Shown here piece after piece: positions 1 to 64,000 of a stretch of DNA of 64,000 nt. The translations under genes were made by a program, and so were the position numbers. The notes beneath the pieces were generated by a model. The model made no database searches, was not told where the DNA came from, and saw only the letters and a list, made by a program, of their open reading frames with translations. Source of the stretch: Neelides folsomi (taxonomy: Eukaryota; Arthropoda; Collembola; Neelipleona; Neelidae); contig JAQGBZ010000173.1 of the NCBI GenBank assembly GCA_034687125.1, forward strand, positions 1 through 64,000, in the 5' to 3' direction. Each line of letters opens with the position of its first letter. The stretch's first letter is position 1.

Positions 1-136
1 CACAATCTTAGCAACGGTAGGTTTTTTTAAAATTAAACTTTTCGCTATTTTAGAGTAACTTTGACCTCTATCACTTAATTATGAGTTTTCTAATATCAAT
101 CGAAACTTCTTTACCTAAAGGCATTTTACCGCCTTT
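1..136 (-). pseudogene. Tc1-type transposase remnant, N-terminal end
   Basis: Read on the minus strand, an ATG near 136 opens MPLGKEVSIDIRKLIIK. It then meets stops, and one base out of frame continues as DRGQSYSKIAKSLILKKPTVAKI. That order (short basic start, helix-turn-helix with SYSKIAKSL and PTVAKI) is the paired-like DNA-binding start of Tc1-type transposases. The frame break and stops show it is dead. It runs off the left edge, so the catalytic part is not visible. Confidence 0.6.
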
Positions 137-1241
137 ATAATAAACAACATTTAAATTTTGCTGGGCCTTTGACTTATTGTCATACATGTACTATGCATGA
201 ATTATGTTAATAATGGCATAATTTATAGTGATATATTACATTTTGTTAAAGGTGGAAATAATTAGTTCCGGGCAAGAATCTCAAATTCCCCAATTACCAT
301 TTTATATTATCAAATTTTGAAATCGAAATGAACTGAAATTTTAATGATTTATATATTACATATAATTACGTAGATAGATAAAAATTTAAAGATCTAATTC
401 AAATAATTAAAAAGTTATCTTAAAGCATAATCGCTCATCAATAGTGGTGTAAATAAAAAGTACCGGCACTGTATATCCTACTTATATACTCTATGTAAGA
501 GTATGTACATACCATAGATATGTAGATATGTGTGTAAACCCTGGACGCTTGCAGTCGCAGAACAATATTAAACATATCTAACATAACTAATTTAATACTA
601 GTATATAAAGGTATTTTAACATAAATATAATTATTATTTCATGAAACATAAATAGGTGCTTCATGTATGTAATTTTACTATTCGTATATGTATATGCCAG
701 TTTGTATTTTACATTCATTTAAGTTTATTAGTTCAAATAACATATTATATCGTTAGCATTTGACATTAACCATCAAGAATAAATTTTTGTTTATAATCTT
801 CATTTTAACTGCAATTAAATGAATTTTATTAAAAACGGTTTTTAGATATTTTTGACAAATATTTTAAAGACGATTTATCAATTTTAATTATTGATAAAAA
901 ATACCAACGACCCTGCTATTTTGTATTAATTACACATAAATTTTTAACGTTTAGAGAACACTAATTTTAAGCCAAAATATAGTTTAAGTAATATTATTTA
1001 GGTATATTATAATATAGAAGTATGTTACTGATATATTATAATAGATACATATTATGAATATAGGATATATACAGTAGATATAATCAAATAATATATAAAA
1101 CCTATAAGTCATAATTAGATTAATAATTATATTATATTATAAATATGTATGGTTATCTTTAATCCTTCTGATATCTTTATATAAATGTATGCATATATTA
1201 TTTAATCCATAGAATTTAGTCCGTATAGAAGACTAAAGGTA
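137..1241. other. intergenic, AT-rich
   Basis: No coding signal is visible. The stretch is rich in TATA/ATAT runs. A short GC-richer patch near 250-300 may be the far end of the transposon remnant at the left edge, but I could not match a terminal inverted repeat to it. Confidence 0.5.
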
Positions 1242-4200
1242 TTAATGTGGAAGTTGCCGAAGGAAATCTTCAACATCAAAAGTTTTGAATTGGGTGAAAT
1301 CTAAATCGTCAAAAAGGGAATCTTCAACGTCCATTTCGTAGGAAATGGCTTTAAAATGGCTTTTGTAGTTTCCACTATAAAAAATTTAGGTGTAATAATT
1401 AAATAATATAAAAATCATTTAATTAAAGGCGTATTTAGTATAAATATAAATATTGTTTCATACTAATCAAAATTTTCAGAGTTGTTAATTGAATTTATTG
1501 GTTGCTCCATTTTTGGACTTGAAGGGACCTTTTGAGTTTGATTGGGAGAATTTGGGTTCCATAAAGGAAATTGTGTCGCTTTTACAAAACCTTGAATTTT
1601 TCTAAAATCATAAATCATAAATTATTGCATAGGTTTCATGTTTCATGTTGTGATCCAAATTTTAATTGTATGTATCTAAGTGAGTCTGATCGGAATGATC
1701 TCTAATATGTATAATATATGGATTCAAGATTACGTCATAACGGCATTAGTTTCTGTTTTAAAAGGATATCCAGGGTTTGGTATTGGCATTGCGGGAGAAT
1801 CTACAATTGTTTTACACAAAAAATATTAGTAATAAATATTCTCAAAAAATATTATCAAAGAAAACAATATCATACTTAATCAGATTTCATATTTTATATA
1901 ATGTACATAAAAGTAAACAAAAGTAGAATATTTTACAATAAGACATTCTAGTATAAGACAGTATAAAAATAAGATATAGGTACTACATATCTGTAGTATA
2001 ATAATATTATACTATACATGAGTATGTACATAGCTTTAGAGTACTCTACTCTACATAGAAAAATGTTAATAAAAATATTTTTTATTACTGTCAATATAAT
2101 ATAAACACAAACAAACAATCTGTATACCGTAGGTATAACCCGCATAACATATTCCATTTCATACGATAGGAATAAAATTGGAATTGGTGCATAATGTGTA
2201 ATGAGTATTAAAACATTACGTAAAGCAATAATGAATATTTAATTATTTATCTCTTAATTAAATGGAACATGACCTTCGGGCGAAAAATATTTTGAAAATG
2301 CTTGATGTTTCGGAATGTCCGGAAATAGAATTTTGCATTGGGAATAATTTTTGATACGATCGGGTAATGAAACTTCGCCGAGACTTTTTGAATCTTCCGG
2401 GCAAGAAAAATTCACCTAAATGAAACAACAAATGAATATTTTGATTATTTAGATATTTTATAAATATTTTTAAAGTTATTAACACATATTGCTACTAAAT
2501 TAAATATACAGGTATCATATGCTTAATTATCTATTTTCTAATTACTTTGCCTTCTTTGTCTACAAATGCGATTGTAATTCCGCCAAGTTTTGAATCTGTG
2601 AATCGAAGAAGAAATGTTCCTGTGCATTTATTGGCTAAAAGTCTTTCCGCTTCCAACCGACTTATAAAACCAATAATGAGCCCGTCGATCCAAAGACGTC
2701 TATTTAATTCGACATATTGAATAAATGCAATTAAGAGTATAATGAGTATAAGAAAAAATTTTAAATACTGAAAATTATTAATGTTAATTTTGATTACATT
2801 AAATGATTTTTTATTAGTTTTACGATTGAATGAAACCAAATCCAAAATGTAAATCCAAGATTGCTTGCTATTCTAAAAATAAAATCAATTTTGTTCATTG
2901 ACAACGTTAGTTCATTCGATTGTAAAAATAAGAGCTATTTGTAAATGCAATAATAGGCGCGGACATTTTGTTTATTTTGGAAATTCTTATACCTAATTAT
3001 GAATTTATTATTAATTTTTATTATGTTTAACCCTTCAACGTTAGTATACGAAAGCGACATTTTGTTGAATTGATTCCAGGTGATTTCGTTTGCTGAATTG
3101 TTTCTCAAAGCCAATTTATCAAGTAACCTACAATGTTGATCTGTTAACCCCTGGTTCTTTTCAATATTGAGCATCAGGGCGAAATAATCTTTCAATCCAT
3201 TTTCAACAAGATTCCAATGACACCTTAATAAAAAGTATTAGCACATTGTACTTATTGTTATTGTTAGTTTTTTAACTGATTTCAACACTTCAAATGATGA
3301 CTAAAAATATTAATGGCTTAACCTATCAGGAACAATAAAAGGAATTCTATTCGGTTGACAATTAATCGAATCCCACAAAATCGTCCCTTCAGCTTGAGGA
3401 CTTTGAATTCTCATGTTGACAATAACAACAACTGGATTTGAAACCGCGTGGATTTTAACTTCACGATCTCTCAACCACACTTTAGTTTTAAAATAAATGC
3501 TAAAATTTTGAAAAAAAAAAGATTAAGTGATGCCATCGATCCATAATAATTAATCTGCCCACTGTGTTTAACCATCCATAAGTTACGTAAAAGAGCAAAT
3601 AAAATAATTACCAAAACTTTTCTTCTGCTGCCAATTGATTGTCACATTTCTTCCTATTGACTGTTTTCAGCTTCAAATTGGGGAAGTTGACAATTGCTGT
3701 TTTGTTACTGTTGTCATCCACATTGATTACCATTGTCGCTTTATTGTTTTTAAACACACCAGTGACTCCTGTCACTGGGTGATTTTTATAAACTTCCACA
3801 GCTTCTCTTTCGTTAATTAAATGTAATTTAACCTCTGGTGGATTCAAATTTAATTCCATTAGTCCACCGACAAGATATCTCAATGACACTTTGTTCCTTT
3901 GAACTGAACCCTTAAGTATTATAGGTGATGGTTGTTCTTCGATCACTAATGTGGAAGTGCAAAGAGCTAATTCAAGACATGTGAGTTTTTCCTGAAATTA
4001 CATAACATTGACATAATTTATTTTTCCATCCTATAATTACTTTTTACTAAATTATATATTCAAAATTAAACCATATTTATTTCGTATATACCGAATAAAT
4101 ATTTAATGACGTTAGTGCATTTTGAACTTGTAGCGGGCTCATAAAATACAAAATATGTTTTGTTTCATTCACAATGTTATGGTTGTTCCAAATAAGTCGA

Positions 4201-5246
4201 AGCAATTTTTCACACCATTGTTGAAGAATGTCGATTTTCTGCTTCATTGGAGTTCCATTGGAAGCTCTTTGTTGTTCACATTCAAATAATTTAATTTCAT
4301 AAATGACACTTTTCCTTATTAGCTCCAACTCGTCAATTGACATTCTCAAAGAGCTTTCAAGCAAATCAAATACGACAATCTAAGCAATTCAACACAATTT
4401 ATAGTTAAATAAATTATATGTTAGTCTCATACAAGCATTGTAGATTAAGGATGAAGATATTGAAAGAAAGTTGACGTTTACAAATCTGTGAGCTTAAACT
4501 GTAAAGTATATTATTAAATGTTACATTTTGTTTCCAATCATTCAACATTTTTGAAGTATTTTTCATATGAATCTCAAGTATTTTGATTCTTAGGATTAAT
4601 TCAAGAGAATTCAACCATTCTGGAAGTTCATCAGATTTTGAACTTCGAACCAAATCAATTTCTGCTTTGAGCATTTGACAAATTTTGGTATAAATTTGAA
4701 GGGGCTCCATTAGCTGGATGGAATAGATTTCATTATTTAATATGCTGAGGTAATGTTTATTAAAATTGACTAATTATATTGGTATGTACCTAAAAGTTAA
4801 AATTAGTATACCTTCAATTGGTTCACCATATAATTTAAAAAAGTTTTTCTTTCAATATCATCGGTGGAATAAATTTCTTCATTCAACTTCCATAATAAAT
4901 CTTCAACAAAGGAATTTATATGTATGCAGTTGTCGATCGATAAATCCTCTCTTGTATAACAATTTAAAACTCGGATAAGTAGATATTAAATAATAATGTT
5001 AAAATATAAATATACACTTACATTTATTAGTATGTATTTAAGTAGTTAATTATGCTTTTACATAATTATATAATACATATTTAATGTATAAAAATAAATA
5101 AGCAATTCTAACTTTATTTTTTGTTCAATCCACTGTGCGAGAATTTTTCTGCCTTCTATTGGGAAGAAATCTCCATAGATGTAAAGATCTCGAATCTGCT
5201 GAAGATAGGACGAAGGAAGCAATTGGATTTCTGTCCATAAACTCAT
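1242..5246 (-). CDS. STAT: STAT transcription factor (signal transducer and activator of transcription)
   Basis: Latent cytoplasmic transcription factor activated by JAK-type tyrosine phosphorylation, dimerising through SH2 and entering the nucleus. The first exon starts at ATG 5246 ([18 protein letters not shown]...AQWIEQK), the STAT N-terminal interaction domain. Further exons are 4812-4974, 4433-4713, 4092 to about 4353 or 4379, 3612-3991, 3323-3499, 3032-3223, 2798-2872, 2546-2699, 2274-2415, 1734-1800, 1464-1601 and 1242-1374; all joins from 4092 downstream keep phase. They encode the coiled coil, the DNA-binding fold ([24 protein letters not shown]), the linker ([15 protein letters not shown]), the SH2 domain ([20 protein letters not shown]), a candidate phosphotyrosine ([10 protein letters not shown], like GYIKTE of vertebrate STATs) and an acidic tail ([11 protein letters not shown]). 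About 770 residues, normal for the family. The exon 1/2 join and the start of the 4092 exon are unresolved. Confidence 0.93.
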
Positions 5247-6203
5247 CTTTTTTCGTTAAGCAATTGTTTGCGACTTACTCACTCTTTGACTTTCAAATGA
5301 TCTTTGATATCTTTTTGGCTTCTCCTTTTACATAAGTAGGTATAACATAGCTTCATATATTTTTACTAAATATTAAGTGGGTTATCAAATTGCCGGATAT
5401 GGCTTGTTTACTTGTCCGAGCTCTTACAATGAGTCAACTTGCAAAATTGCTCATACAAAACTATAAAAAATTATCAATATTTGCATTTTATATTTTTTGA
5501 TTACATATTTCTCTTAAAAGTCTATAAATTTAAAGATTACAACTCATAATCCAAAATAATAAAGATTTTTTACAATCATAGAACTGACATCATTTCACCT
5601 CTCTATCTTATTGCCTGTAATTATTATTATAAGAATTATAACTTAATATAAGACAATGTAAAATAGGTAAAAATATTTAATAAGTTGTAGTCTAGTATGT
5701 CTGGTAGTTTAGTATATTTATTTTAGCCTCTAAATTAACTTATTTTTAAGAAATGTGAATATGATTGATTATATCCATATTCCAATGTATAGTATTAATT
5801 TAATTATAGCCTACATAGTACATACATTTAACAATGCTTAACTAACGTTTAGAAATCTTAACAGGCAAAAAAGTATCAAAATAAAAGCAAGCTCAATCAA
5901 TATAAAAGCTGCCTTAATTTTCCGGTAAAGACAAAGTTCATGAAAATTGTGGGAAAGAATAGAAGTATTAGAATTATTAGATAATAGAAAGAGAAAAAAA
6001 GGAAAATTTCAACAGGATTATTTACTTTTATTTTAAAATGGATTTTCCTTATTTTTTATCATTTATGTGACTAATTTGTGATTGTCAACTGAAGATCAAA
6101 CGATTGTTTGATATAGACCCTATTTGTGTAAATATTTAAGAGTATATAATGAACTTTAAAGAAGCTGTTTACTCCCAATTTTACAATCTTTTCTCTCATA
6201 AAA
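5247..6203. other. intergenic between STAT and the RBR ligase gene
   Basis: Divergent promoter space between the minus-strand STAT gene and the plus-strand RBR gene. A TATATAAT string at 6143-6150 lies about 55 bases before the RBR start codon and could be its TATA element. Nothing else is recognisable. Confidence 0.4.
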
Positions 6204-8648
6204 ATGAATAGTCAAGAAGAACCTATTTTAATTCGCTCTCTGGGAGATTTTTCAAATTGCGGTTTTTGCACTCAAAATGTTCTTGAAGGAACTGGAATTG
6301 TCATCAAGTCTTGTCTCCACACTTTGTGCCAGTAAGCAGAAATATCAATAATAACATTTCAGAATTCATTATTTAAAGTAATTATATCAGATGCTAAAAG
6401 TTTAAATAGAAGATGATAATTCCGTCAGTCACAAACTTAAATCAATTTTACATTTTATCACATAGATTTTGCATCGAAGGGGTAATCGAAGGATCTTCCA
6501 CCGAAGTCATTAATTGTGTTGTCAATGAAGAAGGACATCAATGTACTGGAACTCTTCTTCGGACTGAAATCAAAGCAGTAAGAATTTTTTCTGTTAAATG
6601 TTATAATAACAATATTAATATTATTCATTTTGAACCTTAATAAATAGAGGGCAATTTTATAATTTTATAATTAATTATGTTTTGATCACAGTTGTTGACT
6701 GAAGAATCTTACAGACGATATATGGGTCGGATTGCAAACGACGTTGCTTCTTCAATTACAAATTCCGAAAATTTTCATAAGTGTATGAATGGGGAGTGCA
6801 AAGGAGGATTCATCCTCGATGAAAGTGTTTCCGATTTCGTTTGCACAATGTGTGGCTTCCATACTTGTCGGATTTGCAACGTGATTTATAAATTTTTATG
6901 CATTATTTAGCAAATTTGGATAATTAGTTTCATTTTTTGGATTAGTGATTTGAATTAATAAATTTATTTAATTATGTTTTGTTTTAGTGCACCACTAATC
7001 GCCTGCCTGGAACGAGGTGTGTTGGAGAATGCGATACTTTCACAACGGATTCAATCACGCCCCAAACAATTGTAAAGAACTTGAGAAAAAGGAAAATTGT
7101 CACAAAGGCATTCGTCCCTGCCCCGGTCATTAAACGCCCTGTCGTGGACGTGAAGAATTTGTATAACCAAAATGTGAGACAAGACTTCATGTCGGGATGG
7201 GATCAAATAATGGAAAAGTTGAGGGATTTACCTTTATCGTCTGAAGTCGTATGATTTACTTTTCATTTTTTTACACCAATAACATAAAATTATTATAGTA
7301 ATTTACTAATATCGTATATGATGAACTCTTATTTATAACTTTAATTAATCCATAAAAATACAATTAAGTTTTAATTTGTTTAATTGAAGGATGAAAATGC
7401 GAAAATAGTCGATTTCATTGAGCGACAAGATTTTATAGCAAATTCCAAAGAATTTGAGTGCTCAATTTGTATTTGTGAAATTCCACCTGGTGATGGAGTC
7501 ATTCTCAAAGACTGTTATCATTTATTTTGCAAGTACGAATATTGATTTGCATTCCCATATTATAACTATACTATATTTAGACTTTGTATTTATTCTATTT
7601 TATATAATTAATGAATTGTTATTTTATAGAATTTGCGTATCTGGAATTGTCGAACATAGCGAAGAGCCCAAAGTCAAATGTCCATTTCAAACCAATGGAT
7701 ATTCCTGCACTTCCTTCATCGAAGATAGAGAAATACGAGCTGTAAAGTTTGACTTTTAAATTACAAAATTTCGTTTTTTAAATGTGTATTTTATAACACT
7801 GGATATTATGTATGTTATCCTAAATTTTGTATTTAGTACATAATTAATATGTTTTTTCCGTAGTTGGTGAGTGATGAAGTTTTTCAAAAGCACATTGGAC
7901 GGTCGCTCCAAACAGCTGAGCTCACTAACAAAAACGCCTTCCATTGTCAAACTCTCAATTGCAACTTTTGGTGCGAAGTGGAAGTTATAGATGGGAACTT
8001 CGATTGTCCGAATTGTAACAAGAAAAATTGCATTAAATGCAAAGTAATGTTCCAATTTTAACCAATTAACGTGTTTAATAATTTAGTCTTTTAAAGTTAC
8101 CTTTAAAGTTTTGAGGGTTTGTTAAAATTTAATTAGTAAACTTTAATTTGTATATATAGTTTGTATAATTATTGTTATTTAAGGCTGTTCATGAAAACGT
8201 GAGTTGTGAAGAATACAGAAGTAAAATTCATGATGGAGACTGCGATCCAGAATCTAAAATTGCACTCACTGTAAATTCAAATATTAAAATGTTTGATTTG
8301 GAATAATTTAAATGTTAGGTTTTACTTTGCTTACTTATTTTATGAATTTATAGAAAATGATCAACGAAGGAAAAGCAATGAGATGTCCAAACTGCCGAGT
8401 TGTGATAATCAAGGATGGTGGATGTGATGGAGTAATTTGTTCCGTATGTAGATTTAACATTTGTTGGATCACAAAGGGACCCCGTTGGGGACCAAAGGTA
8501 TGTTTATGCCCTTCCTAAAAGAAAATCTTTATTCATTCACTAATCGGAAATTGTTTACTTACTTAAGGGGCTTGGAGATTTTTCGAGTGGTTGCCGTTGC
8601 AGACTGGATGGAAAGAAGTGTCATCCAAAATGCACAAATTGTCATTAA
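6204..8648 (+). CDS. RBCK1-like: RBR E3 ubiquitin ligase of HOIL-1/RBCK1 type with a duplicated RING1-IBR module
   Basis: Ten exons, phases checked: 6204-6331, 6466-6577, 6692-6880, 6988-7248, 7390-7532, 7630-7741, 7864-8043, 8184-8270, 8354-8497 and 8568-8648 (1437 bases, 478 residues). The C-terminal half follows the HOIL-1 order: RING1 ([27 protein letters not shown]), IBR ([15 protein letters not shown]...[12 protein letters not shown]), then RING2 ([21 protein letters not shown]) and the HOIL-1 signature [13 protein letters not shown]...CHPKCTNCH. The Cys of GGCD is the expected thioester Cys. HOIL-1 works with HOIP in the linear-ubiquitin complex. Exons 1-4 hold a second RING1-IBR ([43 protein letters not shown]) with the same splice sites, joined by a basic linker ([11 protein letters not shown]). 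The N-terminal ubiquitin-like and NZF domains of vertebrate HOIL-1 are not seen. Confidence 0.9.
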
Positions 8649-10123
8649 GAATTCACCGCTCTCTACTCAACACTCATAACATAACATACTAGGTATACGC
8701 ATTTTCACGACGATTTTTAATCTTTAAGATTCTCAATTTGTTTTCAAATACCCATCTGATTTTTCCTCATGCTCCGTTTAAAACTCATTTTAGATAATTA
8801 CTAAAAATTACAAAATACATATATTTTATATTAATATATTGTAAATTATAATGATAGTGATAGTAAATAGTAAATAAAATTAGCTTTTAGTTTGAATGGA
8901 CTAAAAAGCTACAATTATTGGTTTATTCAAACAATCATTGGAATAGTTCAAAATAATTGTGTATTACTTAATTAAACTACTCAAACAGGGGAAGATAATC
9001 GAAATGATAATTAATGCTCAAATGATATGTAAACAATATACCTATACTCTGTGATCTTTTTGAAATAGTAATTAACTTAATGCATGATATTATTATTTCT
9101 AATACTCATATACTATACTAATTTTTACTATTATTACTTACTTTTACTATAACTAAATATAACTAAATTGATTTTTGTATTTTTTTAAATATTTAATCAT
9201 TTTACTAGGTTATAATTAAATTCCAATGAGAAAATGGATAATAATTATTCGAGTATTTAATAGAGATCTTACAATTATCGCCGTCTTTAAGGTGAATGTA
9301 ACTTAATTTACCTAACTAGGTTAATTATAACATCATCAAAGATAAAATATAATTACAAAGTCATATTTAATACAATGAATTTTTATCAAATAAAGAGTCA
9401 ATACTGTATAATATAAAATAATAATACATTGTATTATTTTTTAATTGCACACTTATAGTCTCTAAAGTCATAATAATGTATAATAAATCTATGCATTAAA
9501 AAACTTTTCCATTATGGCTATTAAATATAAAAAAATCTCAAAAAACTCTAAAGATGGTTTTATTGTTTGTCTGATTGTGATTTGTGATTAATATTAAAAA
9601 GACAGATGCATTCATGCGAATTGGAGAACTACCATATACGCTGTTACATATTTATTATCTATGCAGTTGCATAAATACCTATTTTATATCTAAGTCTGCT
9701 CATTCTCTAATGATAGAAACAATTGGGAATTGAAATCTCCTTTTAACTTTCATTTCAATTAATTGTACGTGATCTTGACATCTTGAATGTATTTGTGATA
9801 ATTGAAGGTTTTGTCCAAGGAGTTGTTCTTCCTCGTGGTCATTCGTGTGGTGCGTAAATTCGTAAAGGTCATTGAATCATTTCATATTAATAAAAGAGCG
9901 AACCAATAATGTATTAAAGAAGAGTCTGGAGATGACATAATTAGTTCTGTATGACTCCAATGACACAATTTGCTTAATCACCTCGCCCTCGTGCCCTTCC
10001 TTATAATTTTCTCCCTTATTGATAAAAACTTGAATGAGTCAGCTTGGATCCTCAGACTCCCATTTCAATATCATTTTTATCCACATAACTTCATGTACAT
10101 TAGAAGGATCCAGAATTAGGAAA
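8649..10123. other. intergenic, AT-rich
   Basis: About 1.5 kb with no coding signal. It carries the presumed 3' end of the RBR gene and the promoter of the downstream MATH gene. TATAAT near 10001 lies about 120 bases before that gene's start codon. No repeats stand out. Confidence 0.4.
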
Positions 10124-11760
10124 ATGTTTTTTGTAAAGTTTTTGCTATGTGGTCTTTTCCTAACGCTTGTCGATGGGCAAGCGGACCAGCAACATCAGTG
10201 GTTTGAAGACACTTTGGACGATTTTTTAAGAAATGGCGATGCCTCCGCGGACATTCAAATATCAACTTGTAAAATTTCATCAAAAGAACTCGTTTCGACG
10301 GCTTCCGCAACAGCCGCAAGAGTCCTTAAAGGAGTTTGCAATCCGAGTAAGTTTTAAATATTTTTAATAAATACTTTATTTCTTTATTGTTAATTTAAAA
10401 GAGCATTATGAAATTAAGTGCTTATGAATATGAAACAACCTAAATAAATATTTAAATATAATCGAAAATGTGTTAAATTGTAGAGTTTTTTATTGACTTA
10501 TGTAGCTTGTTAATATTTGAATTAAAAACTATATTACGATTTTTTGTAATTTTTAGGCGAAATTGAAGAAAGATTCTCAACAATGGAATCCAATTTTGAA
10601 GATCAAATGTCGGGTTTAAAGGGAATTCTCACTCGTGTTGAAGATCGGATTGTGGAACAAAACAACGAACTGAGGAGATTAAAAAGACTCGTAACGATCG
10701 GGGCATTGAAAACTAAAGTTGGTGGAAGTTCTGCAGGGAACGGCGGAGGTTCAACAGTTGTTGATAATAATCCAAACCATCGCCCTGCTTACATTCCACC
10801 CGTTCCTCATAGAGCTGAAGAAGTGGTCGAGGACGAAGATGACGCCAGATTTCATGAAAATACTCTTCATTTGAGAAATGGCCATGTTGGACCAAGATCA
10901 GATGAAATTTCAAGGTGAGTATAATCGAATTAATGAATCAATAATAAAAATTAAACAACATTAAACAACAATCAAACTAAACAATAAAAAATTGTCAAAA
11001 ATTTAAAATAAAAAATATTTTTTACAGAGAACAATGAATTATTGTTTGCTTATATATATTTTATGTATGTATGTAAATTGACTAAGAGAGTTTGTTATTT
11101 AAAAATATAGGCAAAATTCATCAGTCATTTTTGATCCAAACGGAAGAAGAGTCTTTGTTTACTATTGGGTCGTTACTGGAATATCTTACAAATTAAACAA
11201 TTGGCATAACAAACAAGTATTGAGATCCAATTACTTTTATACTTACCCTGGTGGTTATAAAATGTAAGATTCGACTTCTATAAAAATAATATTGATCAAG
11301 AATAAATCTTTATTATTTGAAATTACTATAAATTAAATATTTAAAATAATCTTATTTCTAATCTATTTAGTTTTTGTACATAAATGCTCATTAAATTAAA
11401 ATTTATTTTAATTCATTTAACAGGTACATGAAAATTCTTCCACGCTACACTACCAATTCAATGTATATCCACGTGGGATTGACCAAAGGACAATTTGACG
11501 ACTCAATCCCATGGCCATTTACATTAAAAATGAAAGTCCAAGTGTTGAACCAAGAAGAGCAAGGCGGACGAGGGCAAGATTTAAATTCTCGACTTTGGGA
11601 TCCGAAAGAACTTTGTTCGGGTTCAAATTGGAGAAAACCCACATTTGGAGATAATCCAGAATGTGTGGGCCTTGGATTTCCTCATGAGGTTATCAACGTC
11701 CCTGAATTCGTATGGAACGATCGAATTATCATTAAACTCAATGTTTACCTCGACTCCTAA
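10124..11760 (+). CDS. secreted coiled-coil protein with C-terminal MATH/TRAF-type domain
   Basis: Four exons with checked phases: 10124-10346, 10557-10914, 11111-11263 and 11424-11760 (356 residues). The ATG at 10124 is chosen over an upstream in-frame start because it gives a clean signal peptide (MFFVKFLLCGLFLTLVDGQA). Next come a Cys-containing head, a coiled coil (about residues 80-120: ERFSTMESNFEDQMSGLKG, NNELRRLKRL), a Gly/Pro/acidic linker, and a MATH fold from about residue 200. MATH marks are YYWVVTGISYKL, YTYPGGYKMYMKILP, MYIHVGLTKGQFDDSIPWPF, LTLKMKV-type strands and the end FVWNDRIIIKLNVYL. TRAF adaptors have the same coiled-coil plus MATH order but are cytosolic; meprins carry MATH outside the cell. 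The signal peptide implies secretion. AATAAA lies at 11788. Ligand and role are unknown. Confidence 0.85.
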
Positions 11761-12371
11761 TCAAACAATTAAAGTTGATTTATGAGAAATAAACTATTTT
11801 TTGAAATTTAAATATTGACTTTTAGCATGCAAGCACAATGCATTGTATTGCATCAATTGTATGCTTAATTAAAATAATACCAATCATATTTAAGTAATTA
11901 ATGTGTTAATATACCAATGTATTATTTTAAATGTTTTTGTATGTATTATGTGTTTACTTTTAAGTTCATTAAAATTGTATTTAAGAATCTTTAAATATAA
12001 ATATAAACAAATATAACATTATAAACATAATTATAGGTAATATAAATTATTCATTAGCTACCTAAATAAAATACATACACTACATAAATGTGTGTACCAT
12101 ACCATAGAATGTAGAAAGGAACTCTTACATTAGACAACTCAACATAGAGAAAAGTTTTTTATCATAAACAAGTTAGTTTGCATTATTTATGCTTAACTAG
12201 GATTATAGTATCTTAATAGAGTTAGAAGGGCCGAGATAGATAAGCTTAATAGATTCATGTGAAAGTGATTGCCATTCTCTGGTTGACCAATATAGGGCAA
12301 TTATTAGCCAGAGGAATGCAAGTTCTCTGGCTTTCAACTACAAGGTAAATGCAGAACCTCTCACCAATCAA
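11761..12371. other. intergenic
   Basis: Holds the polyadenylation signal of the MATH gene near 11788 and otherwise AT-rich DNA. A somewhat GC-richer stretch at 12220-12360 precedes the tRNA gene. I see no gene in it. Confidence 0.4.
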
Positions 12372-12444
12372 GTGCTTATGGTGTAGTGGTTATCACATCT
12401 GTCTAACACACAGAAGGTCCCAGGTTCGATACCTGGTAGGCACA
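12372..12444 (+). tRNA. tRNA-Val (anticodon AAC)
   Basis: 73 bases fold as a cloverleaf. The acceptor arm GTGCTTA pairs with TAGGCAC (one G-U pair), with A as discriminator. The D-arm region TGGTGTAGTGGTT is the pol III A box. The anticodon stem TCTGT/ACAGA encloses loop CTAACAC with anticodon AAC, and GGTTCGATACC is the B box/T arm. The body matches the usual animal tRNA-Val pattern (GTAGTGGTTATCAC). No intron and no encoded CCA, as normal for a eukaryotic gene. A T-rich stretch follows at 12448-12460 and would serve as pol III terminator. Confidence 0.95.
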
Positions 12445-12819
12445 TTGAATTTTTTCTCCTTTTGTATTTTTAATCTCTTACAAATGCTCTTTAGTTATAA
12501 AATTTAACATTATACTTGTTCTATATTTTAATTTTATGCTAATATGCTAACTTTATTGAAAAACTATGTATGAATTTTGTGTTTAGACTTTATTTTGTTT
12601 GAGGGATTATTATAGGAATTGAAAGAACATGAAGAAATTCAATTCAATTCAATCATAATTTCATAATGTATTTAATTTATTATTTAGAATTAATAAAATT
12701 TTAGAATTTACATTTTTTACATTTTTTAATTGTTCTTAATATTAGTACAAAAATTTAACTTTCAAAATCAATGTTTTATTTTTTAAAAATACTAAATATT
12801 GTATAATATATTGTTTATT

Positions 12820-13142
12820 TTAACCAGTGGAATTACCAGTACTGTTACTATTTGTGGACGGTGAAGGTCTTGTGATCGGTGCTCCAGGATTTCCACTGAT
12901 AAGCCCCCATATGCCATTGGCTCCAATTGGAAACCACGGCCGTTGACGAGTTTCTTTAACAAGTTCAACCTCTTCCTAACAATTCACATTTATTAAAAAA
13001 GCATGGATTAGATTTTGTATATAAAAACCCATTTAAATAATTTTAATAAATATTTCTCCATTACATCTTCGTGGTCCCAAGCTGAAGCATAGTAAATGGA
13101 GAAAATAAGAACAATAAATCCCAATATGAAAATCGTCTTCAT
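12820..13142 (-). CDS. small secreted peptide, 77 residues, unknown family
   Basis: Two exons, 13065-13142 and 12820-12975, joined at GAT/GAA by a GT-AG intron in phase 0. The product starts MKTIFILGFIVLIFSIYYAS, a clear signal peptide, followed by a short mature part (AWDHEDVEEVELVKETRQ) with a Trp-rich core RPWFPIGANGIWGLISG. It ends in a Pro/Ser/Thr/Asn tail with NST glycosylation sites. It has no Cys pairs and no dibasic cleavage site before an amidation Gly, so it does not look like a classic neuropeptide precursor. A TATA element lies upstream at 13222-13232. I do not recognise the family. It could be a cuticle, salivary or antimicrobial-type peptide, but nothing in the sequence decides this. 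Confidence 0.75.
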
Positions 13143-13221
13143 GATGATTTGTATAATTTATCGAATGAATAATTAAAACCCGAATTCTTTAAATTGAATT
13201 AATTGAATTCAAATTCCATCA

Positions 13222-13232
13222 TATTTATATAT
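13222..13232 (-). promoter_or_regulatory. TATA box of the 77-residue peptide gene
   Basis: On the minus strand this reads ATATATAAATA, about 80 bases before the ATG at 13142. A TATA element here predicts transcription start near 13195-13200 and a short 5' leader. Strong TATA boxes in arthropods usually mark highly or tissue-specifically expressed genes. Confidence 0.5.
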
Positions 13233-13251
13233 CCGAAAAGTGACCTTGCTA

Positions 13252-13294
13252 AATGTTCATATTTGTTCATATTTGTTCATAAATGTTCATATTT
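13252..13294. repeat. short tandem repeat (GTTCATATTT unit)
   Basis: Four head-to-tail copies of a 10-base unit, GTTCATATTT, one with AA for TT. It lies just upstream of the TATA element of the 77-residue peptide gene. Confidence 0.7.
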
Positions 13295-13434
13295 GAACAA
13301 TTTGAAACTTGTGACGTTAATGAAAAAGTTGTATATTGGTTTTTATTGGAATACAATTAGGATTTGTGTCAATCCATTGTTTATTTAATATAAGTTAAAC
13401 ATAATCGCAAAATGCGTGAATTAAATCTAAATTA

Positions 13435-13850
13435 CCGTAAAGCATGTATTTTTGTCTCGGGATATCTTTCAAAATTCTACATGTTAAACCCGGATATAAA
13501 TCAATACCCGATATAATTCGATACCTGGATATTAAATAAATGTTCGAATATAAATATAATTATTTAAAATTTTATTTAATATTCTATGATTTATTCATAT
13601 TCTGAACTTGAATCTTCTTAAGTTAAGATGAATTAAAGATTTATTCAGAATTTAAAGCATTTTAAGTTAGGATGAATTAAAGAATTACTCACAATTGCTT
13701 TAATATGTTGAAAATTAACGCAATTCTATATAAGACCCGGACATAATTAATTTAATATCCGGATATCTTTTAAAATCTCATGTCTCACCCTTGGACATAA
13801 TTCGATACTGGATATAATTCGATACCCGGACAAAAATACATGCTTTACGG
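13435..13850. mobile_element. MITE with TA target duplication, non-autonomous
   Basis: A 416-base element bounded by near-perfect inverted repeats: CCGTAAAGCATGTATTTTTG at the left, with its reverse complement at the right end. The match extends 22 bases and continues imperfectly for about 10 more. Both ends are flanked by TA (13433-13434 and 13851-13852), as for Tc1/mariner-type insertion. Inside are imperfect repeats of a CCCGGATATAATTCGATA-like unit in both orientations and a duplicated TTAAGTTA(A/G)GATGAATTAAAG block. There is no open frame, so it depends on a transposase in trans. Confidence 0.8.
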
Positions 13851-13852
13851 TA

Positions 13853-14212
13853 TGTGTTAAACAAAGAATCTGTTCAATCATAAAACAATTATTTATTTAC
13901 TTATGATTGGTTTGACGGTGGTTGATGAATTGATGAGAATAACACATCCCCTTGATCTCCTTTTGTAATTGTCGTTAAACCATTGATTGATTGATAGCGA
14001 ACTTCGGCCCTAAAGCTTAATAATATTTATGAACGCTCCCTTACCCTTGTATATTTGTGATTGAAATAGAAATATTGTAATCCTAACTATCTACTCATAA
14101 TTCTTAACATATTTAAAGTTAGTAGTATGTATTTTAAATGATGCACATTAAACAAAGTCGAAAACACCTGGATTAAAAATGATCCATATCAATAAAATAT
14201 TTTTTATTTGAA
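13853..14212. other. intergenic, no gene seen
   Basis: A short AT-rich spacer between the MITE and the 3' end of the WD40 gene. A moderately GC-rich patch at 13910-14010 has no usable open frame. Confidence 0.4.
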
Positions 14213-15449
14213 TTAATTGATTTGAATGTGATTAATATAAGAATTCTCTCCGCCGACGAATAAATCCTTTCCGAAGATCGTTATGTCATTCACGTAGCCT
14301 TCAAGTTCAATTTCATCTTTTTTCTTCATGGAGCTCAAATCCCATTGAATGACTTTCTTGTCCCAGCCACCCGTATAAAGGTAAACTCCGTCGGTTTCCA
14401 AACAATTCACAATCATCGAATGTCCGCCCTTAATAAAATAGTAATTCCATCATTAAAACAAATAATTTTTTTAATTTCAATTGCTCACATATAATTTAGC
14501 ACGTGAGGTATAAAAACAATCCTAACATTTTGCAGAAATTTTCATTATTAAAAATTAATAAACTTTACTTGTAATTTAGCAATTATTGATTTTTCTTGAT
14601 CCAAATCATGAATTAAAATATCCATTCCATTTCTATCCAAAGAAGCAACCCATCGCTTCCCTTCTGAATAAATGGGACATATAGGAGCTCGTCCCTCTAA
14701 GACTTTCTTCGTCCAAAATCTATTGTAAGTCCAACCAGTCGATGGATCCGCATTGGGCGGTGAAGTCAATTGAGTTAAAACGACATTTCTATCCCTCGCC
14801 GTTAAAAGCAAATTGTCTTCAATAACCGCCAAATCCCAAACTTCTTCAATTAAATTCAAAGTTGAGAGATTTTCCCCTGTGGTCAAATCCCATACTTTGA
14901 CCAGCCCTTCGTCATCCCCAGAGAAGAGTCGGGTTTTGCACGGAGACGCCCGGATTTTCCTTACGGGTTCATTGTGCCCTTCAAGGTGGATTAAACTCAA
15001 TTCACATTCCTTCGGGTTGGTTGGGTTGATCTTCCAAAGGCGGATAGAACCATCAGAAGAGCAGCTGAGCAAATGAGGAGGATTCGAGGCCAATTGTGAT
15101 ATTGCGTTTGAATGGGCCGAGAATTCTGTGATAAAATCAAGTGAATGCGTCCACACCTTCACCAATTCGTTGAATCAATATGAAATATTTACATATTATT
15201 GAAATTTGAAATTTACTTTACTGTATTTATTGTTTTAATTATCATCATTAGCAAATATAGTGCAAATAGTATTGTATTGAAAGTTTTGACCTCCACAGAC
15301 TGAATGAATTGGGTTAAAGGGCGACTTACCTTAATAAGACCCGTGTCAGAACTGGTAAAGATATTCCCATCATGGAACACAATTGACTCAACGTCGCCTA
15401 AATGCTTGTCAGCTTCACTTTCCAATCTACTAACCAATTTCAATGACAT
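14213..15449 (-). CDS. WD40-repeat protein, 307 residues
   Basis: Three exons in phase 0: 15330-15449, 14569-15156 and 14213-14428. The product is nearly all WD40 repeats, a beta-propeller scaffold for protein binding. Visible blades include HLGDVESIVFHDG...GLIKVW, HSNAISQLASNP...DGSIRLWKI, GHNEPVRKIRASP...DEGLVKVWDL, EEVWDLAVIEDNLLLTARD, GGHSMIVNCLETDGVYLYTGGWDKKVIQWDL and a last strand GYVNDITIFGKDLFVGGENSYI. About seven blades in 307 residues fits one closed propeller with no other domain. There is no signal peptide, so it should be cytosolic or nuclear. I cannot assign an orthologue. The propeller suggests an adaptor role only. Confidence 0.8.
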
Positions 15450-16278
15450 TTTAAATAATAACTAACTTCAAGTTGAAGAGGATGGGAAATAAATAAAATG
15501 CGTCTTTCGGTTTAGCCCAAAAAGAGATGAGGAGTCCTGAAATAGAAAACATGCAGCTGCTCAAACTCGATTTTTTTACTTCCTCCGACAAACTTTTTTC
15601 GACTAAGTTCTAAGAAGTTAACAATAATACATTGAAAAGTTGATGGATAAAAACAAAAAATTCAATTTTTGAAAAGTTTTATATATTGAAATATTCGCAT
15701 TAATTTAAGAAGTTGGATGATTAAATGGTCGGAGTTGTGAATAGTTCGTGAAATGGAGAAATATTCTATTCTTAATTCATATGAATAGCAAAAGTTTCTT
15801 GTTCGGGAATCAAGATGCTTTTAATGGAAATAACTTTCGCTCGTTTCTGGCATTGTATAATAAAGTAAATACTGCGTATACCTGTAATGTATTTGAACAT
15901 TTATGTTGTAGGTATATGTATACACAAGAGTCACAAGACATGAAACATGTAAGATGTAATATTATAAATGCAATGCAATATGCAATGCATGTATAATGAA
16001 TAATGCAACATCTCTACTTTTTTCAATTTCTCATTCTTTCATTTAGTTTAGATGGGAAAGTTTAGTGTCCCGTAATGTTACGCTAAATAAAATGTATCTT
16101 TAATCATGTTAAATTAATGTCCTTATAAGTGGTACTTATATCCCTGTTTGTATTGGGATGAAAAGGAAAAAAATATATCTTTATTTTGTTCATAAAAATA
16201 TAATTTAGCATTGCGCTATATCAAATAAACTTTAAATTCCCCAATCTATTTTGTTTTAAATTGAACATTTGATTTGCT
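15450..16278. other. intergenic, no gene seen
   Basis: Upstream region of the WD40 gene and 3' region of the glucosidase gene. No exon-like frame or repeat is convincing. A run of ATGCAATGC-type repeats sits near 15965-15995. Confidence 0.4.
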
Positions 16279-18405
<2,127 letters not shown>

Positions 18406-19165
18406 TAACTGCTTATTTAAATTGTTGATGTAAACTTATAACTAGACATTGATTAGTTAGCATCCTGTTTTTCATGATAATGGTGGATTTAAAGATTAGA
18501 ATTAAACTGTTAATTGATGTCTAAAATCACAAAGCTGACTGGGAGATTAAATAAAAATCCCATAATGATTATAAGAAGGTGGATGTGGTTAAATGATGGA
18601 TCGTCATTTATATAATTTATTTTCCAGATATGGAAATTGTATATTATATTTATTATTTTATTATGCATGTATGTATTATTGTATAAGAGTAAAGATATTT
18701 GCTTAATAAACCTTTGCCTTTGATGGAATTGTTATAAAGATATAAAATATGATTTAGGTCATAAATTATCTATTAAAGTAATAAATCATCCCAATCGTCT
18801 GTTTTAATAATAATGTGGTTGTCGTTTATTTGTAAATCTCAAGTTCTTAAGTTTATAGTTAGTATCGCAAAAAATGTCATTCTTATTAATTAGTAATAAA
18901 TAATAAAACAACCACAATTTTATTTGAATAAATAAAAATTAATTTTGTTCAAATAATATATGTATACCATAAATAACTTACCATTAGTTAATTACATGTT
19001 ACCTTTTTATTTATTCTTCAACAACTGATATTGAAAAAAAACTACATATTATATCATAACATCTTATGGTTAATGATTTCTGTAATTAAACAACAATAAA
19101 CAATGAGGCATAATTAAGATATTTAGAAAGCCATTTCTGTCTGATTGAAAACTATAACAAAATTA
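18406..19165. other. intergenic, AT-rich
   Basis: Promoter side of the glucosidase gene and 3' side of the channel gene. Runs of A/T and ATTAAT words only; no coding signal. Confidence 0.4.
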
Positions 19166-21439
19166 TTATTCATTGTCCATGCTGTAATCACTTCTTCCGA
19201 GATATGGACACCAATAAACAAGGTTGAAAATGATGAACAAAAGAGGAAATAAAAAACGGCTGATAACGTCAATGATTTCCGACCATGGCATTTGTTCAAA
19301 TAGTTCTCGGGTACACCATTTAGGCTTTGGGGTTAATGGTTCATTTTGTTCTTCTGCCCAATCTCTTTTTTGTTTTTTCTTATCGTCATACTCTCTGTAA
19401 ACAAAGTTCGCAGTGGCGGTTTCAAGAATCGAAAAAAATACAAAAGTGAGACAAATTCCTGTCCAGACATCAATTGCTTTTATATAAGAAACATTCGCAA
19501 GACTTTCGTTGAATCTAGACACTTGAACTGCCATTGTTAATAAAGTGGCGACTCCGAGGAAGATCCGAGCACTCACAGCGGTCCGATCTAACCAAAATAC
19601 AACCCATGACAAAAATACGAGCATAATAGATGGGATATATATTTGCATTAGGTAGTAGTAAAATTCGCGTTTGAATTGAAAATCCACACGGAGACAACTG
19701 TAAACACCTATAAAGTAAATCAATAGGTAATGTCAAATATATTATACTACATGTTATGTAATAAATATTGTAAATTATTCTATTCAGATACGATATCATA
19801 CCAGTGTTTGTTTGACTGTCACAGTAATCAGTTGTAAATTTTTCAAAAGTGAATTTCGGGAGATACATATCAGAAGTAACCATTACAGGATCTTGTGTTT
19901 TCCATTTGATCTTAATATCATCATTTGTAAAGCCATCTGAATAATTTAAATTTTAGAAAATGCCTGATACCTAACTCATTCATTTAATTTATATTATTAT
20001 ATTGAATATTATAAATTATAAATTACAGGTATATTATTTATTAATTTGCGTATTTGATTTTGATTTTACTTACAGCTGGCCATTCTAATTGAACATGTTT
20101 GAATGTCAAATGGAAAAAGTTTGAAATTCATTGGGCATGAAAGTGTTAAAGAAATCCTGAAAATAAAGAGAAAAGAGAAAACTAAATGCATTATTTTTAA
20201 TTGAGTCAAGTCAAATGTTTTACGATTGATAAAATTTAAACCTTTCATAATTACAATTTTAATATTATCCATATACTACAGGTAATCTATACAACTATCC
20301 TTAGTAGGTAATATTTGATAAACGTAATTCATTCTTACCTTGAATTATATATAATTTCCCCATTTGGAAATACGCGAACATACATATTTGGTTTTAACAC
20401 GTTATGTTTATAACCTTCAAGTTCATTTGAAAAAAATAAATCAGGATTCCAGATTTGATCAGGAGAAGGAACCAAGAAGGGGAACTTAGCTTTAAAGATA
20501 AAAAATAGATAAGATTATTTTACCAATATATTTAAATTACTTAAATGTACAGGGTTAGTCATAGATTGTTTAGTTTTAAAATATGTTGTTAATTTTAATA
20601 AGCGAATCAAACTGGCTAAACTATCCCTATATTTCGTATAACTAAATACTAAGATAAAAATTGTAAATATACTATAGTAGTATGTCTGTAAAATTGTAAA
20701 CATTACTTTCTGTATTTAATGAATCAAACTTTAATCGTTCATCAAGCCAATGTACTCTGAACGTTAATTGAATCCGATATTCCTTCAAACACAAAATTAA
20801 CATTTTCAGATCGAGTTTATATAAAAAAGCTATTATAGATTAATATTATTTTTATAATCATTAAGTTTAGTAAAAAATTAAAATACTTATTTTTACCATA
20901 TTAATATCATCAAATTTGCTGATAGAACGAACAAACATGTTAACCGCGACATCGACTGGACCTTATACATTATAAAACATATAAAACACATACTTAAAAA
21001 GTCTTTAATATTATTTAAAATAATTTATAAAATTATTTTGGAGTACAATTATGAGGCACTCCAAAAATATTAATTTGTATATTAATTAATTGTATTAATT
21101 AACCTGTTTCGTTTGCTCCAGAAGGCCGCACATCTTTTTCGTAATCTTCAAATAATCGATCCAGAATCTGTTTACCTTTTTGTTGTCTCGTTATAGCTTC
21201 TGCCCTAAATTCATATACAAAATAAGATGCCAAAGAAAAGATATAAAAGTATTTACAGATTTTTAGGTATGTTTATTTTTTAAAATTATGTTATTCTCAA
21301 TTTTGTGTTTAAAAGAGATCATAATGAGTAATGAGTATGCCATTGAGATAGTATACACTTACTGGCGATGAGTATTGGTAAATGCGAGGAAATTGACAAT
21401 GAGTCCAAAAAATATTGTGGTTTGGACAGATTTCAGCAT
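19166..21439 (-). CDS. Cys-loop ligand-gated chloride channel subunit (GluCl/glycine-receptor type)
   Basis: Eight exons, phases checked: 21363-21439, 21104-21204, 20897-20961, 20707-20782, 20339-20489, 20074-20156, 19802-19936 and 19166-19707 (1230 bases, 409 residues). A signal-type start MLKSVQTTIFFGLIVNFLAF precedes the ligand-binding part (VDVAVNMFVRSIS, QIWNPDLFFSNE). The Cys-loop is CPMNFKLFPFDIQTC. A second Cys pair (CDSQTNTGVYSC) is typical of glutamate-gated and glycine receptors. M1 is IYIPSIMLVFLSWVVFWLD and M3 is AIDVWTGICLTFVFFSILE. M2 begins AVSARIFLGVATLLTMAVQ: the Ala-Arg of the anion filter is kept but the usual Pro before it is Ser. M4 ends LFPLLFIIFNLVYWCPY. The intracellular loop is short. 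The neurotransmitter is not certain. Confidence 0.92.
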
Positions 21440-22225
21440 TTTACTCTTTTTCAAAAAATTAAGTTTTTAATCTGTACAACAAATGTTTATAATTGATTCA
21501 TCGATTTAAATATTACCTTGTGCTTTGTGGTCTTGTGGTATTATTTCAGATTATTGAGAAATGTAAAGAATTCAAATCAGTACTGTTTTACACTGTTAGC
21601 AACCAAGTTTGAGATGAAAGTGTTGAGTGAATCTAAAGTATAAATAGTCCTTTTACTTTTTTCTTTCATTTGAGAGTTAAGACATCTGGGTCGTCCATTA
21701 ATGTTAACAGGCGCGTCTATTAATATCAGTAACGTCGTATTTGTAATTTGAACACTTTGACTTGTATTGGCTCTCGCAGAAACGTAGCAACATCAATTAA
21801 ACTCACTCAATTTGTCAAGTTAACAGCAGCAGGCATCATTTGATTCATATGTAATATTTAGGTATGGTAGGTATACTGTATGCGAAAGTAAAAAATAAAT
21901 GCGCTGAACTACCAATATATTAATAAATAGGTAATAGAAAAGTTTTCAATACATATTACATATACAGGGATCGCAATAAACAATGAATACATAAACTATA
22001 GGTTATTATTATATTTGATAGCAATAAGTAAAAACTGTGTTAAAATAAAACCTATTCTATTGAATACAAATACGAGCTCTGGGGCTAATGTCAATGTCAA
22101 TGAGTAGAGTAAATATACATAGGTAATAGGTAGGTATAAAATAATTCATTAACTACAAATAAAGTACATAAAACTTATATAGAAAAATAATACTTGTTTT
22201 TATTAAATAAAACTTTTTACAATTT
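21440..22225. other. intergenic, no gene seen
   Basis: 5' flank of the channel gene. A moderately GC-rich stretch at 21600-21850 could be regulatory. Nothing recognisable. Confidence 0.4.
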
Positions 22226-23663
22226 TCAATTGGCTAGTTGATTTTCCACAAGTTCCACTGTTGGAGTTTCAATGAAAGATCGTCGCAGAAGTTCTGAAAA
22301 TGTTCTCGTTCCATCAACAAGCAATTTCTTAATCCTCGTTTTCGTTTGGGGTTGAAGTAATGCAAATTTTCCTTTATTTTGGATTCTATCCTCGAGTCCC
22401 GTCGACTTCTCGGTTGAATTACTTCTCTGGTACAATTTATTGACAATGTTTTGACTACAAAAGAAACACATGGTGAAGGTTGGAGCTGAAAGATATGAAG
22501 ATTCCCCGGCTCCGTTGCTTCCAATTACTGGAATTCCGTTGTTCCCAACAAGCACATCCGATCCTTCGGCGTTTTGCATTGTAGAAAGTTTCGGAGTTAA
22601 ACGGCTCACAATTGAATTTATTAGTCCAGAATTAACTGTTCCATTACCTGCAATAATTTTAAAATTGGGCAATTTTAGTAATTTTTAGTTGAAGAAAATG
22701 TTATCACAAAAAGTTCCTTCAGTGTTTTTAATTTCCCTAACTTTTAAAAAAGATTAAAACATTCACTCACTGTATCAATACTTTGGCTGGCCATAATTTT
22801 CTACATGCTTTACATAACTGTTCGAAGAGTTAATAAAGTTAATATAAACTGTTGTTATAATATTCATAAATAAAATATGTAATACTTTAACTCATATAGG
22901 CATCTATCCTAAGTATCTACTACATTTATAATGTATTTCTCGCCTCCCTTACTTTACTCGTAAATGAAAGACAAATATTATGTATTTCAAAAAGAAAAAA
23001 ATGTTTGAAGAAACAGTTTTTATTAAATCATACCTGGCTATCATTATGATATATTACAATATTGCGCATTTTGTATATGCAGTGATTAGAAATTGCACTC
23101 ACCTCTTGCATTACCGTGATAATTATTATGAAAGTTAATTGATCGTTTGTCTTTGTCAGGCTGATCGCCGTAGCCGACAGTGACGTCAATAGCCGCTCCT
23201 TCACTTTTCATTACATTCAAGAAAATGAATATTGCTGTAAAAATTATAAAAAATTGCAATTAATTCTCCATTTGACCTCAACACTTAAATATCAATTAAA
23301 CTGAACAAACCAACTGAACAATAATTCACTTTGTATGTAAAATTGTAATTCAATGACTATTATTCATAATGTAGGTATATCACGATGTTTTAATAACTAA
23401 CACACATGCACTAATTAATTACATTAATTATTATATTTATTATTTAAAGTTTTAATAGTAAATATTAGCAATTGTTTGTAATAAAAAACCAAATTAATAT
23501 CTAATATTAAAAAAATAAAAATAAATCTCACTAAAATCCAATTGTATCTTATATAATTGGGTAATTAAATTTTTGTTAATTATGATATAATGTTATCTTA
23601 TTTTAAAGGAGGAAAAAACTTACCAGAAAAAGTATAAAAAATTATTCTGGAGTAAAAGCCCAT
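22226..23663 (-). CDS. secreted protein, 197 residues, unknown family
   Basis: Three exons with checked phases: 23624-23663, 23103-23234 and 22226-22647 (594 bases). The start MGFYSRIIFYTFSAIFIFL is a signal peptide ending near MKSEGAA. The mature part has a small hydrophilic region (VTVGYGDQPDKDKRSINFHN) with one KR site, then NGTVNSGLINSIVSRLTPKL, a Gly/Ser/Asn-rich middle, a CFFC motif, and a basic helical tail (KTRIKKLLVDGTRTFSELLRR). The join NARG/NGTV falls at a phase-1 intron. It matches no family I know. The KR site hints at proteolytic processing but no repeated peptide follows, so a neuropeptide precursor is only a weak possibility. Confidence 0.65.
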
Positions 23664-26005
23664 TATTAATTAAAATTTTTAATGGCACTGAATTAAATAT
23701 TGTGTCTTGACATGAGGACTTGAAAGTCAAGAAAGGGAGTCGGCCGACCAATGAAGGGAAACTGAATGAGTCCGAATGAAAAGGAACGTGATTGCCTTAT
23801 CACAACAAACCCATTTAAGCTATACTTGGAGAAAATAGCTATCGGGTGTATGTGGGGTAGTCAGGTAATAGTTAGGGATTCCTCATCATTGTTGCTCAAA
23901 AGTGAGGAGATTGTTGTAGGTGAACGAGATTCGCGTGGTTGGGGAAGTCAAGAGAGAGAAATTCATTTCCAATTCATTTGATGGCAGAGCGAGATTCCGT
24001 GAGCTGCTCAGATATTCCGATAACGTTTCACATCCCAACTTCCTCTCTGCAAACGAACCATCCAAAGTTCACACGTAATGACACAGAGAGATTAGAAAGG
24101 CAATGTCATAAAGATCGAGCGGAATTTTGCACATTTAATTGTGCATAAACGACGTGCATCAGCTTTGAACATTATAATGCCCTTTCGATTATATTGTTAA
24201 TTGTCATAAATATATCAAATTATCGAATTAATTCTTAAGCATCACAATCACAATTCATAATTAATGTGCTCCATTGAATACAGAAACCGATTCGTTAATT
24301 CTTTACACGTTCATAATGTACAGATATTCACATATTACCATATAAAACATAATGAACGCTTAAAATATTTTTATGATTTATAAGTTCAAATTCATATTAT
24401 ACGTACAATTTTTAAAAAATCTTGTGTTTAACTAATCGTGAGTTATATAATTGTTGAGAGAGATTGTTGGATATTATTGTATAATGAAAGTAGCGAATAT
24501 CTAATATTTGTAATATCAGGTGTCTTGCCATAAAAAATGTACATAATTATAATTACGGTACATACGTAGATAGACCTTTAACTGCTTAAAACTCCTACAC
24601 GGCATTTTCTTATCCGCTTTCTCTCTCTATAAGGCAGGTCAGTTGGGGTTTTTCAGAATTCCCGTGGTTCGAATGATTTATCGGTAGTTTAATTATGAAA
24701 TATCAAGGAAGTACATAATTTTTGAACATTATTATCTCAAATATCATTATTTAATTAAAATACAAAATTAATTGTGATTTCAATTTTTAAATACAACGTA
24801 TCTTAATCTTACGTATAAGACACATGTAACAATTATGCACGTATCAATTAGATTTATTTTATGAGAATTAATGATTGCTGAATTTAAGTACGTACGACGT
24901 AAGTACGTAGGTATATATTACATACTTTTACATATTAGAACTTAAACCTGTACGGCATATCACAAAAATGTATAGGAATACTTATATAATTATCAAGATA
25001 CACTGATAGTTAGTACGTATAGGTATAGTACATATTTGTACTTATGTTAAGTGCTTGAATTTGTAAGTTATGTATTTATGTATAAGTATATTACGGTAAT
25101 TTAAATATTGTTGGTGTGTTTTCATTACTTTGGTTTATGAGTTTAGATTAAATGATGACAAATGATGACTTAACTTTTACAATTTCTTCACGAAATCATC
25201 AAACGACTCCTTTTCTCATATAAATATACAAAACAAGAAAACTTAATCTTCCCAAGAAGCGAGAGGGGAAAAAATTCTTTGTGTTGCATGCAAGGTTCAT
25301 AAGATCTCATTCACCTGGTTTTTTTCACATAGCAAGTCGGAGCTTCCAATTAGTGTAGTAATTGGAAAAGAGGCGATGCGATTTTACACTTTCTTTTATT
25401 CATACGCGTTTACGTAATGTAACCCGTAAGTTAAAAACTTAAGACGTAATTGAGAATTTATTGCATTTCTCTTGAACGGAATTTGGTCAGAAGAGATTCA
25501 AATGTTCTTATTCGTGTTTCTTTGTTCTTTTTCTACGTTTCACTACTTGGAAATTACAGGGCGGGGGATTTTAACCTACCTACGTCGAATTATGTTATTG
25601 AATCAAAGATTCTGACTAATGAGATTGGAAAGTGTGGTAAATGAATTTAATCGATGAATCTTTCGAGTTTGTCACTCATTTGATGTAACCCAAAACTCAA
25701 TAGTTGACAGTTGACATAATTAATTGTAATTTATTTCATTATTTCCTATTGCATGATTCATTTTATTCACAAGGTATATATGCTTTTTACCTGGAAACTC
25801 CCACGAAACTCCAGGATATGCCTATACATTGCACATACCTAAATAAATTGTGCACTATGCATTTATACGAGTAGTTAAAAAAATATAACTTAAGGTATGC
25901 AATAGTTTTTATTTATATTATACTAATTTTAATTTTTGAAAAATTGTAATAATTTTACAAGTTGAGTTTGAGCTTTTAAACCGATAAATACAGGTATTAA
26001 GAAAA
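23664..26005. other. long intergenic region with a GC-richer island
   Basis: About 2.3 kb with no gene I can support. From 23700 to 24150 the base composition is clearly less AT-rich than its surroundings. It lies directly upstream of the 197-residue secreted protein gene, so it may be a promoter or enhancer island. Another less AT-rich patch is at 25230-25600. Short open frames in both look random. Confidence 0.4.
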
Positions 26006-26599
26006 TTAAAATGAAGTCCAACCGCTTCCCACTGAAGATGAAATACCAGAAGTGTAAGTTGTTATTGGAGCGCTGAATGTTTGGATTGGCTGGGATCGAA
26101 CGTAAGTTACTGGAGCGCTTTGGATGGTCCTGACAACTTGTTGTTGTGGAGCTGAATAATAAACTGGAGAAGCCCTGTAGGTCACTTGCGGTTGCGAATA
26201 AGTCACAACCGGTGCAGAGTAAGTTTGAACTGGAGCAGATCGGACGATGGTTGTTGGGGCTGAATGGAAGGTTTGGACTGGAGCAGAGCGGACGATGGTT
26301 GTTGGAGCAGCATGGAAAGTTTGAACCGGGGCAGATCGGATAATAGTTGTTGGTGCTGAATGGAAAGTTTGTACCGGGGCAGATCGGATTATGGTTGTTG
26401 GGGCCGAATGGAAAGTTTGGACAGGTGCTGATCGGAATATTGTTGTGACCGGGGCAGAATAAGTTGTAATTGGAGCTGCTCGGTTGGCTACGACGACCGA
26501 ACTGCTGCCAAAGCTCCCGCTGCTTCCAAAGTCAGAAAATGCTATATTGCCTCCGAGAGCTCCGGTGATAGTTACCAACAAAAGGACAAAACACTTCAT
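26006..26599 (-). CDS. secreted cuticle-like protein with SAP-type repeats
   Basis: A single coding exon of 197 residues. The start MKCFVLLLVTITGALGG is a signal peptide. The body is built on tandem 16-residue repeats, RSAPVQTFHSAPTTII with small changes, about five copies between residues 55 and 130. A looser SAPV/TYS/YRASPVYYSAP region and a Ser/Gly tail follow. Repeats of Ala-Pro pairs with Val, Tyr and Gln are common in low-complexity arthropod cuticle and eggshell proteins. There is no chitin-binding Rebers-Riddiford domain and no Cys in the mature part. An acceptor site (ATTACAG) four bases before the ATG and a donor (AAGTATGA) near 26678 imply an intron in the 5' leader. A TATA box lies upstream. 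Role in exoskeleton is inference from composition. Confidence 0.85.
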   Translation of the reverse strand: MKCFVLLLVTITGALGGNIAFSDFGSSGSFGSSSVVVANRAAPITTYSAPVTTIFRSAPVQTFHSAPTTIIRSAPVQTFHSAPTTIIRSAPVQTFHAAPTTIVRSAPVQTFHSAPTTIVRSAPVQTYSAPVVTYSQPQVTYRASPVYYSAPQQQVVRTIQSAPVTYVRSQPIQTFSAPITTYTSGISSSVGSGWTSF

Positions 26600-26750
26600 G
26601 TTTCTGTAATCAAAATTAAAGTTAAGGATTTAAAATTTTATTATTATAGTCAAAATCTTTAATTTAATCATACTTAGTGGTTAGGATATATTCGTTGTTT
26701 TGAATAACAATGAAAAGATGTTTGTGTTCAATTGAGGCCAAAAGATGGGT

Positions 26751-26757
26751 ATTTATA
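26751..26757 (-). promoter_or_regulatory. TATA box of the SAP-repeat protein gene
   Basis: The minus strand reads TATAAAT, about 150 bases before the ATG at 26599. Transcription would start near 26722, leaving a leader split by a small intron (about 26604-26677). A clean TATA box fits a strongly and tissue-specifically expressed cuticle gene. Confidence 0.55.
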
Positions 26758-26930
26758 TGAAATCCATCTCCCACTTAATTCACCTCATCATTCCAGATAT
26801 AGACTTTGAATAATTAAGGAGAACATTGGGGACGCTATAAAGTGAATTTTCATTAATTAAATATGCAAAGACATGTATCAGCACTGACATTCAGCATATC
26901 AGCAGTTAATACACGTATTTACCTAACCTC

Positions 26931-27257
26931 TTACAATATTATGTACGCGTAAAAATGGGGAACTTTAAGTTTGACGGTTTTTTGATGACACCGAGAGCAT
27001 AAAAATGTATTGTAGGGTCGAATGGTATTTGAAAAATTGAATGTTGTAATTGTAAGGTCGGCTTTCAGTTTTTCAATACGTGCCAATGATAAGGGTGGCA
27101 TCTTCCCCTCAACTATTTCTATTATAATATATCTTACATTTACCATTAGTTTTTGATTGGGATGCAAATGAAAAGACTTGTCAAGGGATCTTGTGAAGGT
27201 CAGAAAAATATTCAAATAAAGGAATCTAACAAACATAATAGACGTCCATATCATCAA
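26931..27257 (-). CDS. possible small protein, 108 residues, unsupported
   Basis: An open frame from ATG 27257 with a hydrophobic start (MMIWTSIMFVRFLYLNIFL) and a later CSRCH motif. It has no recognisable domain, and no splice partners are evident. Codon use is not clearly different from background. It may be a fragment of a chemoreceptor-like gene or chance. I list it because it is longer than expected by chance in DNA this AT-rich. Confidence 0.2.
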   Translation of the reverse strand: MMIWTSIMFVRFLYLNIFLTFTRSLDKSFHLHPNQKLMVNVRYIIIEIVEGKMPPLSLARIEKLKADLTITTFNFSNTIRPYNTFLCSRCHQKTVKLKVPHFYAYIIL

Positions 27258-28577
27258 TTTTAAGGCGAGCTCATAAAATAAGGGCGAAGTGCCAAAGCTT
27301 GTATATTTTTACCAAAAACCCGTTTAAGCACAAACAATACAATAATTTTAAATTTAAGTATTTATAATGTAACTACTAATAGCATAATTTGTATGGAAAG
27401 GGGGTTCAGAATATTGTAATGATATTTTTGTCTCTCCTACAAATATTTATACTTGAATACACACTTACCTACATACAGATACATACTTACCGAACATGCA
27501 TTATTTTAGATGTAAGTTTAAATATAATACCTATTTAGATATATTATGGTACAAATTGAATAATGATATTGGCAGTTTGCAATTCATTTTACATTAATTT
27601 TAACATTTAATAGTGCATGTTGCAGAGATCGGAATGTATTATATATATTATTTATCAGGTTGAAAGGTTAAATGTCTTGCATAGTTAAGTTATCCATCTC
27701 TAATTTATCATAATAAATGATAGTAATTACAAGCAATGCAAACAGGTAGGGAAATATGAAAGCTTAAAGTTCATTAATCATACATCATACATGATGTTAA
27801 AAGAATGAGTAATTTATTCAATTTAAATTATTTAAGATCAATAAAATGCTTTAGCCAATGGACATTACATGCGAGTTGATTGCAAGTTGGAATCCTTGAA
27901 AATGTTTCTGCTCAAGTGAGATGCATTTCTTCTTCGTTGTTCCCTTCCTCATCATTTGCGAAAGTCAATTTAATGACAATGCGAAATGACTTCTGACCGT
28001 CGTTGATCGAATAATCGTATTAAAGCAAAGAGAAAACCTGCAATTCACATTTTTATCTGTTCGATTTCTTCTCTGTGCCAGAACCAGAATTGTTAAATAA
28101 ATGGCAAAATGGGAAATTGTGAAGCTGTTGAGATCATAAACTCTAAAGTGAATCACAAATTGAATGCCATTGTCAACTCACATCTCACACTTGCTCTTAT
28201 TGTGAACGTTCAATTACTATCATATAATATATATGTGATATGTGTAATTGTAATTATCCATTACCTTTCTATTTTTACCATCTATGTCCTTTTACGCATT
28301 CCAAATACGAGAATGTTTAAATTACCATTGTATAATTTCCTTACTTATGTATTCTTACTTTTCATGCACTTGACATTAGTAACGATATGCTTAAATAAAT
28401 TTGTAAATGGCTTTTATTCAGGTTTTTCTCTTTATAATAATATAATAAGTAATACAATATAATTAAATAAATAAACAATAATAGCTGTACATGGTTTAAT
28501 ACATTGCTTTAATATTAAATAGTTCATTTATTATTAATACATATCCCATTAACATATCAGTCGTTTCAAAATTGAAA
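27258..28577. other. intergenic, no gene I can support
   Basis: AT-rich. A plus-strand open frame at 28109-28462 encodes a hydrophobic 117-residue string with no motif; hydrophobicity is expected by chance from T-rich DNA. Confidence 0.4.
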
Positions 28578-31500
28578 TTACAAAGGATTTTTAATTTTTC
28601 GGAGAATGACAAATCCCTCGAGAATGGGAGACAATGGTAAGTATTCCTCCGTGGCCAATTCAGCCCTTTCTCCATGACCCAAAAGAACCGGAGTTGTGTA
28701 GGTTTGGAATCCTGTGATGGATTTCGGTTTTCCAGCCACACCAACAATGTCAAGAGCTTGGCCGACTCGAACTGGAACAGCCAACGGCTTCAAATCTTCA
28801 TCAAACGTCGCCAGCATTCTCGGACTCATTGCAGTAGCAAGACAATAAAGCAAGTAATGGCCCTTGCCAATGATCATCCCTTTCACATCCAAGAATGAAA
28901 ACAAAGTTCCCAAAAGACCAGCAACAGCCACAGGACAAAGAAGAGCTCTAAATATAACAAAAAGATTCAAAATAATCAAAAATTCAATTTAGTGAATTAA
29001 TTAAATTCAATTTATGTTCATTAAGATTAAATTTAAAATAAAATAATAATAATTTTCCCGCCTGTCAGAGTTAAACGGACTGAGTCCAAGAGTCCCTTTC
29101 CCCATATGGACCAGCCCCTGAGCAATCCGCACCAAAAAGAGTTGATTTGGCTTCCGAGCATGGTAAGTTGCCAATCCTCTCAATATCACAGCCACCCGGG
29201 CATTGTTGGTCCCAGCCGCCACAATCCCCATACAGAAGATCGAATTGAGTGCCACTTCTTCGTCCAAATCATGGCTAAACTTACTCAACGTGTCCAACAC
29301 GACCAATCTCGGGTTTGACACCGACAAGAGAGCCAAAGCCAACGGAACTCCTTTTCTCACGGCCGGTTCGCCATATCTCATCAGATGATTCAAAGAACGA
29401 AAAGCCATGTCAATCCCAATGTCTTCCCCCATAGCGATCAAGCCGAGTCCAATTGCTGCTGCTGTTTGCTGAAGTCTGGCCATCTTCTGTTTTTCTTCAT
29501 CCTCAAAGTGGGATGAACAAATATGAAGAAACTTTTGGATCTTCAAAACATTCCCAGTTCCAGCATAAGCACAAGCTTCGACCAATGTGATTGAGAATGA
29601 CTGGAACGGTTCTGGAATTATTTCCAAAGCTGCAAAAATCGTCTCGGCTGCTTCTTGTTTCCCCAAGAAGTTGAGTGCAAGACCAAGAGAGATGTAAATG
29701 GCGTATGAGTCCTTCAGTTCCTCGACGGTTCTTTCCATCAAACATTGCATCAAATTGGAAGTCACTTCGCCATTGGCACTTCCCACGGCAATAAGTCCAG
29801 AGGCCAAACAAGCAAGTCCAATCAATTCAACGGAAGTTGATGTAAGAACAATTGAAGAAATCAATTCCAGGATATCTCCACGATTCGTCCCAGCATATGC
29901 AAGGCCTAAGCCTAAAATTGCTCCGATCTTCATGGTCGCACTGTTGTGAGAAATGTAGTCAGAGAGAAGGGCCAAGGCGGGATCGCATTCATTTCGAACT
30001 CCCGTGTTGACAATTCCAATAGCGAGCAAAGTCCCGGCTTTAATGTTCTCATCAGTCGAATAAAAATATTTGTCAATTTGACTCAATCCGCCATCAACGT
30101 CCCAAAGAAGGATTAAGCCAAGTGCAGCAGTGGATGAAATCTTTCCGTGGTCTTTGTTCTTAAAAAGCCAATTGCTTCCCTCCTCTGTGAGCAATTTGTC
30201 TTTTCCGAATCCCGCATTGACAAAACCTGTGACGAAGGATGAAGCAAGATTTTGTTTAGCAGAGTCGACTTGGGTAAAATTCGCTTTTCCATCCTCTACA
30301 TAAAACAATATAAAATAAGCGTTTATAGATAAATATATTATTGTAGTTTATTAAATAAATAAATGTCAATTGCTTAAAATTGTCTTTGTTATATTACCCA
30401 AATAAGTCTTGAACACATCATCAGGGTGCTTTGGAGTTAAAATGTCCAATTCTCTGGCAAGAGCCATGAAGTTGGTATTGAGCAGGGAGTTTGTCTTGAT
30501 GTCAGTGATTTCTGCGAGCAAAAGTTTCTTTGCTTGCTTTGTAGCATCATCGTCATTTGGATCAGCCAAGACGATATCGCAATGAGCCTAACAATAAATA
30601 AAATATTTTTAATTAACATATTACTAATTTAAAATTGGTAACGATATCTTAATTAAGAGTAAGAAGAATAAAGTAATGGAAATATTTTAGTGTGTATAAG
30701 CTAACTTTAAGTGTTTTATGTTAGGTATTATTGATGTACCTGTTGACGGGCAATGATGAAAGCAAGTTGTTTCTTAATTGAATTGTCAGGACATTCCTTG
30801 ACAATTTGTGCAACTAACAAAGGGTTGTTGAGTTGGAGAGCAATCCTGAGAGATTCGGGCCATTTTTGAAACTTCAGGTACAAATTGAGAGATGCTGTCA
30901 GGAGCTTATGATTCTCCGGATAAGGGACGAAGGGGACACAAGAGAGCAAGTAAGGCGCAACACGGAAATGATTGTCTTCCACCACGGCAATCTCAAGAAT
31001 GTCCATGTGCTCAAGTTCCATAGCAAGATCACAGGCCTCAGCAACGGCATTATGCTCCAAGTTGTAAGCGACGATTCCTTTGGACAATTCCAACATTTGG
31101 ACTTTCTTGGTCACTTCTTCATCTTTGATCTCCCACCTGAAACAAAAATATTGTTATTCTATATTTAAAGTCAAATTGAAACTCGTTATTAAATCAAATA
31201 TTATTTGTAATACTTAATTTAATGGTAATGGTAAACTATCGTAATGATAATTACAAAAGATAGAAGATTAAAGAATTAATTTATTAATTACCAATCAATG
31301 GCAATTTCTCCGGCAAGATGTCTGACATATTCATGTCCCCATTCACCAACGTCATTTTGGAGGCCAAGAAGCCGAAACTTCAACGTCTCCCGCCCTTCGC
31401 TCATTGTCATTCCAAGAACCGAGATGATGTCAGCACAAAACCGCTTTGTCTTCTCCACCAGCATCTTCTCATAAATATCCTTAAGGACTTGGAAGTGCTT

Positions 31501-31852
31501 TCGAAGGAACTTCAGAGGCTTCGGAACGGAAGTCATGGAGTTCGTGGAGGCTTTGATAAGAGTCCGGAGAGATTCAAGCGAAGGTTCATAAAGTTCCTCT
31601 TTCGGCTCCATGAGACGTTCGACAAGCATGTCAAGCTCCTCCTAGATAATTACACAATTAGTTAACAATGATTTAACGATAATTAAGGTGATTAACATTC
31701 GTCAAGCAAATTAATAAAGTATTAAAATGGTTAATTGTTGAAACCTGAAGAAGTTTGTCCTCGTCGTTGAGATCATCTTTCTTCTCAACATCTTTGGTTG
31801 TTTCGTCAGTCGCAAACTTTTCAGGTTCTCCTCTCTTCAGGATGTCAGTCAT
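28578..31852 (-). CDS. PSMD2: 26S proteasome regulatory subunit Rpn1 (PSMD2)
   Basis: Largest non-ATPase subunit of the proteasome base. It docks ubiquitin-like shuttle factors and the deubiquitinase Usp14/Ubp6. Exons include 31745-31852 ([13 protein letters not shown]...), 31292-31641, about 30732-31140, about 30382-30588, about 29062-30297 and 28578-28948; joins I checked keep phase ([22 protein letters not shown]). Family marks are the acidic Lys-rich N-terminus, [19 protein letters not shown], and the proteasome/cyclosome repeats ([106 protein letters not shown]). The C-terminal part runs from [13 protein letters not shown] to [15 protein letters not shown]. About 900 residues, full length. 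It is a housekeeping gene with codon use less AT-biased than its neighbours. Confidence 0.97.
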
Positions 31853-32856
31853 GACTTTAATTAAATAGAATATTGGATAAGTTAGAAATTAATAAATAAG
31901 AGCGAGAGAATAATTCATAATTTTCAAAGATGTGTGTAAGCAAATGAAAAGCATTAAAAATTAATTGTTAATTTAAAGTTAAGAAAAATCTTTAATGATG
32001 TTCAAAAGTATGAATAAATACTTGCTTAATCAAGGGACGAGTCAATTCTATGAGTATTAAATAAATGAAAATTAGACAATCAATTTGTAAATGAAAGAGA
32101 AAAGAGTGAAAATGTTGTGTGGGGTAAGAAGAAAGAAGAATAAAAATGATTCAGCCCTTTTCGTATTTCCCTTCATCAGAGTTTAGCGTGAGTGCGAGGT
32201 TCGTTATTCTTTTCACTGTTGTCATGAGTGAGGTCATGAATCTTGGTGAATAAAGGATTCTTAATTGAACCTCTTTAGATAATTGGGTTATATGAATATC
32301 ATTTTGGCATACTCATACAATATCTAATAATAATAATACATAATTAGCAATTGGCAATTGGTAATCAGCAATATTCTGAATTCTTATAATTTTCATACTC
32401 TTATAATTTAAAATTGAGATATAAGGATGTTTTAAGTTTTTTGTTCATTTAAAACGTGAGGAGCAGAGTCGTTAAATATCGTATTTCTAATGTAAATTAT
32501 TGAGGTAAAAGGTAAACTTACATTTAGAATATTGTGGCAACTTGTAATTTTAAATGGGAAAAGCATTTAGTATTAATTTATGAATATAATATGGACTTTA
32601 TTTTCTTCTCGTGTGATTGTTGTAATTTACATAAATATTGCACATAAGAGATAAATAATCGTACTACTATTTATAAAATTTAGTTGATACAATATAAAAC
32701 ATTATTATAATGAATTGAATTCATTTACATATAGGGTAAAATAGGTATAGGGTAAATTTCACAATCTATACTCTGTATAATATCTGGGTGTTTTAAATAC
32801 TTAATATCATAATAACGTTACATAGCCATTCAAGTTAACTCTAATTAATTTTTTAT
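31853..32856. other. intergenic, promoter side of Rpn1
   Basis: About 1 kb, AT-rich, with a less AT-rich patch at 32090-32240 just upstream of Rpn1 that is probably its core promoter. No coding signal. Confidence 0.4.
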
Positions 32857-34632
32857 TCAATATCGCGAAGGAGAGACGGCAGAAGAATGACGTGAGAGGA
32901 ATGCAGTTCCAATCCCGGGCGACGAAGGACCCGGAGACCCCAAACAACAACTTGAGCTTCTGCAAATTATACATTTATATTATAATTTATAATCAATATT
33001 TGATTATTGTTATATTAAAATACTGTTATATTTTTCATGCAATGTTTGATTTTACCTGCAAAATGACGTGTTATATGGAGGCGGAGGTTCATTTGGGGCC
33101 GTGGGAGACAAAGGGGCTTGAATTTGACCAGTGAGTTCTCTCTTGGCTCTTTCCACTTCCTCTTTCGTTCTTTCAAATCCAAGATAGCGAATTGAAGCTA
33201 ATTGGTCCGAAGGCGGTGGCGGATCCGGAATTTCAGAAGCAACATTTCGACCAGCTTCAAAAATCACTTTCGATTTCATTGCCAAATTCAATTGAGCTTC
33301 AGAAAATTTCTTTAAGGCGCCTTTTAATATGAGTAATTTGACTTCTTCTTGTTCTCGGCTCACATCACATGCTGAAATTAACAATTAACAATATAACTTA
33401 TGCATTTGTTAATTAAAAATTATAAAAATAAGAATATTTGCTTAAATATAATTTTAACCTTCTTGATGAGCTCTCTCAGCTCCGCGTTCTGCTTCAGCCA
33501 ATTGAGTTTGCAAAGTATTGAATTCTGGCGTTTGACCTCCAACAGCAGTTTGCGGTCTTTCTTGAACCTTTTTCTGTGCTTTGAGTAGTGACCGTCGAGA
33601 TCTAAGTCTTTTCCCTTCCGCATTCTGGAGTCGTTTCTGGGCCTCATCCGCCCTTCGTTCTCCTTCAAGGACAAGGGACAATTCTTTTCGGAGAGTTCTA
33701 AGGGCGTCTGACAAGGCCAAATGAGCTTCATAATGAAGAGTTGTGAGTTCAAGTGTGGCGGCCGCCACGTCGGCGAGACCGCGATTTTCTCCTGCTGCCC
33801 AATTGGCCAAGTCGGTAAAGAGGGAAAGTTGAGCAGCGGCCGAAGCCGCGGCGGCTGCTTGAGCTTCACGAGCTTGAACTAAAAGGACTTGCAATTTGCC
33901 ATGAGGACGAGCTTCAGCTACGAGCCTTAAAGTACCTCTGAAAAAATATAGAAATAATCACCCAATGTTAAATTTGCTCATTTTCATGACCAAACATAAC
34001 CAAATAAAATCCATTTATTTAAATATTCATAACTGTAGTTTTGTTATTTCAATATTTATCGTTAGTTTATTTGATTTAATTTTATATAATTAAATTACTT
34101 TTAAATGGATTTATTAATAATAACTATGTTTTTAACTTGGGATACTATACTATACTACCTAAGCATTTGTCTGTCTAACAATATTAGTTAGTGAATTTTT
34201 TAAAATATCTAGTATTACTTTAAACATTGCCTTTGTGTATTTATGATTGATAAATTGGTCTTTTACGAAATTTGAACAATCGTTCATTTTTCTCATTAAA
34301 ATTAGGCTTTATATTACATAGTTAATATTTTTATATTATATTTTTAAAAACTATATCAAAGAATATAATAATAAATTAGGTAAAATACTAAATTGTTTAC
34401 AATGGTAAAACTTTAAAGAACATTATTAATTTCAGCGTGGTGTAAATTACATTTTTGAGAAGCTTAAATAATGTGCATAATTTAAAATAATTGAGATATA
34501 ACTTAAAAACTTTTAAACAATTTTTCCGGCGTTAAATAGATATAATAATATTAAATATATTAAACAAAGAAATGAACCTGACCTTCTCAGACTTCCAGAA
34601 TTACAAGATCCTTCTGACCTCCGACCCGCCAT
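32857..34632 (-). CDS. BAR-like coiled-coil protein with PPPPY motif, 315 residues
   Basis: Four exons, phases checked: 34583-34632, 33459-33937, 33056-33371 and 32857-32959 (948 bases). After a short basic start (MAGRRSEGSCNSGSLRR) the protein is almost wholly helical: an Ala-rich helix (QAREAQAAAAASAAAQLSLF), then long charged helices (LALSDALRTLRKELSLVLEG, DEAQKRLQNAEGKRLRSRRS, EFNTLQTQLAEAERGAER, EVKLLILKGALKKFSEAQL). It ends with PDPPPPSDQ, a short YLGFERTKEEVERAKREL segment, PPPPYNTSF (a PPxY WW-domain ligand) and a Ser-rich tail. The helix pattern and AQLNLAMKSKVIFEAGRNV resemble BAR-type membrane-curving dimers (sorting, endocytosis or cilia proteins), but I cannot name an orthologue. 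Less AT-rich than its neighbours. Could instead be a plain coiled-coil adaptor. Confidence 0.8.
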
Positions 34633-36932
34633 TAGCTAAATTTAATTGAACCCAACTAAACCGAATTTCAATGAAATTTTTGAACTAATAAACCCAACAG
34701 ATCAGTTTGTCCGGTGGACTCCGTGGTTCCCTGAGGCTCCTCTTCCAAAATATCCCTTTTTACAACGGCCGCATGCTCCTTCAAAACCCAACAAACCAAA
34801 AGACAATAATCCCCCTATATCTTCACATAAAGCTAAGCTGATTTACCATCATTGCTATATGTTGAGTACACTCTCTGGTATACATAAATACAAGTACATA
34901 GTATCTATAATGCATGTAGAAAATAGCAAATCCAACCTTTTTGCTCAACTTGTCTCGATGCAGTATTTGTATATTATTTTACAAATATATGTATTGTACT
35001 GATAGGTACATAGGCTAAGTAAGGGACAATAAGCATTTATTTGAGCATCTTGCTGACTGACTGCTTATGTACTCTATATAAATTAATGTGAATGCAACTT
35101 TGCTATAAACAACATCTGATAATTTATAAGCATTGAATTTTACATATTTAAATATGTTGAGAACAGCAAGTATAAGTAGATTAGAGCGAGTATTAAATCT
35201 TAATTAATATCAATATCATATAAGTAAAAGCACAATATTAATATACTCTGCATGTTATGCAAAAGTGTAAAATAAGTATTTGCTAGTGTCAACTTAAAAT
35301 TCTGATTTTTCAACTTGAAGTCAAATGTAATGTTACTTATTAGAATTAAATTGCATAATGCACATACATGGAATGAATCATATCAACAAATTCATTTATT
35401 GTTGAGTTGAACTCAATACTGAACTCAAAATTAAGACGAGATTAAATGATTTGTTGATTTAAAATAGATCAAGTGACAGTGTTTATTTTAGCAATTAATG
35501 CAACGATTGCAAAATTAAACCTTAACCAAATACCATACATGTACTCTAGGTATTCATTATATAAAGTACTTACATCTTCCAGCACATGATTTTCCTTAAT
35601 TTGCTGTATCAGTTTCAAATGTTTCTCTTTGATATAAACTTCCTTTTGCCCTTTAAGCGATGAGGTCATAAGATGGGCACGGCAACAAAATACTCCCAAA
35701 CATATTCACACTTGTGAAAAAAGAAAGAAACACATGTGAATAATTTTCATAAGCAAATTGGTCGAGGCAAAATTCTTTGTGTTTCTTCAAGGCCGCCGAC
35801 GGTCGATGTAACCCAACGTTCAATTAAGCTAAATTCGTGATAGAAGAACCCAGAAGAAGATCCGTCTGACCACGACGTCATCAAATCCCCTTGGTTGGAA
35901 ATTGAGAAGAAACTTCCTTCGATCCAAATTGACATTCCTCAAACCGTGAAGGTGAAAGCCTTTTATTTACCATTCAAACCCTTGTCAATTTAGCTAACTT
36001 TTAGAACATGTCAACCTCTATTTACATTCAGACTTATTGATTAAATAGAGAAAAGTTGCTGGAAACTACAGTTACTGAACAGACACGACGAAACACACAA
36101 TTGATGCAATTATAAATAATGTATGATACCTATCATGCCATGCTTTCATGCTATGTAACGGCTTACCAATAGCTTTTATGGGACCATGCTGTATAGTATA
36201 CTTGCTGTACTATATACTACATAGGTATATTGTATTATTTAGATATTCATCTTTGGGTTTTTAATTTTTGATGCATTGCTAGTCTTTACATGTGAGTGTC
36301 AAGTAGATACAATTAGACAGAATTAAAAGACAAAAGAACATATCTTAATGCACCGAACATTAGCAACTGACACTTTAAGGTCACTCGAGGCGTCTGGAAT
36401 AAACCCTACAAAAATGTTTATAAATATAGGCCCATCCATACTATCTGCTGATAGGCTGATGCTGATACATCTGCATACTTAGGTAGGTATATAACTTGCA
36501 TTGAATCCCATAAAAATTGAAATAATTCAAATATTCATCAAGTTTTTATAGTAAGATTTACGGATAATTTGTATGCAAACTTTATGCATAACTTTATTCT
36601 ATAATATTAAATTCACTTGTACATGTGAATACTCTTATTTAAAGTTAGATAAAAAATTAATCAACACTTCTTAAGTTAAGCACATGTCACATGTCTTTAA
36701 TCATTTTAATTTTTAATATTAGCCTACTTGAAATGACAAGCTACATTTTGACATAATGATTAAAAAAAGTTAAAGATGTATTACAGAATGCCATTCATTA
36801 GTTTGTAAATTTGTAATGTCAATGAGCGATCGATTTTGAATTCAAAGCAATTTACCATTAGTTACTAAATTAAGTATGTATATGGGAAATTAATCAAAAT
36901 TTCACTAATTTATACATAGATTGTTCTGAAAG
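34633..36932. other. intergenic with unassigned open frames
   Basis: A proline-rich plus-strand frame at 34646-34850 (EAPLPKYPFLQRPHAPSKPN) has no ATG. In frame upstream it runs through two stops into DNA antisense to the BAR-like gene's first exon. Around 35640-35935 there are minus-strand frames (MTSSLKGQKEVYIKEKHLKL before a good donor at GAT/gtaagt, and MSIWIEGSFFSISNQGDLM), but I could not join them. The rest is AT-rich. Confidence 0.35.
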
Positions 36933-38713
36933 ATGCCCTATCATGGTCACGGCCATCATAAGCATGGACACCACGAGGGGGAGAAGAAGGAAGAAAAATT
37001 GACAGAATTTGGAATGACAGCAAAAGACGTTAAGAAGCAACTTGAAGGAATCCGCGAATTCAAACGCGGTATTTTCAGCCTTCCTGACACTCTCGAAGAA
37101 TGGCACAACCAAGAATACAAACGACTGGAGGAGCTCAGGACAAAAGAAGACGAAGCTCTCTCTTGGACTTATTTAGCAAATGGAGATCAAGCCCCCACCA
37201 ATAAAATTACAATTGTAATTTTGTCAATTTCATGAAATATCCATTTAGAATTTAATAACTAAAGTATTTTTCAATTAATGATTGGCAAATTAAATTTCAA
37301 GTGGGTTGATTCATAATTAAATTATCTAGACCAGACTCCGGGCTGAGATTGAAGATGATTATCCGATGCTAAAGAGCAAAGAGATATTGAATACGGTTCT
37401 TGCTGAAGAAATTAACGAAAATTATGAGAACGATGAAGCGCCCAATTTCCAATATTCATTTCGGAATGTCGAAGACTTAAATATGCTTGCTCGACTTCCT
37501 CCTTCAATGCCTTTCCTTCGTCAAGCTGACAAAGTTGCAATTGTCACTTTGAATGACCGAACTGCTGATGAAATCGAACCAGCTTTTGCTGTTCCAGACA
37601 TTGGTCAAAGAGGTCAGTATTTAAAAAATCTCTTCATTGAATTGAAAAATATCAACTATTGAATTTATTAATTAAAATGCATTAACATTAAATGTTAAAA
37701 ATTGATATATTTAATTGAAGTTTAATTTATCTAATCATGTTAAAGACCCCGAGGGCAACAATCCAAAGAGATTCGACAGCATTTCCAATTTTGAATATTT
37801 CTACTGGGATAAAACCAAGGATAACGACACAAGAGAAAGAACCTCAAAAACCCCAGACAAAGGGAAGAAACCTGGAGATAAGCACCACAAACACCATCAC
37901 AAAACTCCAGACAAAGAAGGAAGTAAACATCATCATCATAAAAGAAAAAAGAAAGGAGAGGGCGATAAGAAAAGACATGGACCGGGAAGGAGTCGAAAAA
38001 GGAGAGATGACGATAGTGAAGAAGAAGATAGCGGTCACCACGGTGGACCTCATGGAGGCAGAGAAAGAACAGGAAAAGGTTGCGGCGGCCATGGTGGCGG
38101 AGGTGGCGGCGGAGGTGGTCGTCATGGTGGAGGTGGATCAAGAGAAAGTGATGGGTCGGTCGGATCTGATCAATGTATTCCTGTGGCTCTTCAAATTGTT
38201 TGTCCATGTGATCCAGTTTGTTCGGACGATTCGGATGACTCGGAAGAAGAACAACTCTCGACTGGGGAAGATGTTTTCAAGAAGAATCCCGGGTTTAATT
38301 TCAAATTTAAACCTAATGACGATTGTGCATGTGAAGTTTGCATGACTATTGAACCTGATGATCCGGACATGTTGACCTATGCGGTTGACCATGGGCGAAT
38401 GCCTTTTATTTATTACATGATCCCTCCCAGACTCGCCGTCGTTCCACAAAAGCTTTCTAAGGAAGAACAGGAACAATTGGCTCATCGGAACAATTGCATG
38501 AATGCTATGAACTTCCAAATGGGAAATATCAATGTCAATGGGTCAGGGGGTCGAAACCAGCAGAGAAGTCCCAATTATGGGCAAACACTTTCTCCATATT
38601 GGTCACAAACAAATACCGGGTCACAGAGTTATCCTCAACAATCTGGATATTCTCAACAGTATGGAGGCGCATATGGGAACGGAACAGGACAATTTTATCA
38701 ATCTAATTCCTAA
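36933..38713 (+). CDS. 510-residue low-complexity His/Lys/Gly-rich protein, unknown family
   Basis: Three exons with checked phases: 36933-37214, 37330-37612 and 37746-38713 (1533 bases). The first part (MPYHGHGHHKHGHHEGEKK, then EFGMTAKDVKKQLEGIREF and LPDTLEEWHNQEYKRLEELR) is helical and acidic. The second exon (DDYPMLKSKEILNTVLAEEI, NFQYSFRNVEDLNMLARLPP) looks globular. The third is disordered: Lys/His repeats (KHHHHKRKKKGEG), a Gly stretch (GGGGGGGGGRHGGGG), then a Cys-bearing folded patch (IPVALQIVCPCDPVCS, FKPNDDCACEVCMTIEPDDP, HGRMPFIYYMIPPRLAVVP). A Gln/Ser/Tyr/Gly tail follows. There is no signal peptide. Basic clusters suggest the nucleus; His runs could bind metal. AATAAA follows near 38791. 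Family and function are not recognised. Confidence 0.8.
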
Positions 38714-39228
38714 TCAGTCGAAATTCATGATTTAATGTAAAATTACTTGATCTTGATTATTACTGCCTTAAATATCTATGTAATGCTTGTAATAAAAAGT
38801 GTCTGCTTGCTTTCTTAATACACTAAATCCATACACAGTTTATTTTCAACAGTTGCTTTATGAAATAAAACGAGAGCTTTTGATGATAACGGTATGCATT
38901 GTATATAACTTAAAATTATCATATTTTATATGAAACTCATTTATTTAGCAGAGTATTCTTGTTTTAATTTATCACGGAAGTGATATATTGATATTATAAA
39001 TTAACGATAAAGCAATAATTTTTTTTCCTTCACGACAAACTTTTCGTTTTTGATTAGCGAGTTTTTCCTTAAACTATATTGATTGTAAATTATATAATAC
39101 CGAATTCAATTTTACCCTTGGTTTGATGTTGAGTGCTAGACGTTAAAGTAAAAATAATGATATAGATATGTACCATTTAATCTTGAATATATTATAATAT
39201 CAGTAGTTTGGATTTTTAATCTTCGAGA
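38714..39228. other. intergenic, polyadenylation region and RTK promoter
   Basis: Contains AATAAA at about 38791 for the upstream gene and AT-rich DNA leading to the receptor kinase gene. No gene. Confidence 0.4.
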
Positions 39229-42200
39229 TGGTTAAAAAATCGTTTTTAGTTTTTATTATTTTCGGATTTTGTGAATCGATGTTTATCAACTCAAATTCCT
39301 TTTCTATTACTACTCACACCAAATGTATTAACTCAAATATCTTGTCAGTTAGTGAAATTAAAATAGGTAATAAATCAATTGGTCTAAACTGCTCTTCACA
39401 AATTGGACCAGTTCGGTGGTTTCAAATTCCCGATCTGGTATGTGACTTAATTTATTTTCATGCAAATAAGGAAAATCATAAAATTAAAAAATTGTCTCTA
39501 TACTTTAATTAATAACTTGATTAATTACCATAAATAGTTGATGTTAAATTCTAAATTGTTTTAAATGTTTTAATTTCTAATTAGGAAATATCATCAGATT
39601 TTAAAATTAGACATGAAATAGAAATTGATATATCAGACCCATTTAACATTTCCAAATTCGGATACTCAAATTTGATTTATTTTAAGAAGGAATCAGAAAA
39701 TAAAAATTATTTATATTGCGAATTAATTATGAAATCTGATTGCGTGAAAAAAGTTTCATTCACATTTAGAAAACAAAACCTGGAGACATTTGAACAGGAA
39801 GATATCTCAAACAATGGTTGACAATTTTATTATTTATTTGAAAATATTTAAATGCACTAATACAATATCAATTAGTATTCAATCCAAAAAAATTTAAACA
39901 GATTCAAAGAGCATTCTTGGAAAACATTCGAACACGTGTCCTATTTATTTTTACGTGCTGACCTCAGAATATCAAATATCCTTTTTCTGTGATAAAAACG
40001 GAACGTTTAGTAGAAATGATATTGATAATATGCCGGAAGAAGAGTCTGTGGAATCCGAGGAAGAGGAACCTGATGATTCAAAGTATAGTATAAGAGACAA
40101 GTTTAAATGTCTGTATGCAGATTGCCACGATTCCTTCAAATATTCCGTCATAAAACTAGTAAATTATTTACTAGTTAACATTAACATTTATAATTATTTA
40201 CTAGTTAACATTAATATAATTATTATTTACTATATTTCAATTATTATTTTAATTTAACTCTACAAACTGTTCAATGCTGTATAAAGTGAATATAAAAATA
40301 TGGCATGTCGATAAAAATAATTGGGATTATTTTTTATATATTTAATTAGCCTTATGAATGTATGATACATTTAACTTACGCCAGCAGTTCAGAAATATAC
40401 ACAGCATGCAAATCGTGCAATAAAATTCTTTTTGAGAAAAATTATGCTCATTATAAATACTGCTTGGATGATGAAAATATTTATTTGTCTTATTTTTACA
40501 CAAATAAAATTGGGAACGGAGAAGCGATCCATTGTAAATTATTAAATTATTACACCCAATTCCCAATTATAATACAAATTATAATTGTAATTAAAATTTT
40601 ATATAAATTACAATTTGGTATTTAATAAGGCAACTACTAAATAGTACACAATACACATCTAGTTGGTACACATTTAAGTTAGTACACAGTACACAAACAT
40701 TTACATTAGTATCCCTATCTAACCTTCTATTTAGTACACAACTACATGCTACACATCTAAATAGTACACATCAAGGAATACACACCTTCTAGCTGGTACA
40801 CACTACACAAGTAATCTTCTAATTACTACACACTACACATAATGTACAGTTCATCTACTAATTAGTACATACTACACACAATTGAGGGAAAGGCCAGTTA
40901 TTGTAATTTTGTGATTAAAAACGATCATAATGCCAAATAATGCTCTTAATTGTGTGTAGTATGTACTAATTAGTAGATGAACTGTACATAATGTGTAGTG
41001 TGTAGTAATTAGAAGATTATTTGTGTAGTGTGTACCAGCTAGAAGGTGTGTATTCCTTGATGTGTACTATTTAGATGTGCAGTATTTAGTTGTATACTAA
41101 CATAAATGTGTAATTGTGTACTAACTAAATGTGTATTGTGTTCTATTTAGTATTTAATAATAGTGCCGTTTATCAGATCATATTATATTATGTCTTATTG
41201 TGTTTATGGAAATAAAAATGCAAAAATTTATTCAACTCAATTTCTATAACATGAAGCAATTATCTAACTTAAGTATGATACAAATCAAAAGTAGTTTCCA
41301 TTATTTTCAAAATATTTTCTTCACTGAGATTCCAATCTATTAATTCCTTCCTGCCAAAATTGTGATGTGCGAGATCCTAACCAGTTGTTTACTGGAATTT
41401 TTAAATCATCTTCGTTTTCAAATCGTTGACCTCTCAAGAATCTTTTCATGTGAGAAAATAAGTGAAAGTCAAATGGAGAAATGTCTGGAGAATAAGGCAG
41501 GTGTGGAAGAGTTTTGATTCCCAATCTGTCCAATGCGTCTTTAACAATTTGACAAGTATGAGGAAGAGCATTGTCTTGGAGCAAGCTTTTATTGTATCTT
41601 TTATAAGATACAATATATCGTATTGTCCAGTAGAAAGTATCTTTTGAACAGAAGCCCTTCCTGATGAAAACTTGGACATCCATTGGCTCACAGTTCTATC
41701 ACTCACACACGATTTGCCGTCAAGTTCTCTCATAAATCGACAAACTTCGGGAGGTTGCAACCCTTGTGACCAATATACTCAAATTGTTGACCTCTGTTCT
41801 TCAAAAGTGTTAATAACTTAACGATTTCTTGGAACTTCTGATTTTGCGTGAATATTAAGATACTCAAATAGTTAAAAAATTAATTGATTATTTTTCCTAT
41901 GTTGCCAATGTAAATTTGAATTTTGCACAAGACCAATAAGACATATAATTTGGTATGATCTGATAATAAGTGTAATGGCTAATGGCAACGTGTTTTATTA
42001 GACAATAAAATCCAGCAGGAAACGACTAAAATGGAAATCCGAATTAATACTAAAATAATTGACAAAGAAAATATCAATTTGACCTGTGAATATAATGAAA
42101 TGATAAGCCATAAAAGAATTTATGGTCTTTTAATTGGATACAAAAATGGCACCAATATTGTGCAATATTATAAAAACGAAGTTAAAATGAAGAACGGTGC

Positions 42201-45200
42201 AATATATTATAATTTATAATTTAAAACAAATTAAGATTGTTTCAAAATACATTTAAGCAGATACAAATTTTCAATCACGAAATTACACACCTTTCATTTA
42301 TAATTTAATATTCTATAATTAATAGACGATAATTTAATTACTTTACAGTTAAATACTTTGATTATTTACATGAAAAAATTGTTTTTAAAATTTCCTTGTA
42401 TAAATTGGTTCAAAATTATACTTGTTTTGTTTTCCCATGGAACTTAAATAAGCTTTATACAAAAACAATTATTTTAGAACCATTATTATCCCACAAGGGT
42501 AAAAAAGATTTAAGTAGTATTTATTTTATTTAAATATATACCTATTAAATGAATGTTTCGATACTATATTATTTTTATGTATTTAAAAGAAAAATATTCA
42601 AGATTTGAAAATGAAGATGAGAATAACGATTGTAAAAATAAGGATTTTCGTGTTGGTTTCTTAATTGCATATCCAAGTCCAGTAAAGGGTTCTAGTTATG
42701 AATACGATGAACCTTACGATGTTGTCGACACCTTCAATCCAGGTTATGGAGATATTTCAAATATCGAAATAGAACTGTCTTGTGAATCATGTACTCCTAA
42801 CTTTTGGGAATATTTCAATGACGACGAGACCAAATACCGTGAGATAAATGAAAAAGAATATTTAAATATTTATATTTTTTTAAATCTGTGGATGATAAAT
42901 GATAAACATTCACTTGTATTCACTCATTGTCAATATAAACTCAGACATGTAATATCGTTTTAATCCCGTATCAAATATCACACTATTTTTATCCAATATA
43001 TATTTAATACAGTTTTGGGATCAATTCAAACTAAAAATTCAATTGAGAACGACGACGACGAAGAGCAAATTTTTGTTTCAAAAATTATTTTAAAATATGA
43101 TGCAAATTACCCTAATAATCATATATCAGAATATTATTGCAAAGCTGAAAATTATACAAGGCGAATTAAATTTGAAATATCATACAATAAAACAAATCGT
43201 GAAACATCATTAGCCATGTCAAGTATTGTAAAGATATAAAAAATTATTCATATTATTTATTGTATAAATTTAAAGTATTGAACAATATAACATAAAATTA
43301 CCTATGGAATACCTATAGAGTATTACATTTGAAATTTATAAAATTCTTACATTTAGCCGTAACAAATGTAAAGCCCAAACTTTTCGACGTTCTCAATTAT
43401 CCAACCCACAATGAAGTTAGTTGTGCGCCACCGGAAGTTGATCAAAAATTAATAATTGGGTTTTACTGTTATGGAAGTTCAGTTGAGAGTCCAAAAGTTG
43501 AAGAATGTACGACATTGAGAGAATGTATCATAATGTTTAAACACAAACGAAGTTTGGTAAAGAAGTAACTTACATGTTAATAAGCAAGTTATCAATCATT
43601 TTGATTATGTTTTTGATTTTATATTTTTCTAGTTGAAAGAATGTAGTCATTTTAATAATATACAGCCATTTTATGGAAACCATGGAGTTAACTCTAAAAA
43701 AAAAGAATACAAATCTATTGGATATTTTTTCACAAATTGTCACAGTGATAATAAAAATGAAGGCTATGCTCATACATATTTTGTGATTTATTCACTTCCT
43801 GAATATAACACATATTGTATTAAAATATATTCTCGATGTTAACTTCAAGGCATACTTGAAGCGGCAATGGAGATATAGAATATGTTAATGAATAATTGTT
43901 TCACGATGCCCATTAGCTTTTTATCTATAACGTGTTATTTATAAGCGGTAATTTTAATTTTCAAAATATTTTCTTTGAAAATTTAAAAAAGTTTAAAATT
44001 TAAAATTACCGCTTATATATAACACGTTTTAGACAACAAATTGATTGGGCGTTGTGAAACAATCATCTATTTTATTATTCTATTTCTCGCACCATTACCG
44101 CTTCAAGTATGACTTGAAGTTAGCACCTAGAATATATTATGATTAACTATTATGCACTTTACTTTATAAACAATGTTTCCTAATCCCAATAGTATAGTGG
44201 AACTTATGATACTATTTAACTATTTTAGATACACATTGGGATTATATCAATCCCAACGAAATGTTATATATGAACATTCCAGATTTGAAAAATTTGTATT
44301 TCACTTTGGATTTTTCAGTTGAATGTTATTTTTCAAAATTCTATTTTTACGATGATCCGATTATTTTATATTATGAATTTCACAACGGAACGATAAAAAG
44401 TTAGATTGGTTTATTTTTAATAAAAATAATCATAGCTGATTAACTGATTACCTATATTACAATGAATGAATATTTGAAATATAAAAATACAAGGGAATTA
44501 GATAAAAATATATAAAATTGAATATATAAATTATACGCAATTCCTCAAATAAAATATGAATCTATATATTTAAAGGAACTGAAATTACTAAATCAGAAAT
44601 GAAGTATATTTCACGTTATAATGTAATTTTCTTCAAAAAATCATTACGTTTTGAAATTGATAATAAATTAAAAAGAATATCTTGTGGGGGAATTTCTTGG
44701 TTAAAAAGTAAAGAGGAAAGATATTCTCTACAGGTTGAATTGAAAGGTAATGAGTTTATAATTGATCTCTAATAGTAATAGTAACATAGTAGTAACTACT
44801 TATACAGCTGAGCTGACCGTAGTCATATAAAACTATTATAATTGATTAATAATGATTCATTTTCACAGATCCAGTCGTTCCATTCTTAGAGAATAATTAT
44901 TTAGAAGTGAAGTGGGAATTGGGGAAAGTGAATGCAATGCTTTCCTGCGGAAACATAACAGGTTCACCCGAACCGACTTTGTTATGGCTGTTTAACAATC
45001 TAGTAAATTAATTTCATTAATTATTTTTAAAATAAGGAATTTTTGATTTTCTTACCATTTAAATTTTATTTCAAGAAATATGTCAAAGATCAAGAACAAT
45101 TGGTATTTACAAAAGTTCAATTATCGAATGAAGGAATATACAAATGTGTCTTATCAAATGTATTTGGTAACTATGAAAAAGTTTTTAATGTGAAAGTTTA

Positions 45201-47732
45201 CGGTATACATATTAAATTTACTAAATAAATATTAGATAATTAGAATAAAATACATCAAATATATGTATTATATAGTATGTATATTATAATAAAGTTAAAC
45301 AAATTTAAATATTTTTAATTTTTATAAATACAGATCCAAGTATAGAAAAACGTTCAATGATAATTGCCATTTGTGTGTCCATTGCTATTTTAATCCTTTG
45401 TTTAATAATAATATTTCTCATTATTATTTATCAAAGAAAAAAATCAGAATTAAAAAGATTTTTAACAGAAGAAGAAATTAAAGAATTCATTGAAGGGGAA
45501 AATTCCTATGTTAAGAATCCCCTTGTCGAAGCAAAATTAAGTTATAATAACTCATTTGAACTTTCTAAAGATAAATTCATTATAGGTTTGTAGTCTTTAA
45601 ATTATGGCAAATATAATTATGTATAAAAATAATTGATTGAATTAATTATTTAATTAAGCAATTAAATTTCATTATTAGGCAATAAAGAATTAGGTTCTGG
45701 TTTTTTTGGAGTTGTAATGAAAGGAAACGTTGAAACAAGCCACGGATTTTTTGAAGTTGCAATTAAAATGGTAAAATCGGGAATCGATATCACCCAACTC
45801 AAATCTTTATTAGACGAATTAAAATTACTTGCAATACTTGGTAAACATGAAAATCTTGTTTCGCTCGTTGCTGCTTGTACTGAAAATATCCGCCAAAGTA
45901 TTTGAATTATTATAGAATTATTGTAATCTTATATTATCTATACAACTAAACTTATTCAAGTGTATAGATATTTAGAAATATTTAAGATTTGGTTAATTAC
46001 AAAATTATTAATTACTATTTATAGACGAAGTTTACATTGCGGTAGAATTGTGTGAAAACGGATCTTTATTAGAACATCTGAGAAGTGAAAAAACAACTTC
46101 TTTAAATGTTTATGAAGCTGTTAATAATCAACAAAATATAGATGTGTAAAAAAGAATAAAAAACATTTAGCATTCTTTCTAGTATTTATGAAAAATGTGT
46201 ATTTTCTTTTAGGAAAAATAAAAACAAAGGAGAAAAAAATCTTGAATCATTTCTCAAATGGTCTTACGAAATGGCAAACGGAATGAAGTTTCTTTCTGAA
46301 AATAAAGTAATAAAATAATTTATATTACTATTTACTCAATTACGTAATTGATAAAATAACGTTTATTATATTTATAGATCATTCATTGCGATTTATCATG
46401 TCGAAATGTTTTATTAAATGATAAATATCAAGTAAAAATTTGCGATTTTGGCCTTTCGAGAAAATTGAACGAACATAACATTTACGTCAAAAAAACAAGG
46501 GTTCGACATACTGATATCTACATTAATTACATTAAATTGTCGTTTTGTAAATCACTTTGAAATTTGTAGTGTTCATTACCATGGAAATGGCTCTCAATTG
46601 AATCTTTGGAAACACAAACATTTTCTGAAAAGTCAGACGTCTGGGCCTATGGCATTACATTATGGGAGATATTTTCAATGGGAAAAGATCCATATCCAGG
46701 CTGTTCATGGAATCCAGAATTTGTAAAAAGTTTAAGAGAAGGAATGAGAATGCACATGCCAGAATTTGCAACAAATGAAATGTAATTAAGACGATAGTAA
46801 CCATTTAAAAATGTTCCTTGGTTTTTAAATTCAATTTGAATTACCACAATAGTGGTAACAATTAAAATGTTGAACTTGATAAGGTGAAATTAATTGAACG
46901 TATTTAAATATATTTTTCTCATTTAGCCCACTTCATAGTTATGTTACTAAATATTGTTACTATGTTTGTACAATTAATTAAAAGCATTTTAGTTAAATTC
47001 GTGTTTAATCATTGATAATAATCATTGATAATAATTAATCAGTTAACTTATTCAAAAATATAAGTCGATCATTTAGTAGATTGATAATTTACCTTTCAAA
47101 CAAGTAATATATTTGTAATATACTTGACCAACCACTGATCAAGTTCTGAAAAAGCTCAGCAAAGTTTAAAATGGCATTTTTACCTTTTCCAAAGTTTGTG
47201 CTTAAATAATGAATTATCAAGTTGGTTTAATGAAAATCGGACTTGATCAAATTGTAGATGGTACAATTCTTTACAAGTTGGTTACTCGGTTTATTTAAAA
47301 CAAGTTAGTTTTAGAACAAGTTTTAGAACAAGTTAGTTTTAGAACAAGTTTTAAAACAAGTTAGTCAGTTTAGTTTAGTTCTGACTCAATTCGTTAATTA
47401 TTTTTAACATAGAAATAATTTCTTATGAATGGAACCTTGGTGTTAAAATTTTAATTTTTATCATATACATTTGTACTAAAATTAAAAACAATTTATAAAT
47501 TTTAATCATTATGTGAATACATTTATAATTATTCACCCATGTATGGTATTCATTTCATATTTTTGTAGTTAATTAACCCATTAATCAACATTATTTATTA
47601 TACTTATTTAGATACAAATTAATGCTTGATTGTTGGAAAGAGCGAGCTGAGGATCGTCCCAAGTTTTTAGAAATAGTTGCTCGGATTTTGAACGAAAATA
47701 AAAATAGTGCCTTCGATTATGTAACAAACTAA
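39229..47732 (+). CDS. divergent receptor tyrosine kinase (VEGFR/PDGFR-like layout)
   Basis: About 20 exons. The first (39229-39438) has a signal peptide (MVKKSFLVFIIFGFCESMF). Ectodomain exons, at about 39585, 39901, 40352, 42010, 42590, 43014, 43360, 43634, 44230, 44577, 44871 and 45070, encode Cys-bearing, Asn-glycosylated, partly Ig-like segments, the clearest being NAMLSCGNITGSPEPTLLWLF...SNEGIYKCVLSNVFG. The membrane helix is IAICVSIAILILCLIIIFLIII (exon about 45335-45587), then the kinase: GSGFFGVVMKG, VAIKMVKSG, ELCENGSLLEHL, IIHCDLSCRNVLL, KICDFGLSRKL, LPWKWLSIESL, EKSDVWAYGITLWEIFSMG, LMLDCWKERAEDRPKF. The last exon ends at 47732. Lys, Asp and Glu of the active site are kept, but the HRD motif is HCD. 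The insert between kinase lobes is short. The ligand is unknown. Joins I checked keep phase, but two adjoining genes cannot be fully excluded between 40600 and 42010. Confidence 0.8.
40628..41150. mobile_element. fold-back hAT-type MITE inside the receptor kinase gene
   Basis: A 523-base inverted repeat. The left arm starts AGGCAACTACTAAATAGTAC and the right arm is its imperfect reverse complement, lacking the last 10 bases or so. Both arms carry many TTAGTACACA/TACACACT-type words, mirrored about a short centre near 40880-40930. Both sides show TATTTAATA (40619-40627, 41151-41159), probably the target duplication. The same terminal sequence recurs in the element at 52604-52934, so they are one family. 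No open frame. Confidence 0.75.
41290..41815 (-). pseudogene. dead mariner-type transposase fragment
   Basis: On the minus strand two overlapping, frame-shifted pieces are visible: an N-terminal piece (PPEVCRFMRELDGKSCVSDR, VSQWMSKFSSGRASV) and a C-terminal piece (QDNALPHTC, TLPHLPYSPDISPFDFHLFS, RFENEDDLK, SQFWQEGINRL). QDNA-H and YSPD-P are the second and third catalytic blocks of mariner DDD transposases. The part between them is deleted and frames are broken, so it is inactive. It lies in an intron of the receptor kinase gene, antisense to it. Confidence 0.85.
43840..44122. mobile_element. fold-back MITE abutting a kinase-gene splice donor
   Basis: A 283-base element with ends TAACTTCAAGGCATACTTGA and its reverse complement (about 30 bases, two mismatches). 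The interior is also a long inverted repeat (TAACACGTTATTTATAAGCG against CGCTTATATATAACACGTT). Each end contains the small palindrome CTTCAAG..CTTGAAG. No open frame. The left end begins right after the GT (43838-43839) of a receptor kinase intron. Confidence 0.75.
47298..47370. repeat. minisatellite, AGAACAAGTTTT/AGTT unit
   Basis: Head-to-tail copies of an 11-17 base unit (ACAAGTTAGTTTTAGA and ACAAGTTTTAGA, then ACAAGTTTTAAA) in the last large intron of the receptor kinase gene. Confidence 0.65.
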
Positions 47733-47975
47733 ATTTTAAATGATAATAATTTACTTCAAATCATTATCAAAAATTTTTAATTTACGTTCATTTATTTTTG
47801 CAGGACTATGTGTGCGTTTAAAAACTTATGCAACAATTTTAAAACTAAAACAATAGTAAAGAACAAAACAGTATAATATTATGCATTAAATTACCTAATA
47901 AAACCTAATTTAAAAGTGTAGGTACATTATATACCTAAAGAATTATTCTAGTTACTAATATGGCCACCATGTGTA

Positions 47976-49521
47976 CAGTCGGGAACAATAATAAACCCAG
48001 ACCAAGCTCTCATTTAGCATCCGTGTTAATAACTTTGTAACCATTTGATTAAATTAGCTGAAATTTTATTTGGAAGTTACTTCTTATAAAGGCTTTGTAA
48101 CGTAAAAATTTAAAGAAAAAACGATAACTCACATAAAAGATAAAAATTAAATTGTGCGCAAAGTCAGAATTTTCACTGGACAAAAGTCTTCCCACACTTA
48201 AATTTAATCAGGTTTATAATCTTAAAATTTAAAAAATTAATATTTTGTATGGGACCCTTTTTGCTTTAATTAAAGCAGCAACCCTCCTGGGCATTGATTC
48301 GACAAGCCTACAAGTTTCTTCTTGACCAATATTTCCCCATGTTTCTTGTAGAGCGGCAATCAGCTCATTTTTGTTTTTTGGCTTGCGATGCCGAAGACGT
48401 TTTTCCATAATTGCCCAAAGATGTTCAATTGGGTTTAAGTCCGGACTCTGTGCGGGTCATGGGAGAACATTTACTTTGTTTTTGTCGAACCAATTCTTTA
48501 CTGCGTCATCCTTGCTTCAATGATGTGACGTGTGCCAACGCCGTTGAACCCCATAGAACCCCAAACCATTACCGCTCCTAAAATTAAATATAGTGACAAG
48601 AAAATGAATAAATAATTTATTTGTTACCTCCTCTATGTTTGACTGTAGGTCGAACATATTTCGACTTGATGGCTGTTCCAACTTCTCTCCACACTCTTCC
48701 TCGGTTTCCTTGGCCGAACAAACAAAATTTACTTTCATCAGACCACAAAACATCTTTCCATTGGTCACGAGTCCAATCTTGATGCTGTCTTGCCCACGCC
48801 ATTCTTGCCTTGATGTGAACAGGTTTCAGAAGTGGCTTTTTTCTTGCGACTTAGGAATTTTTATTTGATTCCCTTATTCTACGTTTAATTGGCTTTGTTG
48901 ATACTCCAATTTCAAACTCACTTTGAATTTCGGTAGCAAGTTGACCTGATGAAATAAAGGGGTCATTGTTCACTTTCTTCTTAATGGCCCGATCGACTCG
49001 AACTGTTGTCTTCCTTGGCTTTCCGCTCCGGGATTTATTAACTATTAAATCTGTACTTTTGGACAATGGAGCAAACAGTACACTTATTTAATGACAATTT
49101 ATTCGCAATCTTAAGGTATTCTAAACCACTATTATGAAATTTAATTATCAAAATTTGTAAATCAAGAGAAAGGTCTTTGACGCGAAGCATTTTAATTCCC
49201 ACTAAAGTTTAAAATGAGTTGGAAAGAGTTCATATTGACATTTGAACCGTTAATGTCATTTAACATTTATTAGACAAACGTTTTGGCTCACTATTACAAA
49301 TTATGTATTGGGGTGGGAAGACTTTTGTCCAGTGAGAATTCTGTCTTTGCCTACAATTAAATTTTTAACTTTTATGTAAGTTATCATTTTTTCTTGAAAT
49401 TTTTACGTTACAAAGCCTTTATAGGAAGTAACTTTCAGGTAAAATTTCAGTTAATTTAATTAACTGGTTAAAAAGTTATTAACACTGATGCTTGGTTTGG
49501 GTTTATTATTGTTCCCGACTG
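47976..49521 (-). mobile_element. Tc1-type transposon, complete ends, degraded transposase
   Basis: A 1546-base element with inverted ends CAGTCGGGAACAATAATAAA, matching over about 25 bases and further imperfectly, flanked by TA on both sides (47974-47975, 49522-49523). The transposase lies on the minus strand. It starts near 49190 (MLRVKDLSLDLQILIIKF), then a frameshift near 49060, then SGKPRKTTVRVDRAIKKKV, DQWKDVLWSDESKFCLFG (first catalytic Asp), and GAVMVWGSMGFNGVGTRHII. A deleted stretch follows, then SPDLNPIEHLWAIMEKRLRH (third acidic residue). A stop replaces Trp in the block before SPDLNP, and the block holding the second Asp is missing. It could still be moved in trans because its ends are intact. 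Confidence 0.9.
48240..49190 (-). pseudogene. Tc1-type transposase, broken, with a spliceosomal-type intron
   Basis: Coding remains inside the element above. Between KHRG and AVMVWGSMGF the frame is interrupted by about 50 bases that begin GTAACA, are T-rich and end TTTTAG (about 48580-48628). Removing them restores the GG/AVMVWG frame, so this looks like a real intron rather than damage. Frameshift, deletion and a Trp-to-stop change elsewhere make the gene inactive. Confidence 0.75.
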
Positions 49522-49599
49522 TATGTATAAGATATAATTAATTAATCACTCCTATCGTATATAAGGAATTTTTAATTATCTTGTTCTAAGTTCATGAAT

Positions 49600-52428
49600 T
49601 TAAATTCCAACAAGAACTTCGTAATCCAAGAAAAGATATTCTTTATTCCAATAAGGAACAATGCATCCTTTCCTTGATTTTTGAATTTTTCCAATTGAAG
49701 GTTCCGTTGGATTGTTGGGCGTTGAAATATAAACCCTGCCAATATAAAACGTTTCTCCGTTGGCGTCTTTCCCTCCAACAACTGCTTTACTCACGACGTC
49801 ACCATTTGAACAAAGAACCCATTTGTAACGGCAGTGATTCATTTTTAAAACCTAATTCATATATTAAAATAAAATTTTGATTAATTTAATGTTAAATCAT
49901 AAATGTATAAATGCACTAAATTGAGTATGATTTAAGAAATAAATCGAATTACTTCAAAATTTTGAAGTTTGATTTCTTTTTCGCCATTGGAACATTGAAA
50001 ACTATCAAATATTGGTATAAATTTTCCAGGAATTAGATCTTCCCCTATTTTTCCTCTTCCAACAAAAACTTCAATTTCATAATTTCCTTTTTCGAATCCC
50101 ACAATATCAATCCGTTCACCTTTGAAATGATTAAATCCTGGGAAAATAAATCTCCCAGCTGAAACTCTATTTTGTGTTGTTATTCTATAGTAAGGTTCCC
50201 AATCCATTTCTGGCATTTCTAAATTTTATTTAAAAATTAAACTATTTTTACCTAAAAATATTATATTACTTTAATTATTTATTTGAACCTTCTTGGATGG
50301 AACGTTTGAAAAAATCCAATTGAATTTCATAAGCTTTTAAGTAATTCTTCCATTGAGTTGTTTTGTCAAAATGAAAATATCCTTCACATTCCAATTTAAA
50401 TGAATGTAACAAACTGAAATCTGGAACTTTCCCTTTTAATGAACTTTCAAAGCAGAATTTTGCTTGTTGTAGAAAAGCTTCACTTTTGTTCATATAACTC
50501 TTCTTTGAATAAGCAAAAGCTAGTTGTATTAAATTTTCAGAAATCATTTCATCGTCTTCAATTAGTTCCTCTTTGAAAATGTTCAAAGTTTGTGTTAAAA
50601 CGAGAATTTTTTCGTCAATATCTTCTTTTTGCAAAGCATTTTCAAAATTTATTTTACTATCTACGACTGGATTTTTATTCCAAATTTCCGTTAAAATCGG
50701 ACAATTTTCCATTTCATCAATTAATTGAGGAACTTCTTGGATTTCTATCTTTGACAAACTCAACCGTTCTTCCTTTTTCATATTTAATTGGAAGTAATTC
50801 ATAATTGCCACGAAATGGGGCAATACATGACTCTTGAGCTCCAAATCCTCTTTTAACATTTTTCCAAAGGGATAAGAAAAGTTGAGGAAATTGTAGGCTT
50901 TGTCAAGTTCAGTAGATAAAACACCAGAGAAATATCTGTATTTAATTAAACATTTATTTTTTATAACTACTAGGTAAACACTCAATTGTAAATTTAAGTG
51001 AATAAATTAAAGTTAAACCCTTTAAATTCTTCGTCGTTTGAATTTCCTCCCATAATAAAGCGCATTGATTCTTGGACCAGACGATGAATCGAAAAAAATA
51101 AATCATCATCCAATTTAATTACAGAATATTGGTCCAAAGAAATGAGAATTGAATCTGTAAATAAAACCCTTGGGATTTTTTCAGGAGCCAAAAATGCAAT
51201 AATCTGCAAACAACTCATGACTTCATCGTCTCTGAGGAACTTTTTAATTGAAATCATCAGTGAATCCAAAACACAAGAATAATATTGCAAAAACTTCTGA
51301 TCGGTTGTTTTCAAATGAAGGCTCTTTTGTTTTTCTTTCTTTTTAAGATACCACTCGACGCTCCTTTTAGCTTCTCGCATATAACAAACAGCTTGGGTTA
51401 AAGCAAGTGGATGGAAATTGAGCTCATTTGCAAATTTTTCAATTAAATTCTTGGATTTAGCTTCTTTGTATTGTTCGGGAACTTTACGTTGAAGGTAAAT
51501 CGAAACTTCGTCCAAAGTGTAAAGATTTAATTCAATTTTATTTGCAGTTTCAAAAAGTGAGCCATTTCTTGTTATTAGAATTTTCCCTCCAGAGGGCGGA
51601 GTATAGTCTTGAATGGACTCTGGTGTTTCAACGTTGTCAAATACAATGAGCCAACCTGGATTATTTACAAACCAGTTTAAAATTGGTCCAAGTTCTTTGT
51701 TTTCTTTTTTAGTGGCGCCAACGTCATTTCCGAATAAAAGAAATTCTTCTTTTAATAATTCAGGTAATTCTGCTTTGAACCAAATAACTTTATTGTAATT
51801 GTCTTTATTGGTCCTGATATATTCAACCGTTAAGAAAGTTTTTCCAATTCCACCCAAGCCGACACAAGCAGTGATTAAAGTTTTATTCCCATTTTGCATA
51901 AAAGCATTTAATTTTTTTAATTTGTCTTCTCTGCCGACAAAATCTTTTTCTTTGTTAGGAACATTCCATTCTTTATTCTTCAATTGTATTAAATCATTAG
52001 GCAAATTGTTTTTATTTTGTTTCCCATCAACATCATTTCGGACATTTTTATCACAATTCCCACTTTGAAATTCTTGATTGTCCTTTTCAATTTCATATGC
52101 AACTTTCTTCCATTCCAATTTTTTTAAAAGATCCAAAAGCCAATTTTTTGTAAGTTCGCTTTTATTGTTTATATTTTCCAATGCTTTATAATAAGCTACT
52201 TTGATATCTTTGTTTTGATTCTCTCCATAAATACGGGATATTGAGGCAGATGTGTAAAATAGTTCTAAGTCATTTTTTTCATAGTGATTATTTCCCAGAA
52301 TTTCACTCCACTTTAGAATAGTTTGGTTATCTATTTATATAATATATGTTATTTAATATAGGTAATATCTCATTAAAAGTTTTATAATATTAAATCACAT
52401 TTAAATATTTTTTATTACCTTCGGGCAT
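49600..52428 (-). CDS. NLR/Apaf-1-style protein: Death-like, NB-ARC, helical region and two DM9 repeats
   Basis: Five exons, phases checked: 52419-52428, 51019-52330, 50289-50935, 49953-50218 and 49600-49851 (2487 bases, 828 residues). Residues 4-95 look like a Death-fold domain (ILKWSEILGNNHYEKNDLE, KNWLLDLLKKLEWKKVAYEI). NB-ARC follows: P-loop GLGGIGKT (161-168), Walker B WLIVFDNVE (230-238), GGKILITRN (251-259), HPLAL (310-314) and the winged-helix end SIHRLVQ (417-423), the form seen in NB-ARC/TPR proteins. A helical, TPR-like region spans about 440-655. Residues 657-828 are two DM9 repeats (EVFVGRGKIGEDLIPGKFIP...FEVL; VGGKDANGETFYIGR...KEYLFLDYEVL). NB-ARC proteins are nucleotide-driven oligomeric switches in cell death and immunity; DM9 proteins include invertebrate lectins that bind mannose. 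Inference: a cytosolic sensor with a lectin-type C-terminus. No signal peptide. Confidence 0.88.
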
Positions 52429-52603
52429 TTTGTCAAAATTAAATTTTATTTCCAAAATTATTATCAATTCTATTAACAGAATACTATGTATAAATGTTCG
52501 ATTTTAAGCTTAATTAATATAAAGTAATATTTGAGTTTATTTTTCAAATAAAATTATTTAGCCGTTGAAATTCGCATATGTTAAATGAAAAGTAGCACTA
52601 TAA

Positions 52604-52934
52604 CGGCAACTACAAGTTAGTACACACTACACACCAATCTATTCTCTTCTTATCCTATATATTTGTTCCTTTCGCACTTGAAACTTGTGGACCTTGGGGA
52701 GCCACTTTAAAGTTTATTAACTTTCTGTTTAATTAAATTTCTACACATCTACACATTGAAGGTAGTACACAACTACATTTACATTAGAATCTCTATCTAA
52801 ACTCCAAGTTAGTACACATTTACACATTGAAGTTAGTACACAACTACATACTACACTTCAAGCTAATACACATCGAGTAGTACCCAACAAGTTAGTACAC
52901 ACTATACAATTAAACTCCAATCTAGTAGTTGCCG
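52604..52934. mobile_element. hAT-type MITE with 8-bp target duplication
   Basis: A 331-base element bounded by CGGCAACTAC and GTAGTTGCCG and flanked by the direct repeat CACTATAA (52596-52603, 52935-52942). An 8-bp duplication is the mark of hAT transposons. The interior is full of AGTTAGTACACA and TACACACT words shared with the element at 40628-41150. No open frame. It sits about 170 bases upstream of the Death/NB-ARC/DM9 gene start. Confidence 0.85.
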
Positions 52935-52942
52935 CACTATAA

Positions 52943-53835
52943 CGTGTACCTAATAGATTATTTTTAATCGGTGGAGTGTGGAGTCGATTTGGATATGAAT
53001 ATCCGTAATATTTAAAGCTTTACATGTTTATATATTATATTTGCTAAAGGTTGGTTTTGAATTTATCTAAACTTTTATAAATAGATAGTTGGGTCGATAA
53101 CTTTAAAATACCGTGGTTTGTGCAAACATTTGCAATACTTTTGTAGATAAGAAACAATTTATAAATTGTAAGAAGTTTAATGTTTAAATTATAATATTAT
53201 GTGTACAAGATAAATAATATGTAACATGTAAATGCATGTATAACATATAATTTATCACCATTGTTTGATTAAATCAAACTAAAATAAACTATTGAATATC
53301 ATTTATACTCTACAATAGGCATAAAATTTATATAAACTTAAGATTTGTGGATTTTTTTAAACTTTTATAATTAAGATTAATTGTTTTTATTTTATCTGAT
53401 ATGTAGTAGATTATACAGTACTAATACCTGTACTTTATATTACTTAAGCTTATGACATGACAATTATTAATAAATGGTATGGATAATCAACGATAAAATG
53501 ATTTGATCAACGAATAGAAATGATGAAACATTTAAACATTGATGAAAATGTAAATTATAAATATTATAAACAATATTTAATATATGTATATGTTTAGAAA
53601 TGTTGATGGAGTGTCAGATTGAACAATGAAAGGAAAATATAGTACATTCACCTTTTATGTGAACAATTTCCTGAAATTGCAACGTGGGAATTATGAACAC
53701 ATCAACAGAAAATTATTTCATCAAATTTTCAATTTGAATTCTAATTCTCGACTCGAGTATAATAATGGTTTGTAAAATTGAAGTTTGAAACTCATTTATA
53801 AAATTGAATATCAAACAGTCACAAAGTGGATTGAA
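52943..53835. other. intergenic, AT-rich
   Basis: No gene. From about 53615 the sequence is duplicated at 55860 (see the repeat entry), including the leader of the zinc-finger gene. Confidence 0.4.
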
Positions 53836-55405
53836 ATGACTTGCCTAATTTGTCTTCGAAATGAAGGAGTTTATTTTTCAAATGAGACAAGCGGATGGAA
53901 AATTGTTCTGTCGCTTTTTTCTCTTCCACTTCAATACTCTGATTGTCTTGAAGGTTTTTTTTATTATTTATATAATACTCTTAATTTTAATGTATTAATG
54001 CCGTGAAAATAATTTTTTATGTAAATTATATTCCCCTTCAAATATCCAATATAAATATTTATAATATTTACACTTACTTACATTTGGCACGATTTATCAA
54101 AAAATTCAATTTTAAAATATATTTAGGAAATCCTTGTTGCAGTAAATGTAAGCTGAAATTGGAAATTGTCGAAGTTATCACAAATCAAATCAACGTCTTA
54201 AATGAAAAATTAAGATATTTGGGAAAGGGGGTCAAAGAATCATTCATCAAATCATTTGATCAATCCGAGCGACAACCTGATCAAAGTTCTAGCGACCTCA
54301 GAATTAAAATTTTAAATGGTAGGAATTTATATTTATATACTAACTTAAAGCCATATCATTTTTAAAATTTTTGAGGTAAAATTATATTTGACATACCATA
54401 ATCACGATCACGATTAAACCCCATGTTACTACGTATATGGTATTTTATTACATTTAAATGTAAACGAATAATTTGAAATTGTATACGATTTATAATAAAT
54501 TTCTTTTTGTATTTATAGATATGGATAAAGGAGTTGTCGATCCTTCTAAATTTTCATGTCTCAGACCCGAGACGGAAGAATTGCCATTTGAGTTTATTAA
54601 AATTAATAACAGAACAGAAAAATCCCACCCAAATTTTGATCAAGAAGAAGAGATCATCACTTCAGATCCATTAGATTCCACACAATTCAAGGAAGAATTA
54701 ATTGAATTAGACGAATCCACCAATTTCGAAGATGAAGAACCAACAGATAGTTATTTTCACGATAATTCTCAATACGACAATTTTCACAATGAATCTCACC
54801 ATGAAACGGTTGACGAAGAAGAAATAGAAATACCAATCCCAAGTTCTCATTCAATGTCTTCGATGATTCAAATTAAATCTGAAATTGGGGAAAACCAAAG
54901 AATCTTTGTCACACTTCCGCCGACTCCCACAAAGAAGAAGCGGAATAGAACAAAGGGAATAATTACAAAACAAACATGCAAATTATGCCCAATGTCAAAC
55001 AGTTTTACAAATCTCGTTGAATTTGAAAATCATAATAAGTCCTTTCACACAGCTAGTTTTTATTCCAAGTGTTTAATTTGCAATCTTGTGTTTTTAGAAC
55101 CCGAACAAAATTCTACTCAAAAACTATCTGCCCACATGCAGTCCCATTCACAAAAATTGTTAAATAAATGTTCTTTGTGTGATGCAACATATAGTCGTTG
55201 TCAGGACATGGCCGAACATATGAAAACCCATGCGAATAATGAAAGTTATATTTGCGAAATTTGTACAGCTTCTATTAATGGGCGAAGAAGCTTCCAATCT
55301 CATATGAGAATCCAGCATGGGAGAAGATATTACGATTGTAGAAAATGCCGATTTATGACAAAGACTTTTAATGTTTACAAAAAACATATTTTAACATGTA
55401 ATTAA
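53836..55405 (+). CDS. ZAD-type C2H2 zinc-finger transcription factor, 398 residues
   Basis: Three exons, phases checked: 53836-53953, 54127-54318 and 54519-55405 (1197 bases). The N-terminus has two Cys pairs about 45 residues apart (MTCLICLRNEG ... CCSKCKLKLE), the layout of the ZAD dimerisation domain found in arthropod zinc-finger factors. A long acidic linker follows (EEEIITSDPLDSTQFKEELI), then a nuclear-localisation type run (TKKKRNRTKG) and about five C2H2 fingers (CKLCPMSNSF..H...H, CLICNLVFLE, CSLCDATYSRCQDMAEHMKTH, CEICTASINGRRSFQSHMRIQH, CRKCRFMTKTFNVYKKHI). It is a nuclear DNA-binding regulator; the target is unknown. The start is placed at the ATG just before the first Cys pair because upstream the frame is closed, whereas the duplicate downstream has an open upstream ATG. 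Confidence 0.85.
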
Positions 55406-55857
55406 TGTATTATCATCCTATTACATTGTAAATTGATGTGCATATTATTGTTGGTTGACGTATAAGTACACAATATGTTTAAAATATAGAGTACAATAGT
55501 ATTAGATCTCAACATTACCCGACTATACCGTCACCGTATTAAACTATGTATGAATTTGAACGAATTACCATTATTTACATATTCTAGTTAGTTAGTAGAA
55601 TTAAAATACATAATCCATTATTAAAAACGTAATTAATTTTTCACTTTAAAATAGGATAAATAAATAAAGCATTCAATCAATTCTAAACCAGAAATGGTGC
55701 GTTCTGCGTTGAACTTTCCACAAATTCAAATTTTATAAATAAAAGTATAAATAAATCCAGTAAAAACAGTAAAATGAATAATAATAAATAATAAAAGACT
55801 ATAAAAATAATTTTCTATCCAGTTTTTCAAATATTAATTAGTTAATCTTTATCCGAG
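55406..55857. other. intergenic, AT-rich
   Basis: 3' flank of the zinc-finger gene. Nothing recognisable. Confidence 0.4.
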
Positions 55858-56350
55858 TAACAACGAAAGGGAAATATACTACATTCACCCTTTATGTGAA
55901 CAACTTATTGAAATTGGAATGTGGGAATTATGAACACATCAACAGAAAATTATCTTCGTTTAATTTTTCAATTCTAACTCTCGACTCGTGAATAATAATG
56001 GATTCTAAAATTGAATATCAAAAAGTCACAAAGTGGATTGAAATGACTTGCCTAATTTGTCTTCGAAATGAAGGAGTTTATTTTTCAAATGAGACAAGCG
56101 GATGGAAAATTGTTCTGTCGCTTTTTTCTCTTCCACTTCAATACTCTGATCATTTGAAAGTTTTTTTTAATATATTTATTTATAAAGGCTTATTTTTTAG
56201 TGTATTAATGCCGTGAAATATAAATTATATTCCCTCTCTTTAAAATATATTATAATAGTAAATACATTTAAATAATTAAATTCCATTGGCACAATTTATC
56301 AAAAATTTTAATTTTAAAATATTTATGGAAATCCTTGTCACAGTAAATGT
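55858..56350 (+). pseudogene. truncated duplicate of the ZAD exon and its promoter
   Basis: A direct repeat of 53615-54160 with scattered differences. It begins in the 5' flank (GGGAATTATGAACACATCAA shared) and includes an open start at 55998 (MDSKIEYQKVTKWIEMTCLI). It then carries the same ZAD first exon (SNETSGWKIVLSLFSLPLQ), an intron, and the first bases of exon 2 (GGAAATCCTTG..ACAGTAAATGTG), after which similarity stops. The second Cys pair is lost because CCSKC becomes C.SKC, and no zinc fingers follow. It is a dead copy of the start of the upstream gene. Confidence 0.75.
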
Positions 56351-56974
56351 GATATAGATATCTAAAAGGTCCTATTTAAAAAATTAAATAAATTTTAATG
56401 CGTTTCTAGAGGTTTTTAGGATTTATTATACTTACTTTCGGCAAAATTACAGAGATAAATAAAATAGTAATACATAATTGTTATTATTGAGTAAACACTT
56501 GATTGAGCATGATTTTTTTATGTAACAACACAACATAACCTTCATTAGACAGTTACCCAATGCAAGATTTGGTTACAAGTGAAACATAAGTCGCAAATAT
56601 AGTTTAATATACTTTAATTTTTAATTATTTTAATTACTTACCAAACAATGCATTACCAACCTATTAGAAAGGAAAATGATTGTACGGTATGAACCAATAG
56701 TCGGTCTTTCTAAGGTTTATAATAAAAGTTTGATTTGTTAAATGATTCTTTGTGGATTCTATCAAAGTCAAGATAAAGACTAATACGATTTTAAGTCCTC
56801 GGAGATATTTTCTTAAAGATAATCGACGAATTTTCTCTTTTCAGTGCTGATTTTAACTCAAAATCCATTGATCTTTTGACACTACTTTGACGCCATATAA
56901 AAAATTATAAAAAAAATCTAAGGATTTTCAGGTCTGCCATAGCTATTGCGTAAAGCAAAATAATAAACGGCAAA
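56351..56974. other. intergenic, no gene seen
   Basis: AT-rich DNA between the ZAD duplicate and the AGCCGA repeats. A less AT-rich part at 56700-56900 has no open frame of note. Confidence 0.35.
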
Positions 56975-57130
56975 TTCAAGTTAGCCGAAGGCCGTCGTCC
57001 AAGATAGCCGACGTTTTTCCTTAAGCATTACAAGCCCTATCTAATCTCCAAGTTAGCCGAAGATCCGACGTCTAAGCTGGCCAAATAGCCGAATTTTAGA
57101 CAAGCCGACGTCCAAGATAGCCGAATTTAT
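56975..57130. repeat. degenerate tandem repeat, AGCCGA/GTCCAAG words
   Basis: At least six copies of an imperfect 15-25 base unit of the form CCAAGNTAGCCGANGTCCGACG. The clearest copies are TCCAAGATAGCCGA, TCCAAGTTAGCCGA and GACAAGCCGACGTCC. Markedly more GC-rich than the surroundings. It overlaps the 3' end of the transposase fragment next to it. Confidence 0.6.
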
Positions 57131-57394
57131 TTTATTAATAGTCATCACTTTCCTTGCTGTTGTGGAAACGTTGCTAACATTCCGAATGATGGCACGTTGA
57201 TTATGAGGAGAAAGAACTGATCGACGTTCTTCTCTATGGGCGACCCCATAAATTTCTCCCAATTCAAAATAATTCTTTATGGCATGGACTGACCTCCTAA
57301 TTTCTCGCGATATTTGTGCAATTGAGCTCCCTTCATTTCTTAATTGGCCAATTCTGCCTCTTTTGGCCACTGACAACCGGCGACCTCTTCCCAT
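57053..57394 (-). pseudogene. Tc1-type transposase fragment, DNA-binding half only
   Basis: An open frame starting MGRGRRLSVAKRGRIGQLRN with two helix-turn-helix motifs (SSIAQISREIRRSVHAIKNY; SPHNQRAIIRNVSNVSTTAR), as in Tc1/Tc3-type transposases. No catalytic DDE block follows; the frame degrades into the AGCCGA repeats. Inactive relic. Confidence 0.8.
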
Positions 57395-58129
57395 CTGGTA
57401 ATTTCAAATAATTCACGTACTTAATAATAAATATTGTTATTATTGATCAAAAGCACTTTATATTTAATTATTAAATAAAATTTAGATAATAATTATTATT
57501 TACCTTTAAAAATTTAAATTGACTCTTTGAAAATAAAAAATTTTCTAAAAGCGAGGAGTGGTTATCCGAATGAGGGACTCAAAATATGAATTTTATCAAA
57601 TGAACTGAACAAGTTTAATTTTTGGACACTTGGCCAATTAATTTATAATGCATCGCCGTAAATACAGACCAAATTTGAAAATTCAAACTTGTTACATTAC
57701 TTAGTTCTCATAATTTTGTCTCGGTTAAACGTATGAGCGGCAGCTTATAATGTGTGAGGGTACTGCGGTACAAATTTGGACTCTTTTACCGGTGATGCTG
57801 CATGTATTATAAAGAGAATAATCAATAATTATCCATTTATAATTTAATTGGATTTAAAATAACATATGTGTTATTTTAATTGTGTTCTTAATAATAGTAT
57901 AATCGATAATTATAACATTAAAACATTTCAATAATCATTAATGTAATTGATAACCTGAAGTTTATAAGTAGCAGAAAAATATCAAAATAATAGAATTTAA
58001 AGATAAAAATATAAACAAATAAAAGAAATGAACAATATTAATTATAAAGTTTTTATGATTTTATTAAAATAATTTCACAATTAAACTTTATTCCTTACAC
58101 ATTGATAAAAAACAATAAATTATTGTTTA
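57395..58129. other. intergenic with an unexplained GC-richer patch
   Basis: AT-rich except 57715-57800 (TATGAGCGGCAGC, GGTACTGCGGTAC), which I could not match to a gene, RNA or element. An upstream ATG at 58028 could start a first exon of the receptor gene, but its splice phase does not fit. Confidence 0.35.
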
Positions 58130-59357
58130 ACAGGCGAAAACTTAAATTTTCTTTGTTGTTAACATTTTATCTATATATTTATATCTTCTATTATATTTAT
58201 AGATTTACACAAATTAAAAATAATTTAATTCCTATTTTTCAAACAATTCTGATTGTTTTATCTTTTATAACATTTAAAATTTTAATTGTATTTTCTTGGG
58301 TTGTTTTCTTTAATGGGAAAGATTTTGCATATTATATTAATAATCTCATAATTAATAAAAAAAAATTGAGAAATCGTAATTAAAGCAATATTCAATTATA
58401 TATCTAGAAAATACAATTTTCAAATAATTATATTTATTTTGAAACAATTTGTTTTCATTTCAGATAATCAAAATAAATTAATTGAAAAAATTTTTAATTT
58501 TAAAATTGTATTTGCATATTTTTCTTGCTTTACGTTTCCATTTTTCCTTTATTTTTTATATGATTCGTCAAATGTTTTATTTGTTTATTCAATTTTTCCA
58601 ATTCCCTATCGACATCTTTGTTTGTTCAGTTTATTCATTTTATTGGAATTTGTAAATATATTTATTGCGACAATAATAATCTGTTTGCTCTTTTGGATTT
58701 TGTCGTTGCATTATTATTGTACTATTTCGATTTTAAAAAATTCTAACATTAAGTAATATATTATTTACTGCTATTTTTAGCACAATAAATATTTAATTAT
58801 TTTATTTTAAAATTAATGGATCAATGATTTATTTATATTTTTCTAGAAATGAATTGTGTGGAATTGAACTGGATTTAGATAAATATATAAAGATAAAAAT
58901 GGAATATTCTTTAGCATATTTATTAATGAACCAATTTAATACAATTTTTCGCTTCTTTAATACATTATTAAAGCTTGCTATTTTTTACTTGGTTATATTT
59001 TCTGGCGTTGGAACATTTCGTTTCTCTCATTTATTTGGTTTCAATGAATATTTAATCATTCCAATACTTTTCATGGCTCTAAATGTTTTAAGTTATTTAA
59101 TTGTTTATTCTCCACCTTGTTATGTTTACAAATACACGTCAAATTTGATTAATACAAAATTCATAATTAAAGATGAATCCGAATCGTCGAAACGAAAAAT
59201 ACTCCAAATTTCCATACAAGATAATAGGGTTAAGAATTGGAAGCTTTTATACTGTAAGATGGGAAACTGTAATGTTATATTATTACAATATATTTCAAGC
59301 AATATTTTCATTTTTAGTTCTACTAAAAAATTTATAAACCCTTTCAGTAATGCATAA
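58130..59357 (+). CDS. gustatory-type seven-helix chemoreceptor, partial model
   Basis: Exons about 58130-58370, 58463-58753 and 58848-59357. The joins (NHNQNKLI, NIKNELCG) keep phase. The product is very hydrophobic with repeated membrane helices: FSLLLTFYLYIYIFYYIYRF, ILIVLSFITFKILIVFSWVV, IVFAYFSCFTFPFFLYFL, LFILLEFVNIFIATIIICLL, TLLKLAIFYLVIFSG and LIIPILFMALNVLSYLIV. A terminal NWKLLYCKMGNCNVILLQYI recalls the TYxxxxLQF end of insect gustatory/odorant receptors, in altered form. The first exon with its ATG was not found, so the 5' end is open. The assignment rests on topology and the tail. T-rich DNA can mimic hydrophobic protein, but the clean splice joins argue for a real gene. Confidence 0.55.
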
Positions 59358-59758
59358 AAATAAATAAGAGTAGGTATGTTATATATTCCTTGTGATTCTT
59401 GTAAAAATACATACATATTATATTTAACTCCATCTAACATTAAGATGAGAAATGTTATAAAAACAGTTTAATAAATAATTTACAAGTACTTTCATGGACA
59501 TTATATTATTGGTTTTAGTGGTTTAAAAGCATAAGTAAATGTCATTTAGAGTGAAGATAAAACAGTTAAGAACTTTTATTCAATTGTGGTAAACATGATG
59601 GTTCGATAAATAAAATTGTTTGGATTAAAGAGCCATTTGACTAATTTTGTTTGTTTGTTTGAACGAGATGAGTAAACTAAACTAAAATACACCATTTACA
59701 GAAAAAGCTTCTATGCTATACTAGAAAACTTTATAATTGTAAATGTAAAAACATTTAT
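59358..59758. other. intergenic, no gene seen
   Basis: AT-rich spacer between two convergent genes. Confidence 0.4.
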
Positions 59759-60849
59759 TTAACAATCTTCTGAAGACGAAGAACATGGAGCCGGAGTTGT
59801 CGTTGTTGTAGTAGTCGTTGATGGAGTGGTTGTGGCAGTTGTCGTGGTTGTTGTTGGTTTTGGAGTTGTTGTTCTTGTTGTTGTCATGGTTGTTGTAGTT
59901 GGCTTTGGTGTGGTAGTTGTTGGCGTAGTTGTTGTTGGCGTAGTTGTTGTTGGTGTCGTAGTTGTTGGTTTAGTAGTTGTTGGTGTAGTTGTCGTTGGTG
60001 TAGTTGTCGTGGTTGTTCTAGTTGTCGTTGGTGTAGTTGTCGTGGTTGTTGTAGTTGTCGTTGGTGTAGTAGTTGTTGGTGTAGTTGTTGTTGGAGTATT
60101 TGTGGTAGTTTCTTCATCATCGGAATCAAAGGTCAAGTATACCTTATCTATGATAGCCCAATTTACATCTATTGAGCTTACTGGAATATCAAGCCAAATT
60201 TCCTATAAAAATAATTAATTTGCATTTATTCAAAATTTAAAATATTCAATATGCGTATTAAAAATGAAATAATATTTTTTTTATTAGTATTAATGTTAAG
60301 TAGTATAAATAAAATACAGTAGAGTACCTACTAGCATACTTACTTTATCAATACTGTTATTATGTGCATAACGTGCTTATAGTATTACTGTATTAAAATG
60401 ATTTATTATAACTTTGACAGTTTGTGTTTGATTACCTTAATCTCATTAATTGATGGAACGTTTAATGGGAATTTGTTCCAAGAAGTGCTGTTGTACAATC
60501 CAATTTGCCTTTGATTCGCTGAAATAACGACAATTCCAGACCCGAGGGTTAACATGCTCAATTCAATATTTTTTAAAGTGATTCCGCCACTTAAGTAAAT
60601 GTCCAAATTGCAGTCGTGATTGCAAGCTGACCAAAATCCTCTTTCATTTGTTTCTCCGTTCCGCGGTCCACAGGGAGGAATATATTTATTGTTTTCAAAT
60701 CCGTAATTGCATGTTGATCTTACAGTGAAAAAATCGGTTTTTGACTGAAAATCCTCCTTGAAATCAATCACAAATTCCTTGGCATTTCCGTAACTGATGA
60801 AAGTAGAAACCACAAAAAGGGTAAAAACTAAAAATCGTGAAAAACTCAT
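59759..60849 (-). CDS. secreted mucin-like Thr/Pro-repeat protein, 285 residues
   Basis: Two exons in phase 0: 60436-60849 and 59759-60202. The ATG at 60849 gives a signal peptide ([20 protein letters not shown]). The N-terminal folded part has several Cys ([39 protein letters not shown]) and beta-strand-like text ([40 protein letters not shown]). From about residue 165 the chain is [10 protein letters not shown]-type repeats with occasional Lys-Pro or Arg, about 110 residues, ending [11 protein letters not shown]. Thr/Pro runs of this kind are heavily O-glycosylated in mucins and peritrophic or cuticle-surface proteins. The folded head is not one I recognise. The repeat is prone to slippage, so copy number may vary between individuals. 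Confidence 0.85.
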
Positions 60850-61666
60850 TTTCACTCAAAATTCAAGCTAAATATTTTAAAATATGAATTCTTGGAATTT
60901 CGGGCGGTAATTAAAGTAGCAAAGAGAACAATCAAGAGTTTTATGAATTTGTTTAAAGATAAGGATTCATCAAATAACTCTAGGTATATGGTACACAGAA
61001 GTTTACTAAGGTAAGTGGAAACAATATCTGAAATTGATTTTCGCTATTACATAAATGAAATAATTAAAACATTCAATTTAGGAAAATCCAATTTTGCCCT
61101 TAAAAGCAAAATACCAATTTATTGCGTAAAACAAGTTCTAATAATTATCATATATCATTGATAACTCCTACTGCAAAATTAAAATTATTCAATGAGATTA
61201 TTATTAAAAATGTAATATTTTTATATTTTAGTAATCAAATTGCTAAAAAACGACATCTTTCATCCATTAATCGTTAATTGAATTTATAATTTGATTGTGT
61301 ATAAACGATAAGAAAACACTTCAGTACCTATCTTTTAAATATATATTATTGTTCCTGCATTAATATTCCCATTCCAAACGCCTATACCAAAATTAAATTG
61401 ATAACTTAAGATATTACTGTCGCTTTTAGATATTATGATTGATTTGATTTCAATTTTGAGTTGTTTACAATATTCATTCTAACATCCCATATGGGAAAAT
61501 TCTTGGGAGCGCTCACGGGAACGCTACCATATATTCCCATACATATATGCGTTCCCTGGAAAGTTCCTATGTACTCAATTCAAATACATGCTTTTCCACC
61601 AGCGTTCCTGGGAATCATATATCTGGCATGGGGACGTCCTCAGGAATTGGGACATACATCTCCACT
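60850..61666. other. intergenic, GC-richer towards the right
   Basis: No gene to about 61470. From 61490 the DNA is less AT-rich and carries GGGAACGCT (61517-61525) and its mirror (61549-61556, 61601-61608), leading into the MITE. Confidence 0.4.
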
Positions 61667-61845
61667 GTGATGTCCAGAAGGGGAAAATACGTGTACCACT
61701 AAAACTTAAGTAGCGGGTTTTATCGTTTGCTTATCTTGATATAATAATACTTCATTATAAGCATACGATAAAGCTCGCTACATAAGGTTGAGACTCTCAA
61801 CCCCTCTCTCAACTTGAGAGGCACATGTGTGTTTCTGGACATCAC
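61667..61845. mobile_element. short MITE nested in GGGAACGCT-motif DNA
   Basis: A 179-base element starting GTGATGTCCAGAA and ending TTCTGGACATCAC, perfect inverted ends of 13 bases. An inner inverted repeat, GTAGCGGGTTTTATCGTTTG against ATACGATAAAGCTCGCTAC, forms a stem, and CTCAACCCC/CTCTCAACTTGAGAGG lies near the right end. No open frame. The flanks on both sides contain GGGAACGCT or AGCGTTCC words, so it probably inserted into an older element. Confidence 0.6.
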
Positions 61846-61938
61846 CGGGATCGTTCCCGGGAACGCTCTTGGCATCCATAAATCTAACCTAATTATCATT
61901 TAGACAAATGAATTTCATTGGAATTTTTATTCGATATA

Positions 61939-63864
61939 TTAAATAAGACTAGATGAACGGTGACAACAACTCAATAAAATTGAATTTTTAATTGACGAAA
62001 ATATTGATTTTTCTCTTAATATAATTTGCAGTAGTGAAATAAAAATTCCCATGAATAAAATATAAAATGACCCCTTTAAATTATTAAACGTGAGTTTTCG
62101 TGCACCACCTTCATTAAATTGAAATGTGGGCTTTTGCTTTGAATCCTTTTGCCAATTAAGAAAATCAGCTCTTAATTTTTCCAAATCCAATAGTTCCATT
62201 TTATCGATTATTCCCGTGTCAAGATACGCTTTAATAATTCGGTCAAAATTTTTCCTAAAAACGGCCTTTGGTTCAAAAGCATATCCTGAAACATGCGGTG
62301 CGAAAGTATATTCTTTAGATTTCACAAATGGGTTTTTTCTTGATCTGCTGCTAAAATTTCTATAAAATGTAAACCTTGCTCCGGCCTCAAAAGAAATGCA
62401 TGCAAAATCAGATTTGAGAGTTTTCAAGAAACAATTAACTGAATCTGGTTCGTAACTCATTCTGGATGTAATTTCCTTATAAATATAATTGGTGGATTTT
62501 CGCATAGCAAACTCAGCAGATCCGCCAATTAGGGCCAATTCCAAACCAAATGTAAACTTTTTCGATGTGACAAGTTGGAGATAAGTTTCAGGAACTTGTT
62601 GTTTAATTGGGAAAACAAGATTTCCAAATAATTTTGATTTATAGCCAGTTGTAATAACAATCGAAAATAAGAACCAAATGATAGCCAACACCATTCCAGA
62701 ATTTAAAGATTTTTCTTTAAGGCCAAATCCTTGGTCTAATAAATTACCAAAAATCATATCCACATTTTCTTTGAGTAAAATTGAGTTGAATCTTATATAT
62801 GAAATTATACAAAAAATAAATAAAGATGCAAAACTTGAAACTACAAGAAAAATCCAAGTTGTTAATGAAAATGACCAAACAATTGATGTCCAAGGGTAAA
62901 TTGGATATGGTTCAGAAACTGTAAAAATAATTCGCACGAAAGTGATTGGTTTGGCAAATCCCAAGACTCTTCCTCTTGCTTGAGTTTGCCCGCCTAATAA
63001 AGCAATGTCGGCTCTATCATGAACAATGTCACCCATTGAACCAATCCAACTTCCATTGGCCAAAGGGCCGCCTGTGCTCCCACCAATTCCAGATAGTAAA
63101 TGGATGGTGAAATTAAAAATTACCGCCAATTCTAAAATCAATTGGCCTTGGACGCCTCTTTTAAATTCAAGTTTCCCATTAGTTGTTTTAAGTTCTGACC
63201 ACGCTAATAGTTTTGTTGGTGAACTTACTCTGAGAATTCTTCCGTAAAAATTGTCTAATTGGTCAGGAAAAAAGGATTTTAACTCATTTGAGAATAAATT
63301 GGTTAGATTTGATTCATTAGCTTGAAACAAAAATGTTCTTTTTTCTTTAAAGTAATCACAATAAAAACATCCAGTGTTTAAAATCACCGTGGACTTTCCA
63401 TTTTGTTTTATATAACTAGCTATAAGTCGGAATTTAAGTTTTTTGGTAAATTCGATATTTAAAACAGGCTCAACGAGATTTTTTGATAACACGAATAAAA
63501 AATAATCTTCGTCTTTATGAGTTATTGGTCCAAATTTTGGAAATAAGAATTGACTAATGTTTAATGACTTTTGTGGAAATATTCGACTAATAAATAAAAT
63601 TGTAATCATGCAACGTTGAATTGCGAATTTATGTATATTATGAAATGAAGAAACTTTCTGATTGATATTTGAATCAAAATTGTAATTATATAAGGAATTT
63701 GACTGATCTACATTTAATTGATTGTTTACAAAATATTGTGTAGAATAATTTTCAATTGAAGAATCACCAACTAAAATTACATCACAGCCAATAAAATAAC
63801 TCTGGACAAAATTATTTGTAAATCTACTTAAAATGTTAATATTTTCCATTTTTATATTTAACAT
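61939..63864 (-). CDS. ionotropic receptor (IR), chemosensory type, intronless
   Basis: One open exon of 641 residues from ATG 63864. IRs are variant ionotropic glutamate receptors used for smell and taste in arthropods. Order seen: a divergent N-terminal domain; ligand-binding S1 (FKRGVQGQLILELAVIFNF, GSMGDIVHDRADIALLGG, then FAKPITFVRIIFTVSEPYPI); M1 (VWSFSLTTWIFLVVSSFASL); a pore segment; M3 (GMVLAIIWFLFSIVITTGYK) ending TGYKSKLFGNLVFP, the counterpart of the SYTANLAAFL motif; S2 (ITSRMSYEPDSVNCFLKTLK, FAPHVSGYAFEPKAVFRKNF); and a last helix (NLKGSFYILFMGIFISLLQI). A leading Leu-rich segment rather than a clear signal peptide begins the chain, so an upstream exon is possible. Lack of introns fits the fast-evolving divergent IR group, often formed by retroposition and duplication. 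Ligand unknown. Confidence 0.88.
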   Translation of the reverse strand: MLNIKMENINILSRFTNNFVQSYFIGCDVILVGDSSIENYSTQYFVNNQLNVDQSNSLYNYNFDSNINQKVSSFHNIHKFAIQRCMITILFISRIFPQKSLNISQFLFPKFGPITHKDEDYFLFVLSKNLVEPVLNIEFTKKLKFRLIASYIKQNGKSTVILNTGCFYCDYFKEKRTFLFQANESNLTNLFSNELKSFFPDQLDNFYGRILRVSSPTKLLAWSELKTTNGKLEFKRGVQGQLILELAVIFNFTIHLLSGIGGSTGGPLANGSWIGSMGDIVHDRADIALLGGQTQARGRVLGFAKPITFVRIIFTVSEPYPIYPWTSIVWSFSLTTWIFLVVSSFASLFIFCIISYIRFNSILLKENVDMIFGNLLDQGFGLKEKSLNSGMVLAIIWFLFSIVITTGYKSKLFGNLVFPIKQQVPETYLQLVTSKKFTFGLELALIGGSAEFAMRKSTNYIYKEITSRMSYEPDSVNCFLKTLKSDFACISFEAGARFTFYRNFSSRSRKNPFVKSKEYTFAPHVSGYAFEPKAVFRKNFDRIIKAYLDTGIIDKMELLDLEKLRADFLNWQKDSKQKPTFQFNEGGARKLTFNNLKGSFYILFMGIFISLLQIILREKSIFSSIKNSILLSCCHRSSSLI

Positions 63865-64000
63865 TATGTACTTAATTATTAGATAGATAATTGAAATAAT
63901 TGGTATATAGGGAAGTTAATTTTTCATTTAGAATCTTTAATTTGCAATATTTAAGCGAGAATTTCATAAGAAACTTATATGCCTTTAATTCATAAGACTT

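Follow-up and report, generated by a model that had tools for sequence, protein, structure and literature searches.

The window, the whole 64,000-nucleotide stretch of Neelides folsomi DNA that was analyzed, has a G+C content of 29.9% and carries a gene on its minus strand at 49600-52428. Splicing of the window sequence joined five exons with GT/AG borders throughout to give a coding sequence of 2487 nt, or 828 codons and a stop, and the intron phases are, in order, 1, 2, 1, and 0, which bears out the five-exon, phase-consistent gene with an 828-residue product that the first-pass annotation had described. The gene contains the following features:

52419..52428, minus strand: predicted exon 1, the ATG and 10 coding nt (MPE/D), ending in phase 1, placed from the ATG, the GT donor, and the phase
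51019..52330, minus strand: exon 2, Death-like domain and NB-ARC
52083..52319, minus strand: D1, the N-terminal Death-like domain, residues 8-86, its assignment to Death being sub-threshold
51051..51962, minus strand: NB-ARC region, residues 127-430, from profile matches and alignment
51837..51860, minus strand: Walker A motif GLGGIGKT, residues 161-168, its four glycines and its lysine unchanged in all 11 rows of the paralogue alignment
50289..50935, minus strand: exon 3, TPR-like helical region, from a family profile
50219..50288, minus strand: intron 3, phase 1, 70 bp, the point at which the family's DM9 genes diverge from its ankyrin genes
49953..50218, minus strand: exon 4, DM9 repeat 1, from PF11901 and alignment to CGL1
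49600..49851, minus strand: exon 5, DM9 repeat 2, in which Asp, Lys, and Glu align with D22, K43, and E59 of CGL1

The proposed order of an N-terminal helical domain, an NB-ARC switch, a helical middle, and a DM9 pair held as an architecture, and its labels fared unequally: NB-ARC and DM9 stand, whereas Death and TPR apply only as Death-like and TPR-like.

Two kinds of tail in one gene family

We searched the 75 Mb genome with the window protein and obtained 48 matches; 19 places, the window included, cover the NB-ARC part, and several of these are truncated or carry stops. The DM9 tail is found in 4 genes, C173 (the window gene), C341, C832, and C641, with C832 cut by the contig end on its 5′ side. 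In nine loci (C662, C824, C458, both C235 copies, C305, C449, C517, and C369), the TPR-like exon is followed by a second Death-like domain, D2. Ankyrin repeats behind D2 were confirmed by Pfam in all 4 tails scanned (C662, C824, C458, and the C235 copy at 33747, in which about 1.7 kb separates D2 from the start of the ankyrin frame), and neither tail was confirmed in C829. Exon 2 of the window gene has no in-frame Met upstream of NB-ARC; the ankyrin-type sister frames that we read are without a Met before D1, and C641 has one there.

The same genome gave 39 Chitin_bind_4 matches, which support an arthropod source. As a possible springtail trait, the condensation domain was taken as a marker of beta-lactam synthesis, and a search of the genome for this domain returned one match, below the family cut-off.

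A plausible sugar site in the DM9 repeats

The C-terminal part, residues 657-828, is securely identified as DM9. PF11901 matched the window protein with E = 5.4e-24 (84.8 bits against a cut-off of 26.2), in agreement with the two C-terminal DM9 repeats first reported, and was passed by all 4 NB-ARC/DM9 genes. Oyster CGL1 (PDB 5id8 and 5idb; molecule name Natterin-3) was found at 5.8e-5. Mannose site A of CGL1 comprises Asp22, Lys43, Glu59, and the Ala127 main chain, with His52 and Phe126 stacking, and site B comprises Lys114, Glu130, and the Ala56 main chain, with Phe55 and Tyr123 stacking (PMC4932603). Ligand recognition by CgDM9CP-1 depends critically on Asp22 and Lys43, and the protein enters the cytoplasm together with engulfed microbes; DM9 fused to other domains is on record, none of the fusions in the sections of that source used here being with NB-ARC (PMC5712788).

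Pairwise alignment showed D, K, and E in window repeat 2 at CGL1 positions 22, 43, and 59. In repeat 1, K and E align with positions 43 and 59, and position 22 is opposite a Glu within a gapped part of the alignment. The residues that would stack at the window D/K/E site are not kept, His52 being replaced by Ile and the Phe by an Asn contributed by repeat 1, although a Tyr occupies the Phe55 position in repeat 2. Elsewhere in the DM9 branch, the repeat 2 triad reads E, K, E in C832 and E, K, Q in C341; C641 has lost the Asp and the Glu, with most of the site gone and its Lys43 place being Lys or Tyr depending on the alignment. These comparisons make a sugar site plausible in the window gene and indicate that the site is variable across the DM9 branch. 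Sugar binding is no constant of the family because the stacking partners differ, repeat 1 is without the Asp, C341 has a Gln, and the C641 site has decayed.

This variability bears on a reading in which the protein is an NLR-like switch whose DM9 pair lost sugar binding and became a protein-interaction or membrane-docking module, the input then being an endogenous protein, in a guard-like manner, or a cell-death signal. Such a loss would fit the variation of the site residues over the four DM9 genes, the Ile and Asn at the window stacking places, and the position of the ankyrin repeats, usually a protein-binding module, at the same place in the sister genes. However, the Asp/Lys/Glu triad is complete in window repeat 2, the Lys and Glu are retained in repeat 1, and amino acid identity between the window gene and C341 is higher in DM9 (52%) than in exon 3 (34%), so that we consider a DM9 pair devoid of sugar binding rather unlikely, if worth keeping in mind.

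Family homology points to Death-like and TPR-like domains

The N-terminal domain is probably Death-like, a divergent Death domain, as judged from its relatives. We aligned 14 D1 domains, which share one invariant Asn and one invariant Trp, and D2 (nine rows) proved homologous to D1 (hhalign E 8e-8, probability 94.5). Compared against Pfam, the D1 consensus ranked Death (PF00531) first with E = 0.0018 and 18.8 bits, under the cut-off of 22.6; the D2 consensus had no Pfam match and the window's own D1 had no Death match in Pfam. Searched singly, the 14 D1 domains matched Death in 2 cases (best 0.0091), Death_3 in 2 (best 0.028), and SNAPC3 in 2 (best 0.0053), and for the D1 of C765 Death was the sole Pfam family matched (0.0028). 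On each of the C765 and C536 contigs, a D1-type domain lies 3′ of a Death domain scoring above the cut-off (1.5e-8 and 35.1 bits in C765; 33.1 bits in C536), pairs which we read as contig neighbours; the D1 of C536 had no Pfam match. A comparison with the C765 Death domain by hhalign aligned 28 columns with a probability of 2.3, and PDB profile searches with alignments A2, A3, and A4 found no Death domain. Structure prediction, suggested earlier as a check, gave two five-helix models of low confidence (pLDDT 59 and 51), both too poor to use; Foldseek with a low-confidence model placed FADD entries at ranks 2 and 3 (E 3.5 and 4.2), with no significant match. The Death-type bundle initially proposed is thus retained as Death-like by way of its relatives, but the Pfam threshold is not reached and the window copy is without a match.

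Alternatively, the N-terminal domain could be an unrelated helical adaptor outside the Death fold that signals through other partners. No D1 or D2 tested exceeds the Death cut-off and SNAPC3 equals Death in frequency among the single D1 members, as such an adaptor would allow, but the first rank of Death for the D1 consensus, its being the only family for the C765 D1, the position of that D1 3′ of a significant Death domain, and the homology of D1 and D2 all argue against it, and we judge an origin outside the Death fold to be unlikely. The genome contains at least 22 D1-like stretches when searched with one D1 query, the query's own included. D1 also occurs with ankyrin at C365, and at C166 it is accompanied by a hydrophobic segment and a TPR-like portion.

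For exon 3, homology within the family gives fair grounds to call the region TPR-like. The exon 3 family profile found kinesin light chain TPRs at 2e-4, and TPR_12 was matched by 5 of 12 family members (best 0.01) below the gathering score. Window exon 3 had no Pfam match, exon 3 of C341 and C832 gave other weak families only and no TPR at E up to 0.1, and one family member matched CmlS_C at 0.00049. The TPR-like helical region of the first reading is therefore supported by the family profile, although no TPR gathering score is reached and the window copy has no match of its own.

Sensor tails appear to have been exchanged at a single intron

A phase-1 junction precedes DM9 in all 4 DM9 genes (junction codons GAA, GCA, GCA, and GGA), and a phase-0 junction separates the DM9 repeats in each of them. 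The intron phases 1, 2, 1, 0 are common to the window gene and C341 (the end of C341 exon 2 being read by eye), and the readable parts of C832 and C641 give phases 2, 1, 0 and 1, 0, respectively. A phase-1 intron at the same place precedes D2 in the 3 sister genes checked (C662, C824, and C458; splice sites by eye). The phase-0 intron between the DM9 repeats, located between E and V, is also present in C25 and C27 and not in C236 and C311, that is, in 2 of the 4 DM9 loci that we read and that show no NB-ARC in the sequence covered. An astacin peptidase frame adjoins the DM9 frames of C311.

We built a tree from 12 of the 19 places, leaving out C449, C369, C499, and C542 (stops or frameshift) and the fragments C699, C765, and C773. 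The 7 ANK-labelled rows, 4 with ankyrin scanned and 3 labelled by D2, lie on one side of a branch at 100/99, and one change separates them from the 4 DM9 rows; C829 was given no tail group, and C641 and C829 form long branches of unsure placement. Between C341 and C832, dN/dS was about 0.23 in exon 3 and in the DM9 exons alike, and therefore in this pair the DM9 exons are constrained like the body of the protein.

Could the locus be two neighbouring genes, one of NB-ARC/TPR-like type that stops shortly after exon 3 and another, small one encoding DM9 that begins at the exon 4 ATG? Reading exon 3 onward past the donor leads to a stop after only a few codons in all 4 genes, and an ATG lies two bases past the exon 4 acceptor in 3 of 4, as two genes would have it. 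Against this, the 4 loci all keep both parts adjacent with a phase-1 donor and acceptor, C641 has no ATG at the start of exon 4, the gap in the window is only 70 bp, and the same intron precedes another domain in the three sister genes checked. Separate transcripts are unlikely because both tails follow the same phase-1 intron and one tree change separates them, and with the phase-1 junctions at four loci and the missing ATG in C641 we hold a separate DM9 gene to be very improbable.

Together, these results suggest a single gene in which the tail, DM9 versus D2 plus ankyrin, appears to have been swapped behind one phase-1 intron, in a direction that the tree does not fix. From this exchange, DM9 and D2-ankyrin would seem to have comparable roles, namely the recognition of input. 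The earlier idea that DM9 had taken the place of a WD40 or LRR sensor survives as an exchange for another repeat sensor, given D2 and ankyrin in the paralogues, but not with respect to WD40 or LRR.

A secure NB-ARC core

Exon 2 matched NF040586 (NCBIfam FxSxx_TPR) at E = 1e-40, and the whole protein matched it at 5.5e-40 over residues 127-428 and model positions 1-305 of 830, with 137.6 bits, which falls under the 300-bit cut-off of this equivalog; the library containing the model holds bacterial and archaeal families only. PF00931 matched the window protein alone with E = 0.0058 and 16.4 bits, below the cut-off of 23.5, whereas the consensus of the 11 paralogue rows of alignment A1 passes it (7.8e-9, 35.6 bits), so the profile match once foreseen for PF00931 is attained by the family and not by the window copy on its own. 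Compared with solved structures, the paralogue profile matched ZAR1 (listed as RPP13-like protein 4; 1.7e-8) and Roq1 (8e-8), then NRC4, NRC1, and NRC2; no Apaf-1 chain was among the 49 solved sequences that it matched. Invariant between the window protein and three bacterial relatives are the glycines and lysine of the P-loop, the LIVFDN Asp, and, in exon-2 numbering, T255/R256 and H417, the His of IHRLVQ. The last NB-ARC motif is IHRLVQ and not MHD, with an MHD-like His present, and in A1 the window copy sits one residue off the TSR column, which is taken to be an alignment shift. The NB-ARC identity of the exon 2 region is secure because of the NF040586 match, the passing PF00931 consensus, and the ZAR1 and Roq1 profile matches, and with the invariant motif residues the complete switch read initially from GLGGIGKT, IVFDNVE, and IHRLVQ is corroborated. 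The best PF00931 match of the genome is a separate locus, C267; a fragment of it gave no Pfam match at 0.01.

Contamination or recent bacterial transfer without animal function might be suspected because the NB-ARC matches a bacterial family (1e-40) and is 30% identical to a MAG protein. We give this a negligible probability, given that the gene has introns, that its DM9 intron is common to other DM9 loci of the genome, that 19 places match the NB-ARC part, and that identity to the bacterial loci found is just 22-32%; bacterial contamination is rejected on the introns and paralogues. Among viral contigs, we found one weak locus with 20% identity.

Discussion

We interpret the gene as an NLR-like (STAND) cytosolic sensor made by exon swap, composed of a Death-like adaptor, an NB-ARC switch, a TPR-like middle, and a DM9 input pair, and assign this reading a probability of about 0.6. 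What the analysis shows directly is the order of the domains, the existence of a family, how the exons are laid out, and, for one pair of paralogues, purifying selection; glycan sensing and Death signalling are functions that we infer. No signal peptide or membrane span was apparent by eye, which suggests a cytosolic location for the window protein.

NB-ARC proteins are generally held as a closed, nucleotide-bound monomer, which is released by ligand at the C-terminal module and assembles via the NB-ARC. By analogy, the DM9 pair may bind a ligand, for which a glycan of the mannose type carried by a microbe or damaged vesicle is the likeliest candidate; this would free the NB-ARC to exchange nucleotide and assemble into a ring, whose clustered D1 Death-like domains could attract partners, for instance Death proteins encoded by the same genome. 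Since glycans do not normally face the cytosol, the trigger would be an invader or a broken vesicle.

More tentatively, this arthropod lineage may have its own expanded, plant-like NB-ARC repertoire, in which whole sensor tails were exchanged at one intron and one branch thereby turned into lectin receptors of the cytosol, with exposed glycans setting off assemblies of the Death type; we put this forward as possible rather than expected. If true, a family of NB-ARC receptors combining Death-like adaptors with either of two interchangeable tails would amount to an NLR-type intracellular surveillance rebuilt in this lineage, and the tail-change intron would offer a concrete, testable route to new receptor specificities.

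The combination differs from each of the systems that it resembles. A bona fide NLR is defined by NACHT plus LRR, and various arthropods are reported to be without such proteins (PMC7308585). The window protein, with no match to NACHT or LRR at E up to 1, has NB-ARC instead and DM9 at the C-terminal place, and is accordingly not a bona fide NLR. Apaf-1 has a CARD at the N-terminus and a WD40 tail. The window gene shares its general plan, a Death-superfamily-type N-terminus with NB-ARC, but matched neither CARD nor WD40 at E up to 1, which rules out a canonical Apaf-1 identity. Plant NLRs have a CC or TIR N-terminus and an LRR sensor; ZAR1, Roq1, and the NRC group are matched by the NB-ARC profile of the window family, which carries Death-like and DM9 modules at these two ends in the window gene. 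Compared to the bacterial FxSxx-COOH proteins of NF040586, the likeness covers the NB-ARC core through IHRLVQ and the model match stops here before the TPR part. The bacterial protein L059 shares the NB-ARC core and, by eye, TPR-like repeats after it, which are also visible in its relative L060, but we saw no Death-like domain or DM9 in L059, and its N-terminus looks helix-turn-helix-like.

In the open-licence PubMed Central literature we found no published NB-ARC protein with DM9 (or DUF3421), no springtail NB-ARC genome work or account of Folsomia candida NLR immune genes, and no report on Collembola with NB-ARC, death domain, and ankyrin; the papers mentioning DM9 together with NB-ARC are on plants, to judge by their titles. 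This is in keeping with the initial remark, which named no described animal protein with this exact domain order. Close parallels lie in coral and placozoan genomes, whose NB-ARC/NACHT sets are expanded and in coral combine N-termini of the Death type with tails of TPR, ankyrin, or WD40; the modular plan and lineage-specific expansion are alike, but the parts of these accounts used here include no DM9 tail (PMC4083563, PMC6321704). NB-ARC proteins tipped with a lectin have a precedent, since rice has NB-ARC/jacalin proteins, which likewise join NB-ARC to a lectin domain and differ in that the lectin is jacalin, not DM9, and the lineage that of plants (PMC5485960). Oyster CGL1/CgDM9CP-1 also has two DM9 repeats with the Asp/Lys/Glu contacts in one of them, but it is without a switch and holds the triad in the first repeat, whereas the window protein holds it in the second with different stacking partners, and the oyster DM9 structures allow the predicted ligand to be tested directly.

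DM9 and D1-like domains in other arrangements

Besides the window gene, we read further loci of the Neelides folsomi genome (G000) that carry DM9 repeats or domains resembling D1, the N-terminal Death-like domain of the window gene.

Loci (L) by contig (C)
C311, L006, minus strand: astacin peptidase frame (1.2e-9), then DM9 frames
C641, L025, 868-3276: NB-ARC/DM9 gene, exons 2 and 3 in a single open frame
C166, L058, 1715-3061, minus strand: D1-like domain, then a hydrophobic stretch, then a TPR-like part
C536, L056, 1158-3462: Death domain above the Pfam cut-off, D1-like domain alongside
C765, L055, 3142-4010: Death domain above the Pfam cut-off, D1-like domain alongside

The C311 locus is perhaps a further DM9 fusion in the genome of the window gene. 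At C641, the NB-ARC is interrupted directly after the P-loop helix by a long repetitive insertion rich in Ala, Asn and Lys. The hydrophobic stretch at C166 is apparently membrane-spanning, and its product could be a membrane-bound member of the window gene's signalling set. The Death-domain proteins of C536, where ankyrin repeats were read by eye, and C765 are possible downstream adaptors.

Other features of the window

Tc1/mariner-type transposase pieces, one of them immediately downstream of the window gene, and an ion channel were also found.

41327-41695, minus strand: transposase piece (weak Pfam support)
48229-49208, minus strand: transposase piece (by eye)
57056-57403, minus strand: transposase piece (weak Pfam support)
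61945-63915, minus strand: ionotropic receptor-like protein of the ligand-gated ion channel type (Lig_chan, 1.6e-7)

A possible Apaf-1 locus and bacterial relatives

The top PF00931 (NB-ARC) match of the genome, on contig C267 (L034 and L042), reads like the Apaf-1 of Neelides folsomi; a search of one C267 fragment for a CARD gave no match. The closest bacterial relatives found (27-32% identity) were a pair of NB-ARC/TPR-like proteins, L059 and L060, both from the bacterial MAG clean1871.
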